This document shows, piece after piece, positions 1 to 62,202 of a stretch of DNA of 62,202 bases. How positions within the stretch are numbered: the stretch's first letter is position 1; the number at the start of each line of letters is the position of its first letter. The position numbers and the translations under genes are program-made. The notes beneath the pieces are model-generated. The model was given only the letters and a program-made list of their open reading frames with translations. It was not told the DNA's origin and searched no databases. Source of the DNA: an uncultured Bacteroidota bacterium (GTDB lineage: Bacteria; Bacteroidota; Bacteroidia; Chitinophagales; Chitinophagaceae); the NCBI GenBank assembly GCA_903926855.1, contig CAIYKV010000254.1, positions 1-62,202 on the forward strand. Direction: 5' to 3'.

Positions 1-125
1 ACACGTAATAGTTCCCCTTTATACCATTTTTTATAAAAAAGTAACCCAAAAGCCAGCAAATGGAGAATAGTTAATAAATAATTAATATGAAAAATATTAT
101 CGTAAATACATATCTAAATTACCTA

Positions 126-1490
126 TTAGCCTCTTAGATGCCAGGCTTTTGGCCGGGTAAATACCCGTAATCCGGCGTGAGATAAAGTACTGCCAAATCC
201 ACTATGTTTTCTTCCGCTCCAGGGTAGAGCAGCGCTAACTCTGTCACAACAATTCCAGTAAACTGTACCCACATTTAGTTGCTCCTCAATCCGGGCAGCC
301 CTTGACTGGTTATTGGAATAAACGGAAGCGGTTAGTCCATATTCCGTATCGTTCATGAGCCGGACGGCTTCCTCATCACCGCTAACTTTCATGATTCCGA
401 TAATGGGTCCGAAAGATTCTTCTTTCATAACCTCCATTTCATGCGTCACATTTACCAGCACGGTAGGCGCAAAATAATTGCCCGCCCTGTTTAGTTGCTT
501 ACCCCCCAAGGCAACCGAAGACCCCTTTTTTACTGCATCTGCTACCTGTGCCGTTAAGAGCTGTACCTGCTCCTTTCTGGTAAGTGCGGCTATATAAACA
601 TTTTCTTCGGTAGGCAAACCTATCTGATAAGAAGCCACTTCTTTTAGAAATGCTTCCAGATAGGCATCGTATACTTTTTCATGCACATAAATACGTTCTA
701 CCGAACAACAACTCTGTCCGTTATTATAAAATACCCCATCAGCTGTTCCGGCTGCAACAGCGGCAATATCGATAATATCATCTGTTACATATAAGGGGTC
801 TTTACCGCCCAGTTCCAGTCCGCATGGCACCATATATTTACTCACCCGCTCATAAATATGCTTACCGGTTTTATAAGACCCGGTAAAAAAATATCCGTCC
901 AGTCTTTCCTCCAGTACCTGCTCTCCCACATCCCCCGCACCAATAACAGCTTGAAACACATTTACCGGAACACCTGCTTCGTGTAAATATTTTTGTATCT
1001 CTAAACCGGTTAGACTGGCCAGTTCAGATGGTTTGTATAGCACGGCATTACCGGCCAGGAGGGCAGGAACGAATACATTGGTCCCCACCAGATAAGGATA
1101 ATTCCAGGCAGAGATATTGGCTACCACTCCCAAAGGTTCGTATACAATCTTTTCTTTTGTACCTCCTTCTTCAACCATCCATTCCGGACGTAAGTATTTT
1201 TCTGCATTAGTGGTAAGCCAGTCAATTCTTGCACAAGCCCCTTTGATTTCATTAATGGATTGCTGCAGGGGTTTACCAGTTTCTGCGGTTAAGATTTCTG
1301 CTAGCGAGCTGATATTGTTTGTAAGCAAAATGGCAAACTGTTGTAATAGGGTAATCCTGACAGCCAGATCAGTACCATTCCATTCTTTTTGACCGATACG
1401 AAGCCTGTTTATTTTTTCTGAGATGCTGGCATGGGTATCTGTATCAAGTATAGTAATCAGTTCGTCAGTGGCCGGATTAAAAATTTTCAT
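126..1490 (-). CDS. NAD(P)-dependent aldehyde dehydrogenase
   Basis: This 454-residue protein belongs to the aldehyde dehydrogenase superfamily, which oxidises aldehydes to acids with NAD(P). Visible landmarks are the Asn of AWNYP (about residue 130), the cofactor-binding Lys of LYKPSE (153), the FFTGS glycine motif (201-205), the general base in ELGGK (Glu226) and the nucleophile in GQSC (Cys261). I start it at the ATG at 1490, where MKIFNPATDE matches the usual N-terminus; the open frame runs further upstream, but only through the 3' end of the preceding gene. It overlaps that gene by 14 bases and is the last gene of a five-gene operon. By position it should oxidise a gamma-glutamylated amino aldehyde, as PuuC does in the E. 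coli putrescine pathway. The family call is secure; the substrate is inferred from context. Confidence 0.93.
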   Translation of the reverse strand: MKIFNPATDELITILDTDTHASISEKINRLRIGQKEWNGTDLAVRITLLQQFAILLTNNISSLAEILTAETGKPLQQSINEIKGACARIDWLTTNAEKYLRPEWMVEEGGTKEKIVYEPLGVVANISAWNYPYLVGTNVFVPALLAGNAVLYKPSELASLTGLEIQKYLHEAGVPVNVFQAVIGAGDVGEQVLEERLDGYFFTGSYKTGKHIYERVSKYMVPCGLELGGKDPLYVTDDIIDIAAVAAGTADGVFYNNGQSCCSVERIYVHEKVYDAYLEAFLKEVASYQIGLPTEENVYIAALTRKEQVQLLTAQVADAVKKGSSVALGGKQLNRAGNYFAPTVLVNVTHEMEVMKEESFGPIIGIMKVSGDEEAVRLMNDTEYGLTASVYSNNQSRAARIEEQLNVGTVYWNCCDRVSAALPWSGRKHSGFGSTLSHAGLRVFTRPKAWHLRG

Positions 1491-2198
1491 AGAGTGATTT
1501 ATTTGCTTCTGATAAAAACCAGGCAAGGATATTTTCAGAAAGAGGATTTGTTTTTTTATCATCCATTCTTTCGGGATGCCATTGCACGCCCAGTAGTGGG
1601 GATTTATTGTAAGGGTCTTTCCATTCAACGCCTTCAATAACACCATCATCCGTTGAAACCGCATTTACTACCAGGCTATCTGAAATCAGGTCAATGGCCT
1701 GGTGATGTGCGCTATTCACTTCTCCGGATAAACGACCGCTGATTGAAAACAGTAAGCTGTTTTCGGCAATCGTAATTGTGTGAAGACCATCTTTATCTTC
1801 TTTTCTTTTGTGATCCTGTTTCCCTGCTTCTTCCAAATCAGGAACCAGGGATCCACCCAGATAAGTATTGAGTAATTGCAATCCGCGACAGATAGCGAGT
1901 ATCGGTAAACGATTTTCTATGGCTAGTTGAAGAATCTTCATTTCAAAAATATCCCTTTCCTTATTCCATTCTTTGGGCATATTCGGATAACGGGTTCTCT
2001 GGCTATTATAAAAAGCGGGTGTTATATCTACACCACCGGATAACAGAATACCCTGACATCTTTTTACATCATCCGTATTTTGTGTTTCATAGGAAAGGGT
2101 AATCAGGTCAATCGCGGCATCCTCGTCCAAATCCAGTCAAGATAATTTTGAAACCTGGATTCTGTTGCTGTTATTCCTATGGTTATTGTTTTTGTCAT
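1477..2198 (-). CDS. Class I glutamine-amidotransferase-like gamma-glutamyl hydrolase (PuuD-like), apparent frameshift
   Basis: The protein resembles gamma-glutamyl-GABA hydrolases (peptidase family C26). The long frame shows LSGGVD, the nucleophile Cys in AICRGLQLLN, SAHHQAID, and the His/Glu pair in GVQWHPE. The natural ATG appears to be at 2198, three bases after the upstream dehydrogenase stop, and gives MTKTITIGITATESRFQNYL, the N-terminus expected for this family. That frame hits TGA near 2106, while the conserved remainder (LDEDAAIDLIT onward) is in another frame that is open from a TTG at 2130. So one base appears lost, or two gained, around 2120-2135. This could be a real mutation, a sequencing error, or programmed shifting; I see no slippery heptamer. 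The stop overlaps the next gene start by 14 bases. The role would be to release glutamate from the gamma-glutamyl product. Confidence 0.8.
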
Positions 2199-2201
2199 GA
2201 T

Positions 2202-3341
2202 TTATAGTGCGGATTCATAAAGTGTTTTAAAATCAGCACGAGTTACCGGCTTTGGGTTATTGGGATGTGCAAAATCTGCAAATGCAAGATCTGCGAGTGT
2301 ATCTATATGTTTTGTTTCAACCCCAACTTCCCTAAGCTTATTAGGAATATGAACGCGTGAATTCAAATCAAAAAGATATTCTACAACACCTTCCCCGGTT
2401 TCATTTTTCAGTTCTAATGCGTGCGCGATGCGTATAAATTTTTCTTCTGAACCAATTATATTAAATCGCATACCGTAAGGCAGGTTTACTGCATTGGCTA
2501 ATCCATGGTGTGTATCCAGCAATGCAGACATAGGATGTGCCAGGGAATGAACTACGCCCAATCCTTTCTGAAACGCAATCGCCCCCATCATCGAAGCAAG
2601 CAGCATATCTGAACGGGAGGCAAGGGTTGGGGCATTCACTGCCTGTTCTAATGAGCCTGCTATCAGCCGGATTCCTTCAAGGGCAATTCCATCGCATATC
2701 GGATGATAATTTTTTGCGAGAAATGCTTCCATATTATGAGTTAACGCATCCATGCCAGTTGCAGCAGTGACAAATGGAGGCAAGTCCATAGTAAGCAAAG
2801 GATCCGCAAAAACAATTTTAGCGAGCAATTTTGGAGAGAACAATATTTTTTTCTGATGGGTATCATCGTCTGCAATTATTGCCGACCTGCCCACTTCACT
2901 TCCTGTTCCCGCAGTAGTAGGAATGGTAATAAAATGTGGCACTTCATTCGTAACATAGATATCACCACCAATCAGGTCATCGTATTTGAAAAGATCTTCG
3001 CGATGATTGATACGTAACAAAATTGCCCTGGCCACATCAATCGCGGCGCCTCCGCCAATTCCTATAATACAATCGGATTGTGAGGAATCGAATACTTCAG
3101 TGCCTTTATATACATCAGATTTAACAGGATTCTTATGCATATCATGAAATACTGTTACTAAAAATCCTTTTGCAGAAAGATCCGTTACAATTTTTTTAAA
3201 AAAAGACAATCCTGCGATAGTAGGATCTGTAACAATCAATGGTTTTTGTAACTGATTGGTTTTTAAATAAGCAGGTAGTTCCTCTACAGCACCCGCACCA
3301 AAACGGATAATCGTTGGAAAATTAAATTGTGAAACAGGCAT
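2202..3341 (-). CDS. Iron-containing alcohol dehydrogenase
   Basis: This 379-residue protein belongs to the group III (iron-type) alcohol dehydrogenases. It has the NAD-binding GIGGGAAIDVARA stretch (about 94-106), TAGTGSEVG, and the metal ligands Asp198, His202, His265 and His279. The ligand spacing of 4, 63 and 14 is the same as in FucO-type enzymes. The ATG at 3341 (MPVSQFNFP) is preferred over an in-frame TTG six bases upstream. It ends three bases before the amidotransferase start. An alcohol dehydrogenase is unexpected in a putrescine operon, where an FAD oxidase (PuuB) acts, but it is what would be needed to oxidise the hydroxyl of a gamma-glutamylated amino alcohol. The family is certain; the substrate is inference. 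Confidence 0.93.
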   Translation of the reverse strand: MPVSQFNFPTIIRFGAGAVEELPAYLKTNQLQKPLIVTDPTIAGLSFFKKIVTDLSAKGFLVTVFHDMHKNPVKSDVYKGTEVFDSSQSDCIIGIGGGAAIDVARAILLRINHREDLFKYDDLIGGDIYVTNEVPHFITIPTTAGTGSEVGRSAIIADDDTHQKKILFSPKLLAKIVFADPLLTMDLPPFVTAATGMDALTHNMEAFLAKNYHPICDGIALEGIRLIAGSLEQAVNAPTLASRSDMLLASMMGAIAFQKGLGVVHSLAHPMSALLDTHHGLANAVNLPYGMRFNIIGSEEKFIRIAHALELKNETGEGVVEYLFDLNSRVHIPNKLREVGVETKHIDTLADLAFADFAHPNNPKPVTRADFKTLYESAL

Positions 3342-3483
3342 AATCAATAATGTGTTTAATCAATAACTGGTGTTTCTAGTGGCATGCAGTTAGCATCCTG
3401 ACCTAGCTTTCAAATAATGACAGGATAACGCTGATACAAACCTAAGCGCAAAAAAAGGATATGACAAGCAATCAGAAAGAAGT

Positions 3484-4842
3484 TTATATTATTTCAAAGT
3501 AACGTTTTAGCTCCCAGTCAGTAACTACTTTGGCAAACTGCTTTACCTCCCATTCGCGGGTTTGGGTAAAATGTTGTACAAAAACCTCGCCGAATAATTC
3601 TTTTGCAATGGCAGATGTTTTCATTAAGTGTGTAGCTTCATCTAAACTTTTTGGAAACCGGCCATTGGATAGATCCTGGTATCCATTACCCGCAGTTGCA
3701 GGTTGTTTGAGTGTTAATTTTTTTCGGATCCCATACAAACCGGCCGCTAAACAAGCAGCCATGGCCAGATAAGGGTTGGTATCACTACCTACCACCCTGG
3801 TTTCAAGCCGACAGGATTTTTTCCCTTCTGTAAGTGCCCGTAAGGCAACGGTTCGGTTGTCCATTCCCCAGGTAACGGTTGTGGGTGCCCAAGCGCCTTC
3901 TACCAATCGCTTATATGAATTAATGGTAGGTGCTACCATGGGTAATATATGTGGCAGACAATATAATTGTCCGGCCAGGTAACTTTTCATTAACGGACTC
4001 ATCCTTTGTTTATCCTTTGCATCATGAAACAGGTTATTTTGGGAACGCTTATCCCATAACGACTGGTGAACATGCCCACTACATCCCGGCAGGTTTTCGC
4101 TGAATTTTGCCATAAATGTGGCCATGATTCCGTTTAGTCCGGCTATTTCTTTAACAGCAGTTTTAAAAAGAACGGCCCGGTCTGCAGAGGTAAGTATATC
4201 TCCAAAAGTAATGGCAGCTTCATACACACCCGGACCAGTTTCGGTATGCAGGCCTTCTAGCGGGATACCAAATTTTTTCATGAGATCAAAAAGGTCAGAA
4301 AAAAAATCGTTTCGTTCTGTACTCCGTAATATGGAATACCCAAACATTCCAGGGGTAAGCGGGGTAAGGTTTCTGCCTCCTTTGTCTGCAAAGGAATGAG
4401 AGGTTTCTGCAAAATTAAACCATTCAAATTCCTGTGAAAACTTAGCGGTATATCCGGCTTTGGAAGCCTGGACGATTACTTTCTGTAAAACCTGTCTCGG
4501 ACAAATCGCCAGTGGATTTCCTTTTGCATCAATAAATTCACCCAGAAAAAAGGGAATATCATTTTCCCAGGGTATTTTTCGGAAACTATTGAGAATGATT
4601 TTCAATTTTGCATCCGGGTAACCGGTATGCCAGCCTGTATAACTCGCATTATCATAAGCAGCATCATTCATATCCCACCCGAATACTACATCACAAAAAC
4701 CCAGATCCGTTTCGGCAACCGACAAAAATTTTTCGGCAGAAATATACTTGCCTCTAAGTACTCCATCAATATCCGATACAGCAATCTTAACCCTCCCGGA
4801 AGGATGTTGTTTTACATAATTGAAGATAGACTGAGTATTCAT
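3484..4842 (-). CDS. Glutamine-synthetase-like gamma-glutamyl ligase (PuuA/GlnA4 type)
   Basis: This 452-residue protein has the full catalytic architecture of the glutamine synthetase superfamily: metal-binding Glu residues in SQEFEWF (138/140) and HTETGPGVYE (201/208), GCSGHVHQS at 253-261, the NSYKRL arginine (about 312), and NPYLAMAA near 356. Length and motif spelling fit the PuuA/FluG-like branch, which joins glutamate to amines at ATP cost, rather than assimilatory GlnA. The start ATG at 4842 overlaps the permease stop by four bases (ATGA), indicating translational coupling. Streptomyces GlnA4, a gamma-glutamylethanolamide synthetase, is the best functional parallel given the permease and iron dehydrogenase alongside. 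It is followed by about 140 bases without a gene before the dehydrogenase. Confidence 0.88.
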   Translation of the reverse strand: MNTQSIFNYVKQHPSGRVKIAVSDIDGVLRGKYISAEKFLSVAETDLGFCDVVFGWDMNDAAYDNASYTGWHTGYPDAKLKIILNSFRKIPWENDIPFFLGEFIDAKGNPLAICPRQVLQKVIVQASKAGYTAKFSQEFEWFNFAETSHSFADKGGRNLTPLTPGMFGYSILRSTERNDFFSDLFDLMKKFGIPLEGLHTETGPGVYEAAITFGDILTSADRAVLFKTAVKEIAGLNGIMATFMAKFSENLPGCSGHVHQSLWDKRSQNNLFHDAKDKQRMSPLMKSYLAGQLYCLPHILPMVAPTINSYKRLVEGAWAPTTVTWGMDNRTVALRALTEGKKSCRLETRVVGSDTNPYLAMAACLAAGLYGIRKKLTLKQPATAGNGYQDLSNGRFPKSLDEATHLMKTSAIAKELFGEVFVQHFTQTREWEVKQFAKVVTDWELKRYFEII

Positions 4843-6137
4843 CTTTTGAATAATTTAAATGCCAGGTAAAAAAATATCAATAATCCAAAATATAAAGTAG
4901 CCAGAAAAGCATTGTAGTAACATAAAGCAGTTAACGACAATATGGCCAGTACTAAGGCAATGATGGGTGTAAATGGATAGAAAGGAACCTTGAATGGTCT
5001 TGGCAATGAAGGTTCATTTTTTCTAAGACGGATAAGCGAAAGCATAGAAATTATATACAAGGTAACCGCACCAAATACAGAGAGAATAATGATTTCAGCG
5101 GTTCTACCGGTACAAACAATGACTATCCCCAATACCGCATTACAGATTAACGCATTGGCGGGTGTTTGAAATTTTGGATGAATAGTGCCCAATAGTTTTG
5201 GAGCATTGCCAATTTTGCCAAATTCAAAACTGGCTCTTCCGCTCGCTAAGAGCAGTCCATGAAAAGAAGCGATCAATCCAAATAAACCAATACCGATTAG
5301 CAATTTATAATATACATGGTCGGGAGAAAATAATTTCCCCAGCGCCAATGGCAACGGAGAATCGGAGCTTTCACCGTTTTTCAGGTAAACGATATTCTCC
5401 CATCCCCCTACACCTATTGAGGCGATGAATACCAATACACAAAGAATTACCAAAGTGAGGATGGCCCAACCAAATCCTTTTACAATATCTTTTTGTGGAT
5501 TCAGACTTTCTTCGGCAACGTTGGCTACGCCTTCTATTCCCAAAAAGAACCAGATCGCAAAAGGTAAGGCTGCAAAAGCCCCGGCCCAGCCATGGGGGAA
5601 TGCATTATGCACAAACTGTGTGCTAGAAAAATGAGGTAATGTTAATCCGGAAAATAAGAGCAACTCCCCAACCGCTAAAATTGTAACCGCTAATTCGAAA
5701 CCGGCTGCTGCTTTTACTCCGTAAATATTTAATGCCGTAAAAAACAAATACACCATGATAGCCCCGGCAATAACGGGTATTTGCGGAAAAGCCAGATTGA
5801 AATATGTACCAATGGCAATGGCAATGGCCGGAGGTGCAAATACAAATTCAATGATTTGTGCGATTCCGGCAATAAAACCCAGGTCGTTTTTAAAAGCTTT
5901 TTCCGCATAATCATAAGCACCTCCTGCTTTAGGAATGGCGCAGGCAAGCTCAGCATATGAAAAACTAAAACAGGTATACAGAATGATTACAAAAAATGTG
6001 GCGATAGCCAAACCATAAACACCACCTTTTTCAAGTCCGAGGTTCCAGCCAAAATACATTCCTGATATTACATAACCCACGCCCAGTCCCCAAAGTAATG
6101 CCGGAGTAAGGGTGCGTTTTAAGGTAGGGGTTGACAT
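4839..6137 (-). CDS. APC-family amino acid/ethanolamine permease
   Basis: This 432-residue integral membrane protein has about 12 hydrophobic segments and belongs to the amino acid-polyamine-organocation superfamily. The N-terminal pattern GLGVGYVISGMYFGWNLGL with IPKAGGAYDYAEKAF and LPHF is very close to what I know of ethanolamine permeases (Eat), more so than to PuuP. It is first in a five-gene operon, overlapping the ligase by four bases, and probably imports the substrate that the ligase then glutamylates. No dedicated regulator lies next to it; the 191-base gap to the divergent gene at 6329 must hold the promoter, but no clear TAnnTTTG box was seen on this strand. Confidence 0.88.
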   Translation of the reverse strand: MSTPTLKRTLTPALLWGLGVGYVISGMYFGWNLGLEKGGVYGLAIATFFVIILYTCFSFSYAELACAIPKAGGAYDYAEKAFKNDLGFIAGIAQIIEFVFAPPAIAIAIGTYFNLAFPQIPVIAGAIMVYLFFTALNIYGVKAAAGFELAVTILAVGELLLFSGLTLPHFSSTQFVHNAFPHGWAGAFAALPFAIWFFLGIEGVANVAEESLNPQKDIVKGFGWAILTLVILCVLVFIASIGVGGWENIVYLKNGESSDSPLPLALGKLFSPDHVYYKLLIGIGLFGLIASFHGLLLASGRASFEFGKIGNAPKLLGTIHPKFQTPANALICNAVLGIVIVCTGRTAEIIILSVFGAVTLYIISMLSLIRLRKNEPSLPRPFKVPFYPFTPIIALVLAILSLTALCYYNAFLATLYFGLLIFFYLAFKLFKR

Positions 6138-6328
6138 GGAAGTAATTTAGGATATTCGACTGATTTTTTGGAAGATGTCATAAAATATTATGTTTATGAT
6201 TTCCAGTAACCGACTGAGGCAAACGGAAAATAATTTCTCTATTCTGTTAAAGAACTACTTTATTTTTCTATCTGTATACCGGAAATAGATGTTTTTCTTA
6301 TCTTTTAAAAGCCAAGAGTGGAAATAAC

Positions 6329-7600
6329 ATGAAACGAACTTGCTTGTTTTTGCTTTTATTTGTTTACGCCTTTTCAGCTCAATCTCAATACACGATTTCT
6401 GGAAAAGTGATCAATGCAGATACCAAAGAGCCGGTTCCACTTGCAGCGGTTTTTTTGAGTCATACTTCTTTTGGTGTAACAACAGATGCAGACGGGCGAT
6501 TCCGACTAAAAAGAATACCACAAGGTCGTTTTGAGCTGATTGTTTCTTTAGTAGGTTTTGGAACGTACACGCAACTGATGCGTTCGGATAAGATTTCAGG
6601 GGATATGACGATTCTTCTGAAACCACAAACCGCCGGACTTCCCGACCTTGTGCTAGACCCGATTGAGAAAGGTGGTTGGGAAAAATACGGACAATTTTTC
6701 CTGGACAATTTTATTGGTACTTCTTTTTATTCTACAGGTTGCACACTAACCAATCCGGAAGTCATCCGATTTCGAAAAAGTAGTCATAGCAATACCCTAA
6801 ACGCATTTGCTAACAGTCCACTGGTAATTGTGAATGAATCTTTGGGATATACCATTCAATATCAAATGGAGGAATTTGAGTATGATTATAATACGCATAT
6901 TTTGGTGCTAAATGGTTATCCACTTTTTAAGGATATGTCTCAGGGCAAATCAGGCGCCAAAATCCGAAAATGGCAGGAAAGAAGGAAAGATGTTTATGAA
7001 GGATCTCTCATGCATTTTATGAGAGCATTTTTTACCAATCAGTTGGAAAAACAGGGTTTTGAAATGAGAAGCCTTACAAAAGTTCAAAACAGTTTAAAAG
7101 AGAAGGCGAGACAAATATTCAAAGCCAATCCAGATACAATTGTACATACAGTTATTAAATGGCAGGTATTGAAAGGGCAACAGGTAATTGATTCTACAAA
7201 ACGGATAGACTCTACTTCCGTATATAAAAAAGCATTACTACAACCCGATTCTATTATCAGTTTTGCCATTGTGCCGGCAGACAGTATCGGTTTTGCAATT
7301 GATTCTTCAACGGCAGGAATGTATTTTAAAGACTCTTTACAGGTAACCTATTTACTCAAAAAAGCACCTCTGGAATATAAACGGATTTCGAGGGAACATC
7401 GGTTTGATGAGCACCCTGTATCTGAAATATCCTTATTGAATCAGCATGCAATTTCTGTATTGTATAATGGTTTTTATTTTGGAGCACATGATTTAAAAAC
7501 ACGAAAATTCTGGGCATGGTGGGAAACCATGGCCACTTTACTTCCTTATGATTACTGGCCACCCAAAAAATTCGAAAAATTTACTCAATTATCCTTTTAA
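6329..7600 (+). CDS. Exported protein with CarboxypepD_reg-like domain
   Basis: This 423-residue protein has a signal peptide (MKRTCLFLLLFVYAFSAQSQ), so it is exported. Residues 21-95 form a carboxypeptidase-regulatory-like beta-sandwich (YTISGKVINADTKEPVP, then TTDADGRFRLKRIPQG), a module common at the N-termini of Bacteroidota outer-membrane proteins. The remaining 330 residues contain no motif I can name, and there is no TonB plug/barrel, so it is not a SusC-type receptor. A small hairpin follows the stop, and the barrel protein starting at 7738 lies on the same strand, so the two may share a surface role. Function unknown. Confidence 0.8.
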   Translation: MKRTCLFLLLFVYAFSAQSQYTISGKVINADTKEPVPLAAVFLSHTSFGVTTDADGRFRLKRIPQGRFELIVSLVGFGTYTQLMRSDKISGDMTILLKPQTAGLPDLVLDPIEKGGWEKYGQFFLDNFIGTSFYSTGCTLTNPEVIRFRKSSHSNTLNAFANSPLVIVNESLGYTIQYQMEEFEYDYNTHILVLNGYPLFKDMSQGKSGAKIRKWQERRKDVYEGSLMHFMRAFFTNQLEKQGFEMRSLTKVQNSLKEKARQIFKANPDTIVHTVIKWQVLKGQQVIDSTKRIDSTSVYKKALLQPDSIISFAIVPADSIGFAIDSSTAGMYFKDSLQVTYLLKKAPLEYKRISREHRFDEHPVSEISLLNQHAISVLYNGFYFGAHDLKTRKFWAWWETMATLLPYDYWPPKKFEKFTQLSF

Positions 7601-7614
7601 CCTATACTCACTTC

Positions 7615-7630
7615 TCATCAGAAATGATGA
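7615..7630 (+). terminator. Weak hairpin after the CarboxypepD_reg gene
   Basis: TCATCA-GAAA-TGATGA forms a six-pair stem with a GAAA tetraloop, followed by an AT-rich run. It lies 15 bases after the stop at 7600. The stem is short and AT-rich, so this is only a possible terminator. Confidence 0.3.
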
Positions 7631-7737
7631 ATTTAATTATTTAAAAATTGCACTTTGGCTTAAAATACCATTAACTCTTTTTTGATAGCAAAGCAAAAGT
7701 TACATTGCATCTTATAATCTTATACAAGACAGTCACA

Positions 7738-8970
7738 TTGAAATATCTAACGTGTTTCCTTTTTTTAGTGGTTTCATTTTTTGAAACAAATGCTCAATCG
7801 ACTAATACAAAGGATTCCTTGAGTAAAATTGCTTCGGATAGCCTCAAGAAAACAAATGAAATAGATCTGCTGGATATCATTCAAAAAGTAATCAGGCCCC
7901 ATGCACCACCGAGAACCGATGACGGCGAATCCAGGATTGGTAAGTTTCATACTTCAGTATTACCTGCCGCTCAATACACTTTACAAACAGGATTTGCTGC
8001 AGAAATCGTAGCCAATACTGCTTTTTATACAAGCGATCAGTCTGACGAAAATATTTCGAGTTTTCTTACGAGTATTAACTATACACAGAAAAAGCAATTT
8101 TTTGTACCGATTGAAGGTAGTATTTGGATGAAAGGTAATAAGGCCAATATCCTTACTGACTGGCATTACGAAAAATTTCCTCAATCTACCTATGGACTGG
8201 GCGGCATGACGACTGTTGCCAATCAATATACTATTGATTATAACTATATCAGATTGTATCAGGCATATATGAAAGTAATTTCACCCGATCTTTATCTGGG
8301 TATGGGCTATGATTTGGATTATTATTGGAATATTCAGGAAGTAGATCCCCCTGCAGGAGTGGTTACAGATTTTCAGAAATATGGGTTTTCGAAAAAATCG
8401 GTTGCGTCGGGGATTACACTAAATTTTTTATACGATGCCAGAAGAAATTCCATTAACCCCGAACCAGGCTATTATACGAATATAGTATTGAGAAATAATT
8501 TCACCTTTCTGGGTAGCGATCAAAACTGGCAATCATTGCTGATAGATGCCAGAAAGTATGTTCATTTTCCGGAGGGCTCTAAAAACACACTCGCATTCTG
8601 GACATATGATTGGTTTAATATCAGTGGCAAAGCACCGTATTTGAATCTGGCAAGTACCGCCAGTGATACCTATCTGAATATGGGCAGGGGGTATATACAG
8701 GGACGTTTCCGCGGACAAAATCTGCTATATGGTGAATCTGAATACCGGATGAATATCAGCAGGAATCGAATGTTTGGCGCTGTGGTTTTTTTGAATGCAC
8801 AGAGTTATACTGAGCCGTTAACTAAGCAGTTTCAAACCGTTTTACCCGGGTATGGTTTGGGAATCAGGGTTAAGCTAAATAAATTTTCAAGAACGTTTAT
8901 TGCATTGGATTATGGATGGGGGCTGCATGGTTCTCAGGGAATTTTTGCCAATCTGGGTGAAGTGTTTTAA
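7738..8970 (+). CDS. BamA/TamA-like outer-membrane beta-barrel protein, paralogue 1
   Basis: This protein of about 410 residues looks like the C-terminal barrel of the bacterial surface antigen (D15/Omp85) superfamily without POTRA domains. After a signal-like N-terminus (KYLTCFLFLVVSFFETNAQS) it shows alternating aromatic strands typical of barrels, and it ends in NLGEVF. No in-frame ATG precedes the signal peptide; TTG at 7738 fits best and another TTG at 7705 is possible. It is clearly paralogous to 20888-22153: both share YTQKKQF, PxDAYGxGG/PQSTYGLGG, FxKYGFS, LYDxRxNSINPxPG, Y(L/D)NxGRGYxQ-R and the NLGEVF end. It may insert into or transport across the outer membrane, but no substrate is indicated. 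Confidence 0.72.
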   Translation: MKYLTCFLFLVVSFFETNAQSTNTKDSLSKIASDSLKKTNEIDLLDIIQKVIRPHAPPRTDDGESRIGKFHTSVLPAAQYTLQTGFAAEIVANTAFYTSDQSDENISSFLTSINYTQKKQFFVPIEGSIWMKGNKANILTDWHYEKFPQSTYGLGGMTTVANQYTIDYNYIRLYQAYMKVISPDLYLGMGYDLDYYWNIQEVDPPAGVVTDFQKYGFSKKSVASGITLNFLYDARRNSINPEPGYYTNIVLRNNFTFLGSDQNWQSLLIDARKYVHFPEGSKNTLAFWTYDWFNISGKAPYLNLASTASDTYLNMGRGYIQGRFRGQNLLYGESEYRMNISRNRMFGAVVFLNAQSYTEPLTKQFQTVLPGYGLGIRVKLNKFSRTFIALDYGWGLHGSQGIFANLGEVF

Positions 8971-9022
8971 GAACTCTTCATCGATAGGCTAACAATCCTA
9001 ACAGTTTTTCAGAAAAAGCTTA

Positions 9023-9661
9023 CTACACATATTCAAATTTTTCTAAAAACCCATCTTTCATCATCTCAGCAATAAAAGATTCGTGATTTTTGGCATGCCC
9101 CTGGGTTTCCCAGGTAATTGAAATCAAGGAATTTTCTTTTAGTTGTTTGGTGAGTTTATACACAAGTCGATGATTTTTCAGGATCTCTTCATAACGGGTT
9201 GTGGTATTTTCTGAAAAAGGACAAGCAATTGAATACACTTTCGACTGGTTCATTCTTTCAATAATATTTTCAAAATAGGGCAATACCGCCAGTACAAAGA
9301 GAATAAGAATAGAGGCACTGGCAGCCGGAAAATAATATCCCGCCCCAATACCCATACCTACAGCTGCAACTGCCCAAATGGTAGCAGCTGTAGTGATCCC
9401 ATTGATTCTGTTTTCGCCACGAAAAATAACACCGGCACCCAGGAACCCGATTCCGGTTACAATATTGGAAGCTATTCTGTCGGGGTTGCCTGGACCTCCA
9501 ATCAATATAGACATAATGGTAAAAAAGCAGGCCCCCATTGAAATCATAATCATGGTGCGAAATCCTGCAGATTTACTTCTGTATTGTCTTTCCGAACCCA
9601 CAATTCCCCCCCATAAGGCTGCCAATAAAAAGCGGAGTAGAATTTCAACATCAAAATGCAT
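9023..9661 (-). CDS. MgtC/SapB family membrane protein
   Basis: This 212-residue protein has an N-terminal membrane domain of MgtC type: ALWGGIVGSERQ, a GFRT turn, GIGFLGAGVIFRGE and TAATIWAVAAVGMGIGAG. A soluble tail of about 80 residues follows, with an ACT-like look. The family is linked to Mg2+ limitation and to modulation of the ATP synthase in enterobacteria and mycobacteria; the role in Bacteroidota is not established. It is followed in the same direction by nothing closely spaced. The small exported protein at 9694 lies just upstream, 32 bases away, so the two may be co-transcribed. Confidence 0.9.
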   Translation of the reverse strand: MHFDVEILLRFLLAALWGGIVGSERQYRSKSAGFRTMIMISMGACFFTIMSILIGGPGNPDRIASNIVTGIGFLGAGVIFRGENRINGITTAATIWAVAAVGMGIGAGYYFPAASASILILFVLAVLPYFENIIERMNQSKVYSIACPFSENTTTRYEEILKNHRLVYKLTKQLKENSLISITWETQGHAKNHESFIAEMMKDGFLEKFEYV

Positions 9662-9693
9662 AGTCCTGATTTTATGTTTTGAGATCCGTTACC

Positions 9694-9981
9694 TTAATTC
9701 AACGGAGGCTGTGAAGGGGTATCGATTTTTTCTATAACCGGACTAATTTCATAATAATCCATCGCAATACCAATATATCTCCGGTAAATCCTTGATTTCC
9801 CATCCTTGCTTACAGTAAAGCTGGCATACTGTTGGTAAACTGAGTAAATAAAATAATTGTGAATCAGTTTCCCTTCCACACCATCAAACATCTTATACAG
9901 TTTATGTCCGGGGTTGGTTATGCCCAGAATACCTATTAACATGATACCGGCAACCAATAAAACCTGAATAAACTTTTTCAT
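9694..9981 (-). CDS. Small single-pass/exported protein, DUF4359-like
   Basis: This 95-residue protein begins MKKFIQVLLVAGIMLIGILG, a signal or anchor helix, followed by TNPG and a small soluble domain rich in Tyr and Phe. It resembles small proteins annotated as DUF4359, whose function is unknown. I take the ATG at 9981; the open frame extends to a TTG at 10002. It lies immediately upstream of the mgtC-like gene on the same strand. Confidence 0.6.
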   Translation of the reverse strand: MKKFIQVLLVAGIMLIGILGITNPGHKLYKMFDGVEGKLIHNYFIYSVYQQYASFTVSKDGKSRIYRRYIGIAMDYYEISPVIEKIDTPSQPPLN

Positions 9982-10209
9982 AAACACAATGATAGTTTGC
10001 AATAAGGGTTTATCGGATAGTTGCAGATAGGCCCCGGATATAAAGTTACGTAATAATTACGCGTATAGATAAGAATCAGGTAGTTTTGAAAGAAGGGAGA
10101 TAAATAGGAATATGCTATCTGTTTCCATTGAGCATCAGTTTTTTGTATGACCAATCTCATAGTTTAGTTTTTTTAAAATAAGCAATCTTGCAAAATAAAA
10201 AAATACCCA

Positions 10210-11505
10210 ATGACGCACCCTTTTACTTATGTATCCGCAAAAGAAGCACTCTCTGTTATTGAAAGTGGGCAGCGTGTATTTATTCATGGAGGAAGTTGTA
10301 CTCCGATATATCTTTTGCATGAGTTGGCCAAGGAAAAAGACAGGTTGAAAGATGTAGAACTGGTTTCTATTACCCTTAAAGGAGATATTGAACTGGATAA
10401 ACCTGGTTACCAGTCCGCCTTTCATATAAATTCCCTTTTTGTTTCACCTTCTGTTCGTCAGGCTGTATCAGAAGGAAGAGCGGATTTTGTGCCTGTTTTC
10501 TTAAGTGATATTCCCGATCTGTTTAAAAGAAAGATACTGGCCATTGATGTTGCCATCGTACATGTTTCACCTCCGGATAGTCATGGATATTGCTCTCTCA
10601 GCCTTTCTATTGATATTGCCCGCTCTGCCGTAGATAGCGCGAAAACAGTGATCGCATTGGTTAATCCAGATCTTCCCAGAACCCATGGGGATGGAATGAT
10701 ACATACCGACAGGTTTGCAAAAATGGTATATCATCCTGCCAAAGCTTATGAAGAAGATTACGGAAAAAAAGTAGGTGAAACAGAAATGACCATTGGTAAA
10801 AATGTTGCCGAGTTGATAGATGATGGAAGTACGATACAAATGGGTATTGGCACCATTCCTGATGCGGTACTTAAATACCTGAGTGGGCATCGTGACCTGG
10901 GTGTGCATACGGAAATGTTGAGTAATGGAATCATTGATCTGGTTGAAAGCGATGTGATCAATAATAAAAAGAAAAAAATTCATCCGAATAAAACAGTTAC
11001 TTCTTTTGCTGTGGGTAGCCAGAAATTATATGATTACCTGAACGATAATCCCGCTTTTTCTTTTCTGGATATAGACTATGTAAATGACCCGCATGTTATA
11101 CGCCGTAACCCCAAAGTAATTGCTATTAACAGCGCCATTGAAGTTGACCTTACGGGACAGGTTTGTGCGGATAGCATTGGAGAACTGCAGTTTAGTGGTA
11201 TTGGAGGGCAAATGGATTTTATGCGGGGGGCCGCATTAAGTGAAGGGGGAAAACCCATTATTGCCCTGAGTAGCCGAACCGCTAAAGGAGTTCCCCGTAT
11301 TGTACCCTGTCTTAAACAAGGCGCGGGTGTAGTAACTACCCGGGGGCATGTGCATTATGTAGTTACGGAATATGGCAGTACCTTTTTATTTGGTAAAAAC
11401 CTGCGCCAAAGAGCGCAGGCTCTGATAAATATATCTCACCCCGATGACAGAGAGCTGCTTACTAAATACTGTTTTGAAAGATTTAAAATATTCCTGCCAT
11501 CATAG
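10210..11505 (+). CDS. Acetyl-CoA hydrolase/4-hydroxybutyrate CoA-transferase family protein
   Basis: This 431-residue protein matches the Cat1/AbfT family of CoA-transferases, which move CoA between acyl groups through a glutamyl thioester. The glycine loops MGIGTIPDAVL (about 211-221) and SGIGGQMDF (about 329-337) and the GVHTEMLSNG segment (Glu235, the likely nucleophile by comparison with AbfT) are present. Substrates cannot be fixed from sequence: acetate/succinate, butyrate or 4-hydroxybutyrate CoA exchange are all possible. It stands alone and is followed by a strong rho-independent terminator. The length is normal and no defect is visible. Confidence 0.9.
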   Translation: MTHPFTYVSAKEALSVIESGQRVFIHGGSCTPIYLLHELAKEKDRLKDVELVSITLKGDIELDKPGYQSAFHINSLFVSPSVRQAVSEGRADFVPVFLSDIPDLFKRKILAIDVAIVHVSPPDSHGYCSLSLSIDIARSAVDSAKTVIALVNPDLPRTHGDGMIHTDRFAKMVYHPAKAYEEDYGKKVGETEMTIGKNVAELIDDGSTIQMGIGTIPDAVLKYLSGHRDLGVHTEMLSNGIIDLVESDVINNKKKKIHPNKTVTSFAVGSQKLYDYLNDNPAFSFLDIDYVNDPHVIRRNPKVIAINSAIEVDLTGQVCADSIGELQFSGIGGQMDFMRGAALSEGGKPIIALSSRTAKGVPRIVPCLKQGAGVVTTRGHVHYVVTEYGSTFLFGKNLRQRAQALINISHPDDRELLTKYCFERFKIFLPS

Positions 11506-11558
11506 TGCTTTATCGGGGTACTGATTAAGAAAAAATTTCTCAAGTTTATTTGCTTAAC

Positions 11559-11584
11559 AAAACCCGCTTATTAGGCGGGTTTTT
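11559..11584 (+). terminator. Rho-independent terminator after CoA-transferase
   Basis: ACCCGC pairs with GCGGGT around a seven-base TTATTAG loop, flanked by AAA before and a run of five T after. It lies about 55 bases downstream of the CoA-transferase stop at 11505. Confidence 0.8.
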
Positions 11585-11654
11585 GCTGATTAAGTAAAAA
11601 TTAATAGCGCAAACTGTTTCTTTTTGTTAACTTAATTACGCAAAACAATAAAAT

Positions 11655-12404
11655 ATGCGGGCACTCTTGATTCTCTTTCTTTCTTTTATTGGCTTTTTAT
11701 CAGCAAATGGGCAACAGGCAGTACTGGATGTAGTTAGCGGGTCACAGGGAGGCGCCAGTTTTGGATGGGTAAAATTTTACGATCCTGCTGCTATTGGTTC
11801 CAAGAAGGCCGAATTGATGAATTATGCAGATATTGAAGGAAGTCCATTCTGGAGTGACAAATGGACCCCGGCATTTTTATATTTAAGTGGTGGCTCTATT
11901 GTGAAACTGAAAAGTGTAAAACTCAACTTTTATACTAACCAGATACACTATTTAGACAATAATGGAACAGAATTGGTAACAGATGGTAGCCTGATTAAAA
12001 AACTGGTCTTTTTACAAAGAGAAGACAGCACCAAAGTGTTATCTATATTTGAGGCATACCCTGATTTTATTGGAAATAAGGGCCTGGCCTATTACAGGGT
12101 ATTAAATGATGGCAGGTATAGACTGCTTGAAATGAAAAAATCATTGATCACAACCGCCCCGTATGATGCATTAGCGGGAAAATCCGTCTCCTCCTTTTTT
12201 TCAAAAACCTATTATGCACTAACAAATAATGCGGAGGTGAATACATTGAAAGCGCTTAATAAAGAGGCTGTGTATGAAATCGTGCATCCGGATAGTGCTA
12301 TGGAAGACTGGGTAAAGCAAAATAAGAATAAACTAAAGAATGATACGGAAGTTCTTTCGTTCCTTGACTTTGTTAATTATTATCTGAAGAAAAAGGCGCA
12401 GTAA
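11655..12404 (+). CDS. Exported protein of unknown function
   Basis: This 249-residue protein carries a signal peptide (MRALLILFLSFIGFLSANGQ) and no family motif that I recognise. The segment SGGSIVKLKSVKLNFYTNQI with later HYLDNNG resembles proteins that record a surface or cell-envelope property, but this is not diagnostic. The C-terminal third is Lys-rich and helical. It follows the terminator of the CoA-transferase and precedes the M14 peptidase on the same strand with about 150 bases between, so it probably forms its own unit. Confidence 0.7.
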   Translation: MRALLILFLSFIGFLSANGQQAVLDVVSGSQGGASFGWVKFYDPAAIGSKKAELMNYADIEGSPFWSDKWTPAFLYLSGGSIVKLKSVKLNFYTNQIHYLDNNGTELVTDGSLIKKLVFLQREDSTKVLSIFEAYPDFIGNKGLAYYRVLNDGRYRLLEMKKSLITTAPYDALAGKSVSSFFSKTYYALTNNAEVNTLKALNKEAVYEIVHPDSAMEDWVKQNKNKLKNDTEVLSFLDFVNYYLKKKAQ

Positions 12405-12555
12405 TTCTTTATAGACAGTTTTCAAATCTCTCAGCTTTCGACTGATTGTACCGATTTTGACTCCCTTTTGACCCGTTTTTAAAAAACGTGACTGGAAATT
12501 ATTTACATTTAGTATTCCTACTAATTTCAATTCTATACAACCAAACTACTCGCTA

Positions 12556-15363
12556 ATGTTACGTAAAAGCCCCATTGTATTCTTTATTTTCTTTTGTTTC
12601 TTATTTGCCAATTCGTCATTTGCGCAAAATATCCCTACGCCAAAAGAGCATTTTGGTTTTTCTATTGGAGATAATTACCAATTGGCCAATTATACCCAAA
12701 CAGAAGCCTATTTCAGAAAATTGGCGGCAGCTTCAGACAGAGTAAAGCTGGTTGAGATTGGAAAAACAGAAGAAGGGAGAACCCAATTGATGCTGATTGT
12801 AAGTTCACCTGGGAATTTAAAAAAATTAGATCGCTATAAAGAAATATCCCAAAAACTGGCTCATGCAGAAGGACTGACTGACGAGCAGGCGCATGCATTG
12901 GCTGCCGAAGGAAAATCAATTGTTTGGATTGACGGGGGCTTGCATGCTACAGAAGTAGTAGGGGCGCACCAGCTTATTCAGACTGCTTATGAATTGATCA
13001 GCAGGAAGGATCCGGAAACATTGCGGATACTTGATCAGGTAATCATATTAATGACACATGCCAACCCGGATGGGCAGGAACTCGTTTCTAACTGGTATAT
13101 GCGCCAGGCAAAAGAAGAGAAAAGAACAACGGATCAATTACCCAGATTATATGAGAAATATGCGGGTCATGATAATAATCGCGATTTCTATATGTTGAAT
13201 CTGAAAGAGACCCAAAATATTTGTAAACAGTTATTTGTAGAATGGATTCCACAGATCATGTACAATCACCACCAGGCCGGGCCTGCAGGATCTGTTGTTG
13301 CGGGTCCGCCTTATCGTGATCCTTTTAATTATGTTTTTGATCCGCTGGTAATCACCAGTCTTGATGCAGTAGGTGCCGCCATGATTAATCGGTTAAATGT
13401 AGAAGGGAAACCCGGTTATACAGAACGCGCAGGATCGGTATACTCAACATGGTATAATGGAGGTTTAAGAACAACTACCTATTTTCATAATATGGTAGGG
13501 CTGTTAACAGAAATTATCGGAAGTCCTACACCTTCCAATATACCCCTCGTACCACAACGTTTGATACCTAATGGAGCAACTCCTTTTCCCATAACACCAC
13601 AAAAATGGTATTTTAAAAATTCTATCGATTATTCAGTATCTCTCAATTATGCAGTATTGAATTATGCCCAACGTTACCATGATGAATTATTGTATAATAT
13701 TTATAAGATGGGTAAAAACTCTATCGAAAAGGGTGAGAAAGATTACTGGACGCTATCCCCAAAAAGGATTAATGAAATAAACGAATTATACCAGGAATCC
13801 ATAAAAACAGCTACTCCCGCTAGAAGAGCGGCCATTACCGATTCAGCCAATGCTGCTGCAACGGCACTTAGAGGAGAGAATTTTATTCCTGTAAAATTTT
13901 ATGATACGGTAATGAAGAACCCTGCGCTGAGAGATGCGAGAGGATATATTATACCATCCGATCAGAAAGATTTTTCTACTGCCACCCGATTCATGAATGC
14001 ATTGATTGGAACAGGTATCCTGGTACAGAAAGCAAGCAGCTCATTTACGGTAGGTAATAAAAACTATCCGGCAGGTTCCTATATAGTAAAAACCAATCAG
14101 GCATTTAGACCGCATGTGATTGACCTGTTTGAACCACAGGATCACCCCAATGATTTTCTGTACCCAGGTGGCCCGCCAGTTGCTCCTTATGATGCAGCCG
14201 GATGGACGCTGGCATATACTATGGGGATACAGTTTGATCGGGTACTCGAAAATTTTGATGGACCCTTTGAGAAGATCCCTTATGGCGAGTTACAGCAGGT
14301 AAATGGAAAAATACAGGGGGAAGCAAATGCGAAAGGATATCTGGTTGATGCAAGGGCCAACAAATCCTTTACAGTTGCCAATGATCTTCTAAAAGCAGGA
14401 ATTGAAGTATATCGTTTAACCGATTCTGTTAAGGGCGCTGATGCAGCTATCGGATCCTTTTTTATTCCTTCCTCTGCGAAAACAAAATCAATTATAGAAA
14501 AAGCTATCTCAGAAGCAGGTGTCACCGCAAATGGAATTAATAAACGACCTGCATCTCTTCAGAAAATCAATTCGGCAAAAGTGGCTGTTTGGGATAATTA
14601 TGGCGGGTCAATGTCTTCCGGCTGGGTTAGGTATATTATGGAACAATACCATTTTCCTGTAGATATTATTTATGCGAAAGATATTGATACCGGAAATCTT
14701 CGTTCAAAATATGATGTCATTGTTTTTGTTGGAGGAGCAATTCCTGCAGTAACCACAAACACCAATACAACAAGAGCGCCAGGAACCGGTTTTGGAAGAA
14801 ATGAAATAAAACCGGAAGAGGTTCCTGAAGAATACCGAGCCAGGTTAGGAAGAATTACTCCTGAAAAATCAATACCTGAGCTTAAAAAATTTATTGAGTC
14901 CGGCGGTAATATTGTTACCATAGGAAGCAGCACCAATCTCGCGTATCATTTACATGTTCCGGTGAAAGATGCTCTGGTGGAAATGGTGAGTGGGCAGGAA
15001 AAGAGATTACCTGGAGAAAAATTCTATATCCCCGGAAGTGTTTTGCGCGTGAGTGTAGATACTACAGACCAGTCTGCATGGGGCATGCACGCTGAAACAG
15101 ATGTTTATTTTGATGCAAGTCCTGTGTTTACGATTGCTCCCGAAGCCAATGCAAAAGGAATCGTAAAACCATTGGCCTGGTTTCCGAATAATAAACCTTT
15201 ACGCAGTGGATGGGCCTGGGGACAGGCATATTTACGGGATGGGGTTTCGGCATTTGTAGCGAAAGTTGGAGAAGGGATGCTATACGCATTCGGGCCGGAA
15301 ATTACTTTTAGGGCGCAGACACATGGTACATTCAAATTTTTATTTAATGAGTTGTATAAATAA
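12556..15363 (+). CDS. Exported M14-family zinc carboxypeptidase-like protein
   Basis: This 935-residue protein starts with a signal peptide (to about SFAQ24). The M14 domain covers roughly 40-380: zinc ligands in GLHATEVVGAH (His130, Glu133) and YNHHQ (His238/239), the substrate-binding NNRDF (Asn208, Arg209) and the general base in LLTEIIG (Glu319). About 500 further residues follow, including an amidotransferase-like fold region (KVAVWDNYGG near 675, then VIVFVGGAIP). This layout is common in large secreted Bacteroidota M14 proteins. It likely trims peptides in the periplasm or outside the cell. A perfect terminator follows the stop. Confidence 0.9.
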   Translation: MLRKSPIVFFIFFCFLFANSSFAQNIPTPKEHFGFSIGDNYQLANYTQTEAYFRKLAAASDRVKLVEIGKTEEGRTQLMLIVSSPGNLKKLDRYKEISQKLAHAEGLTDEQAHALAAEGKSIVWIDGGLHATEVVGAHQLIQTAYELISRKDPETLRILDQVIILMTHANPDGQELVSNWYMRQAKEEKRTTDQLPRLYEKYAGHDNNRDFYMLNLKETQNICKQLFVEWIPQIMYNHHQAGPAGSVVAGPPYRDPFNYVFDPLVITSLDAVGAAMINRLNVEGKPGYTERAGSVYSTWYNGGLRTTTYFHNMVGLLTEIIGSPTPSNIPLVPQRLIPNGATPFPITPQKWYFKNSIDYSVSLNYAVLNYAQRYHDELLYNIYKMGKNSIEKGEKDYWTLSPKRINEINELYQESIKTATPARRAAITDSANAAATALRGENFIPVKFYDTVMKNPALRDARGYIIPSDQKDFSTATRFMNALIGTGILVQKASSSFTVGNKNYPAGSYIVKTNQAFRPHVIDLFEPQDHPNDFLYPGGPPVAPYDAAGWTLAYTMGIQFDRVLENFDGPFEKIPYGELQQVNGKIQGEANAKGYLVDARANKSFTVANDLLKAGIEVYRLTDSVKGADAAIGSFFIPSSAKTKSIIEKAISEAGVTANGINKRPASLQKINSAKVAVWDNYGGSMSSGWVRYIMEQYHFPVDIIYAKDIDTGNLRSKYDVIVFVGGAIPAVTTNTNTTRAPGTGFGRNEIKPEEVPEEYRARLGRITPEKSIPELKKFIESGGNIVTIGSSTNLAYHLHVPVKDALVEMVSGQEKRLPGEKFYIPGSVLRVSVDTTDQSAWGMHAETDVYFDASPVFTIAPEANAKGIVKPLAWFPNNKPLRSGWAWGQAYLRDGVSAFVAKVGEGMLYAFGPEITFRAQTHGTFKFLFNELYK

Positions 15364-15380
15364 ATAACCCGATTAACAGT

Positions 15381-15408
15381 AAAGCCTTACCCTATGCGGT
15401 AAGGCTTT
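15381..15408 (+). terminator. Strong rho-independent terminator after M14 peptidase
   Basis: AAAGCCTTACC pairs perfectly with GGTAAGGCTTT (11 pairs) around a CTATGC loop, then an AT-rich tail. It begins 17 bases after the stop at 15363. Confidence 0.85.
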
Positions 15409-15514
15409 ATTATTCAATACATCTAAGCAACGCTTTCTGGATCTTTCAATTAACAGGTAAGTCTATAATTTTATTTTATATTAGCTAAATCAATCATCCC
15501 TTAACCAGAACCTA

Positions 15515-16255
15515 ATGGCAGAAGAAGAGGTAGCCAAACACACTAAAAAAATATATTCCATCTGGAATAGTAAAGAGCATTCCTTTCTGCATAAGCTACA
15601 GGAATTTGTTCTTGAGATCCTGATCATTGTATTTGCAGTAACACTTTCGATCTGGTTTCATAGCTGGAGTGAGCATAAGCATGAGCAGAAAGAAGTAAAG
15701 GAGTTTATGCTGGGTCTTCAGGAAGATCTGGCACATGACCTGAAAGAAATGGAAGAAGACAAGAAATCCTACCTGGGTCAGAAACATGCATTTAGTTATA
15801 TTTCCGGAGTAAAAATTAATGAAGTACTTAATCGTGATTCGGTTCAGAAGTACGCTTACAATATATTCAACACTACCGAGCTCAATCCGAATGATGGCAG
15901 ATTTGAGGGGTTTAAATCTTCCGGTAAAATAGGGAACATTGAAGACAAAGTATTGCAAAACGATATTATGGACCTCTATCAGGAAAGCATACCAGCTTTA
16001 CTTGCCAGCACGAAAGCTTATTTGGGAATAAAACAAGAGCTATTCAATTATATTTTGAAAAATAAAAGGAGGCTAACCGATAGCACTTCTAATATTCTTT
16101 CTCTCATTAAAAATGATGAAGCATATAATATCTGCAGCATGCTGGCCAATCCCCAGGAAGTGTTGGATCGGTATGATCAATGTGCAGCGTTAATGCATAA
16201 GATCATTGGTGAAATTGAAAAAACATATCCAGGTAAATATGTTCCTGTTAATTGA
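15515..16255 (+). CDS. Single-pass membrane protein, DUF6090-like
   Basis: This 246-residue protein has a cytoplasmic N-terminus, one transmembrane helix (about 29-48, FVLEILIIVFAVTLSIWFHS), a charged heptad-like helix directly after it (HKHEQKEVKEFMLGLQEDL) and a helical soluble domain. The arrangement matches Bacteroidota proteins annotated DUF6090, of unknown function. It lies 40 bases before the class V aminotransferase on the same strand and may be co-transcribed with it, though their roles do not suggest a link. Confidence 0.65.
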   Translation: MAEEEVAKHTKKIYSIWNSKEHSFLHKLQEFVLEILIIVFAVTLSIWFHSWSEHKHEQKEVKEFMLGLQEDLAHDLKEMEEDKKSYLGQKHAFSYISGVKINEVLNRDSVQKYAYNIFNTTELNPNDGRFEGFKSSGKIGNIEDKVLQNDIMDLYQESIPALLASTKAYLGIKQELFNYILKNKRRLTDSTSNILSLIKNDEAYNICSMLANPQEVLDRYDQCAALMHKIIGEIEKTYPGKYVPVN

Positions 16256-16294
16256 TAAATTAATTGGCACTTACCTATTCAAAATCGAATACGA

Positions 16295-17476
16295 ATGATT
16301 ATGCAAAGCACTTCTCTCAAATCACAGTTTCTACTAAACCCCGCTATCACTTATTTGAATTTTGGTTCTTTTGGCGCCTGCTCAAAACCTTTGTTTGAGG
16401 ATTATCAAAAATGGCAATTGGAGCTTGAATATGAACCTGTTCAATACATAACAGTTAATGGTCCGAAATACTTACAACAATCCAGGGAAGCTTTGGGTGG
16501 ATATATACATTGTCATGCAGATGATATCGTATTTGTTACCAATCCATCCTATGCAGTAAATATTATCGCTAAAAGTTTTCCATTACAAGAGGGCGATGAA
16601 ATTCTTGGCACTAATATAGAGTATGGTGCCTGCGACAGGATATGGAATTATTATTGTAAGAAAGCGGGAGCTAAATATATCCGGCAACCCATTAGCTTAC
16701 CGATAGTGTCAAAAGAAAAATTAATAGAAGATTTTTTTAAAGGACTGACCAGTAAAACAAAAGCGATTTTTATCAGCCATATTACCAGTGCAACCGCCTT
16801 GATATTACCGGTAGAAGAAATCTGTGAAATTGCCAAACAAAAAGGGTTACTTACGATTGTTGATGGAGCTCACGCCCCAGGTCATGTACCTGTTGACCTT
16901 TCCAAACTTCGAGCAGATATGTACACCGGAGCTTGTCATAAATGGATGATGACGCCCAAAGGCTGCTCATTTTTATATATTAAAAAGGAATTTCAGGATG
17001 TATTCGATCCGCTATTGATCAGCTGGGGTTATGAAAGCGCTACCCCTTCTCACTCCCGATTTTTAGACTATCATCAAATGCAGGGTACTCGTGATTTTTC
17101 GGCTTTTTTAACCGTACCGAAAGCAGTGGCATTTATGAAGGAAAATAACTGGCCTGATATTGCGGCTGCATGCAGGGTATTGGTACAGAAAAATGCGGAG
17201 CGGTTTTATACATTACTACATTCCAATCCGATAAGTCCGATCAATGATGCATTTATCGGTCAAATGATCAGTATCCCTGTAAATACCCCGAACCCTGTTG
17301 CGCTGCAAAAATATCTTTTTGAGCACTATCAAATAGAAGTGCCCGTAATGAAACAGGATACAGATATATACTTACGATACTCCCTGAATGCATTTAATAG
17401 CCAGGAGGATCTGGATAAATTATATATGGCATTAGAGGAAATTATTGCAAAGACAGATTTACTGCCTATTAAATAA
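16295..17476 (+). CDS. Class V aminotransferase / isopenicillin-N-epimerase-like PLP enzyme
   Basis: This 393-residue pyridoxal-phosphate enzyme of fold type I shows YLNFGSFGACS near the N-terminus, the cofactor-binding IVDGAHAPGHV (Asp-Gly-Ala-His) and the Schiff-base lysine in GACHKWMMTPKG. These features match the isopenicillin-N epimerase/cysteine desulfurase-like group; many such enzymes act on amino acids or cysteine derivatives. An ATG six bases downstream is an alternative start. The gene converges on the BNR protein gene, with a shared hairpin beginning at its stop codon. Confidence 0.88.
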   Translation: MIMQSTSLKSQFLLNPAITYLNFGSFGACSKPLFEDYQKWQLELEYEPVQYITVNGPKYLQQSREALGGYIHCHADDIVFVTNPSYAVNIIAKSFPLQEGDEILGTNIEYGACDRIWNYYCKKAGAKYIRQPISLPIVSKEKLIEDFFKGLTSKTKAIFISHITSATALILPVEEICEIAKQKGLLTIVDGAHAPGHVPVDLSKLRADMYTGACHKWMMTPKGCSFLYIKKEFQDVFDPLLISWGYESATPSHSRFLDYHQMQGTRDFSAFLTVPKAVAFMKENNWPDIAAACRVLVQKNAERFYTLLHSNPISPINDAFIGQMISIPVNTPNPVALQKYLFEHYQIEVPVMKQDTDIYLRYSLNAFNSQEDLDKLYMALEEIIAKTDLLPIK

Positions 17477-17506
17477 GGGCACTGAATCGCATTCAGTACC
17501 CTTATT
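17472..17506. terminator. Bidirectional terminator between convergent genes
   Basis: AATAAGGG-C-ACTGAAT-CGC-ATTCAGT-A-CCCTTATT forms a 15-pair interrupted hairpin with one internal mismatch (C/A). It starts inside the aminotransferase stop codon and sits nine bases from the end of the BNR gene on the other strand, so it can serve both. Confidence 0.8.
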
Positions 17507-17515
17507 TGGATATTA

Positions 17516-20500
17516 TTATTTCTTGTCTGCAATCAGATAATTCGCAGCCTCTTTAGAGGCAAGCGTTTTTGCCAGAAGCGACAATTGTATATCTAATTCC
17601 TTTTTCAATTCTGCAAAAACAGTATAAGAGCCTTTGGTAGGTTTATACTCGCCTGATTCAACCACTCTTTCCAATGCTGCCAGTCGGTTGTTTAGTTTAA
17701 TAGGAAAGTTTAAAGGATCCTGGGAGCTTTGATTTCTTACCTGGTAAAGGGTTTCTTCAATATTGATTAATTGAGCAAACAGTGCTTTGTTTTTTTCAGA
17801 GATTCCTTCTTTATTTATTTTCTCTTTTACTTCCCTGATTCGTATTACTGCTTCATTTGCTTTGCTGGTTTGATCCCTGATTTGAATAGCCAGCGTAAAT
17901 TTTTCTTCCAGATCAGCTCTCGTGACATCTTTGATTCTCGGATCGAGTTTGATTTCAAAAGAATCTGTTATGGTTTTACCTGCAGTAGTCAATTTAATGG
18001 TATACATACCCGGTAGGGCTAAAGGACCTGCATTTTTATTCGCACCCCAGAGAATCATATCTTTAAATGAAGTAGCTGCAGGATATTTTAAATCCCATTC
18101 AAATTTATTCAGGCCTGCTTTGCTGGATGGCGGAGGCGCTTTTCTATCCTCTTCATCTTCATCGGAAATACTACTGTCTTTAGTTGATTTGGGAGCCACT
18201 CCTATAAATTTTTGAATCTGCTTTCCATTTTTACTTAGAATCTCTATCGTAAGATCCGAACTTTCTTTGGGCAGATAATATTGGAATACGGCTTTTTGTA
18301 CATTTCTCACAGCATAGTATGGCTTGAACAGATAAGGAGCAGATGGTTTTATTCCGGAAACTTTATCTCTAATCGGAGATACATCATCCAAAACATACAT
18401 AGATCTTCCATGTGTACCGATCACAATATCTTTTTCCGTTACCGCAATATCTGACACTTGAACATCAGGCAGGTTTAGTCGCAAAGATTGCCAGGATTCT
18501 CCGGCATCATAAGAAACCCATACGCCATGTTCTGTTCCTGCATATAGTAATCCCTTACGCGTAATATCTTCTCTTACTGCATGAACATAATCATCGCCAC
18601 GAATACCCTGGATAATTTTTTTCCAATGTGCACCATAATCATCGGTCTTCCATATATAAGGCGTTCTGTCATCCATCTGATATCTTTTCGCAGCGATATA
18701 CGCTGTGCCTGCTGCAAAATGAGAGGCTTCGATGATACTTACCCTTGTATTTTTTGGCATATCGGGCGGAGTAATATTTTTCCAGGTTTTTCCTCCATCC
18801 ATTGTAATATGTACCAACCCATCATCAGATCCTGCCCAAATAATATTTACATTTTGATAAGAGGGAGCGAGTGCAAATACGGTAGCATAGATTTCCGGAC
18901 CATTCATATCCCGGGTGATGGATCCACCACTTATTCCTAAAGTTGCTGTATCAGCATAGGTAAGATCCGGACTGATTCTTTCCCAGCTTTGGCCTTCATT
19001 AGTGGTCATCCATACATGTTGTGAGCAGGTATATAATCTTTTCGGATCTACCGGTGAAAAAACAATAGGATAAGTCCACTGCCATCTTTCAGGCAATACT
19101 TTTGCTTCTTCTCCGGAAAAGAACCTGGGATAGACTTGTACATCACGCATTTCTCCGTTAGCACGGTTAAACCTGGTTAATAAAGCACCTTGACTTCCCC
19201 CATAAAAAATATCAGGATTCTTAGGGTCCTGAGAGATATACCCACTTTCTCCCCCTCCTACTGAATACGCAAAACCAATTCCTGGTTTGATTGAATTTGT
19301 ATTGAGAGCCTTATACCAATAGTCTTCGCTAGGCACTACCACTGTACTGTTATCTTGTTGTGCCCCCGCAACCTGATAAGGAAAGTCGGTTGTAGTAGTA
19401 ATATGATATAATTGAGCCGTTGGAAAATCTTCATCTGTCCAGGTTTTTCCTCCATTCACAGAAATCGTACCTCCTCCATCATTGGATGATGCCATACGCA
19501 TGGGATTTTCCGGATCAATCCACAGATCATGATTATCTCCATGCGGAGGGTTAATTTCTGTTTTAAAACTAATACCACCGTCAGTAGATTTATAGAAATT
19601 TACATTTAACCCATAAATGGTATTACTGTCTTTGGTGTCTGCAACAATCCGGGAATAATAAAAAGCCCTTTGTCTTAATTTACGTTCGTTGTTCACTATT
19701 TTCCATGAATTACCACCATCATCTGAACGATACAGCCCGCCCTCATTGGATTCAATAATGGCCCAAACCCGATTTGGTTTAACAGGAGAAACGGTTACGC
19801 CAATTTTGCCAACCGGACTTTTAGGCATTCCATCCTTTTTGGTAAGATCGGTCCAGGTTTCACCGCCATCCACAGATTTATATAAAGCCGAGACTCCGGT
19901 TTCTGCCCACATCTTATAAGGAGTGCGGTATACCTGCCAAATAGTTGCATAAATAATATCCGGGTTATTGGGATCAATGATCAGGTCTTCTGCGCCAGCA
20001 TTGTCTCCTTTGTATAAAACCTTTTTCCAGGTTTTACCTCCATCCATTGTTTTGAACACGCCTCTTTCTTCATTTGTTCCAAAAGCATGTCCCAAAGCAG
20101 AAACATATACGATATCAGGATTGGTTGGATGTATACGTACTCTTGAGATGGATTGGGTATTTTTTAAACCCATGTTTTTCCAGGTCTTGCCACCATCAAT
20201 AGACTTATAAACTCCGTCGCCCTGCATAATATTACCCCGAAACTCAGTTTCTCCAGTGCCTATGTATACAATATCCGGATTGCTTTCCGCAACCGCAACA
20301 GCGCCAACGGATGAGCTGGTAATTTGTCCGTCAGTAACGGGTGCCCAGCTTAGACCACCGTCTGTGGTTTTCCATAGCCCGCCACCTACAGCACCAAAAA
20401 AATATTCTAATTTTCGTTTTGTACTTCCAGCAATACCCAAAGATCTTCCGCCACGGTTGGGGCCAATATTTCGCCAGTTCATACCATGAAAAAGAGAAGC

Positions 20501-20593
20501 ACTGTCAGATTTGTCTTGCCCAATGATACTATTACCTGATAAGAGATAAATACAAAATAGTACAATGGATAAAATACGTGAACGAATAAGCAT
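17516..20593 (-). CDS. Exported VPS10/BNR-repeat beta-propeller protein
   Basis: This protein of about 1025 residues begins with a signal peptide (MLIRSRILSIVLFCIYLLSG) once the ATG at 20593 is used; the frame extends 24 codons further, but that part lacks signal-peptide character. It contains about ten Asp-box repeats (for example KTTDGGLSW, KSIDGGKTW, KTMDGGKTW, KSVDGGETW, RSDDGGNSW), building one or two sortilin/VPS10-like propellers over the first 700 residues, then a beta-sandwich and a helical tail (QIRDQTSKANEAVIRIREVK). No sialidase catalytic residues are obvious, so an enzymatic role is not supported. Such proteins are frequent in Chitinophagaceae and are poorly characterised. Confidence 0.85.
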   Translation of the reverse strand: MLIRSRILSIVLFCIYLLSGNSIIGQDKSDSASLFHGMNWRNIGPNRGGRSLGIAGSTKRKLEYFFGAVGGGLWKTTDGGLSWAPVTDGQITSSSVGAVAVAESNPDIVYIGTGETEFRGNIMQGDGVYKSIDGGKTWKNMGLKNTQSISRVRIHPTNPDIVYVSALGHAFGTNEERGVFKTMDGGKTWKKVLYKGDNAGAEDLIIDPNNPDIIYATIWQVYRTPYKMWAETGVSALYKSVDGGETWTDLTKKDGMPKSPVGKIGVTVSPVKPNRVWAIIESNEGGLYRSDDGGNSWKIVNNERKLRQRAFYYSRIVADTKDSNTIYGLNVNFYKSTDGGISFKTEINPPHGDNHDLWIDPENPMRMASSNDGGGTISVNGGKTWTDEDFPTAQLYHITTTTDFPYQVAGAQQDNSTVVVPSEDYWYKALNTNSIKPGIGFAYSVGGGESGYISQDPKNPDIFYGGSQGALLTRFNRANGEMRDVQVYPRFFSGEEAKVLPERWQWTYPIVFSPVDPKRLYTCSQHVWMTTNEGQSWERISPDLTYADTATLGISGGSITRDMNGPEIYATVFALAPSYQNVNIIWAGSDDGLVHITMDGGKTWKNITPPDMPKNTRVSIIEASHFAAGTAYIAAKRYQMDDRTPYIWKTDDYGAHWKKIIQGIRGDDYVHAVREDITRKGLLYAGTEHGVWVSYDAGESWQSLRLNLPDVQVSDIAVTEKDIVIGTHGRSMYVLDDVSPIRDKVSGIKPSAPYLFKPYYAVRNVQKAVFQYYLPKESSDLTIEILSKNGKQIQKFIGVAPKSTKDSSISDEDEEDRKAPPPSSKAGLNKFEWDLKYPAATSFKDMILWGANKNAGPLALPGMYTIKLTTAGKTITDSFEIKLDPRIKDVTRADLEEKFTLAIQIRDQTSKANEAVIRIREVKEKINKEGISEKNKALFAQLINIEETLYQVRNQSSQDPLNFPIKLNNRLAALERVVESGEYKPTKGSYTVFAELKKELDIQLSLLAKTLASKEAANYLIADKK

Positions 20594-20887
20594 GCGGTAT
20601 GGTTTTGATAATATAAAAGGGTGGTATTTTGAGATTAGGTAATTTATATTTTTATGGTAGATCATCCAAATTAATCGGGGTTATTTTCATGCCAGCTATC
20701 TCATTTCTTCAAATTAGGCGTTCTCATTACCAGAAACCAGTGCATACATGATAAACGATATTTATTATGTATGTAATTCGATTGAATGGTTTGTTGGGTA
20801 AATATGAATTTAAAAAAGGAGTAACTTGCAGTTATTATTTCCGTAAAATCAGGATTTCTCAGGGCGTTCTATCGATGATACTTGACA

Positions 20888-22153
20888 ATGAGAATTAATT
20901 ATAGTTCCAGATATTTCCCATTCAGTTTATTGTTTACATTAAGTTTTGCTTTTTGCATAAATCTTTCTGCCCAACTATCATCCACTTCTTCAAAATCTAC
21001 CAGCGATAGTGCCAACATAAATGCAGTAGAATATTATAAAAACCAGAAAGACCTGATTGATATATTTTATAAACTTTTTCATAAAGATACCGAGGCGAGA
21101 ATTGACAGTACCGGCATTAATAATACTAATTTGTATTTCTCAATAGCCCCCATTGTAGAATTCACCATTGCAACTGGTTTTTCTCCCGGGGTTGCAGGAA
21201 ATGTAGCTTTTAAAACCAGTGTAAAACAAAAAACGAATACTTCTTCTTTTCTTGGCGCTATAAAATATACACAGAAAAAGCAATTTCTGATTCCTATACA
21301 ATCTTCTGTCTGGACCCCTGGAAACAAATTTAATCTGGTTGGTGATTGGCGTTATCTTAATTATCCGCAGGATGCATATGGTTTTGGTGGGTATACAAAG
21401 GAATCCGATAAGTATATTATAGATTATAAGTATATAAGATTTTATGAACTCGTTTTAAAAAGCATTCGGAAAAATCTTTATGCAGGAATAGGTTATCAAT
21501 TGGATTACCATTGGGGGATTAAAGAATCAGAAGTACAACCTGGCCGGGTTACAGATTTCCGGAAATATGGTTTTAGTAATACGTCCGCTTCCTCAGCAAT
21601 TGCGTTCGATTTATTATATGACACAAGAGAAAATTCTATAAACCCACGACCAGGTAATTTTTACGCAAATCTGCAATTTGTTCAAAACACCAAGCTATTT
21701 GGCGCAAATAGTAATTGGAACTCAGTAACCCTTGATTTGAGAAAGTATATAAAGATGCCTTTCAATACAGTTTTAGCTTTATGGTGTTATAGTGTATTTG
21801 GCTTGAGTGGAAATCCACCATATCTCGATCTTCCCGGAACAGGTTCAGATACCTATAATAATACAGGAAGGGGCTATGAGCAGGCAAGATTTATTGGAAA
21901 AAAAATGATTGATCTGGAAGCTGAAATCAGGTTTAAAATCTCAAAAAATGGTCTGCTGGGAGGTGTAATCTTTGGGAACGCAGAGTCCCTGTCAGAATTG
22001 GGTTCTAATAAATTCGAAGTTATTTCACCAGCAATTGGCATAGGCCTAAGAATCAAATTCAATAAGTTTTCAAATACGAATGCTGCCATCGATTATGGAA
22101 TTGGTAGTAAAGGATCAAAAGGGTTTGTAGGTAATCTGGGAGAGGTGTTTTAG
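20888..22153 (+). CDS. BamA/TamA-like outer-membrane beta-barrel protein, paralogue 2
   Basis: This protein of about 421 residues has a signal peptide (RYFPFSLLFTLSFAFCINLSA) and then the same barrel core as 7738-8970. Shared blocks are YTQKKQF(L/F)xPI, PQDAYGFGG, IIDYKYIRFYE, FRKYGFS, LYDTRENSINPRPG, TGRGYEQARF and GFVGNLGEVF. POTRA domains are absent. The ATG at 20888 is favoured; a TTG two codons earlier is in frame. It lies 294 bases from the divergent BNR gene. The two paralogues flank the intervening genes in the same orientation, suggesting an old duplication with later insertion or rearrangement. Confidence 0.75.
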   Translation: MRINYSSRYFPFSLLFTLSFAFCINLSAQLSSTSSKSTSDSANINAVEYYKNQKDLIDIFYKLFHKDTEARIDSTGINNTNLYFSIAPIVEFTIATGFSPGVAGNVAFKTSVKQKTNTSSFLGAIKYTQKKQFLIPIQSSVWTPGNKFNLVGDWRYLNYPQDAYGFGGYTKESDKYIIDYKYIRFYELVLKSIRKNLYAGIGYQLDYHWGIKESEVQPGRVTDFRKYGFSNTSASSAIAFDLLYDTRENSINPRPGNFYANLQFVQNTKLFGANSNWNSVTLDLRKYIKMPFNTVLALWCYSVFGLSGNPPYLDLPGTGSDTYNNTGRGYEQARFIGKKMIDLEAEIRFKISKNGLLGGVIFGNAESLSELGSNKFEVISPAIGIGLRIKFNKFSNTNAAIDYGIGSKGSKGFVGNLGEVF

Positions 22154-22459
22154 ACAAATGGAGATTCCCTGGTTAAATGTTCATATTAAAGTAATAGTAA
22201 AGTCTTTATTTTATCCTTAGTAACTTGTATAATAAGTACTACTGAGCAAATTAGGTTTTCAAGAATAAGATCATTTTTATCTTTTTTTAAGCTTACTAAT
22301 TCTGAGAGCGGTTATTTGCTGAATACCTTAGTGGCTAAATTAATATTAATCGATTTTCCAAAGGTCTTGGTCGTATTCAACTTCTCGAGAGTTCTGGATT
22401 TTTCCAAATCTTCAACTTTTGCAGGTACTATAAAATTAGGAAGGCAAAGGTTTTAATGT
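22154..22459. other. Gene-free stretch upstream of the DedA gene
   Basis: About 300 AT-rich bases separate the barrel paralogue from the DedA-type gene. I see no open frame, RNA gene, long inverted repeat or clear TAnnTTTG box. It may hold the promoter for the downstream pair. Confidence 0.5.
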
Positions 22460-23032
22460 TTGAATGTGGAATCAATTATTCAATTACTGATTACATATAA
22501 ATATTTCATTCTATTTCCATTGGCAATCGTGGAGGGTCCGATTATTGCTGTAATCGCAGGGTTTTTGTGTATGGGTAATTTTTTAAATCCCTTAATAGTA
22601 TTTCCGATAATAGTTACAGGTGATGTAATTGGAGATTCAATTTGTTATATGTTTGGCAGGTTTGGTGTACCGGGCTTAATAAAAAAAATCGCTAAAGCCC
22701 TAGGAGTAAGGCCAGAGAAAGTTCAACAGGTAAGGGTTTATTTTGACGCCAATCCCAATAAAACGATTTCTTTATCTAAAATTACCCTGGGGATTGGTGT
22801 GGCAGGTATTTATCTGGCAGGGAATTCAAAAATTCCTTATAAAAGATTTATTAGTATTTGTTGTATTACCTCTGCATTGCAATATATTATTTATTTGAGT
22901 ATAGGACTACTTTTTGGTAAAGCCTATCTCCAAATCAGTCACTACTTAGACTTCTTTACTGCTTTGATCATTGTTATTGCGCTTACTATTCTTTTATTTT
23001 TCTTTATTAAATCGAAACGAAAAAGGGCATGA
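22460..23032 (+). CDS. DedA/SNARE-associated family membrane protein
   Basis: This protein of about 190 residues has several hydrophobic segments and DedA-like features: FPLAIVEGPIIAVIAGFLC with a conserved Glu, GDVIGDSICYMFGRFG, and an internal hydrophobic GIGVAGIYLAGNSKIPY re-entrant-like segment. DedA proteins are undecaprenyl-phosphate or phospholipid carriers. No ATG fits; TTG at 22460 or GTG at 22466 must be used. The stop overlaps the start of the glycosyltransferase by four bases (ATGA), so the two are translated together. The pairing suggests a lipid-linked sugar or glycolipid role. Confidence 0.8.
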   Translation: MNVESIIQLLITYKYFILFPLAIVEGPIIAVIAGFLCMGNFLNPLIVFPIIVTGDVIGDSICYMFGRFGVPGLIKKIAKALGVRPEKVQQVRVYFDANPNKTISLSKITLGIGVAGIYLAGNSKIPYKRFISICCITSALQYIIYLSIGLLFGKAYLQISHYLDFFTALIIVIALTILLFFFIKSKRKRA

Positions 23033-24192
23033 AAATTCTTTTTGTATCAGATACGTATTATCCACAAATCAATGGAGTATATTATTTTGTTTGCAGAGTA
23101 GGGCCCATGTTGCAAAATAAAGGTCATGAGATAGCGGTTATTGTGCCATCAGAAAACATGACTGCTACCTTTAATAAATTGGATGATCTTGATGTATACG
23201 GAATGCCCTCATTGCCAGTTTTATATTATCCTAACATACGTTTTCCAATTGCTGCAATGCTCAAATCAAGACTTCGGAAAATAATAGAACAATTTAAGCC
23301 CGATATTATCCATTTACAGGATCATTTTTTGATCAGTAAAGCAGTCGTTGAATTGAATAAAGAATTGAAAATCCCCATAATTGGAACCAATCATTTTATG
23401 CCTGAAAATATTACCATACTGGTGAAAGGGCAAAAATGGAAACAAAGAATTGAAAATTTTTTATGGAAAGGATTTAGTGAAGTATATAATCAGGTAAAAC
23501 TGGTAACCACTCCTACAGAAACCGGAGTGGCAATTATTCGATCCAAATTAAAAGTAGATACAGTAGCAATATCAAGTGGTATAGATCTTTCACTATTTAA
23601 TCCTATAGGAGACACAAGCTCTATAAAAGAAAAGTATAAGATACCAGATAAGCCGGTATTATTATATGTAGGCAGGCTAGATCCTGAAAAGCATATAGAA
23701 GAAATATTAGAATCGGTTGCGATTGCGATTAAACAAATTGATTTTTGTTTTGTGATAGTAGGAAAAGGAATTCGGAAAGCAATGCTTGAGAAGCTTACAG
23801 AGGATTTGGGTATTTCAGAGCATGTGATATTTACAGGTTTTGTTCCAGATGAGGACCTTCCCTATTTTTATAAGCTAGGCCGAATTTTCATTATTGCCAG
23901 TATAGCTGAATTATTAAGCCTGGCAGCTTTACAGGCTATGGCATCAGGCTTACCCATCATTGCTGTAAAAGCTGCTGCATTAGTAGAGCTTGTACAGGAT
24001 GGAGAGAATGGTTATTTATATGAAGAAGGTAATATCCCCGCTATTGTTCAAGCGATTAGTAATATAGTAACCGACGAACCGCTTTACAGAAAAATGAGTC
24101 AGAAAAGTATTGAATTGGTTCAGAAACATGATATACTAAGAACTCTTGAATCATTTGAAAATTTATACCATGCTCATTCTGGAAAAAATTAG
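23029..24192 (+). CDS. Family 4 glycosyltransferase
   Basis: This 387-residue protein has the GT-B fold of family 4. The N-terminal acceptor domain starts KILFVSDTYYPQINGV and contains DIIHLQDHF. The donor domain has YVGRLDPEKHIEEIL (about 212-226) and the nucleotide-sugar region IASIAELLSLAALQAMASG with the E(x7)E-like pattern in AELLSLAALQAM. It most resembles SqdX/MgtA-type sugar transferases to lipids. Its ATG overlaps the DedA stop. Codon use appears more AT-rich than in the surrounding genes, a weak hint of transfer. Confidence 0.88.
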   Translation: MKILFVSDTYYPQINGVYYFVCRVGPMLQNKGHEIAVIVPSENMTATFNKLDDLDVYGMPSLPVLYYPNIRFPIAAMLKSRLRKIIEQFKPDIIHLQDHFLISKAVVELNKELKIPIIGTNHFMPENITILVKGQKWKQRIENFLWKGFSEVYNQVKLVTTPTETGVAIIRSKLKVDTVAISSGIDLSLFNPIGDTSSIKEKYKIPDKPVLLYVGRLDPEKHIEEILESVAIAIKQIDFCFVIVGKGIRKAMLEKLTEDLGISEHVIFTGFVPDEDLPYFYKLGRIFIIASIAELLSLAALQAMASGLPIIAVKAAALVELVQDGENGYLYEEGNIPAIVQAISNIVTDEPLYRKMSQKSIELVQKHDILRTLESFENLYHAHSGKN

Positions 24193-24234
24193 GATGTTAT
24201 GAAAGAATAGAATCTGACGTTAATTAAAAGTGGT

Positions 24235-25356
24235 TTACCCAGATCTTTTCCGGTAATTTAAAATTGCCCATCCATTAAAAAAAACGGCAAAGCCCAACAT
24301 AGCCAGAATATGGGTTTTGATATCTGCTAACCCGCTGCCTTTTAATACGACCATTCGCATGACTTCAATAAAATAGGAAACCGGATTTAATCGAGTAATT
24401 ACCTGCGCCCATTCCGGCATACTTTCTATAGGGGTAAATAGTCCGCTAAGTAAATTAAATATCATAGTGATAAAGAAGGATACCAGCATAGACTGCTGCT
24501 GCGTTTGAGCATAGGTAGAAAGCAATAAGCCCAGACCTAATATTGCCAGCAGATAGATAGAGGCAAAAATATAGATCGTTATATAATGACCCAATGGTAC
24601 AATCCCATACACAATTCTCGCAAGTAATAACCCGAAAGTAAGCACAGCCAATGCCAATAGCCAGAATGGAATCAGCTTACCCAGAATAAATTGTGATTTC
24701 TTAATCGGGCTGACATTGATCTGTTCAATCGTGCCCATTTCTTTTTCCCGAATAATATTGTTAGAGGCAAAAGAAGATCCAATGATGGTAATCAGCATTA
24801 CCAGAATACCCGGAACCATAAACACCCGGTAATTCATATTTGGATTGAACCAATCTGAGAAGCTGACTTCAATCGTTGGTTGGGGTAGTAATCTGGGTTG
24901 CTGTATCCATTGTGCGCGAATTCCCTGGTTATAATCCTGAATAATACCTTGTATATATGCACCACCCAACCCTGCTTTAATACCATTGATGGCATTCACG
25001 GCTACTAATAAGGTAGATTGATTTTCTTTGACAAGGTCTCTCTCAAAATGAGCCGGGATTTCAAGAATCAGATCGGTTTTATCTAATTCAATAGAATGCA
25101 GGCCTTCCCGAAAAGAAGGACTATAATCTTTTAGTCTAAAATAGCCTGAAGAAATGATCTTGGTTACCAGTTTACGAGAATATTCAGAGTGATCGTGATC
25201 TACCACGCCAAGGTTAATATTCTTGATTTCAAAATCTGCAGCCAGTGGCAATATGAGCAATTGTACCATGGGCATGATGAACAATATCTTTAATATAGAT
25301 GGGTCACGGAATATTTGCCGCAGCTCTTTTTGTAATAAAAATTTTAGGACCCTCAT
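24235..25356 (-). CDS. ABC-2 type transporter permease (YbhR-like)
   Basis: This 373-residue membrane protein opens with a soluble segment typical of ABC-2 exporters (LRQIFRDPSILKILFIMPMV), then a large periplasmic loop and five C-terminal helices with the EKEMGTIEQINVSPIKKSQF signature near 205-224. It is the last gene of the efflux operon. Its ATG overlaps the preceding permease stop by four bases. It pairs with the gene at 25353 to form a heterodimeric membrane part, as YbhR and YbhS do. Confidence 0.92.
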   Translation of the reverse strand: MRVLKFLLQKELRQIFRDPSILKILFIMPMVQLLILPLAADFEIKNINLGVVDHDHSEYSRKLVTKIISSGYFRLKDYSPSFREGLHSIELDKTDLILEIPAHFERDLVKENQSTLLVAVNAINGIKAGLGGAYIQGIIQDYNQGIRAQWIQQPRLLPQPTIEVSFSDWFNPNMNYRVFMVPGILVMLITIIGSSFASNNIIREKEMGTIEQINVSPIKKSQFILGKLIPFWLLALAVLTFGLLLARIVYGIVPLGHYITIYIFASIYLLAILGLGLLLSTYAQTQQQSMLVSFFITMIFNLLSGLFTPIESMPEWAQVITRLNPVSYFIEVMRMVVLKGSGLADIKTHILAMLGFAVFFNGWAILNYRKRSG

Positions 25357-26459
25357 GACAGCCTAATTTTAAAATTCTTAATGCTGATGCCGAGTAACAC
25401 TGCCGTCATTCCAACCAATATCAATGTCTCTTTCCAGATAGCACTAAATCCCAGCCCTTTAATCATCACTGATTTTACAATGATATAATACCATTTTGCG
25501 GGAACGATATTGGAGATCACCTGTAAAGGAATCGGCATATTTTCTACCGGGAAAAGAAATCCACTAAATAAAAGCGTAGGCAAGAACAAACTCATCATAG
25601 AAGTGAACTGAGCTGTTTGTTGGGTTTTGGCCGTGTTGGAGATTAATATACCCAGCGATAATGCAGTAACGGTAAATAATATACTCTCTCCAATTAATAA
25701 AAGCAGGCTTCCCACAATGGGAACATCTAACACAAATACACTTAACAGCAGTATGGTGGCTATATTTAAAAGCGAAACAATCAGATAGGGAATCGTTTTA
25801 GCGATTATAATCCGGAAAGGTTTCAGTGGTGAAACAAGAATTACTTCCATTGTGCCAATCTCTTTTTCTCTTACAATAGAAATAGAAGTCATCATGGCAC
25901 ATACCAACATCAGCACCAATGCCATTACTCCCGGAACAAAATTATAGGCCCCCTTTAATTCAGGGTTATACAACATCCTAACCTGTGTTTTAATGGTATA
26001 AGGCAATTCTTCATTCTGGGTAAGCGATTGCTGGTAATCATTAATTATTGAGCTGGCATAATTTGTCAGCGTATTTGCAGTATTGGGGTCTGATGCGTCG
26101 GCGATCAATTGTATCTGTGCATGATTGGTATGGAGAAGGTCATTGCGAAAATTATTTGGGAATACGACCGCTAAACGAATCTTTCCCTGGCGGAAAGTAG
26201 CTTCGATCTCTTTATAAGAATATACATTTTTGATTAAATTGAAATAACGACTGGCAGCCAGTTTCTCTGAAACAGCCTGGGTTGACAGGTCGCGCGATTG
26301 GTCAAAGATGGCTATTTTGGAATTCTTTACTTCATTAGTAAGCGCAAAACCATATAGCAATATCTGCACAACAGGCATCCAGATAAGGATGAATAGTGTG
26401 CGCCTGTCTCTCCAGATATGCAGCCATTCTTTTTTTACAAAAACCAGAAATTGATTCAT
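25353..26459 (-). CDS. ABC-2 type transporter permease (YbhS-like)
   Basis: This 368-residue membrane protein is homologous to its downstream neighbour. It has the coupling element KEWLHIWRDRRTLFILIWMP at the N-terminus, a periplasmic domain, then helices with REKEIGTMEVILVSPLKPFR. It lies 79 bases after the second ATPase gene. In E. coli the YbhFSR transporter exports drugs and cations; an equivalent role is likely here. Confidence 0.92.
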   Translation of the reverse strand: MNQFLVFVKKEWLHIWRDRRTLFILIWMPVVQILLYGFALTNEVKNSKIAIFDQSRDLSTQAVSEKLAASRYFNLIKNVYSYKEIEATFRQGKIRLAVVFPNNFRNDLLHTNHAQIQLIADASDPNTANTLTNYASSIINDYQQSLTQNEELPYTIKTQVRMLYNPELKGAYNFVPGVMALVLMLVCAMMTSISIVREKEIGTMEVILVSPLKPFRIIIAKTIPYLIVSLLNIATILLLSVFVLDVPIVGSLLLLIGESILFTVTALSLGILISNTAKTQQTAQFTSMMSLFLPTLLFSGFLFPVENMPIPLQVISNIVPAKWYYIIVKSVMIKGLGFSAIWKETLILVGMTAVLLGISIKNFKIRLS

Positions 26460-26538
26460 GGTATCTAATTTTGCTGATCGTTGTTAATTGGACTTATCAG
26501 CATTGTGAATTCTATACGTTTCTCACCAACTCTTTTGA

Positions 26539-27285
26539 TTACTCTGACCTGCTGGCTTTTCTGGCCAATTGCAGAAACACTTCATCCATCGAACCCGCAG
26601 AATAGGTTTTCATCAGGTTAGCAGGCGAATCAAGCGCATCAATTCTGCCATCAACCATTATGGAAACCCTGTTACAATATTCCGCTTCATCCATATAGTG
26701 TGTGGTTACAAAAATGGTTATTCCCCGTTCAGCCGCTTCGTAAATCAGGGTCCAGAATTCTCTGCGTGTAATCGGATCAACACCGCCTGTTGGCTCATCC
26801 AGAAAAACTATGGCCGGGTCATGAACAATCGCAATTGAAAAAGCCAGCTTTTGTTTCCAACCCAAGGGTAAAGCCCTTACCAATGTTTTTTCTTCTCCTT
26901 CTAAATGCAATTCTTTTACCAGTAATTCTGTTTTTTCTTTGATCTTTTCATCTGATAATCCATAAATGCCCGCATAAAAACGGATATTTTCTTTAATGGT
27001 CAGGTCCTCATATAAAGAGAACTTCTGACTCATATAACCGATGTTTTTTTTGATCAGTTCATTTTCTTTGTAAACATCATACCCCGCAACTGTTGCTTCG
27101 CCGGAACTGGGTAATGATAATCCGCATAGCATCCGCATAGCGGTAGTTTTACCCGCTCCATTAGCGCCAAGAAAACCAAAAATCTCCCCCTTCTCCACTT
27201 CAAAACTGATCTTATCCACTGCCGTAAAAGCACCAAATTTTTTGGTAAGCTCTTTGGCAGTAATTACTTTATTGTTTTGTACCAT
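26539..27285 (-). CDS. ABC transporter ATP-binding protein, second of a pair
   Basis: This 248-residue ATPase shows Walker A (GANGAGKTTAM), Walker B (IVFLDEPTGG) and the switch histidine in VTTHYMDEAE. The signature is degenerate (ALPLGWKQKLAFS in place of LSGGQ), which is usual for the second nucleotide-binding domain of YbhF-like proteins. The ATG at 27285 overlaps the upstream ATPase stop by one base (TAATG). In E. coli the two ATPase domains are fused in YbhF; here they are separate polypeptides. Confidence 0.92.
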   Translation of the reverse strand: MVQNNKVITAKELTKKFGAFTAVDKISFEVEKGEIFGFLGANGAGKTTAMRMLCGLSLPSSGEATVAGYDVYKENELIKKNIGYMSQKFSLYEDLTIKENIRFYAGIYGLSDEKIKEKTELLVKELHLEGEEKTLVRALPLGWKQKLAFSIAIVHDPAIVFLDEPTGGVDPITRREFWTLIYEAAERGITIFVTTHYMDEAEYCNRVSIMVDGRIDALDSPANLMKTYSAGSMDEVFLQLARKASRSE

Positions 27286-28205
27286 TATTCTTGCATTAAT
27301 GCCATGAAACAATCTTCAATATTGGGTTTTATCGCATGCGCTTCAAACTGGGTATATTTTCCATTTTTTTGAATCTGCTCTAATTTTTCTTTAGCATTCT
27401 CTGCTGATTTAAACACTACATGGTGAAACTGACCAAAAGGATAACAGCTTTCAACCATGGGATCTTGTTTAATAGCTTTCATCAAAGGGAACATTTCTAC
27501 CGCTCTTACAGCCCATAAAGGTTTTGTAAAATCAGCCGCAATACCTTCGGGAGAATTGACCGATAATATCTTTCCTTTTTGAATCAATGCCACTTTATCA
27601 CAAAGCCCGGCTTCATCCATATAGGGTGTTGATACTAAAATCGTAATACCCTGGAGTTTCAGCCGATGTAACATTTCCCAAAACTCTTTTCTTGAAACAG
27701 CGTCTACCCCTGTAGTGGGTTCATCAAGAAATAGTACAGAGGGCTTGTGAATCAACGCACAGCAAAGAGCCAGTTTCTGCTTCATACCTCCTGAAAGCTG
27801 CCCGGCCCTTCTGTCTTTAAAAGGCTCTATCTGTATATAGATATCTTTTATCAGGTCATAATTTTTTTCAATCGTTGTATTGAAAATGGTCGCAAAAAAA
27901 GAAAGGTTTTCCTGAACAGAAAGATCCTGGTATAAAGAAAATTTACCTGGCATATAACCCACACGATTGCGAATGGCAGTATAGTCCTTTACAACATCAA
28001 ACCCATCTACAAAAGCTTTGCCGCTATCTGCCAGTAATAAAGTGGTAAGAATGCGGAATAAGGAAGTTTTACCAGCACCATCCGGACCAATGATACCAAA
28101 GATTTCTCCTTTATCTACAGAAAAGGAAATCCCCTTCAGTGCATCCACTGCAGTTTTTTTGGTGCGATAGGTTTTGATAATATTTTCAACAACGATTGAC
28201 TGCAT
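27285..28205 (-). CDS. ABC transporter ATP-binding protein, first of a pair
   Basis: This 306-residue ATPase has Walker A (GPDGAGKTSLF), a canonical signature (GQLSGGMKQKL), Walker B (VLFLDEPTTGVD) and a C-terminal extension of about 70 residues. The H-loop position reads VSTPYMDEAG, with Pro where His is usual, so this domain may have lost its switch His while the second keeps it and lacks a good signature. The two together may make one active composite site and one degenerate site. Confidence 0.92.
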   Translation of the reverse strand: MQSIVVENIIKTYRTKKTAVDALKGISFSVDKGEIFGIIGPDGAGKTSLFRILTTLLLADSGKAFVDGFDVVKDYTAIRNRVGYMPGKFSLYQDLSVQENLSFFATIFNTTIEKNYDLIKDIYIQIEPFKDRRAGQLSGGMKQKLALCCALIHKPSVLFLDEPTTGVDAVSRKEFWEMLHRLKLQGITILVSTPYMDEAGLCDKVALIQKGKILSVNSPEGIAADFTKPLWAVRAVEMFPLMKAIKQDPMVESCYPFGQFHHVVFKSAENAKEKLEQIQKNGKYTQFEAHAIKPNIEDCFMALMQE

Positions 28206-28212
28206 ACATTTC

Positions 28213-29154
28213 TTAGTTGAATTTCACTTCACCATACATGCCAATTTTCAGATTACCATCGTTTTTCACATGAATTTTGATAGCATATACCAGGTTGGCT
28301 CTTTCGTCTTTGGTTTGAATGGTCTTGGGGGTAAATTCTGCTTTATCAGAGATCCAGGTAATCAGGCCATCATATTTTTTATAGGTGGAAGCGGTGCTGT
28401 CTACCAAAACGGTAACATGCTGGTTTAATTTTACTTCAGCCAATTGTGTTCCCGTTATATAGGCTCGTAAAGTAATCACAGATAAGTCGCCTATCTTATA
28501 CAATGCTTTACCCGGGGCTGTAATTTCACCCGCCATCGCATATTTCGTGAGTACGGTTCCGGTAATCGGGTTTCTGATATTGGTGCGTTTTAACTGGTCG
28601 TCAATAATGGCTACTGATTTATGTAGCGGTCTGGATTCGCTGAGTACGCTATTATTTTGGGTACCTGTAGCTGTTTCCTGAACTTTAATTTGCTGTTCAT
28701 TTACAGAAATCTGTTTTTGCAAAACATCGATCTGGTTATTCAGGTCATCTAATTGTTTGGTAGTAGCTGCATCCGCTTTGATCAGTCTTTCTGTACGCGC
28801 TTTTTCATGTATTGCATTATCCAGCTGTGCTTTTTGCACTTTGATCTGGTCTAATAATAACTGAACCTGCGGTTTAACGTCAAGAGTTTTCTGTTGTAAT
28901 GCGGCAATGGTTGCCTGCACCTGCGCCTTCTGTAATTCAAGTGGCAGCGAATCAATTTCACCTATGATACTGTCTTTAGATAGTAATGATCCTTCTTCAA
29001 GGTTTAAAGAAAGAATCTTTCCAGGAACTTCTGCAGACACTACCACTTCATCTATTTCAAAACTGCCCGATGCATCAGATACAGTATTTTTTGAATGGCA
29101 TCCCGCTAATGCAATACTAATTAAACCGGCGTATAAAAGGTTACGAATAGTCAT
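28213..29154 (-). CDS. HlyD/membrane-fusion lipoprotein of efflux system (YbhG-like)
   Basis: This 313-residue membrane-fusion protein begins with a lipoprotein signal, MTIRNLLYAGLISIALAGC, with lipobox LAGC. A long coiled coil spans about 70-165 (VQLLLDQIKVQKAQLDNAIH to NEQQIKVQE), flanked by lipoyl halves (EVPGKILSLNLEEGSLL and GTVLTKYAMAGEITAPG) and a barrel domain. It bridges the inner-membrane ABC parts with the TolC-like channel encoded just upstream (25-base gap); the first ATPase gene follows after 7 bases. Confidence 0.93.
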   Translation of the reverse strand: MTIRNLLYAGLISIALAGCHSKNTVSDASGSFEIDEVVVSAEVPGKILSLNLEEGSLLSKDSIIGEIDSLPLELQKAQVQATIAALQQKTLDVKPQVQLLLDQIKVQKAQLDNAIHEKARTERLIKADAATTKQLDDLNNQIDVLQKQISVNEQQIKVQETATGTQNNSVLSESRPLHKSVAIIDDQLKRTNIRNPITGTVLTKYAMAGEITAPGKALYKIGDLSVITLRAYITGTQLAEVKLNQHVTVLVDSTASTYKKYDGLITWISDKAEFTPKTIQTKDERANLVYAIKIHVKNDGNLKIGMYGEVKFN

Positions 29155-29179
29155 GGTGCTTAGTTTGATACTTGATAAA

Positions 29180-30493
29180 TTATTTTTTGCTATTTCCAGT
29201 AGTACTTTGGTAATTAAATTCTGATAGCAATAGCTGTACCTGGTGTAAAATCAGGTTTTGCCGGGCCTGGTCTTCAGCGTTTACCTGTGTCAGGTAATCA
29301 TGTGCGCTTAACACGCCGTTTTCTAACTGTGCGCTGGCAGCATTTTTTACCGAAGCCCTGAGGGCAATAATACCTTCATCTTTTTTTATGAGTTCTCTAT
29401 ACTTAGCCATATCAGCACTTTGCTGTTTCTGTGTAATCCCCGTGTTCAATAAAAATGTTTCTTTCTGAACATCCAATGATTTTCGGTTTAGGTCTACCAG
29501 TTGCTTTTGGTTTTGGTAAGTATATAAACTTCCCAGGTTCCAGTTAACCCTTGCTCCGGCGATTCCAAAAAAGGCGAAGTCGTTGTTTAGCATATTAAGT
29601 CCGGGTCTTCCATAGCCCCCTTGCAGATATAAGCTGAACTTAGGACGTAGTTGTGTTTTTAATAATTGATCCTGTAAGTCCAGTGTTTTTTTCTGAAAAT
29701 CGTAATAGAAAACCTCAGGTCTGTTTATCGTTTCTGTGATGGGAGGCGAAACTGGTTTTTCCAACTCTGTATCGGTATCCAGTTTTTTATTGATAAACAA
29801 ACCCAGCATATCCAGATATGCTTTTTGTGTGGCTGTTATTTCAACTGCTGACTGTTCCGCTTGCAGTAGCTGGGCTGATAATTCATCAACACTACTACGA
29901 TAGGCAGTTCCATTGGCTACCAGTGCTTTTGCTTTATCAATTCCGTTTTGAATATCCTTTTGAAGGATTTTGTTTTGTAAGAGTTGCTGTTTCACCAGAA
30001 GAATCCCAAAATAAAGTTGGTCCAGTCGGTCATATAAGGAGTATAAACTTACTTCCAGGTTTTGTTGCTGAACCATTTCATTGGTTTCAGCAGTTTGTTG
30101 CTGGTTCTTGATCAAGCCCCCGTCGTAGATTACCTGATCCAGCTCTCCATATACTTTATATTGATCCTTGCTATAACTAGGCAGGGTAAAACCGGGAATA
30201 GGAATTTTAAACGGAAAACTGGTTACATCAGATTGATAAGTAGCCTGTCCATTAATACTAAAAGCAGGCAAATATCCTTTCGACGCGTTGGAAACAGTAT
30301 ACTCCTTTGTTTTGCTAATCAGCCCCTTTTGTTTAACCAGTGGATAATTTGCTCTGGCCATCTGATATACTTCATCAATGGTGAGATGCGATAATGGCTC
30401 TTGAGCAGAAATACAGAGACAAGGGAGCAAAAGAAAAAGACTCCAGAGAAGCGTGTATCTTTTTTTATTTAACCAGGTAGTTAATTTCAGCAT
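29180..30493 (-). CDS. TolC-family outer-membrane efflux protein
   Basis: This protein of about 437 residues has a signal peptide (MLKLTTWLNKKRYTLLWSLF onward, ending near CISAQE) and two repeats of long helices with hairpin strands, typical of TolC (for example LTIDEVYQMARANYPLVKQK and DKAKALVANGTAYRSSVDEL-like segments). I start at the ATG at 30493, seven bases after the tetR stop, rather than nine codons upstream. It supplies the outer-membrane channel of the efflux pump. Confidence 0.92.
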   Translation of the reverse strand: MLKLTTWLNKKRYTLLWSLFLLLPCLCISAQEPLSHLTIDEVYQMARANYPLVKQKGLISKTKEYTVSNASKGYLPAFSINGQATYQSDVTSFPFKIPIPGFTLPSYSKDQYKVYGELDQVIYDGGLIKNQQQTAETNEMVQQQNLEVSLYSLYDRLDQLYFGILLVKQQLLQNKILQKDIQNGIDKAKALVANGTAYRSSVDELSAQLLQAEQSAVEITATQKAYLDMLGLFINKKLDTDTELEKPVSPPITETINRPEVFYYDFQKKTLDLQDQLLKTQLRPKFSLYLQGGYGRPGLNMLNNDFAFFGIAGARVNWNLGSLYTYQNQKQLVDLNRKSLDVQKETFLLNTGITQKQQSADMAKYRELIKKDEGIIALRASVKNAASAQLENGVLSAHDYLTQVNAEDQARQNLILHQVQLLLSEFNYQSTTGNSKK

Positions 30494-30500
30494 AAAAAAA

Positions 30501-31112
30501 TCATTTTTTAATGGAAGCAATTATAAATTCTGCGTTCATAGTTTTCCGTTGATCCATGATGCTCCCAAATTGTAATGCATCCAGGTTCATAATTCTTTGG
30601 AAAACCGGTTTGGCTACAAAAGGGAAAATACTAAGCGATATCATATTAATCACCAGGTTTACCGGGCTAACGGGCTTAATCGTTCCTTTCTTTATTTCTT
30701 TATCAATTTGTTTCACCAGGTTTTCAAAAGTTGGCTGGTTTTTTCCAAATATATTTTCGAGAAAAGAATGAGGCTGTTTATTCATCTCATTCAATACAAA
30801 TAAAGGCAGGTAAGGGTTTTGACTGATGATTTCCGCATACTCATTAGAAAATAGCCGAATCTTTTCAAATAAGGGAAGATCTGAATTCAGGATACTATTT
30901 ATTTTTGAAAACAGCTTTTCTGCGCCTTCTTTAAAAATCACTTCGAATAATTTTTCCTTACTCTTGAAATAATAATGAAGCAGGGCTTTATTGATGCCCG
31001 CATTATCTGCTATATCCTGCATACGGGCTCCATCCATCCCTTTTTCAATAAATATGGTTTTGGCAGCGGCCAGTATTTTTTCTTCGGTTGATGTATTCTT
31101 GGTTCGTGGCAT
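30501..31112 (-). CDS. TetR-family transcriptional regulator of the efflux operon
   Basis: This 203-residue regulator has an N-terminal helix-turn-helix (EKILAAAKTIFIEKGMDGAR, then MQDIADNAGINKALLHYYF) and a helical ligand-binding C-terminus. It is the first gene of the efflux operon, seven bases from tolC, like CecR before ybhGFSR in E. coli. A 16-base palindrome four bases before its ATG is the likely operator, implying autoregulation of the whole unit and derepression by a ligand. Confidence 0.93.
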   Translation of the reverse strand: MPRTKNTSTEEKILAAAKTIFIEKGMDGARMQDIADNAGINKALLHYYFKSKEKLFEVIFKEGAEKLFSKINSILNSDLPLFEKIRLFSNEYAEIISQNPYLPLFVLNEMNKQPHSFLENIFGKNQPTFENLVKQIDKEIKKGTIKPVSPVNLVINMISLSIFPFVAKPVFQRIMNLDALQFGSIMDQRKTMNAEFIIASIKK

Positions 31113-31115
31113 ATT

Positions 31116-31131
31116 TTAACCAAATGGTTAA
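31116..31131. promoter_or_regulatory. Putative TetR operator (palindrome)
   Basis: TTAACCA-AA-TGGTTAA is a perfect seven-base inverted repeat with a two-base centre, ending four bases upstream of the tetR start codon. Size and position fit a TetR-family dimer site that would block transcription of the operon. Confidence 0.6.
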
Positions 31132-31219
31132 TAAAGGTACAAAAACACCCTAATTTTCAAAATTTTTTCTTCCGGGTATTGAGCAGGGGTTTATATATTT
31201 AGGTAAATATTGATATAGG

Positions 31220-31774
31220 ATGCTTACCATTAAAAGAGTTACCAAACAATCAGAATTAGTTGATATTCAGAATCTCCAAAGCGAAAACCTTAGAAAAAAC
31301 CTTTTACCTGAGGAAGCGGCAACGCAGGGGTTTTTGATGGCAGAATATTCGCTTGATTTTTTACAAACAATGCATGAAGCTGCTCCGTCTATCATTGCAA
31401 AAGATGGGGATACACTGGCTGGATATGCCCTGGTTGCCCTTCCTTCCATTAGGAATGATCATGAGTTATTGGCAGATCTGTTTACGAATATTGATAATGC
31501 GAAGTACGTAGGACTAGATATTAAAAATTCGAAATATGTGGTAGTAGGTCAATTATGTGTATCAAAAGCATATCGAGGTCAAGGACTGGTACAAAAAATG
31601 TATGCGTATTTTAAAGAATGCTTGTCCACTGAGTTCAAATATTGTATTACAGATATTGCCAATGCAAATGCAAGGTCATTAACAGCGCATTTGCGAACAG
31701 GGTTTCAGGTGATTGATACATCTTCCTATGGTGGAGTGGAATGGCATATTGTTCTTTGGGATTGGAACCCATAA
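31220..31774 (+). CDS. GNAT family N-acetyltransferase
   Basis: This 184-residue protein has the GNAT fold. The acetyl-CoA-binding motif A is VGQLCVSKAYRGQGLVQKMY (about 110-130, with RGQGLV for the pyrophosphate), and the later NANARSLTAHLRTGFQVI is the usual end of the domain. The substrate is unknown. It lies divergent from tetR, on the far side of the palindrome, but is probably independent. Confidence 0.88.
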   Translation: MLTIKRVTKQSELVDIQNLQSENLRKNLLPEEAATQGFLMAEYSLDFLQTMHEAAPSIIAKDGDTLAGYALVALPSIRNDHELLADLFTNIDNAKYVGLDIKNSKYVVVGQLCVSKAYRGQGLVQKMYAYFKECLSTEFKYCITDIANANARSLTAHLRTGFQVIDTSSYGGVEWHIVLWDWNP

Positions 31775-32107
31775 AAAACACATGAAATAGTTATGCTCTA
31801 CACCAGGAAAAATCATATACTTCGATACATATCCGAAACGAGATATTATATTGAAAATAGTAATGTATATTACTAAGGACTACTATTCATTAGATGGAAA
31901 AATGATCCATGACTGATTTGCATCACCTACCCACAGGATGAATATCAGTACTCTTATCAATCATTCTTGCTACTTTCCCAAAATCTATCCTGTAAAACAG
32001 GTCTTGCAAATAAGGCCTATTCTTTGTAACTTTTGATAAAGAATAAAAGTAATTGCAAGCGACCTATCATTTCTTGGCATCTGTTTACGGGCTAAAATGA
32101 TATTCCT
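31775..32107. other. Gene-free stretch with two small inverted repeats
   Basis: This 333-base stretch before the histidine kinase has no open frame. It contains TAGTAAT-GTAT-ATTACTA (31858-31875) and CCTGT-AAA-ACAGG (31989-32001). Neither is followed by a T-run, so they may be protein sites or chance. A near-promoter match TAACTTTTG lies at about 32028. Confidence 0.35.
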
Positions 32108-34723
32108 ATGAAATTTGTTAATCCTTTCGCCTCCCTGAAATTATCTTATCGGCAAAATATACGTGCCTGGTTTTATCTCTTTCTTGCACTTTTCTCTTTT
32201 CTATTTTTCCTGTTTTATGAAAGCGAACAAAAATTTATAACCTCTTCAAAATCGGTTAACCAAACAAATGAAGTACAGACAAAATCAAGAAATCTTCTTT
32301 ATACTGTTATTGATATACGGGCAGATTCAAGAGAATATCTGGTAACCGGGAATACTAAATACCTGATTGAATTCTACAAAGAAGAAAACCAATTACAAAC
32401 TGAATTAACTGATTTAAAAAAGATAAGTTCCGGGAGCACAATGCAAATAGCTCAATCTGACTCACTTTTTATTATCTATAAAAAATTAATTTCTTTAATT
32501 AATCAGGAGGTTAAATTAATTATACCAAATTTTACGCTGAGTAATAAGGAAACACAAATACTAGACAATGGAAAAATAGAATTCGATAAACTAATTGAAA
32601 AAATATTCCAAATTCAAACTTCACAAAATAATCAATTATCCGATTTTCAAAGAGAAACATCTGACACCGCAAAAACGATTCAATGGATAATTATTGCCTT
32701 CAGCCTGTTTGCTTTTTTTGTAATGCTTAATGCAAGATCATTACTTTTAAAAAATTATATTGATAGAGAAAATTCAAAAAAAGAGCTTAGAAAAACAAAA
32801 CAATTTTACGAATTTTCTACAAGGGTAAATGATCTTGTTCTTTATGAAAAAAATTGCGATAAAATCTATGCCGAGATTTGTAAAATCGCAATTGAATCCG
32901 GGCAATTCTTATTGGCTTGGCTAGGAAAGCCCAATGATCAATCCCGCTCAATAATACCGATATTTTGGGCTGGAAAAAATGATGGATATATAGACATTCT
33001 TAAAAATAGTCTTTCAATGGATGATACCCCGCAAGGAAATGGCCCTTCGGGAAATGCATTCCGAAACGGACATTTTTATTACTGTAACGATATAGCTAAT
33101 GATCCTCAGATGTTACCCTGGAGAAACGAAGCGCTGAAAAGAGGGTATCATGGTTCTATTTCTCTTCCAATTTTTACGGATAAAAGAGTAGTCGGGGTAT
33201 TGACTTTATATACACCAGAACCCAATTATTTTTCGGGGGAAGTACAAACTCTTTTAGTAAGGGTTTCGGAAAATATTGGTTTTGCCATTCAGAATATTCA
33301 GAATGCAAAAAAAGCAAAAGAAATAGAAAATCAATTACGCAAAGTAAACACTGCCATAGAGCAAAGTACTTCTTCCATTGTGGTAACTGATACAGAGGGG
33401 ATTATCGAATATGTTAACCCGGCTTTTTGTAAACTTACCGGTTATTCTTTTGAAGAAGCTATTGGCCAAAATCCAAAAATATTAAAATCTGGACACACCA
33501 CCGATTCTGAATATAAAGGCCTCTGGAACAAAATCAATAACAACAAACCCTGGAATGGAGAATTTTACAATAAGAAAAAGAATGGAGAGTTTTATTGGGA
33601 ATATGTTACCATTTCTCCTATAGTAAACGATGAGGGGATTATCACCCATTTCGTTGCCATCAAAGAAAATATCACTGAGAAAAAAAATATAGAACTCGCT
33701 CTGGAGGAGCAGAATAAATTTAATATTCGGTTACTTGAATTATCAAATGATATAATCTCTGTAATAGATAAATCTTGCAGGTTTCTCTTACTTAGTAAAT
33801 CATTTGAAAAAATCTTAGGATATTCCAGAGATGAATTGATCGGAACCTGTGCAATAGATACTTTTATTGAGGCAGATAAAAATGAGGCAATACAGTTGTT
33901 TATGAGACTTCAATCCGACTCTGATGGCGGAACTGCCAGAATTCAAACCCATCACCTAACAAAAGAAGGAGGAGTCAAATTCATTTCTTGGTCAACCAGC
34001 TGGGATAGTCATACCGAATCATTTTATGCTATTGGTCGGGATATCACCAAAGAAAAAGAAGATGAAGTTCTTAAAGAACAGGAAAGAGTATCTGTCGAAA
34101 ATAAAATACGTAAAGCCGTTTTTGAAGGAGAAGAAATCCAAAAAAGACAGATGAGCCTGGAGCTGCACGATAATATCAACCAGATTCAGGCGGCCATAAA
34201 AATTTATCTTGACATGTATGCTGCAAACAGGAAGGAGAGTGCACTGGAAACCGCTAAAAGCCTGCTCGATAAATCGATTCAGGAAGTCAGAAATCTTTCG
34301 CATGTGATTGCAACACCACCCATATTTGATAAAGGCTGGGTAGCTTGTATTGAAACACTGCTTCACCAAATTAAAATGTATAGCACGATTAATTTTATTT
34401 TTAATCATGACCGGGAGGAATATGATATTCCCAATGAGCTAAAAATTAATATTTACAGAATACTTCAGGAGCAGATAACCAATATTATCAAACATGCAAA
34501 AGCGGATACAACAACGATTAATTTAACCCAAACAGGCTATTTACTAAAATTTGAAATTTCAGATAATGGAGTAGGATTTGATTCACAAAAAATAACGGAT
34601 GGCATTGGCTTAACCAATATAAAAACAAGGGTAAGCAATTTTAATGGAAGTATTTATATTAAAACCAGCCAGAATAATGGATGCCGGATGGAAATTGAAT
34701 TTGCTCTACCTAATGCTCATTAA
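32108..34723 (+). CDS. Multi-sensor membrane histidine kinase (CHASE3-GAF-PAS-PAS-HisKA_3)
   Basis: This 871-residue sensor kinase has a first transmembrane helix at about 20-38, a CHASE3-like extracytoplasmic helical domain to about 185 and a second helix (about 192-208). A GAF domain (about 230-395), two PAS domains (VTDTEGIIEYVNPAFCKLTG near 420; SVIDKSCRFLLLSKSFEKIL near 555), then HisKA_3 (MSLELHDNINQ, His687) and a C-terminal HATPase with ISDNGVGFD follow. HisKA_3 kinases usually partner NarL-type response regulators, but none is encoded nearby. The gene is AT-rich. The signal is unknown; PAS/GAF suggest intracellular and CHASE3 extracytoplasmic cues. Confidence 0.88.
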   Translation: MKFVNPFASLKLSYRQNIRAWFYLFLALFSFLFFLFYESEQKFITSSKSVNQTNEVQTKSRNLLYTVIDIRADSREYLVTGNTKYLIEFYKEENQLQTELTDLKKISSGSTMQIAQSDSLFIIYKKLISLINQEVKLIIPNFTLSNKETQILDNGKIEFDKLIEKIFQIQTSQNNQLSDFQRETSDTAKTIQWIIIAFSLFAFFVMLNARSLLLKNYIDRENSKKELRKTKQFYEFSTRVNDLVLYEKNCDKIYAEICKIAIESGQFLLAWLGKPNDQSRSIIPIFWAGKNDGYIDILKNSLSMDDTPQGNGPSGNAFRNGHFYYCNDIANDPQMLPWRNEALKRGYHGSISLPIFTDKRVVGVLTLYTPEPNYFSGEVQTLLVRVSENIGFAIQNIQNAKKAKEIENQLRKVNTAIEQSTSSIVVTDTEGIIEYVNPAFCKLTGYSFEEAIGQNPKILKSGHTTDSEYKGLWNKINNNKPWNGEFYNKKKNGEFYWEYVTISPIVNDEGIITHFVAIKENITEKKNIELALEEQNKFNIRLLELSNDIISVIDKSCRFLLLSKSFEKILGYSRDELIGTCAIDTFIEADKNEAIQLFMRLQSDSDGGTARIQTHHLTKEGGVKFISWSTSWDSHTESFYAIGRDITKEKEDEVLKEQERVSVENKIRKAVFEGEEIQKRQMSLELHDNINQIQAAIKIYLDMYAANRKESALETAKSLLDKSIQEVRNLSHVIATPPIFDKGWVACIETLLHQIKMYSTINFIFNHDREEYDIPNELKINIYRILQEQITNIIKHAKADTTTINLTQTGYLLKFEISDNGVGFDSQKITDGIGLTNIKTRVSNFNGSIYIKTSQNNGCRMEIEFALPNAH

Positions 34724-34882
34724 TAGATATTAACCAACTAAATCGCTCAAGGGAACAATTGTATCCAATTCTTTCGGAACAATCAACTAAGCATTGTAAC
34801 TCTACCCTAATATTAATTGCTGCCTGAAATTTGCAGGGAAACTCTTTCAAACTACTTAACCTTTCGCTAATACTTAAAAGTG

Positions 34883-34890
34883 TAGATTTG
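34883..34890 (+). promoter_or_regulatory. Possible Bacteroidota -7 box upstream of DUF1003-like gene
   Basis: TAGATTTG matches the TAnnTTTG -7 consensus and lies 20 bases before the ATG at 34910. A weak TTTCG match lies upstream in the -33 region. Confidence 0.35.
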
Positions 34891-34909
34891 CCGAAATAAA
34901 TAGAGTGTC

Positions 34910-35371
34910 ATGGATATTAAAGAAAGACAAAGAATCATCATGGAGAAGGGTGCTGCCAATGTTACGAAATGGATCGGATCTTCAACTTCTGTATTTCTGC
35001 ATACAATACTTTTTATCATATCTTTTGTGATCCCTTATCTGGGATTGGTCAGTTTTGAGAGAATGCTCCTGGTTTTAACGACCATTGTTTCCCTGGAAGC
35101 GATCTATCTATCCATTTTTATCCAGATGTCGATCAACATGAATAACCAGAATATTGAAATCATACAGGAAGATATTTCCGAATTGGGAGAAGATATTGAA
35201 GAACTGGGAGAGGATATCGAGGATATACAAAAAGATGTGGATGAAATACAGGAAGACACCAAGGAGGAGCAAGACAACGAGAAAAAAGAATCTGAAATAT
35301 TATTATCGATTCAGGACACATTAATTCTGCTGAAAAAGGAAATCGACCAGCTAAAGCATTCAGGCAAATAG
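34910..35371 (+). CDS. DUF1003-like membrane protein with acidic coiled-coil tail
   Basis: This 153-residue protein has two hydrophobic segments (FLHTILFIISFVIPYLGLV and LLVLTTIVSLEAIYLSIFIQ) in the DUF1003 arrangement, ending in MSINMNNQNIEI. An acidic C-terminal tail follows with in-register repeats (EDISELGEDIEELGEDIEDI, then QKDVDEIQED), a coiled coil that probably mediates self-association. The function of DUF1003 is unknown. A TAGATTTG box lies 20 bases upstream, and the PhyH-like gene follows at about 95 bases. Confidence 0.72.
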   Translation: MDIKERQRIIMEKGAANVTKWIGSSTSVFLHTILFIISFVIPYLGLVSFERMLLVLTTIVSLEAIYLSIFIQMSINMNNQNIEIIQEDISELGEDIEELGEDIEDIQKDVDEIQEDTKEEQDNEKKESEILLSIQDTLILLKKEIDQLKHSGK

Positions 35372-35465
35372 GCTTACTCCTTTTGTATAATTTTTGATAA
35401 GAAATTTTTGGAAGTATTGTGTAACATATTATATTTAAACAATAGTCCATTATAAATTTCCAGTC

Positions 35466-36290
35466 TTGACCTACAAAAAGCAGTTTCACATAGATGGGTA
35501 CCTCATTCTCGAAAACTTCAACACCGAAGCAGCATGTGATGGGTTAATGAAACGGAGTGAAGAACTGACCCGGGGGTTTGACTATACTGGACACCCTTCT
35601 GTTTTTCAAACCTCTGAACAAACCCGCACCAGTGATGATTATTTTCTCGACTCAGGAGATAAAATTTCTTACTTTTTTGAGAAAGATGCATTTGATTCAG
35701 AAGGTAACCTGAAAAACGACCTTTTTCATTCTCTGAATAAAATTGGGCATGCATTGCATGACCTTGACCCGGTATTCAATGATTTCTCCCGTTCTGCACA
35801 ATTGAAAGAGCTGGCAAAGGATTTGGAAATGGAAAATCATCTGCTGATTCAAAGTATGCATATATTAAAACATGCAAAGATTGGAGGAGTAGTAGATATA
35901 CACCAGGATGCCAGCTTTCTGTATACCGAACCGGAATCCTGCGTGGGCTTCTGGTTTGCTTTGGAAGATGCCACCATAGAAAATGGATGTTTATGGGCAA
36001 AACCGGGCGGTCACCAAACAAAACTTCGTTCCTGGTTTCATAGAAAACAAGGCGGAGGAACCCAATTTACAGAATTGGACCCCGAACCACTTTCAATGGA
36101 TGGTATGATACCCCTAGAGGTAAAAAAAGGAACCTGTATTGTATTGAATGGTTTATTACCTCATTATAGTTTACCCAATACCAGCGGAAAATCCCGACAG
36201 GCATACGCAATCCATACAATCAGCAGTCAGGCATATTATCCTGAAACCAATTGGCTGCAAAGAGACAAAACACAGCTAACCGGTTTTTAA
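35466..36290 (+). CDS. Phytanoyl-CoA dioxygenase (PhyH) family oxygenase
   Basis: This 274-residue Fe(II)/2-oxoglutarate-dependent oxygenase has the metal-binding HQD in VVDIHQDASF, CVGFWFALEDATIENGCLW, the distal His in LLPHYSLPNTSGKSRQAYAI and an Arg for 2-oxoglutarate there. It resembles PHYHD1-like proteins. The reading frame is closed by a TAA at 35436 and contains no ATG before the conserved region, so translation begins at the TTG at 35466. The substrate cannot be told from sequence. Confidence 0.85.
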   Translation: MTYKKQFHIDGYLILENFNTEAACDGLMKRSEELTRGFDYTGHPSVFQTSEQTRTSDDYFLDSGDKISYFFEKDAFDSEGNLKNDLFHSLNKIGHALHDLDPVFNDFSRSAQLKELAKDLEMENHLLIQSMHILKHAKIGGVVDIHQDASFLYTEPESCVGFWFALEDATIENGCLWAKPGGHQTKLRSWFHRKQGGGTQFTELDPEPLSMDGMIPLEVKKGTCIVLNGLLPHYSLPNTSGKSRQAYAIHTISSQAYYPETNWLQRDKTQLTGF

Positions 36291-36316
36291 ATACTATACT
36301 TGAAAAGCAACCAGGT

Positions 36317-37495
36317 CTATTTCCATTTCAACACAGTAAACACAATTTTGCGATAGCCATCTTTTTCGTACAAAATCCCTATTCTTTTCCTATCGATATT
36401 TACGATATCAGAATACGCTGTATAATCTGTAGCCTCTGTAACAGGGTTTTTATCTATCAGAAATTTTTTGGTCCAGCTATACCCTTCGTTATAGCTAATC
36501 CGTAAACTAAGGTGGTCTCTTTTTAAGGAATCTGCTGCATTACAAAATGCCAGGATAGCTTTTCCTTTTTTATAACCCAGTAATAGAATACTTGCTTCAT
36601 TAACCGGGTCTATCAGGGTTTTGTCAAAATAGCTGGTATCCCATGAATTGCCACCATCACTGCTTATAGAAATAATCCTGGCTTTAGTATCTCCTTTTTG
36701 ATTACGACTATTCATCATCAGCTTGTTTTCACTTAGTTGAACAGCAGTAGATTCATTACTGCCCGGTATGGTAACAGAACCGCTTATATGAAAAGTTTTC
36801 CCATGATCATCCGTATAAAAACCATGGGCGGAATAATCCGTGAATTTGGGTTTTGGTGCAGATTGAGAATGATTAGCGGCAACAAATATTCTTCCGTTAA
36901 AGCGACCTACTGAAAACTGTATAGCATGTCCGGGTGTATTGGCATAACTTCTCCAATCATCTTTAAAATTGTATAAGGGATTTATTTGAGGCTGATAAGG
37001 CTTATGTGTTTGTAGAGTGATATTTACTGCCTCACCCCAGGTAGCACCACCATCAACCGAAGTCTTATACCAGACTTCCCGTAAGCCATTGCCTTTTCTT
37101 ATTGCAGATTCCTGATTATTGCCTGTATTATAAAAAAGAAAAATTCTCCCTTTTGGATACTCTGGGTCTGTCAAATCTACAACAGGTGCGGGGTTACCCG
37201 CTTGTGAAACGCCTGCGTCCACAACGGTTTGTAACGGCCCCCAGCTGATACCCCCGTTACGACTCGCTTTCATAACAATTTTAATATTCCCAAAATCACC
37301 TGCTCCATTTACACGTCCTTCACAAAAAGCCAGTAAAGTTTTATCGGGTAACTGAATAATCGCAGGAATCCTGAAAGTATTAAATCCATTAGTACCCGAT
37401 TCAAATACAAGAATTTGTTTTTGGCCAACAACACATACAACTGTTGGCAGGATACAGAAAAGCAAAAAAATAATTCTTGAATACGCGGGCTTCAC
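36317..37495 (-). CDS. Exo-alpha-sialidase, GH33
   Basis: This 392-residue protein has a signal peptide and a six-bladed propeller with the sialidase hallmark FRIPAIIQLP (Arg of the triad) and Asp-boxes (ASRNGGISWG, SVDGGATWG, SSDGGNSW, SYNEGYSW). Later acidic and Tyr residues fit the GH33 active site. It would cleave terminal sialic acids from glycoconjugates. The start codon is GTG at 37495; no ATG lies before the signal peptide. It is in the same orientation as the glycosidase at 37596-40262, which lies upstream (100-base gap), so the two form a plausible glycan-degradation unit. Confidence 0.92.
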   Translation of the reverse strand: MKPAYSRIIFLLFCILPTVVCVVGQKQILVFESGTNGFNTFRIPAIIQLPDKTLLAFCEGRVNGAGDFGNIKIVMKASRNGGISWGPLQTVVDAGVSQAGNPAPVVDLTDPEYPKGRIFLFYNTGNNQESAIRKGNGLREVWYKTSVDGGATWGEAVNITLQTHKPYQPQINPLYNFKDDWRSYANTPGHAIQFSVGRFNGRIFVAANHSQSAPKPKFTDYSAHGFYTDDHGKTFHISGSVTIPGSNESTAVQLSENKLMMNSRNQKGDTKARIISISSDGGNSWDTSYFDKTLIDPVNEASILLLGYKKGKAILAFCNAADSLKRDHLSLRISYNEGYSWTKKFLIDKNPVTEATDYTAYSDIVNIDRKRIGILYEKDGYRKIVFTVLKWK

Positions 37496-37595
37496 TTTAT
37501 CGTGTGCTTTTATGTTTAATTAGTATAAAAATCATTTTGTAACAAATTCAAGCTGATCCATTTTACAAATGAGGGATCACTGAATGATAATTTAA

Positions 37596-40262
37596 TTAGG
37601 GCAGTTTCGTAATCCTGATACAATCCAACATAGCTGCATTCACCAATAGATTCATATTATTATTTTCCTCTTCAAAGCGAATGGTAAGCGAATGCCTTCC
37701 CTTGGTTACATACAGGGTTATTGAATTTGAAAATCCCCAGTTGCTCCACTCATCTTTCCCTCTTTGAGGAAAAACAAATATGCCCGCTTTTGAATCGTCA
37801 AGATATGCGGTCCGTATGGCACATTTATTCTCTGTATTCTTTGGCCCGTTTCCATTTGCATAGCGTATATCCACTAAATATTTTCCATCCTGCTCCACTT
37901 CTATAGGAATGGTAAGCGATGTGTTTTTTTCGGTAGAGATTTCTACAAAACCATTTCCCGAGTAACCTTTATAAGGCTCTTTTGAAGCTGCTGCAAAAGC
38001 TTCTATTTCAATCACCCGACTGTTTTCAGGGGTATAAGTGCCAATCGGCTCAGACAGAAATGATTCGATCCCTTTTGCATCTTTGGCAATTACTGCATAT
38101 TCATGAAATCCAGGTTCTGTAACTGCGAGGTTGGTAAAAGCCGTGTTAGTAAAGTATTTGCCATCTTTGATAATACTATAGGATATAGCCCCTTCAATCG
38201 CATCCCAGCTAATCATATTATTGGAGTAAGTAACTTTCGGCGCCTTGGGGCTAACATAATTCGGTTGTTTATTGATTACACCAGGCTCTTCATTATTCGC
38301 TAATAGAATCTTAACCAAATGTTTTCCGTGTAAGCTTGAGGACAGCTGATTGGTTTTTTCCAAAACCCCATCTACCGTAAATGAACGGATACTATTTCCA
38401 AAACCCTCCATCTCAATATCTAAAACAGCATCCCGATATGTAAAATTTGTCAGGGTTCTCTTACCTGTTAAGGATTTGGGAACAAAGGGAGTGAATACCA
38501 ATTTATTCTCTTCAAAATGAATACCGAACAAAACTTTTTGAACAATACTGATATTGCCCGATAAGCTCCACAACATAATACTCGAATTGATCTGTGTGCC
38601 ATTATAGTCTCCATTATCCGCCACCAGATTTTCTTTATTGGTAAGGAATAAAGCAGCGGGTCGATAAATATCCATGATACTTTCGGTAACGCCTTTCTCA
38701 TTACCCGCTTTAGCAGCAGCCCATAACCAGTAAGTTTGCACAAAAGGCCAAACAGCATTATTATGATAGGGCGGAATATTGGGTATTTGAGGATAGATAC
38801 AACTAATTCCAAAATCGGTAAGTGGCATATTGGCAACCATTTCAGCAGCTTTTTTTCTGTCGGCTATACCAAATACAATACATAATGCTTCGCCAAGTGC
38901 TTCTGACCTGGGAGATAACGATTTATGCGCTCGCCCATACAAGAACTGCCCATAATACTTTTTCTCGGGAATCCATAGATATTGATTGATCCCCTGCTTA
39001 ATATCAGCAGCAATCGCTTCATGTTTGATAGCAACCGCTTTTTGATTCAATAAAGTTGCCATTTTTGCCAATACCCGGTTTGCATTGTAATGAACAGCGT
39101 TGGTACCCAAACATTCGCTTTCAAAAATATCCGCCGGTTGCATCCACAATGGATAAGTTTGTTCACGCCAGTCTAAAAAGCTGGACTCACCTTTTACCAA
39201 CCCAGTATGTTTATCATATAAGGTTGCCAGATCATCCTCTATCGAATTCTTAATAATCTCATACGCCTGCTCTAGCCATTCTTTACTGCCCGTAATCAGG
39301 TATATCTCCCATGCAGCGGTAGCCCAGATCATTCTATCAGAACTTACCGGCCATGCTCCGCCGGTTCCTGTATCCTGAATGATCCTTTTTCTCTTATTTA
39401 CTTTTTTGAGTAAACTATTCATGGCCACCCTTGGCTGCAGGTGAGCCATCGATAATAAAATACTATAACTGATATCTCGGGTCCAAACCCCTCCCCATTC
39501 TTTTCCTGTTCTGAAAGTGCTGTCTTTTTCAATGGCTTTCAACATTTCTTCCAGCGATAAATGATAAATCGCATCTGAAATAGGATAGGGTGATGAATAT
39601 TGCGGATAAGCAGAAATATCTTTTGTCAACACCCATTCCGCATCGGTATGTTTTTCATCTGAATATTTATTCAACACAATGGTGATCTCATATATTCCAT
39701 CTCCATTCGTATCGTGTAATTGTAATTCATGATGATTTTGTAGATTATCAAAATCCCAGATAAGTGGCGCGGTTCCTCCGGCAATAAAAATACCTTTGAA
39801 ATCTTCTTTATATATTTTATCGCCATTAAACGCTGTGTAGAATCCTTTTTCTGAAAATTGTTTCAATATATCCCTTGCATCTAAACGAATAGTCAGCTCA
39901 GTATTGGGCGCTAAATAGGATTCTCCTGTACCATCGGGCTGTAATTGTTTTCCAAATTGAATAACAGGTGTTGTCGCTTTACCATTTTTTGCTATCACCA
40001 TAAAATGATGATCCATACCCGATAGCATTTCGTTATCACGTCCATTGATTGCAAATTTGAATGCAATAGTGGCCGATTGAAAGTTATTAGCGGGACTCTG
40101 GTAATTACTTACCAAATGATTGGGTGAGAGCGCTTTTGACATATAATTTCCCTGCACTACTTTATCCGCTTCAACGCTAAAATGATTGGAATGATAAATA
40201 CTTTGCGTAAAACTCATAACAGAAACAATCGTAGTTATCAGGGTTAGACTGATTTTTTTCAT
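37596..40262 (-). CDS. Six-hairpin glycosidase with FN3-like and galactose-binding-like domains
   Basis: This protein of about 888 residues has a signal peptide (MKKISLTLITTIVSVMSF) and an N-terminal beta-sandwich to about 230. The (alpha/alpha)6 catalytic barrel (about 250-620) contains GGVWTRDISYSILLSMAH, DTGTGGAWPVSSDRMIWATA and GESSFLDWREQTYPLWM, as in a Bacteroidota group near GH63/trehalase-like enzymes; the exact family and substrate are open. After a linker come an FN3-like domain (APKVTYSNNMISWDAIEGAI) and a C-terminal galactose-binding-like domain (VIEIEAFAAASKEPYKGYSG) of CBM6/35 type. It likely acts outside the cell. The ATG at 40262 is used; a TTG nine bases upstream is in frame. 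Confidence 0.82.
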   Translation of the reverse strand: MKKISLTLITTIVSVMSFTQSIYHSNHFSVEADKVVQGNYMSKALSPNHLVSNYQSPANNFQSATIAFKFAINGRDNEMLSGMDHHFMVIAKNGKATTPVIQFGKQLQPDGTGESYLAPNTELTIRLDARDILKQFSEKGFYTAFNGDKIYKEDFKGIFIAGGTAPLIWDFDNLQNHHELQLHDTNGDGIYEITIVLNKYSDEKHTDAEWVLTKDISAYPQYSSPYPISDAIYHLSLEEMLKAIEKDSTFRTGKEWGGVWTRDISYSILLSMAHLQPRVAMNSLLKKVNKRKRIIQDTGTGGAWPVSSDRMIWATAAWEIYLITGSKEWLEQAYEIIKNSIEDDLATLYDKHTGLVKGESSFLDWREQTYPLWMQPADIFESECLGTNAVHYNANRVLAKMATLLNQKAVAIKHEAIAADIKQGINQYLWIPEKKYYGQFLYGRAHKSLSPRSEALGEALCIVFGIADRKKAAEMVANMPLTDFGISCIYPQIPNIPPYHNNAVWPFVQTYWLWAAAKAGNEKGVTESIMDIYRPAALFLTNKENLVADNGDYNGTQINSSIMLWSLSGNISIVQKVLFGIHFEENKLVFTPFVPKSLTGKRTLTNFTYRDAVLDIEMEGFGNSIRSFTVDGVLEKTNQLSSSLHGKHLVKILLANNEEPGVINKQPNYVSPKAPKVTYSNNMISWDAIEGAISYSIIKDGKYFTNTAFTNLAVTEPGFHEYAVIAKDAKGIESFLSEPIGTYTPENSRVIEIEAFAAASKEPYKGYSGNGFVEISTEKNTSLTIPIEVEQDGKYLVDIRYANGNGPKNTENKCAIRTAYLDDSKAGIFVFPQRGKDEWSNWGFSNSITLYVTKGRHSLTIRFEEENNNMNLLVNAAMLDCIRITKLP

Positions 40263-40342
40263 AATACTCAAATTTACTTAAAACGGAAAGAGAAATAGTC
40301 ATAGAAAAAGAACATTTTAGGCAGTGTTGTTATTTTCCTGTT

Positions 40343-40350
40343 TACTTTTG
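40343..40350 (+). promoter_or_regulatory. Possible -7 box placing the GNAT start at +1
   Basis: TACTTTTG matches TAnnTTTG and ends only four bases before the ATG at 40355. If used, the transcript would be leaderless. A TTG lies 13 bases further upstream, too close for a normal -33 spacing, so the match may be chance. Confidence 0.25.
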
Positions 40351-40354
40351 AAAT

Positions 40355-41035
40355 ATGATCTCAGCATTAAATAACCCGGTATGGGAAGCTCTTTCCACAG
40401 AACAAGCTTCTTTTAATATTGGAAACGGAATCGTAAAATACTTTCCGCAGGATATTGCCCCATTTATCGGTATGCAGAACTGGGACGAAATAGATAAAAA
40501 GATATTACTCGAACAAATTCTCTCTAACAGGTCTTTTTCGGTAATGATTGCCAATGAGATTACCCTCCCATCCTTTGTTCAAATCATTTTTACAACACCC
40601 CTTTATCAGATGTATTGCCCGGTATTACAGCCTTTTATTCTTCCCGCTGTAAAGGTCAGGAATTTACAGGATACGGATATACCAGAAATGTTAACCCTCA
40701 CAGCTTTAACCAAGCCCGGTCCCTTCTACGAGAATACAATCCGGTTGGGTCATTATTATGGCATATTTCATGAAGATAAACTGGTTGCGATGACAGGTGA
40801 GCGATTAAAATTGACTGGCTATACAGAAACCAGTGCAGTTTGTACACATCCCGATTACCTTGGCAAGGGTTATGCTTCCCATTTGCTATCGCATGCTTCA
40901 GAAAAAGTTTTACAAAACGGTCAGATTCCTTTTCTGCATGTAAGAAAAGACAATCTTCGGGCAATACAGGTATATGAAAAACTTGGTTTTCAGAAAAGGG
41001 CCTCTGTATATTTTGCTATTTTTAAAACGCTCTGA
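40355..41035 (+). CDS. GNAT (FR47-like) N-acetyltransferase
   Basis: This 226-residue protein has a variable N-terminal half and a C-terminal GNAT domain with SAVCTHPDYLGKGYASHLL (acetyl-CoA loop, about 165-182) and DNLRAIQVYEKLGFQKR, the FR47-like ending. The substrate is unknown. It is divergent from the six-hairpin glycosidase. Confidence 0.88.
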   Translation: MISALNNPVWEALSTEQASFNIGNGIVKYFPQDIAPFIGMQNWDEIDKKILLEQILSNRSFSVMIANEITLPSFVQIIFTTPLYQMYCPVLQPFILPAVKVRNLQDTDIPEMLTLTALTKPGPFYENTIRLGHYYGIFHEDKLVAMTGERLKLTGYTETSAVCTHPDYLGKGYASHLLSHASEKVLQNGQIPFLHVRKDNLRAIQVYEKLGFQKRASVYFAIFKTL

Positions 41036-41185
41036 ACTTTCTCTATTCTCGTTACAGGTTAGGCCGTCTGTTGCTTACTTCAACATGATTAAGATCATAT
41101 CTATTGAGCAAATTCATTTTTATCTTTATTTCAGGTGTATTGTATGTCAGCCACTAGGGTAAATCACTGAATAAAAATTCGAATC

Positions 41186-42982
41186 ATGTCTGTAGTAGCT
41201 TCTGTAAAAAAGCAATCATTCCTTTGGTTACGGATGGTTTCCGTACTAATTGACTTTTCCGCAATATATAGCATCACGATTTTACTGGCAGCATTGATTT
41301 ATACAATCGTATATATCGATTATGATACTATACTCATCATCGTTTTTATTGCATACTATTTTGTTTCTTATTTATTTTTCGATGGAAAAACCCCTGCCAA
41401 ATCTATAACAGGCATTGAGGTAGGGAAAATGGATAGAGCTGCTCTTTCCTTCAAGAATATTTTCTTGCGAGAGTTTCTTGCAAAAGGTGTATTGGGTTTA
41501 CTTCTGCCTCTCTGGATTCTCAACCATGTTTTCCCTCTTAAAGTAATCTTATTTACTGTGGCTGTCTTTATTCTACTCCTGGCAGTTTCTTTACTTCTGC
41601 TGCTGATTTTTAAACGCTGCTGGTGGGAGATGATGTCACTAACGCAAACCAGTAAAGCAGCAGCACCCAAAAAAGCAGTACAACATGCATTTATTTTTAT
41701 AACGGTTGTGCTATTACTTTCTGTTTGCTATACAATACTTCCTTATACGATTGGAAAGAAACAAATTCAGACTTCTTTTTCATATCCTGCTTACCCGGAA
41801 ACCAACGAAATCAAGCAGTACACCCATTTTATTAAAACAGAAGCGAATAATCCGGTTGATTACTTATTCGGGCTGTTTCAAAAAAATGACCTGGTGGTTC
41901 TTTCAGAGCGGATGCATACAGAATACACGCAATATGAATTACTAGACAAAGTGATTTCTGATCCTCGCTTTATAAAAGAGGTAGGTAATATATTTACAGA
42001 ATGCGGATCAGTCAGTTTTCAGGATACGCTGAATACCTATCTCCATACTGTTTATAAAACAGAAGACGATTTAAACAAAGCCACGGCTTTCTTACAGAGA
42101 AACAGTAATGCAATATGGCCATTATGGGACAATACCAATTTGTTTGATCTGCTAAAAAAAGTAAATACACTAAATGCAGCATTGCCGGATAGCGAAAAAA
42201 TCAATTGGTATTTTACTGATCTGGAAGTGAATTGGGAAACCATGACGCATGAAAAATTTATACAGTCATATACGAACCCATTACGGGATAGCCTGATGGC
42301 AGTACATTCCATTATACATTACCAGGAAAATATTGCACAACACAAAAGAAAGAAAGGCCTTGTAATCATGAATACCCGTCATGGATATGGACTAATTGAT
42401 GAAAAGTTCGGGAAAAGTATACAACAAAAATACCTGGGCACAGCCGCTTTTTTAATGCGAAGTTTTCCGGGAAAAGTAGCTACTGTGCTGATTAATTCGG
42501 TATCCATACAATATGGTTACCTGTTTACCCCTATACAAAATGGGAAGTGGGATCGTGCATTTGAACTTGTAGGAAATCCGGAAAAAGGGTTTGATTTTAA
42601 GGGTAGTCCTTTTGGAGAAGATGTATTTGATGCAGGATTTTTTAGTAAACAATCTCTCAGGTATCAGGATGTATTTACAGGATTTATCTTTTACAAGCCA
42701 TTGTCAAAACACATTGAACGCAATGGGTTCCCGCATGAATTTGATGGGTTTGAAGATACTGCATTGCGCAGACAGGCCTGTGTAAACAAAGAAACAGCAG
42801 AGTCCTACAAGAACTATATTTTACTATATAAACAACATCCTGAAATGCCGGTTGTGAATGGTCAGGTAAAATACGCTTTTATGTATAACCTGATTAATAT
42901 TGAACTTGTACCAGTGTTGTTAGTCCTCACTTACCTGATAGCAGCTATATTTTTTATCAGAAAGAGAATTAAAAAGGAATAG
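41186..42982 (+). CDS. RDD membrane domain fused to an erythromycin-esterase-like domain
   Basis: This 598-residue protein has an unusual layout. Residues about 10-190 form a membrane domain with RDD features (RMVSVLIDFSAIYSI, LFFDGKTPAKSITGIEVG) and four or five helices. Residues about 200-560 are predicted soluble and resemble the EreA/ChaN/TraB-type fold, with LVVLSERMHTEYTQYELLD (Glu241, His244 in a GExxH-like pattern), TDLEVNW and VIMNTRHGYGL. A last hydrophobic helix (about 573-592) closes it. I know no named family with this combination. It may be a membrane-tethered hydrolase. It converges on a small secreted protein across a hairpin that begins at its stop. Confidence 0.7.
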   Translation: MSVVASVKKQSFLWLRMVSVLIDFSAIYSITILLAALIYTIVYIDYDTILIIVFIAYYFVSYLFFDGKTPAKSITGIEVGKMDRAALSFKNIFLREFLAKGVLGLLLPLWILNHVFPLKVILFTVAVFILLLAVSLLLLLIFKRCWWEMMSLTQTSKAAAPKKAVQHAFIFITVVLLLSVCYTILPYTIGKKQIQTSFSYPAYPETNEIKQYTHFIKTEANNPVDYLFGLFQKNDLVVLSERMHTEYTQYELLDKVISDPRFIKEVGNIFTECGSVSFQDTLNTYLHTVYKTEDDLNKATAFLQRNSNAIWPLWDNTNLFDLLKKVNTLNAALPDSEKINWYFTDLEVNWETMTHEKFIQSYTNPLRDSLMAVHSIIHYQENIAQHKRKKGLVIMNTRHGYGLIDEKFGKSIQQKYLGTAAFLMRSFPGKVATVLINSVSIQYGYLFTPIQNGKWDRAFELVGNPEKGFDFKGSPFGEDVFDAGFFSKQSLRYQDVFTGFIFYKPLSKHIERNGFPHEFDGFEDTALRRQACVNKETAESYKNYILLYKQHPEMPVVNGQVKYAFMYNLINIELVPVLLVLTYLIAAIFFIRKRIKKE

Positions 42983-43014
42983 CACCCCGCCGCTTTTTCA
43001 ACACCAGGGTGCTA
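42980..43014. terminator. Possible convergent-gene terminator
   Basis: TAGCACCC and GGGTGCTA are perfect eight-base arms separated by 19 bases. The first arm contains the TAG stop of the RDD fusion and the second lies just before the end of the minus-strand gene at 43022. The loop is long and there is no strong T-run. Confidence 0.4.
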
Positions 43015-43021
43015 AAGCTGT

Positions 43022-43423
43022 TTAATTATCCAATTTAGTTAATTGATAATCTCCTTCTCCGTATTGATCCGTTTTCCAGTGAATCTTGATTACTCCGCCT
43101 TCGAGTTTACCGGTTGCCTTTACTTCAATACCACTGTAATCGTGCGTAAATTCAATAGTATATCCTTTCACTTTGCCATCTCTTAGCGGCGAATTTCCAT
43201 TACTAGATTGGTATTCTCCCGTTAATGAATCTGCAGATACTTTAAAAATGGCAACAAATTCGATAGATCCATTGGCTGTTTCAGCTACTCCTTTCCATTT
43301 CCCGGTTATCTGGTGGGTAGAATCATTTATTATTTTATGCGCATCTACGTTTCCAATAGAAGTATTGGCAAAAGCAAATGAAGACAGGCAAAAGATCAGC
43401 AAGCAGGCAAATAGGGTTTTCAT
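43022..43423 (-). CDS. Small secreted lipocalin-like protein
   Basis: This 133-residue protein has a signal peptide (MKTLFACLLIFCLSSFAFAN) and a small beta-rich domain with ITGKWKGVAETANGSIEFV and LTGEYQSSNGNSPL. The GKWKG opening and alternating strands resemble a calycin/lipocalin-like barrel used for binding or surface roles in Bacteroidota. The next gene (43498) begins a similar domain with GKWRGTLTYLD. Function unknown. Confidence 0.6.
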   Translation of the reverse strand: MKTLFACLLIFCLSSFAFANTSIGNVDAHKIINDSTHQITGKWKGVAETANGSIEFVAIFKVSADSLTGEYQSSNGNSPLRDGKVKGYTIEFTHDYSGIEVKATGKLEGGVIKIHWKTDQYGEGDYQLTKLDN

Positions 43424-43497
43424 CGTTTTTATTTGTATTTAGATACTCAATAATACTCGTTTTCTTTCTGAAATCAAAATGAAATCTGGTTAGCAGG

Positions 43498-44415
43498 CTA
43501 GTGATCATAACTAACTACTTTCGATAAACGCCATTTGTCATTATCATTTTTCCAGATCATCAGAAATCGAAATTCTCCGATCTCTAATTTCCCATTTTCC
43601 ATATGCTTAAACAGGTGCTTCCCGATTTCGATAGCCCCATAGTTTTTAATGGGGTGAACTTCCAAACTTCCTTTCACCAATTCGCGGGTCAGTTTATTCT
43701 CATTGTTAAACATGGTTTGAAAATTCCGGAAAACGGTTTCATAATCCAGTAACCCGCCATTATCCTGAAACCATTCCAGGTTTTCTGTAAAGTATTTTTT
43801 AAACTCTGGCATATTCTGGGTATTGTAGGCGGCGAATACCAGACTATCTAGTTGAGCTATTTTGGTAAACAAAGCTTTATCTGTGAGAGCTACTTTCACC
43901 TCTTTGGTAAACAGGTACTCATTTCTTTTGATCCATGTATCTGTTCCAATGAATTTTACTTCTTTTTTGATAGAAAACCCATTTCCTTCCAGGGAATAAG
44001 TATGCCTGATTATAGCAACTTTGTTCTCATTCCCATCTACACCTTCATATTCAGTAAGAATTGTAAAATCACCTGAACGGGTCAGTTTTTGAGAAGCGAT
44101 CTTTTCTTTGTTAAACAAAGTCCCGTTTTTTTCGATTACCAGAGTATCTTTTTCATTGGCTTTGGGCTCATCCGGGTATTCATATGATCTGATTAAACCC
44201 GATTGATTTTCTGTAAAGCTGAAAATAATATCTGCCGGCATCGTATAGGGCTTGCCGGATGTATAATCAAGATAGGTTAAGGTTCCTCTCCATTTACCGA
44301 TTGATTTCTGAAGATCAGAAATTGTAAGTATATGGTTCATTGATTGGGCATTTCCAAAAATTACCATCCCTGATAAGCTTATCATCCAAAGGGTTAGGAT
44401 AAGAGATTTTTTCAT
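43498..44415 (-). CDS. Secreted protein with lipocalin-like and NTF2-like domains
   Basis: This 305-residue protein has a signal peptide (MKKSLILTLWMISLSGMVIF, then NAQS). The first domain (about 35-175) opens IGKWRGTLTYLD, like the lipocalin-like neighbour. A C-terminal NTF2/SnoaL-like domain (about 185-305) follows, with LDSLVFAAYNTQNMPEFKKY and NDNDKWRLSKVVSYDH. No catalytic residues are assigned. It lies about 75 bases upstream of its neighbour on the same strand, so a two-gene unit is likely. Confidence 0.7.
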   Translation of the reverse strand: MKKSLILTLWMISLSGMVIFGNAQSMNHILTISDLQKSIGKWRGTLTYLDYTSGKPYTMPADIIFSFTENQSGLIRSYEYPDEPKANEKDTLVIEKNGTLFNKEKIASQKLTRSGDFTILTEYEGVDGNENKVAIIRHTYSLEGNGFSIKKEVKFIGTDTWIKRNEYLFTKEVKVALTDKALFTKIAQLDSLVFAAYNTQNMPEFKKYFTENLEWFQDNGGLLDYETVFRNFQTMFNNENKLTRELVKGSLEVHPIKNYGAIEIGKHLFKHMENGKLEIGEFRFLMIWKNDNDKWRLSKVVSYDH

Positions 44416-44509
44416 TCAGTTTATATTTGTAACATGCTATAACGGAAAATACCAGAATTTGTTACAAAATTTAGGTTGTAGCAAATAAAAGGCTAGGTGT
44501 TGTACTTTA

Positions 44510-44517
44510 TAGATTTG
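44510..44517 (+). promoter_or_regulatory. Possible -7 box upstream of TauE/SafE gene
   Basis: TAGATTTG matches TAnnTTTG and lies 37 bases before the ATG at 44555. No clear -33 TTTG at normal spacing was found. Confidence 0.35.
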
Positions 44518-44554
44518 TAAAAAGACTGTAATATATTCCATCTAATATCATCAT

Positions 44555-45307
44555 ATGAATATCATTACCCTTTACTCTCTAACTCAATGGCTGCTGATCT
44601 TATTGGCTGCTTTTATTATTGGCATGAGTAAAGCGGGACTCAAAGGGGTAGATATGCTGAGTGTTACCCTGATGGCTTTTGTATTTGGTAGCAAATCTTC
44701 CACAGGTATTGTTTTACCACTTTTATGCATGGCAGATATTGCTGCGGTGCTGTATTATAACAGGCACGCACAATGGAAACACTTCTGGAAATTAGTGCCC
44801 TGGATGATGGTCGGAATTTTATTGGGTGTATACCTGGGTAAGGATATGAATGAGGTTGTATTCAGAAAAATAATGGCCCTCATCATTTTAATAACCATTG
44901 TTATCGTAGTAGTTATGGAATACCGAAAAACAGTGCAGCCACCGAAAAGCCCATTTTTTGCAGTTAGCTCCGGACTGGCAGCAGGTTTTACTACCATGCT
45001 GGGTAATCTGGCGGGTGCATTTGCCAATCTATATTTTTTGGCTATGCAAATGCCCAAAAATGATTTTATTGGTACGGCAGCCTGGATATTTTTATTTATG
45101 AATCTTTTCAAACTGCCTTTTCAGATTTTTTACTGGAATAATATCAATGTAGAAAGTATAAAAATTGACCTGTTAGTCTTACCATTTTTAGCAGGCGGGT
45201 TTGGGGTAGGAATACGAATAATCGGAAAAATTAAAGATGGCCAATACAGGAAGCTGGTAATTTTGTTAACCCTGATAGGTTCAATTATTATGCTAGTGAA
45301 AAGATAA
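44555..45307 (+). CDS. TauE/SafE family sulfite/organosulfonate exporter
   Basis: This 250-residue protein has about eight hydrophobic segments and the family pattern GMSKAGLKGVDMLSVTL, a glycine-rich re-entrant segment (PFFAVSSGLAAGFTTMLGNL, then AGAFANLYFLAM) and a Lys/Asp cytoplasmic loop. TauE/SafE proteins export sulfite, sulfoacetate or related anions. It is followed convergently by the Crp/Fnr gene. A SulP-type transporter lies nearby, so sulfur-oxyanion handling may be shared, but this is inference. Confidence 0.88.
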   Translation: MNIITLYSLTQWLLILLAAFIIGMSKAGLKGVDMLSVTLMAFVFGSKSSTGIVLPLLCMADIAAVLYYNRHAQWKHFWKLVPWMMVGILLGVYLGKDMNEVVFRKIMALIILITIVIVVVMEYRKTVQPPKSPFFAVSSGLAAGFTTMLGNLAGAFANLYFLAMQMPKNDFIGTAAWIFLFMNLFKLPFQIFYWNNINVESIKIDLLVLPFLAGGFGVGIRIIGKIKDGQYRKLVILLTLIGSIIMLVKR

Positions 45308-45332
45308 TCATGTAATGTAAAAATCTTGATTC

Positions 45333-46061
45333 TTATTTATAATCTGCAATCCTGATCAGTTTATTAATATCCAATATCAAAATCTTCCGGCCCCTGGTTT
45401 GCAGGATATTTTCTTCTTTAAATTCTGTCAGCATTCTTACCACATTCTCCCGCGCAGTTCCCACCAGGCTGGCCAGATCATCCCGGCTCATATTGATTTC
45501 TATGGGCATACCGGGTTTGGCATTCATTTTATATTTTTCTCTTAAAACAATTAATTGAACGGCCAGCCTTTCCCGTACTGATTTTTGAGCAAACATTGTC
45601 AGGCTGTTAATTAATACAGTAAACTCGTGACTCAGGGTTTTTAGTAATCGATTGTTTAATAGGGATGATTGGCCTAATGTTTTCAAAAAATCTTCTCTGG
45701 GAATAAAAGCAATAGTAGATTCTTCAAGAGCAGCAGCAAAATCGGGGTATCTGTCATCGGAAAGAATGGCGTGGTACCCGATCAATTCACCTGTATTGGC
45801 AACATAAATAATTTGCTCTTTCCCTTCTTTGTTAACCTTGTATTTTTTTACTTTCCCATTAACAACAAAAAAAATGCCCGCTGCATAAGCCCCCTCTCTA
45901 AAAATAATATCCCCCTTTTTATATACCTGTTCGGTTTTATGCGTAGAAAGCATTTCCAGATCTGCGGGTGGAAGATCTGCCAAAATGGATTCGCTTTGAA
46001 AATCCCATTTATCAATTGGAAAAAGACCTGTGATGCTCATACTGGAAACAAATTTATCCAT
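45333..46061 (-). CDS. Crp/Fnr family transcriptional regulator
   Basis: This 242-residue regulator has an N-terminal cyclic-nucleotide-binding-like barrel (YKKGDIIFREGAYAAGIFFV, GELIGYHAILSDDRYPDFAA) and a C-terminal winged helix whose recognition part is MSRDDLASLVGTARENVVRM. It contains no cysteine, so it does not bind an FNR-type Fe-S cluster; a cNMP-like or other ligand is possible. A 20-base palindrome lies 14 bases upstream of its ATG, within the divergent promoter region, suggesting autoregulation and possible control of the methyltransferase operon. Confidence 0.92.
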   Translation of the reverse strand: MDKFVSSMSITGLFPIDKWDFQSESILADLPPADLEMLSTHKTEQVYKKGDIIFREGAYAAGIFFVVNGKVKKYKVNKEGKEQIIYVANTGELIGYHAILSDDRYPDFAAALEESTIAFIPREDFLKTLGQSSLLNNRLLKTLSHEFTVLINSLTMFAQKSVRERLAVQLIVLREKYKMNAKPGMPIEINMSRDDLASLVGTARENVVRMLTEFKEENILQTRGRKILILDINKLIRIADYK

Positions 46062-46075
46062 TTAAAATTGATAAA

Positions 46076-46095
46076 TATCACTTTTTCAAGTGATA
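46076..46095. promoter_or_regulatory. Palindrome, putative Crp/Fnr operator
   Basis: TATCACTT-TTTC-AAGTGATA has two perfect eight-base arms with a four-base centre. It lies between the divergent Crp/Fnr gene and methyltransferase operon, 14 bases from the former start codon. Size and symmetry fit a dimeric regulator site. Confidence 0.5.
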
Positions 46096-46125
46096 AGGTA
46101 TACCCATTGCGGGCAATATAAATGG

Positions 46126-46133
46126 TAACTTTG
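46126..46133 (+). promoter_or_regulatory. Possible -7 box for the methyltransferase-SulP operon
   Basis: TAACTTTG matches TAnnTTTG. A TTG at 46107-46109 lies 16 bases upstream as a possible -33 element. The ATG is at 46187. Confidence 0.4.
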
Positions 46134-46186
46134 CTTTAGAAAAATGCAATCCACTTCAGCTAACAAATCAGTTAGTTAGTTTCTTA

Positions 46187-46861
46187 ATGGGAAATCAGAT
46201 GCAGCTAAACGAAAAAACGAGCGATATAGAAAAATGGTTTCTATCTGATGACAGGTTTGATCAATTATATGCAACACCTATACAGGCGCTCGCCAGAAAG
46301 CACTGGACTCAATTAGAAGTTGCAAAAAAAGCCGCTGAATTTCTGTCGGCAGAACGCAATGCAAAAATATTGGATATCGGTAGCGGCGTAGGAAAATTTT
46401 GTCTTGCAGCTGCGCATTATCAACCCAATGCCTTTTATTACGGTGTAGAGCAAAGAAGTAATTTGATTGAACAGGCAGAACAGGCAAGAGAAGCGCTTCA
46501 TCTGGATAATGTTTCTTTTATTCACGGAAATTTCACACAATTGGATTTTCGGAAATACGATCATTTTTATTTCTACAATTCGTTTTTTGAAAATATAGCC
46601 GATAGCGGACAAATAGACGATAGTATTGCCTATTCCGGTGAATTGTTTAATTATTATAACCGCTATTTATACCGGCAACTTGAAAAAAAACCAATTGGTA
46701 CCCGCCTGGTAACTTTTCATAGCATGGATGATGAAATACCACAGGGATTTCATATGGTGGATTCAGATATAAATAACCTGTTAAAGTGTTGGATCAAAGT
46801 TGAAATGAGGTCTGCCATTCAAAAATGGCCCTTACAGGAGGTTCAAAAATTTCAGAGCTGA
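46187..46861 (+). CDS. Class I SAM-dependent methyltransferase
   Basis: This 224-residue protein has motif I of Rossmann methyltransferases (ILDIGSGVGKFCLAAA, about 64-79), YGVEQRSNLIEQA for motif II and a later motif DHFYFYNSFFENI with Phe/Asn typical of small-molecule enzymes. The substrate is not identifiable. It is first in a compact unit: the frame of the next gene overlaps its end by 37 bases, and a SulP transporter follows. The divergent palindrome suggests shared regulation with the Crp/Fnr gene. Confidence 0.88.
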   Translation: MGNQMQLNEKTSDIEKWFLSDDRFDQLYATPIQALARKHWTQLEVAKKAAEFLSAERNAKILDIGSGVGKFCLAAAHYQPNAFYYGVEQRSNLIEQAEQAREALHLDNVSFIHGNFTQLDFRKYDHFYFYNSFFENIADSGQIDDSIAYSGELFNYYNRYLYRQLEKKPIGTRLVTFHSMDDEIPQGFHMVDSDINNLLKCWIKVEMRSAIQKWPLQEVQKFQS

Positions 46862-46905
46862 TCCTTAAACTAACAAACATAAATACAATAGACAAGCAGA
46901 AAGAG

Positions 46906-47184
46906 ATGTGGTTATTATCGGATGCTTACAAAGCAAAACTCATTAATAATATCCTTTTTGCTGTATCACAGGAAGAAGTAACACAAATCATCGGAGAAGC
47001 CATTGCTTCTTTGGAAACCATTCATAGTAAAAGCAAAACCATTATCAGTTTTGCAGAGAGCGTACTCGCAGACATTCATGCATGTAACCCAATGAAAAAA
47101 GATGCCCAGCAGTGGAGCAATATTACCCTGAGCAGGGTGCTGCTGAATCGTATCCGTTTCCATTTTACAGCAGATGCTGTATAA
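46906..47184 (+). CDS. Small helical protein of unknown function between methyltransferase and SulP genes
   Basis: The open frame from 46825 overlaps the methyltransferase, but the ATG at 46906, preceded by the purine-rich AAGCAGAAAGAG, is the better start and gives about 92 residues. The protein is helical ([40 protein letters not shown]) with no signal peptide or recognised domain. It may be a soluble accessory of the methyltransferase or the SulP transporter, given the tight packing. Confidence 0.6.
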
Positions 47185-47194
47185 AAAATTGATC

Positions 47195-48856
47195 ATGTTC
47201 AGGCCCAAGATATTTGATACATTAAAAAATTATACCCGCCAACAGTTTGGTAAAGACCTGATGGCCGGATTAATTGTAGGGATAGTTGCCTTACCACTTG
47301 CCATTGCTTTTGCCATTGCTTCCGGTGTTTCTCCAGAGAAAGGTTTGTTTACTGCGGTGATTGCCGGATTTATCATTTCAGCATTGGGAGGTAGTCGTGT
47401 ACAGATAGGTGGCCCAACCGGCGCTTTTATAGTTATTGTATATGGCATTGTGCAGAGTTTTGGGGTAAACGGATTAATCATTGCCACTTTTATGGCTGGG
47501 GTAATGCTCATCATTATGGGCTTCGCCAGATTGGGCGCTGTGATCAAATTTATACCCCATCCCTTGATCATCGGGTTTACCAGTGGTATCGCTCTGATTA
47601 TCTTCTCATCTGAGATGAAAGATTTTCTCGGATTAGAAATGGGTGCAGTTCCCGCAGATTTTATCGATAAATGGAAAAGCTATTTCACGCATATCCAATC
47701 GGTCAATCTCTATGCAGTAATTATAGCTATAATTACAGTAGCCATTATTATACTCTGGCCAAAAATTACACATCGGGTACCCGGCTCGTTAATTGCTATT
47801 CTGGTAACCACCGCTGCGATGCAATTATTCCATTTACCCGTAGAAACCATTGGCAGCAGATTTGGGGCCATTCCTTCCTCATTGCCAAGTCCGGTAATAC
47901 CACATATAGACTTTGCTACGATAAAAAAATTAATTCAGCCCGCGTTTACCATTGCATTATTGGGTGGTATCGAGTCATTACTCTCCGCTGTGGTTTCTGA
48001 TGGAATGATTGGCGGCAACCATAAATCGAATATGGAACTCGTGGCACAGGGAACGGCCAATATTTTCTCCTCAATTTTTGGGGGCATTCCGGCAACCGGC
48101 GCTATTGCGCGAACAGCTACCAATGTAAAAAATGGCGGTCGTACACCCATTGCCGGAATGGTGCATGCAATAACCTTGTTATTAATCATGTTGTTTGTAG
48201 GTAAATGGGCGGCCTTAATTCCGATGGCAACGCTGGCAGGTATACTGGTGGTGGTAGCCTATAATATGAGCGAATGGGAAAGTTTCCTGTTTGTTTTGAA
48301 AGGTAACAAAAGTGATATGGCTGTTTTGCTGACTACTTTTTTCCTGACCGTTATTATAGACCTTACTGTGGCCATTGAAATAGGTATGGTATTGGCGGCA
48401 TTTCTGTTTATGCGGAAAATGATACAATATTCAGATGTAAGCATATTTCAAAATGAACTTGCTGATACCGGGTCCGGTAAAGATGCTGAAGCCATTGGCA
48501 ATTTTGCGATACCCGCTGGCGTAGAAGTTTTTGAAATAACCGGTCCCTTATTCTTTGGTGCTGCCCATAAGTTTAAAGAAGCCATGCGTTTTATTGAAAA
48601 ACCTCCAAAGATCCTTATCATCAGAATGCGCAGAGTGCCTATTATTGATGCTACCGGTATCAAAACCATTGAAGAAGTATACAAGGAATCGAAGCGCCAG
48701 GGTACAAAAATTATCTTGTCTGAAGTAAACAGCGCACAGGTGTTGAAGCAATTACAGGATGCCCGTCTACTTTTTTCAATTGGTAAAGCCAATGTTACCA
48801 TCAATTTTGAAGCGGCTTTGGCCAGAGCAGAAAAGATTATTCGTGATCCCTTGTGA
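47195..48856 (+). CDS. SulP family inorganic anion transporter with STAS domain
   Basis: This protein of about 553 residues has the SLC26/SulP transmembrane domain, with [40 protein letters not shown] and [20 protein letters not shown], followed by a C-terminal STAS domain (about 425-545, [20 protein letters not shown], then [18 protein letters not shown]). SulP members move sulfate, bicarbonate, succinate or chloride; the substrate is uncertain. The start ATG at 47195 is chosen because an upstream ATG at 47174 would overlap the previous gene. It ends the operon. Confidence 0.92.
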
Positions 48857-49042
48857 AAGCAATCCTCTTTCTAATTCATCACCCGCCAAATCAGGAATAG
48901 ACAATTTATATACTTCACTTATTAGTAAAAATTTTCAGGTAACCGCTTATAAAATAATTTACTCATCCGCCAGCTATCTGTTCAGAACGTGCTAATTTAG
49001 AGGATGCAATTCCTGATTCATCTGTTGATAAATCCTTACTAA

Positions 49043-50482
49043 ATGAAAGCTGGCAAACAATTCATCTGCAGTATCCTTTTGTTATTGGCAGGCACTGTTT
49101 TCGGTCAAAAAAAATCATTGCAGGAGTATCTGGGCAATTTACCCTTCCCCATGCCAAAAGTTGAACCGCCTGCATTCAATAATCACTATTATTACCTGAC
49201 AGATTTTGGTGGAAAAAACGATGGAGTTACCCTCAATACCGGAGCTTTTAAGAAAGCCATAGAAGCCTGTAACCGGCAGGGAGGAGGTCATGTAGTAGTA
49301 ACAAACGGCACCTGGCTAACAGGACCGATCGAAATAAAAAGCAATGTTGATTTACATATAGAAAAAGGAGGGGTCATCCTTTTTACCCGAGACCATACAC
49401 AATATCCCATGATAAATGCCGGCAAGGGCGTAAGAACATTAACCACGGCCTTCCCCATCTATTCTATTCATTCCGAAAATATCGCTATCACCGGTTCAGG
49501 TAGTATTGATGGGGCAGGAGATAGTTGGCGCCCTGTAAAAAAAGTGAAAACAACCCCCGCTCAATGGGATGAATTTACCCGCACCGGGGTAGTTAGCAAA
49601 GACGGAAAAATATGGTGGCCCAGCTATGAAGCAATGAATGGTGAAGAATACCTGGCAAGGTTTACAGATAAAAAACCAGACTCATCTGAATATGTAAAGG
49701 CCAGGGATTATCTGCGTCCGCATATGGTATATTTCTATGATTGTAAAAATGTATTCCTCGATTCGATTACCTTAAAGAACTCCCCTATGTTTATGTTTTA
49801 CCCTAATAATTGTACCAACCTGTACATGCATAAGGTGACAGTGTACAATGAATGGTGGGCTCAAAACGGGGATGGGATAGATATCAGTGCTTCGAAAAAT
49901 GTGATCCTGTATGATTGTAGTGTAAATGCCGGCGATGATGGCATTTGTATGAAAAGCAGTGGCAAAAACAGTAATGGTCCGCAATTAGAAAATATACTGA
50001 TCCTGGCCTGTAAAGTATTCAAAGCACATGGTGGTTTTTCTGTAGGCAGTAATACCGATGGAGGCATGAGAAATATTTATGTGAAAGATTGTATCTATGA
50101 TGGCACCGATGTAGGTATCAATATGAAAAGTAATTCCGGAAGAGGTGGATTGGTAGAAAATATTTACATAGACAATATTGTGATGAAAAATATTGTGAAA
50201 GAAGCCATTCTATTTAATGCCTATTACGAAAACGTACCGGCAGGAAAAGAAGCAAAAGATGTGAAAACAACTGCTACAGATAAAATACCCGAGTTTACAA
50301 ATATTCACATAAGCAATATCTTTTGTGAAGGGGCAAATACCGGCGTTAGCATCACCGGATTACCTTCTATGCCGGTACACGATATCTATTTTAGCAATAT
50401 GAGTATCATTGCAAAAAAAGAGATCGATACTACACATGTTAAAAACCTGAATTTTGAAAATGTCAGGATTAGTAAAAAATAA
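49043..50482 (+). CDS. Exported GH28 polygalacturonase-like glycosidase
   Basis: This 479-residue protein has a signal peptide (MKAGKQFICSILLLLAGTVF) and a right-handed beta-helix of GH28 type: the start FGGKNDGVTLNTGAFKKAIE and the catalytic region NGDGIDISASKNVI, then VNAGDDGICMKSSGKN (the Asp pair) and AHGGFSVGSNTDGGMRN (His, Ser-Asn-Thr) correspond to the conserved motifs. It likely hydrolyses galacturonan or rhamnogalacturonan outside or in the periplasm. No other pectin genes are close by. Confidence 0.92.
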   Translation: MKAGKQFICSILLLLAGTVFGQKKSLQEYLGNLPFPMPKVEPPAFNNHYYYLTDFGGKNDGVTLNTGAFKKAIEACNRQGGGHVVVTNGTWLTGPIEIKSNVDLHIEKGGVILFTRDHTQYPMINAGKGVRTLTTAFPIYSIHSENIAITGSGSIDGAGDSWRPVKKVKTTPAQWDEFTRTGVVSKDGKIWWPSYEAMNGEEYLARFTDKKPDSSEYVKARDYLRPHMVYFYDCKNVFLDSITLKNSPMFMFYPNNCTNLYMHKVTVYNEWWAQNGDGIDISASKNVILYDCSVNAGDDGICMKSSGKNSNGPQLENILILACKVFKAHGGFSVGSNTDGGMRNIYVKDCIYDGTDVGINMKSNSGRGGLVENIYIDNIVMKNIVKEAILFNAYYENVPAGKEAKDVKTTATDKIPEFTNIHISNIFCEGANTGVSITGLPSMPVHDIYFSNMSIIAKKEIDTTHVKNLNFENVRISKK

Positions 50483-50489
50483 TATTCTT

Positions 50490-50999
50490 TTATTTTTTCT
50501 CGAGATATAACATCTGACCCAAATGACTAGCCAGGTGATTCGTTCTGCTGATTAGTATATTCAATTTATTGCGATGCGGTTCTTTCGCAAAATCTTCGGC
50601 AGATACCGAATTATGTTTACTTAGCCATTCAACAACACTCATCTTTTTAAAATAAGTGTTTAGACTATTGGTAACGGTATGAAAGTATTCTTTTAATGTA
50701 TCGATAGCAGGAAAGGTTTTTCCTGATTTATCCGGAGTCCTTAAAAATATATCTTCCAGTGCGGGATACATTTTATCCTGTAAACCCATGATGGCAAACA
50801 TACCATCACTGGCAGCAATAATATGTCCCAGTAAATAAACCCCTGTATTTTTCCCGGGCGAAGTTTCGGACAATAATTCCTCATCAGACAGTTTGGTTAT
50901 CAGCTCGGCCAACCGCTTATTCTGCATTTCCCAGGAACTGATGAGCATGGTAATGATCAGGCTATTCTTTTCTGTTTCAGTAGATAATGGTGTACTCAT
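50490..50999 (-). CDS. DinB family protein
   Basis: This 169-residue four-helix protein of the DinB/YfiT-like superfamily has the putative metal-binding His in VYLLGHIIAASD (about 58) and TNHLASHLGQM (about 153-157). Members include mycothiol- and bacillithiol-dependent enzymes, but many have unknown function. It converges closely on the GH28 gene (7-base gap). Confidence 0.88.
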   Translation of the reverse strand: MSTPLSTETEKNSLIITMLISSWEMQNKRLAELITKLSDEELLSETSPGKNTGVYLLGHIIAASDGMFAIMGLQDKMYPALEDIFLRTPDKSGKTFPAIDTLKEYFHTVTNSLNTYFKKMSVVEWLSKHNSVSAEDFAKEPHRNKLNILISRTNHLASHLGQMLYLEKK

Positions 51000-51348
51000 A
51001 TGGCATATTTTGAAATAAAATGAGTTGGAAATTTACTCATTAAATGGTTGTGCCCAAGGTTATTTTATTTTAGTATTTATTTTTTTGTTCAAAAGCATAT
51101 TTAAATGATAATGAGGAGATTAAATAAATTAGGCAGGCTTACATACAGTAAAGCTGAAAAGAATCTGTTTATGTTCAAGGATCAGGCATCAAATTTTCGG
51201 TTTTTATGTGTATTTTACCTTCGTGGGTAATGGTAGTGTTGACATTTTCTATTCGTATAGAAAATGCATTTCGCAAATTGAGATAATTCTATTTATTGAT
51301 TTTTCTGAAAATAAATTTTAAACCAAACCATAACCAAAAACAATCCCT
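51000..51348. other. Gene-free stretch before the DUF4242 gene
   Basis: About 350 bases without an open frame. It contains the perfect hairpin at 51243-51266, and otherwise AT-rich sequence with no clear TAnnTTTG box or RNA gene. Confidence 0.4.
51243..51266. promoter_or_regulatory. Perfect AT-rich inverted repeat upstream of DUF4242 gene
   Basis: CATTTTCTAT-TCGT-ATAGAAAATG has two perfect ten-base arms with a four-base loop, about 80 bases before the ATG at 51349. It could be a regulator site or a 5'-leader hairpin. No T-run follows. Confidence 0.4.
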
Positions 51349-51621
51349 ATGCCTAAGTATGTAATCGAAAGAGAAATTCCGGGTGCTGGAAATTTAACCC
51401 CTGAGCAACTAAAAGGAATTTCTCAAACCTCCTGTGGAGTGCTCAGTAATCTGGGGCCTCAAATACAATGGTTACAAAGTTATGTAACGGGCGATAAGAT
51501 TTATTGTATCTATATCGCACCCAACGAAGAAATGGTTCGCGAGCATGCCAAGCAAGGTGGCTTTCCTGCAAATTCAGTAAGTGAAGTAAAAACGATTATT
51601 GATCCTACCACGGCTGAATAA
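51349..51621 (+). CDS. DUF4242-domain (nickel-binding-like) small protein
   Basis: This 90-residue protein matches the DUF4242 pattern MPKYVIEREIPGAG, then QLKGISQTSCGVLSNLGPQI, CIYIAPNEEMVREHAKQGGF. It has a ferredoxin-like fold seen in small nickel-binding or dimeric proteins; its function here is unknown. A terminator-like hairpin follows the stop. Confidence 0.85.
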   Translation: MPKYVIEREIPGAGNLTPEQLKGISQTSCGVLSNLGPQIQWLQSYVTGDKIYCIYIAPNEEMVREHAKQGGFPANSVSEVKTIIDPTTAE

Positions 51622-51632
51622 ACGGCATTAAC

Positions 51633-51666
51633 AGGAAGAGTGATCGTTGAAATGATTACTCTTTCT
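51633..51666 (+). terminator. Terminator-like hairpin after DUF4242 gene
   Basis: AGGAAGAGTGATC pairs with GATTACTCTTTCT (13 pairs, two G-T wobbles) around an eight-base loop, followed by TATTTTAAT. It begins 12 bases after the stop at 51621. Confidence 0.6.
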
Positions 51667-51756
51667 TATTTTAATCCTCTTTGTAGTAAGAATGGCTTTA
51701 GCAAAATACTATCGTATCAATTTTACAGTTGCCCAACCTAACCTGGGTTATTTCTT

Positions 51757-52116
51757 ATGAAGCCAAAAGAACTCATTATACAATGGGTGGATGCATTTAA
51801 TAAAGCAGATGCTAAAAAAATTGCCTCATTGTATGCTTCAAGTGCTATCAACCATCAGGTATATACAGAACCGGTGACTGGCAGAGACCAGATTGAAAAA
51901 ATGTTTTCTGCCGAATTCGCTTCGGCTACCATGGTTTGTATCATTGAAAATATTTTTGAAGAAGGTAATTGGGGCATTCTCGAGTGGAAAGATCCACTGG
52001 GGTTAAGAGGGTGTGGTTTTTTTCAATTCGAGAAAGACCTAATCATTTTTCAAAGAGGCTATTTCGACCGTTTAAGTTTTCTGCGTCAGCAAAATCTTCC
52101 ATTGCCAAAGGAATAA
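51757..52116 (+). CDS. NTF2/SnoaL-like small protein
   Basis: This 119-residue protein has the NTF2/SnoaL-like fold: IIQWVDAFNKADAKKIASLY at the N-terminus and GRDQIEKMFSAEFASATMVC, GILEWKDPLGLRGCGFF. Similar proteins are ketosteroid-isomerase-like enzymes or binding proteins. It sits 20 bases before the SRPBCC gene on the same strand, so the two are probably co-transcribed. Confidence 0.82.
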   Translation: MKPKELIIQWVDAFNKADAKKIASLYASSAINHQVYTEPVTGRDQIEKMFSAEFASATMVCIIENIFEEGNWGILEWKDPLGLRGCGFFQFEKDLIIFQRGYFDRLSFLRQQNLPLPKE

Positions 52117-52136
52117 TGAATCTTGAATCATAAATA

Positions 52137-52562
52137 ATGAATAATAAAATGGAACCAATTACTGTTCAATCAGTCATTCATGCATCAGTTAGTAAGGTGT
52201 GGCAATGCTGGACCGAGCCAGATCATCTAATCCAATGGAATTTTGCCAATAACGATTGGCATTGCCCCAAAGCAGAAAATAACTTAACAGTGGGTGGTAA
52301 GTTTAGTTATACCATGGCCGCAAAAGACGGGTCTTTTAGTTTTGATTTTTGGGGTGTATACGATCAGGTTGAATTGTATAAGTCTATCAACTATTCTTTA
52401 GGGGATGGGCGAAAAGTAGCCGTTAGTTTTATTGCTCAAAACGATGCCACACTTGTAAAACAAATATTTGATCCGGAAGAGATCAATCCCGCCGAAATAC
52501 AAGCGGCAGGCTGGCAGGCCATACTCGATAATTTTAAAAAACATGTTGAAGCCGAATCTTAA
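52137..52562 (+). CDS. SRPBCC/AHSA1-like START-domain protein
   Basis: This 141-residue protein has the SRPBCC fold with the AHSA1-like pattern VIHASVSKVWQCWTEPDHLI, GGKFSYTMAAKDGSFSFDFW, and a C-terminal helix with GWQAILDNFKKHVE. Such proteins bind hydrophobic ligands. It follows the NTF2-like gene by 20 bases. The start may be the ATG at 52137 or the one four codons later. Confidence 0.85.
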   Translation: MNNKMEPITVQSVIHASVSKVWQCWTEPDHLIQWNFANNDWHCPKAENNLTVGGKFSYTMAAKDGSFSFDFWGVYDQVELYKSINYSLGDGRKVAVSFIAQNDATLVKQIFDPEEINPAEIQAAGWQAILDNFKKHVEAES

Positions 52563-52693
52563 TTTTCTTATCGCATACCTTTCTTGCGCAATCCGAGATC
52601 AACCCCGTTCTAATTTCCTCTGCTAGAGGCTATCGCCTTTCTCAGATTAACTTTTAGTATATTTCAGCACTATCTGAATAATAAACCCCTTCT

Positions 52694-54067
52694 ATGCGAA
52701 TTAAATCGATTTTGTTCTTGTTTTTACCTTTTTTGGCAACTGCTCAGACGAATAACGACAGTGTAATGATCAAAAAAATGGCAGATGAGATCATGGTAAA
52801 TGGCAAAGCCTATGATTTACTGAGGGAGTTAACCAAGAATATTGGGGGACGTTTAGCAGGTTCTCCCGCACAACAAAAAGCGGCTGTCTGGGGTAAGAAG
52901 AGTATGGAAGCAATGGGTGCTGATAAAGTTTTCTTTCAACCCTGTAAAACACCCAATTGGAAAAGAGGCGGTAAAGACCTGGCAGCAATTATCGAAATAA
53001 ATGGGAAAGCAACTCATAAAAATTTAGCTGTCATGGCTCTTGGAAATTCGCTGGCCAGTAAAGGAATGATAACAGGAGATGTACTGGCGGTAGCCGATTT
53101 TGATGAGTTGGAGAAAAGAAAAGCAGAAGTAAAAGGTAAAATCGTTTATTTCCATAGTATACTCGACCCAAAAATCATTATCACCGGAACGGCCTATGAA
53201 AATGCCTATACTTACCGGTCTGATGGTCCAAGCAGGGCGGCCAAATATGGAGCCATCGGCGTTATGATTCATTCCCTGAGTACAGCACCGGATAATGAGC
53301 CGCAAACAGGTGTTATGGAATACAATGATTCCTTCCCCAAAATCCCCGCAATTGCTTTAGGACCTGCTGATGCAAAAGCCTTGTATGCGCAGGCGAGAAA
53401 GGGAAGGGTTCGTGTACAATTGCAGACGTATGGATATTTTTTACCAGATGCAGATGAAAATAATGTTGTGGCTGAATTAACCGGTTCCGAATTTCCAAAT
53501 GAAATCATTACACTTGGTGGACACCTGGATAGCTGGGATGTAAACGAAGGAGCACATGATGATGGAACAGGCGTAGTGCATACTATGGAAGTGCTTAGAA
53601 CTTTAAAAGCAATGAACTATCATCCCAAACACACTATTCGTTTTGTATTATTTGCCAATGAAGAAAACGGAGGCAAGGGTGGACTGAAATATGCCGAACT
53701 GGCAAAACAACATCATGAGAAAATGATTTTTGCTATAGAAAGTGATGATGGTGGCTTTACACCAAGGGCTATTGGTATTGGTTGCAGCCCTGAGTTATTA
53801 AAGAAGTTTCAGCGCTGGAACCCGCTGTTAAAGCCTTATGGTGGCGAAGTAATCAGTGGCGGGGGCGGAGCAGATATAGAACCCCTGCCAACCGCAGATA
53901 AAAACGTAATCCTTTCCAGTTTGCTGGTGGATAGTCAACGCTACTTTGACCTGCACCATGCAAAAACAGATGTCTTTGAAAATGTAAATAAACGGGAACT
54001 GCATTTAGGGGCAGTGAATATGGCGGCCATTATTTACCTGATAGATCAATATGGAGTAGGACTTTAA
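52694..54067 (+). CDS. Exported M28-family zinc aminopeptidase
   Basis: This 457-residue protein has a signal peptide (MRIKSILFLFLPFLATAQ), a PA-like inserted region (about 130-230) and an M28 catalytic domain: GGHLDSWDVNEGAHDDGTGV (His/Asp zinc ligands), RFVLFANEENGGKGG (general base Glu), ESDDGG (Asp) and a final FDLHHAKTD His. It resembles plasma glutamate carboxypeptidase-type enzymes. It probably releases amino acids in the periplasm. It converges with the YVTN gene, 13 bases apart. Confidence 0.93.
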   Translation: MRIKSILFLFLPFLATAQTNNDSVMIKKMADEIMVNGKAYDLLRELTKNIGGRLAGSPAQQKAAVWGKKSMEAMGADKVFFQPCKTPNWKRGGKDLAAIIEINGKATHKNLAVMALGNSLASKGMITGDVLAVADFDELEKRKAEVKGKIVYFHSILDPKIIITGTAYENAYTYRSDGPSRAAKYGAIGVMIHSLSTAPDNEPQTGVMEYNDSFPKIPAIALGPADAKALYAQARKGRVRVQLQTYGYFLPDADENNVVAELTGSEFPNEIITLGGHLDSWDVNEGAHDDGTGVVHTMEVLRTLKAMNYHPKHTIRFVLFANEENGGKGGLKYAELAKQHHEKMIFAIESDDGGFTPRAIGIGCSPELLKKFQRWNPLLKPYGGEVISGGGGADIEPLPTADKNVILSSLLVDSQRYFDLHHAKTDVFENVNKRELHLGAVNMAAIIYLIDQYGVGL

Positions 54068-54079
54068 TAAACAAAGCTG

Positions 54080-55129
54080 TTATTGTTGTATCGCCCAGGC
54101 CAAACCATCCGGTCCGCCTCCAATAGTAATTCGTGCAACCAGCTCCATTTTTTTCAGATCAAACACCGCAACATAATTATCGGGTGTACATCCAATAAAT
54201 GCTTTTGACCCATCTTCAGTAATTAAGATGCCTGCGCCGCCATGGCCCGTACTGATTTTCTTCAGCAGCTTATGTGAAACAGCATCAAACACAAAAAGAT
54301 CGCCAGTTCTTAAACTGGAAACCAATACTTGCTTTCCATCCGGTGTAAATTTTAATCGGTTAGCGCCGATTACTTTCGCATCAATGGTAGTGGAAACCCG
54401 GCGGGTTTTCAGATCAATGATAGCAATCGTTCCATCATCGGCAGCCGCTGTCCATAATTCCAATCCATCGGGCGTTACATCAAAACCTTCCGAGCCTTTT
54501 GAAACAGGAATAACCGTATGTACCCAATCTTTTCGCGGTTGCCCACCAGGTGGAGGTGGCGGGCCCCCCATTGGACCACCTGGGCCAGGCGCCATTTGTG
54601 TATATTCTAATAGGCTTACTGTACCGGCATTTACATTCGTGGTATATATCTTTTTTGCATCCGGTGTTACAAAAACCATATGCGTTCTTTCCTGACCCGT
54701 TCCCATACTCCAGTCTACTTTGTTGCTTTTGGGATCATACCGGCCAACAGATTTTGTTCCTTCCGCAGAGAACCAGAGTTTGCCATCCGAAAAAGTTAAT
54801 CCGTGCGGACCAACCAAAGGCCGGGTATCGATATTGGGTAGTGGCTTTTTCGCAACAAGGTCAATTACATTAATCTCGGTAGATTGTCCGCCACCTGTAT
54901 TGGAAACATACGCAGTTTTTCCATCAGCAGAAGCGATCACTTCATGCGGATCGGGGCCAACCGGTACCTTGGCGATAACCTGATAGGTAACCGGATCAAC
55001 AATGGCCAGGATATGGTCATTTTTAGATAATGCCAGTAAACTTATTTTCTGCGCACCACTATCCACGCCCATACAAACCAACAAAATAAAAAGAGGTATC
55101 AAAGGTTTACGATAAATTCTTGTACCCAT
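54080..55129 (-). CDS. Exported YncE/YVTN-like beta-propeller protein
   Basis: This protein of about 349 residues has a signal peptide (MGTRIYRKPLIPLFILLVCM) and a seven-bladed 40-residue YVTN propeller: GPDPHEVIASADGKTAYVSN, SDGKLWFSAEGT, TPDAKKIYTTNVNAGTVSLL, TPDGLELWTAAADDGTIAII, TPDGKQVLVSSLRTGDLFVF, TEDGSKAFIGCTPDNYVAVF. One loop contains a Pro/Gly insert of about 20 residues (near 180-198). The start ATG at 55129 replaces a longer frame. The RidA-like lipoprotein gene lies 22 bases upstream on the same strand. Confidence 0.88.
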   Translation of the reverse strand: MGTRIYRKPLIPLFILLVCMGVDSGAQKISLLALSKNDHILAIVDPVTYQVIAKVPVGPDPHEVIASADGKTAYVSNTGGGQSTEINVIDLVAKKPLPNIDTRPLVGPHGLTFSDGKLWFSAEGTKSVGRYDPKSNKVDWSMGTGQERTHMVFVTPDAKKIYTTNVNAGTVSLLEYTQMAPGPGGPMGGPPPPPGGQPRKDWVHTVIPVSKGSEGFDVTPDGLELWTAAADDGTIAIIDLKTRRVSTTIDAKVIGANRLKFTPDGKQVLVSSLRTGDLFVFDAVSHKLLKKISTGHGGAGILITEDGSKAFIGCTPDNYVAVFDLKKMELVARITIGGGPDGLAWAIQQ

Positions 55130-55151
55130 AAATGAAAAATATAAGGATGAT

Positions 55152-55640
55152 TTATTTGGATTTATACGCTTCCATATCAATTTCAATCAATTGACCGGAA
55201 ATAGCAAGCCCCTTCACTTCCAGCCAGGTTCCGGTTGGGAATTGTTTTTTATAAATAGAGTTCCGAAAACCGGATACTTTGATAAAATCCGTCATGCTGG
55301 TAGTATAGATATTTTCAGCCACTACATCATCATAGGTACAGCCATAATGTTGTAATATTTTTTCTAAATCACTATAGCAGTTTTTCATTTGCAGTTCCAT
55401 ATTACCGGCCCCTATAATGATCCCCGAATCGGTCATGCTAACCGCGCCCGAAATTTTAATATGGTCACCAATTTTTACAGCATGTGAATATCCATAGTCT
55501 TTTTCCAATTTCGGCCTTAGGTTAAAATATTCAGGCGTTTCCTTGGCGGAAGAAGGTTTTGTATTGTCTGCATTGCGGCAACCTAAGAGGCATACGATAG
55601 CCATTACCAGGGTTGAAACAAATAAAGGAGTTCTAGGCAT
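55152..55640 (-). CDS. RidA-family lipoprotein
   Basis: This 162-residue protein has a lipoprotein signal (PLFVSTLVMAIVCLLGC, lipobox LLGC) and a RidA/YjgF domain with VKIGDHIKISGAVSMTDSG, CTYDDVVAENIYTTSMTDF and GTWLEVKGLAISGQLIEIDM. RidA hydrolyses reactive enamines/imines in the cytoplasm, so an exported, lipid-anchored member is atypical. The Arg near the end of the canonical active site (usually before E-I-D-M) reads Gly-Gln-Leu here, so catalysis is uncertain. It precedes the YVTN propeller gene in a likely two-gene unit. Confidence 0.85.
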   Translation of the reverse strand: MPRTPLFVSTLVMAIVCLLGCRNADNTKPSSAKETPEYFNLRPKLEKDYGYSHAVKIGDHIKISGAVSMTDSGIIIGAGNMELQMKNCYSDLEKILQHYGCTYDDVVAENIYTTSMTDFIKVSGFRNSIYKKQFPTGTWLEVKGLAISGQLIEIDMEAYKSK

Positions 55641-55762
55641 GTTTTGGGTTTATATGATGGTAAGATAAACATCTTTAACAGATATTAATAAGCTAGCAGG
55701 TTATTTAAATAGTTATGTAAAAGGCTGGGAAATTGCTATCCCCAGTTGCTGGTCGGCAGCGT

Positions 55763-55971
55763 CGCCATTGACACTTGACACAGGTTTCCGTTGTCAGTTC
55801 GCTCCATTGCCTTTGTTGGTCGCCTGACCACCAACATTAGTTTCGCCATTGTTGGTGTTATGACCACCAACATTAGTTTTCGCCATTGTTGGTGTTATCA
55901 CCAACAACAAATAGTGTTTTCGCCATTGTTCGTTATTTCGCCATTGTTCGTGTTATGATCACCAACATTAG
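55763..55971. repeat. Degenerate tandem palindromic repeats
   Basis: This intergenic segment holds about four to five imperfect copies of a 35-40-base unit: CGCCATTGTT (55844, 55881, 55921, 55939, weaker at 55763), a hairpin-forming GTTGGTG(TTATGAC)CACCAAC core, and ACCAACATTAG (55830, 55866, 55961). Copies differ in length and sequence. The last copy ends inside the stop codon of the minus-strand serine hydrolase. The rest of the 55641-55967 gap holds no gene. Confidence 0.75.
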
Positions 55972-57215
55972 TTTTTTCCATTCGCCTCATCTACAATCTG
56001 TATCGCAGTTTTTTCCAGTTTCGATAATAATGGAGGCAGCACAAAAGGAACTCTTTGAAAATAAAAAAGCGTAATTAAATTCCTTTTCTTATCTACCATA
56101 TAGGCCGTATTAAATGCTCCTCCCCAAAAAAAACTTCCTTCAGAAGCATTATTGATAATTTGTCCGGCTTGTGTAGTTAATCCAACCCCTAATCCGAAAT
56201 TATTTAGCGACTTAACTCCTCCAAAAACAAAAGTTTTATCGCCCAATTGATTTGTCCAGAATTGCGCAAGTATCGCAGATCCAATAATTTGTTTTCCTTC
56301 CTGGCTTATCCCCTTGTTTAGTAAACATTCCAAAAACAGTGCATAATCATGTGTGGTTGATACCAATCCGCCGATAGCAGAGAAATAATGTTTATTGGTT
56401 TGTAAAGGATAATTAATGGGATATAGGGAAGGATCCACTTCTGCCAGACTGTCCTTATTTATTTTCATATACACTTTCACCAATCTGTCTTTCTTATCGG
56501 CTGGTAAATAGAAATAAGTATCCCTCATTTGTAAAGGGAGAAAGATATTTTTTACTAAATACTGATCCAATGGTAACCCGGATATAATTTCTATGAGCCG
56601 GCCAATTACATTCGTACTTAATCCATAACTGAATCTGGCACCGGGCTGATGCACCAAGGGCATGGCAGCAATTTGATCAACTTCCTCTTTTAATGATGCA
56701 TATCCATTATTTAAGGGTTGATGTAATTGGTATTGTTCATATAAGCGTTTAAACTTAGGATATTCGTCTACAGAAGAAATTCCGGAAGTATGGGTTAATA
56801 AATCACGAATGGTTACAGATCGGATTTTATCCACTAATTGAAAACTGTCTTTTTCAGGTATCGCTACTTTCTGTTTCGAAAAAGCCGGAATATATTTTTC
56901 AATAGGATCATCTAATGCAATTTTGTTTTTTTCTACCAATTGTAAAAAAGCAATGGAAACAATGGCCTTGGTTTGTGATGCGATTCTAAAAATTGAATTT
57001 GTCTGCATCGGCTGTTGCCTGGCTATATCAGCATAACCATAGGCTTTATTCAGTACCACCCGGTTATTATGGTAGATAAAAGCCACGCCACCTGCTATAT
57101 TTTTCTGCTGAATTTCAGCAGTAATGATGCTATCCACCTTGGTAAAATCCTGTGAGAACGCAGAAAGGGAAATACATACAAGGAAGCTGATGATGAAAGT
57201 TTTCGCATTACGCAT
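55968..57215 (-). CDS. Exported class C beta-lactamase-family serine hydrolase
   Basis: This protein of about 415 residues has a signal peptide (MRNAKTFIISFLVCISLSAF) from the ATG at 57215; the longer frame upstream lacks similarity. The catalytic SxxK is SQTK in RIASQTKAIVSIAFLQL, with FSYGLSTNVIGRLIE as the Tyr-containing second motif, followed by helical and strand segments of the penicillin-binding/beta-lactamase fold. Substrates are likely esters, amides or peptides rather than beta-lactams. The last codons and the stop lie in the palindromic repeat cluster, so its C-terminus may be recently altered. Confidence 0.88.
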   Translation of the reverse strand: MRNAKTFIISFLVCISLSAFSQDFTKVDSIITAEIQQKNIAGGVAFIYHNNRVVLNKAYGYADIARQQPMQTNSIFRIASQTKAIVSIAFLQLVEKNKIALDDPIEKYIPAFSKQKVAIPEKDSFQLVDKIRSVTIRDLLTHTSGISSVDEYPKFKRLYEQYQLHQPLNNGYASLKEEVDQIAAMPLVHQPGARFSYGLSTNVIGRLIEIISGLPLDQYLVKNIFLPLQMRDTYFYLPADKKDRLVKVYMKINKDSLAEVDPSLYPINYPLQTNKHYFSAIGGLVSTTHDYALFLECLLNKGISQEGKQIIGSAILAQFWTNQLGDKTFVFGGVKSLNNFGLGVGLTTQAGQIINNASEGSFFWGGAFNTAYMVDKKRNLITLFYFQRVPFVLPPLLSKLEKTAIQIVDEANGKN

Positions 57216-57453
57216 ATGGCAAGTTTTTCTACAGTATTTAAAAGTATTTTTACGAACCCTGTTAACGGTAACCATATCGGCTCTTCTATCTGTTATGCTT
57301 AACGAATTGGTTGGCAGTTTTTTGGGAAGTGTTTGCATTGAAGATGATAGATCCCACCACAAAACAAACTAAATTACCGTCAATTCTCTGATGTAAATTG
57401 TAATAAGATTGTAATTTAAATCATCGGGTATCCAACTTTAATAAATTAATAAT

Positions 57454-57792
57454 ATGAATACTATACCTTTTCAAACCATAGATTGGACAGCAGTTGAAAA
57501 AATTGAATACAAAGGAGAAACGGGTTTTGCCTTATGGCAAACCATTCAATTGGGTGAATTGAGAATACGTGTAGTGGAATATTCAAAAGGATATATAGCA
57601 GATCATTGGTGCCAAAAAGGACATATTGTGTATTGTGTAAGTGGCGCGTTTATTACAGAATTAAGTACAGGCGAAAAAATTACATTGGTAAAAGGAGATA
57701 CTTATGTCGTTTCTGAAGATGTAAGTTCTCATCGGTCGGTGTCAATAGATGGGGCAACTTTGTTTATTATTGATGGGGCTTTTCTGAAATAG
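57454..57792 (+). CDS. DHWC-motif cupin-fold protein
   Basis: This 112-residue protein has a single cupin barrel with IADHWCQKGHIVYCVSGAFI as the metal-site core (His59-like, Cys, His) and GDTYVVSEDVSSHRSVS. It resembles small proteins annotated DHCW-motif cupins. The role is unknown. A single repeat-like sequence follows its stop by about 20 bases. Confidence 0.82.
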   Translation: MNTIPFQTIDWTAVEKIEYKGETGFALWQTIQLGELRIRVVEYSKGYIADHWCQKGHIVYCVSGAFITELSTGEKITLVKGDTYVVSEDVSSHRSVSIDGATLFIIDGAFLK

Positions 57793-57810
57793 AATTAATC
57801 AGTATTTTTT

Positions 57811-57845
57811 TTGCTGATCAGGCGACCAACTATGGCATAGAAAAA
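57811..57845. repeat. Dispersed palindrome-family copy (degenerate)
   Basis: TTGCTGATCAGGCGACCAAC, then TATGGCATAGAA, matches the copy at 61391-61419 in order and spacing (GGGCGACCAACAACGGCATAGAA there). It is a degraded or divergent member of the family. Confidence 0.55.
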
Positions 57846-57895
57846 CTAGTCATTTTCCAAATTTTATATTATTTTACTTTTCTAAAACTATCTGC

Positions 57896-60800
57896 ATGAA
57901 ACATGTTAAACATGTCTTGGCTATCTGTGTACTTTTATTAACGGCACTAACCCAAAGCAAAGCCTTAGGTATTCATGATGCCTATCCAATAAAAAAGTAT
58001 ACCGATACAACAGCGAAAAGCTCTGTAAAATATACACAGTATAAAGACCTGCCTACCAAACCCCAACGAAAAATAAATTTTAGTACAAATGAAGGAACCT
58101 GGACTTCGCTTGATATAAGCCCCGATGGAAAAACCATTGTGTTCGATTTGATGGGTGATCTTTATTCCATTCCCGCAACCGGTGGAAAAGGCACTCAAAT
58201 AACCAAAGGACTCGCCTTCGATACACATCCACGCTATAGTCCGGATGGAAAAAGATTATTGTTTACTTCAGACAGAAGCGGTTCTGAAAACCTTTGGTAT
58301 ATTGATTTTGAAAAGAAAGATACCGTTCAGTTAACAAAAGATAATGACCAGAATTATCCTTCAGCAACCTGGACGCCGGATGGAGATTATATCGTGTATT
58401 CAAAAGGAAGACTGAATATCCAATTATACATGATACATAAAAATGGAGGCGGTGGTGTTCAGTTAATTGATCAGCCGGCCAATTTAAAAACCATTGATCC
58501 CGCGCTAAGTGCAGATGGAAGATATATTTATTTTTCACGCCGGTTTGGTCCATGGAATTATAACGCATCCATGCCCCAATATCAACTGGGTGTGTACGAC
58601 AGAAACAACGCGAAAACAACAGCCATTACTTCCAGATATGGTTCTGCCTTTACGCCCGTTTTATCAAAAGATGGAAAATGGTTGGTATATGGCAGCCGGT
58701 ACGAAGACAAAACAGGATTGGTATTACGCAATATAGAAACCGGTGATGAGAAATGGTTGGCTTATCCCGTTCAAAGAGATGATCAGGAGTCGATTGCCAC
58801 GATGGGGGTGTTGCCAGGTATGTGTTTTACACCCGACAGTAAAAACATCATCGCCTCTTATGGTGGTAAAATTCATCGAATCCCTATCGACGGTTCCCCC
58901 GCTGTTGACATTCCTTTTGAAGTAGATGTTGAATTGGAATTAGGGGCAAGGTTGGAATTTAAGTATCCGGTAAAAGATACTTCGCATCAATTAGCCACAC
59001 AAATACGTGATGCGGTTCCTTCTCCGGATGGAAAAAAACTGGCATTTACGGTATTGAACCGATTATATGTGATGGATTATCCCAATGGTACTCCAAAAAG
59101 AATTAGTTCCAATGAGTTTACGGAAGCACAACCCGCCTGGAGCAATGATGGGAAAACAATAGTATTCACTACCTGGAGTGCTGACGGAGGCAATTTATTC
59201 AAAATCAATTCCGATGGCAGCAACCAGCAAAAGCTGACTCCATTAAATGGATTTTACCAAAACCCGGTATTTAATAACGAAGGCGATAAAATTGTTTTTA
59301 TCAGAAGTAAGGCTCAGGCCTATAAAAATTCGATCGGTCCCGGTTATAACGAAGCCGAAGATGAAATATGCTGGATAGCTTCTACCGGTAGTAGTATTAC
59401 CGTGATTGATAAAGCGAATGGAAGAGGGAATCTACATTTTGCAAAAGGAACAAACGATAGGATTTATTTGAACAACGGTAGTGGCAATTTATTATCCATT
59501 AAATGGGATGGCACAGATGAAAAAACAATTGCGCATGTTACCGGTATTACCACAGCAGGTATGAGCAATTGGAAAGACAAAATAAAGGCAGGAGATAATT
59601 GTTTACTGAATCAGAATGAAACAGAAGCGATGGAGATGAGTATGCCTTCCTCTGCAAGTACCATTACGATTTCACCGATGGGCAAAAAAGCATTGGCGCA
59701 GGTCAATAATGAAATCTATGTATTCACCATACCGCAAACAGGAAAAGTGGTGAATCTTTCCCTTGCAGATGCAGGTTCGGCGCAATTTCCTGCCCGTAAG
59801 TTAACCGAATTGGGCGGTGAGTTTCCAACATGGGAATACGATGGGAAAAAAGTACACTGGAGCCTGGGTGCCTCGCATTTTGTGTATGATATTGATCGTG
59901 CAGAATTTATGGAAGACAGTATAAAAACTGCCAAGAAAGAAGAAACCAAACGCTTGGCAGATTCTTTAGAAAAAGCAAAACAGGATATCGTTAAAGCAGA
60001 TACTTCAAAAGCGAAAGCACCAGTTGTTGTAAAAAAAGAAGACCCCAAATACAAAGCAGCTGAAACCGAGGTAAGCGTATTTTATCAGAAAGATATGCCT
60101 GCGGGAACAGTTTTATTAAAAGGAGCACGCATTATTACCATGAATAAGGATGAAGTGATTGAGAATGGAGATATTTTAATTGTGAACAACCGAATCAAAG
60201 CAGTGGGCAAACATGGCTCATTTAAAGTACCCTCCGATGCTAATGTGATGGATATGAGTGGTGAAACCATTACGCCGGGTTTTGTAGATACCCATTCGCA
60301 TATGTGGCCAAACTGGGGTATCCAAAAAAATCAAATATGGATTTATGCAACCAACCTGGCTTATGGAGTAACCACCACGCGCGACCCACAAACCGCTACA
60401 ACCGATGTATTAACGTATGGTGATATGGTGGAAGCAGGTAAAATGGTGGGGCCCAGAATTTATTCAACCGGCCCGGGTGTAGGTTTTTGGGATTATAATA
60501 TCAAAGATTCTGCACAGGCAGAAAATGTATTGAAACAATACAGCAAATATTATCATACCAAATACATCAAAATGTACCTGGCTGGTAATCGTCAACAACG
60601 CGAGTTGATCATTAATGCCGCCAGAAATCAGCAATTGATGCCCACAACAGAAGGGGGATTGAATTTTAAATTAAATATGACGAATTTAATGGATGGCTAT
60701 CCGGGTCACGAACATGCTATTCCAATCTATCCCTTATATAAAGATGTGATTACCACGATTGCGCAATCTAAAATGATTGTTACGCCTACCTTGTTGGTTT

Positions 60801-61363
60801 CCTATGGCGGACCATTTGCAGAAAATTATTTTTGGGAAACAGAAGACCCTTATCATGATAGCAAGATGCAATACTTTATGCCGTATGAAGAATTGGCCGG
60901 AAAAACGAGAAGGGTAAGCGAAGGATGGTTTATGAAAGAAGAACATGTATTTCCAAAACATGCCAAATCAATGAAAGCTTTAGTAGAAGCCAATGGTTTG
61001 GCCGGCATTGGCAGTCATGGCGAATTTCAGGGTCTCGGTTATCATTGGGAAATGTGGGCCATGCAAAGTGGTGGTATGCGAAATATCGATGTGTTGAAAA
61101 CAGCCACCATTCTCGGTGCAACCGGTTTGGGATTGGATAAAGACCTGGGAAGTATTGAAGTAGGTAAATTAGCCGACCTGATTATCCTTGATAAAAACCC
61201 ATTACTAAATATCCGCAATACCAACTCTATTAAATATGTAATGAAGAATGGCAGATTGTATGAAGGAAATACTTGTGATGAAGTGTATCCTGAAAAAAGG
61301 AAATTGATAAAAAGCGAATGGGATTATGAGAAGCCGGTGAATAATACTGATGTAAAAGATTAA
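57896..61363 (+). CDS. Exported propeller-amidohydrolase fusion
   Basis: This 1155-residue protein has a signal peptide (MKHVKHVLAICVLLLTALTQ), then PD40-type beta-propeller repeats over about 60-680 (LDISPDGKTIVFDLMGDLYS, YSPDGKRLLFTSDRSG, PAWSNDGKTIVFTTWSADGG), a Lys/Glu-rich linker (about 690-720) and a metal-dependent amidohydrolase domain (about 735-1140) with DTHSHMW (His800, His802), YIKMYLAGNRQQREL as the likely carboxylated-Lys region, GHEHAIP and GIGSHGEFQ. This arrangement is known in Bacteroidota. It likely hydrolyses peptides or cyclic amides outside the cytoplasm. Confidence 0.9.
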   Translation: MKHVKHVLAICVLLLTALTQSKALGIHDAYPIKKYTDTTAKSSVKYTQYKDLPTKPQRKINFSTNEGTWTSLDISPDGKTIVFDLMGDLYSIPATGGKGTQITKGLAFDTHPRYSPDGKRLLFTSDRSGSENLWYIDFEKKDTVQLTKDNDQNYPSATWTPDGDYIVYSKGRLNIQLYMIHKNGGGGVQLIDQPANLKTIDPALSADGRYIYFSRRFGPWNYNASMPQYQLGVYDRNNAKTTAITSRYGSAFTPVLSKDGKWLVYGSRYEDKTGLVLRNIETGDEKWLAYPVQRDDQESIATMGVLPGMCFTPDSKNIIASYGGKIHRIPIDGSPAVDIPFEVDVELELGARLEFKYPVKDTSHQLATQIRDAVPSPDGKKLAFTVLNRLYVMDYPNGTPKRISSNEFTEAQPAWSNDGKTIVFTTWSADGGNLFKINSDGSNQQKLTPLNGFYQNPVFNNEGDKIVFIRSKAQAYKNSIGPGYNEAEDEICWIASTGSSITVIDKANGRGNLHFAKGTNDRIYLNNGSGNLLSIKWDGTDEKTIAHVTGITTAGMSNWKDKIKAGDNCLLNQNETEAMEMSMPSSASTITISPMGKKALAQVNNEIYVFTIPQTGKVVNLSLADAGSAQFPARKLTELGGEFPTWEYDGKKVHWSLGASHFVYDIDRAEFMEDSIKTAKKEETKRLADSLEKAKQDIVKADTSKAKAPVVVKKEDPKYKAAETEVSVFYQKDMPAGTVLLKGARIITMNKDEVIENGDILIVNNRIKAVGKHGSFKVPSDANVMDMSGETITPGFVDTHSHMWPNWGIQKNQIWIYATNLAYGVTTTRDPQTATTDVLTYGDMVEAGKMVGPRIYSTGPGVGFWDYNIKDSAQAENVLKQYSKYYHTKYIKMYLAGNRQQRELIINAARNQQLMPTTEGGLNFKLNMTNLMDGYPGHEHAIPIYPLYKDVITTIAQSKMIVTPTLLVSYGGPFAENYFWETEDPYHDSKMQYFMPYEELAGKTRRVSEGWFMKEEHVFPKHAKSMKALVEANGLAGIGSHGEFQGLGYHWEMWAMQSGGMRNIDVLKTATILGATGLGLDKDLGSIEVGKLADLIILDKNPLLNIRNTNSIKYVMKNGRLYEGNTCDEVYPEKRKLIKSEWDYEKPVNNTDVKD

Positions 61364-61385
61364 AATATTTTCGTCACATTGCAAA

Positions 61386-61416
61386 AGTTGTTGCTCGGGC
61401 GACCAACAACGGCATA
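61386..61416. repeat. Dispersed palindrome-family copy
   Basis: GTTGTTGCTCGGGCGACCAA, then CAACGGC, is a near-perfect inverted repeat (GTTGTTGxTCG-GG-CGAxCAACAAC). It follows the stop of the propeller-amidohydrolase by about 25 bases. Read on the opposite strand it matches the copy at 61978-62010. Confidence 0.7.
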
Positions 61417-61421
61417 GAATA

Positions 61422-61479
61422 TTTTTTCACCTGGCCGGTGTTGGTCGCCCGACCAACAACCCAGGCCAGGTGAAAAATT
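61422..61479. terminator. Nested hairpin between convergent genes containing a palindrome-family copy
   Basis: Outer arms TTTTTCACCTGGCC and GGCCAGGTGAAAAA pair over 14 bases. Between them GTTGGTCG-CC-CGACCAAC pairs over eight, followed by AACCCA. The element lies between the propeller-amidohydrolase gene and the minus-strand lipoprotein gene, with A/T-rich flanks on both sides, so it can act as a bidirectional terminator as well as a repeat. Confidence 0.7.
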
Positions 61480-61481
61480 TC

Positions 61482-61916
61482 TTATTTAAGCATATGTATA
61501 GACTGCCCCACTAATTTCCATTGCCCGCTTATTTTTTCCAACATTCTGATCTCATAAGAATAGGATTTCTTGCCTTCCATATCGGTAGACTCTTCATGAT
61601 GGCTTACCCAGGCGCTCTTGCCCTGAACGCTTATTTTGTACTGGCTATTAACCGCACTGCCTCCATTTCCCATTCGTTCAGGACTGGCCGTTATCATCGC
61701 AGTTGCAGGAATATCGAGGGTTTTCCCATCTGTTGTAGAAACCAATACACTGCTATACGGTTGAATAAACCAGCAATTGGCATGGCCGGCCGAATCTCTG
61801 CTTCGCCAGGTGGCGGATTCTGTTTCGAGCACTTTGATGATAGCTGCATTTTCAACATTGCTGGTTCTGCAGGCAACTAACATATAACAGATACTAACTG
61901 GGATAAACCATTTCAT
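61482..61916 (-). CDS. NTF2/DUF4440-like lipoprotein
   Basis: This 144-residue protein has a lipoprotein signal, MKWFIPVSICYMLVAC, with lipobox LVAC. A small alpha+beta domain follows (AAIIKVLETESATWRSRDSA; later KISGQWKLVGQSIHMLK), as in DUF4440/SnoaL-like proteins. It probably sits in the periplasm or on the outer membrane; its function is unknown. It is framed by palindrome-family copies on both sides. Confidence 0.72.
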   Translation of the reverse strand: MKWFIPVSICYMLVACRTSNVENAAIIKVLETESATWRSRDSAGHANCWFIQPYSSVLVSTTDGKTLDIPATAMITASPERMGNGGSAVNSQYKISVQGKSAWVSHHEESTDMEGKKSYSYEIRMLEKISGQWKLVGQSIHMLK

Positions 61917-61977
61917 TGGTTAAAGTAAAGAAGTATCTACGGATTGTCCAATATTTTTCATTCCGTCCAAGCCACTG

Positions 61978-62010
61978 GCCATTGTTGCTTGCCCGACCAA
62001 CAACATTAAC
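61978..62010. repeat. Dispersed palindrome-family copy
   Basis: GCCATTGTTGCTTGCCCGAC, then CAACAACATTAAC, shares CCATTGTTG with the tandem cluster at 55763-55971 and CCCGACCAACAAC with the copy at 61448-61460. It lies about 60 bases upstream of the lipoprotein start codon. Confidence 0.65.
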
Positions 62011-62109
62011 TAATATTCAATATACAATTCACCAGGATAAATCCTGGCGCTATTATATTTCATCATTCCTTGTTCGATATTCGATATTCCCTTCTCGTTT
62101 GCCCTCTGC

Positions 62110-62202
62110 CTAATTCCCAACCTTTATCTCCCCTTCATGGCTAAGCACCATTTCCGGTTTTCCGTTATATTCTTTGATCAAACCTGTGGCACATACTTTT
62201 TG
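62110..62202 (-). CDS. Partial gene, possible OB-fold protein C-terminus
   Basis: Reading leftward from the window edge, one frame is open until the TAG at 62110-62112 and encodes 30 residues (QKVCATGLIKEYNGKPEMVL, then SHEGEIKVGN). The V-ATG-I-EYNGKPEMVL pattern resembles the last strands of an OB-fold nucleic-acid-binding domain. The rest of the gene lies outside the window, so the call is tentative. Between this stop and 61917 there is only the repeat and a small palindrome (62032-62047). Confidence 0.45.
   Translation of the reverse strand, partial: QKVCATGLIKEYNGKPEMVLSHEGEIKVGN

Follow-up and report, generated by a model that had tools for sequence, protein, structure and literature searches.

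The DNA analysed here, a stretch of 62,202 nucleotides from an uncultured Bacteroidota bacterium of the Chitinophagaceae (hereafter the window), carries on its minus strand, between positions 6137 and 126, five genes in one orientation, their order and coordinates being those given in a preliminary description. They encode, in turn, an Eat-type APC permease of 432 amino acids (4839..6137; TIGR00908 and PF13520), a putative gamma-glutamyl-amine ligase of the glutamine synthetase (GS) superfamily of 452 amino acids (3484..4842; PF00120, with the tree and active-site columns considered below), an iron-containing alcohol dehydrogenase of 379 amino acids (2202..3341, ATG at 3341; PF00465/PF25137), a C26 or PuuD-like amidase whose frame is broken in the assembly (1477..2198) and an aldehyde dehydrogenase (ALDH) of 454 amino acids (126..1490, ATG at 1490; PF00171). 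Family matches and coordinates thus bear out the five gene families and the shared orientation first proposed.

The permease and ligase genes share an ATGA overlap (4839-4842), three bases separate the dehydrogenase stop from the amidase ATG, and the gap of about 140 bases described between ligase stop and dehydrogenase ATG measures 142 bases on re-reading (3342-3483). The junction described as '14-base' is an overlap, the end of the amidase gene running 14 bases into the start of the ALDH gene (1477-1490). The spacer between ligase and dehydrogenase was considered as a special element and rejected as such: its length differs widely between relatives, being 8 bases in the nearest and about 4 to 2625 in the 63 loci where it was measurable. 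It is neither a mobile insert nor a structured element, its own copy being the sole match in the genome, and a stable fold was likewise rejected, as 196 of 200 shuffled versions fold at least equally well.

The gene set is kept together in relatives. Among the 80 best-scoring loci of the scan, a set biased towards close relatives, 50 preserve the order of all five genes on a single strand, including 46 of the 64 with sufficient flank, indicating an association beyond chance; the dispersal that the preliminary description had named as counting against its reading was not found. No sixth neighbour is conserved, other neighbour clusters appearing in at most 11 of the 80. In a wider sample of 395 genomes of the class, the ligase is present in 52 and the dehydrogenase in 41, and 38 of these 41 also hold a window-type ligase. 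The operon genes are often apart in this sample: the dehydrogenase lies less than 4 kb from the ligase in 26 of the 38 genomes with both (in six of the 26 on the opposite strand), and Eat lies equally near the ligase in 25 of the 38. The dehydrogenase is missing from 14 of the 52 ligase genomes, seven of which carry EutB, and Eat is missing from seven of the 52. Mutual exclusion of EutB and the dehydrogenase was rejected, since finding no genome with both is unremarkable for 16 and 41 genomes in 395 (Fisher p 0.39).

The permease passes the equivalog model for ethanolamine permeases, TIGR00908, with 412.1 bits against a cut-off of 381.75. Across the same 395 genomes, Eat proteins at least 51% identical to it co-occur with a gamma-glutamyl ligase, of the window type or GlnA4/ETAGA-like, in 43 of 46 cases, and remoter homologues (45-48% identical) adjoin EutB in 9 of 10. 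Three Bacteroidota loci combine Eat (61-64% identical) with a GlnA4/ETAGA-like ligase, a short-chain dehydrogenase (SDR) and an ALDH, resembling the Streptomyces gene set, and a fourth has such an Eat with a GlnA4/ETAGA-like ligase alone. A single permease family is found alongside three kinds of first enzyme, of which two are tied to ethanolamine elsewhere, and this swapping of first enzymes offers testable natural experiments.

The ligase matches four NCBIfam models and falls short of the cut-off of each, including those for GlnA (TIGR00653; 217.9 bits, cut-off 429.15) and PuuA (NF045547; 186.6 bits, cut-off 650). Judged by its sequence it is not a GlnA: in the tree it falls in a clade of its own (100/100) and does not group with GlnA, the placement that had been named beforehand as speaking against an amino-alcohol route. 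The ETAGA-containing clade (Csal_0679, Ruegeria, Paracoccus; 98/98) is separate from it in a reduced tree of 41 of the 46 rows, from which five long-branch rows were removed (Streptomyces lunaelactis, Streptomyces chartreusis, Streptomyces NBC_00015, Azospirillum and Shinella; in the full tree Shinella sat within the window ligase's larger clade). Nonomuraea and Thermomicrobium ligases encoded beside SDR genes, which here stand in for GlnA4, also belong to another clade. The earlier likening to GlnA4 accordingly needs qualification, the clade differing from those of the sampled GlnA4-like and ETAGA-like ligases. Comparison of active-site columns shows that the residues for ATP, metal and glutamate are retained, and that the column of GlnA E327, which we take to be on the ammonium side of the active site, holds Trp in the window ligase, as it does in each of the 21 further Bacteroidota type-1 rows of the comparison. 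The predicted structure (pLDDT 84.5) has its best Z score to 5dm3, which is Csal_0679, tied with GlnA chains. Clade members in Emticicia and Mucilaginibacter occur outside a window-type operon, and those in Pseudorhizobium and on a Rhodobacteraceae plasmid stand with aminotransferase and polyamine-type transporter genes, so that substrates may vary within the clade.

The metal-ligand motifs of the iron dehydrogenase look retained, as judged by eye; this was the sole use made of its tree of 23 rows, which has three E. coli outgroups only and 7 of 20 inner forks starred. Among the plasmid matches listed, 22 of 25 dehydrogenases lie no more than about 6 kb from a GS-family ligase, and the window protein is a candidate gamma-glutamylethanolamide dehydrogenase. 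The ALDH, compared with ten matched references, scores highest with ALDHs of gamma-glutamyl-amine clusters.

The five genes are probably best explained as a cobalamin-independent ethanolamine catabolic operon, and the gamma-glutamylated route originally suggested stands as the best reading, given the conserved gene set and a ligase that does not fall with GlnA. Ethanolamine would enter through Eat, and the ligase, with ATP, would couple it to the gamma-carboxyl of glutamate, giving gamma-glutamylethanolamide. The iron dehydrogenase would then convert the terminal alcohol to an aldehyde while the amine stays masked, the ALDH would yield gamma-glutamylglycine, and the C26 amidase would free glycine and recycle glutamate. 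The glycine could pass to the glycine cleavage system; the source genome carries GcvP (966 codons). While ethanolamine as the substrate is well supported by context, we infer it, like the individual activities and the order of steps, from the genes.

The alternative that fares best leaves this chemistry unchanged and takes the physiological substrate to be another primary amino alcohol, for instance alaninol or 3-aminopropanol, or several such compounds. The window ligase is nearest IpuC in the full tree (97/89), an enzyme that reportedly takes isopropylamine as its substrate, alaninol arising later in the route, and the best NCBIfam model of the dehydrogenase, as of its Ruegeria counterpart, is 4-hydroxybutyrate dehydrogenase, under the cut-off. 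The link to IpuC is not firm, however: the window ligase lies outside the IpuC clade (100/100 in the full tree, 100/99 in the reduced one), and sisterhood with it was set aside because an AU test does not require it (p 0.353 for the alternative in which the window and ETAGA-containing clades are sisters). Oxidation of a secondary amino alcohol would yield a ketone, leaving the ALDH superfluous, and the permease is of a kind that fits the ethanolamine model and whose Bacteroidota kin adjoin EutB or GlnA4/ETAGA-like ligases. We regard a substrate other than ethanolamine as unlikely.

The preliminary description overlooked a break in the amidase frame: the ATG at 2198 and the first 23 or so codons are out of frame with a 217-codon body, open from 2130 to 1477, on which the PF07722 match lies. 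This is either a sequence error or a strain mutation. Because of the break the last step may not work in this genome, unless the sequence is in error or another amidase acts, and the operon might be decaying here, either non-functional or ending blindly at gamma-glutamylglycine. Its patchiness within the genus, with the ligase in three of 36 relatives compared (a fourth, G358, came from a separate search), is in keeping with decay, as is the standing of the amidase as the least conserved part, at 36-69% identity where present in the operon. The other four frames are nevertheless open, and intact relatives exist in L034 and in P0121, a 240-residue protein of the protein collection that is open throughout and 99% identical over the body. 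Moreover, L086, L111 and G031 lack the operon amidase, so another amidase may serve; the source genome has four further, weak C26 matches, perhaps other glutamine amidotransferases. Decay thus seems improbable. A Puu-like route for diamines or polyamines, with the dehydrogenase acting elsewhere, is very improbable: although the C26 amidase is PuuD-like and the ALDH PuuC-like, some proteobacterial kin of the ligase adjoin polyamine-type ABC transporters (in part also aminotransferases) and PuuA, a long branch itself, falls without a firm position among the IpuC and window clades once the long rows are dropped (88/69), the window ligase lies outside the long PuuA branch in the full tree and is only 30% identical to PuuA, the operon has no oxidase or aminotransferase gene and no conserved sixth neighbour, and its permease is of the ethanolamine type.

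The ethanolamine of phosphatidylethanolamine commonly serves as a source of carbon and nitrogen, and Bacteroidota rank among the major degraders of biomass. The literature searched (open-licence PMC, titles and abstract starts) held little on ethanolamine use by Bacteroidota and no report of such a route in the phylum, in agreement with the preliminary description. The operon occurs in many environmental Bacteroidota. We lean, with some reserve, towards a broader view of the ethanolamine route: the window ligase clade may be a further, separately evolved ethanolamine gamma-glutamylase. Together with Eat, an iron dehydrogenase dedicated to gamma-glutamylethanolamide and a C26 amidase for gamma-glutamylglycine, it would form the main B12-free route for the phosphatidylethanolamine headgroup in environmental Bacteroidota, and other members would have EutBC in its place, or a GlnA4-like/SDR version supplied by related Eat permeases. 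If so, genomes and metagenomes bearing the operon could be annotated for B12-free conversion of ethanolamine to glycine, and the labels 'glutamine synthetase' and 'iron alcohol dehydrogenase' corrected there.

Several known systems invite comparison. EutB, the ethanolamine ammonia-lyase of the cobalamin-dependent Eut pathway, has no match in the source genome (93.67% complete). The E. coli Puu pathway shares the logic of ligase, ALDH and C26 amidase and uses the FAD oxidase PuuB where the window operon, with no PuuB-type oxidase, has an alcohol dehydrogenase. IpuC-annotated clusters of Paenarthrobacter encode a ligase 39-41% and a GATase 34% identical to the window proteins, together with an SDR and a cytochrome P450 with ferredoxin; the window operon has no P450, and the stretches examined in Paenarthrobacter have no iron dehydrogenase. 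A Legionella lytica plasmid groups a ligase (46% identical), an iron alcohol dehydrogenase (40%), an ALDH (35%) and a class-I GATase labelled GMP synthase, in a different order and with no Eat in the stretch examined; equating this GATase with the window amidase was rejected, there being no blastp hit to the amidase body at 1e-3.

The Phaeobacter sp. MED193/Chromohalobacter salexigens type (ETAGA, GETADH, GAADDH, GGAH, EtoVWX) is alike in its cluster of ligase, alcohol dehydrogenase, ALDH and amidohydrolase and in the inferred intermediates, the C. salexigens study reportedly being Vetting 2015. The iron dehydrogenase and ALDH beside the ligase recur in the window operon, and in Ruegeria and Paracoccus homologues of ligase, ALDH and iron dehydrogenase lie together in the order published for Phaeobacter. 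This type differs in its TRAP transporter in place of Eat, its amidase of the N-formylglutamate-amidohydrolase rather than C26 type, its neighbouring RpiR regulator and its ligases, which belong to another clade and are 34-35% identical to the window ligase. According to three sources on gamma-glutamylation routes (PMC10132767, PMC6529630, PMC9397018), ethanolamine gamma-glutamylation operates in, or is predicted for, Phaeobacter, Chromohalobacter and Streptomyces, the C. salexigens pathway being 'demonstrated' in PMC10132767 and 'predicted in an in silico approach' in PMC6529630. The Streptomyces GlnA4 cluster, as presented there, likewise has a GS-like ligase reported to form gamma-glutamylethanolamide, an ALDH and a glutamine amidotransferase, joined in certain species by a putative ethanolamine permease; its dehydrogenase is of the short-chain rather than the iron type. 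A dehydrogenase in PuuB's place, as inferred in the preliminary description, is no novelty: the Phaeobacter cluster has already been credited with one, Streptomyces with a short-chain counterpart, both as proposals, and the iron family itself is present in Ruegeria and Paracoccus. The pathway itself is therefore not new; what is new, against the literature searched, is the phylum, the ligase clade, the amidase class and the pairing with this transporter.

The operon lies within the first 6.1 kb of the window, itself one entire contig of a 3.54 Mb source genome in 275 contigs, and consists of five genes, all on the minus strand: an Eat permease (6137-4839; PF13520/TIGR00908), a glutamine-synthetase-like ligase (4842-3484; PF00120), an iron alcohol dehydrogenase (3341-2202; PF00465/PF25137), a C26 amidase (2198-1477; PF07722) and an aldehyde dehydrogenase (ALDH, 1490-126; PF00171). 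Among the NCBIfam matches listed (25 of 44 for ALDH), the permease alone passes an equivalog cut-off (TIGR00908, 412.1 against 381.75 bits). The contig ends 125 bases past the ALDH gene, and the visible surroundings of the operon stop there. Elsewhere, at 10210-11505 on the plus strand, an open frame resembles by eye an acetyl-CoA hydrolase/4-hydroxybutyrate CoA-transferase.

The amidase, listed in the preliminary description as a PuuD-like hydrolase, proves to have an interrupted reading frame in the window sequence: the N-terminus is as expected from ATG 2198, and the 217-codon body lies in a different frame, from 2130. L034, the closest of the named loci (its ligase is 88% identical), encodes the amidase in a single open frame. 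An unbroken version of 240 residues, 99% identical to the window over the body, also occurs in the protein collection (P0121); its longest contig is 10,676 bases, compared with 62,202 for the window. The break may be a sequence error or a strain mutation. Among named loci, and with weak secondary matches excluded, the amidase is the loosest member of the operon, 36-69% identical when in place as against 49-88% for the other four, and none lies between dehydrogenase and ALDH at two loci (L086, L111) or in a same-genus relative (G031).

The five-gene order, for which a search of related genomes had been proposed, is conserved. A profile search of genome contigs with a 7-sequence ligase alignment gave 579 confirmed stretches, of which the best 80, a set biased to close kin and with two loci (L090, L091) from one genome, were kept. 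Among these, the five genes are ordered on one strand at 50 loci, or at 46 of the 64 with sufficient flank; at nine of the 64 the ligase has no other operon gene in place, and at L088 the dehydrogenase adjoins the ligase but is inverted. Named genera with the complete order among the best 80 include Chitinophaga, Pedobacter, Emticicia, Lacihabitans, Solitalea, Olivibacter, Parapedobacter, Niabella, Terrimonas, Flavihumibacter and Aquirufa. When adjacent frames were clustered in search of a sixth conserved neighbour, no other family exceeded 11 of the 80 loci. One of the 80, L082, a record titled Beijerinckiaceae bacterium, carries a full operon copy, perhaps through mis-binning or transfer.

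A ligase search of 60 genomes gave matches in 11, counting the window's own; three are weak (E 1e-4 to 8e-4) and one, in G037, is to a second type of ligase. G035 and G042 have the full order on a single contig, and G036 has it divided between two; G043 has the ligase alone and G056 only ligase and Eat. Presence within the genus is patchy, the ligase occurring in three (G031, G035, G036) of 36 relatives, many of the 36 being incomplete, with a fourth carrier (G358) in the class sample.

That sample, of 395 genomes, was searched for ligase, Eat, dehydrogenase and EutB, a subunit of the cobalamin-dependent ethanolamine ammonia-lyase. The window's ligase type (type 1) is present in 52 genomes, a GlnA4/ETAGA-like type 2, 33-36% identical to the window's, in six, the dehydrogenase in 41 and EutB in 16. 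Close Eat (at least 51% identity) occurs in 46 and distant Eat (45-48%) in 10. Distant Eat lies within 4 kb of EutB in nine of its 10 genomes; none of the 395 genomes has both close Eat and EutB, and the two accordingly never lie within 4 kb of each other. Instead, 43 of the 46 close-Eat genomes also carry a ligase (38 type 1, five type 2), within 4 kb in 25 of the 38 and within 6 kb in three of the five. Similarly, 38 of the 41 dehydrogenase genomes have a type-1 ligase, 26 of them within 4 kb. The three positive pairings of ligase, close Eat and dehydrogenase give Fisher p <1e-35, a descriptive value that ignores relatedness. It follows from the counts of 25 and 26 that the genes are apart in 12-13 of the 38 genomes, through either contig breaks or true dispersal, as in G265. 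Seven genomes have type-1 ligase without Eat, and seven have it together with EutB, none of these latter with the dehydrogenase. Six of the 26 dehydrogenase-ligase pairs are on opposite strands (G062, G109, G146, G179, G239, G267); in these genomes, of genus g36, the two genes are adjacent and Eat is on a separate contig. The same inverted pair is seen at L085 and L088. The EutB-family frames of G144, G163, G301, G303 and G392 are 779-796 codons long, perhaps EutB-EutC fusions, compared with 461-486 in the other eleven, and the class-sample search gave no Eat match in these five.

The ligase also occurs in other settings. At L107 and L109 (Mucilaginibacter; about 6300-12100) it has nearby a gene that by eye resembles a type-II glutamine synthetase, as well as two other genes common to both loci, of which one looks HAD-like, with Eat and dehydrogenase absent; its substrate there may differ from that of the operon. 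At L042, L055 and L069 (two Emticicia and a Cytophagaceae MAG; about 9360-10820) it is followed by a permease that is GntP-like by eye, with no operon. The sole other glutamine-synthetase-family match in the window's own genome (C54:15895-16407) falls within a frame of 754 codons that presumably encodes the housekeeping enzyme, GSIII.

Seven Bacteroidota stretches with type-2 ligase were compared (L020, L157-L162). The tree placed the L020 ligase (G037) inside the ETAGA-containing clade, the others being assigned by best match to a Thermomicrobium ligase (47-49%). L020, L159 and L161 each combine the ligase with ALDH, an SDR sharing 61-62% identity with the Thermomicrobium one and an Eat sharing 61-64% with the window's. 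L158 has Eat and ligase, and L157 lacks Eat; at L160 and L162 the references used matched the ligase and nothing else. One permease family thus has three partners: EutB, GlnA4/ETAGA-like ligase or the window's ligase. Since the first two pairings are linked to ethanolamine, this context points to ethanolamine for the third as well, as the probable substrate of the window operon.

As to activities and direction, Eat would take up ethanolamine, the ligase would join it to glutamate with ATP to form gamma-glutamylethanolamide, the dehydrogenase and then ALDH would oxidise the alcohol to gamma-glutamylglycine, and the C26 amidase would split this into glutamate and glycine. With the amine masked by its glutamyl cap, no microcompartment would be needed. 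The window's genome gives no EutB match, and its 966-codon GcvP suggests that the glycine would be usable.

The chemistry of such a route is not new, gamma-glutamylated ethanolamine being already treated in PMC6529630, PMC10132767 and the review PMC9397018. The remark in the preliminary description of having seen no such route described for Bacteroidota agrees with the literature searched, which yielded no report combining that host with the window's ligase clade, Eat and C26 amidase; these four features appear to be what is new, in a system open to direct testing.

A plasmid search with the window dehydrogenase (E 1e-60) showed a glutamine-synthetase-family ligase within about 6 kb in 22 of the 25 records listed (of 32), with coordinates or regions read for 23 of the 25, all but H72 and H75; a Roseateles plasmid has a permease, with no ligase found in the 17 kb read. 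The order in Ruegeria and Paracoccus is RpiR, N-formylglutamate amidohydrolase, three TRAP genes, ligase, ALDH and iron dehydrogenase. This matches the Phaeobacter sp. MED193 cluster in the part consulted of PMC10132767, which calls the last gene product gamma-glutamylethanolamide dehydrogenase, not there termed an alcohol dehydrogenase, and reports, from proteomics, higher levels of the cluster proteins on phosphorylethanolamine, along with a measurement of EtoX binding to ethanolamine. By analogy of gene order, the Phaeobacter enzyme would be of the iron type. In the consulted part of PMC6529630, Streptomyces GlnA4 is a synthetase, backed by a mutant, with the subsequent steps predicted; its cluster closely resembles the gene set (ligase, Eat, SDR, ALDH) of the Bacteroidota type-2 stretches L020, L159 and L161.
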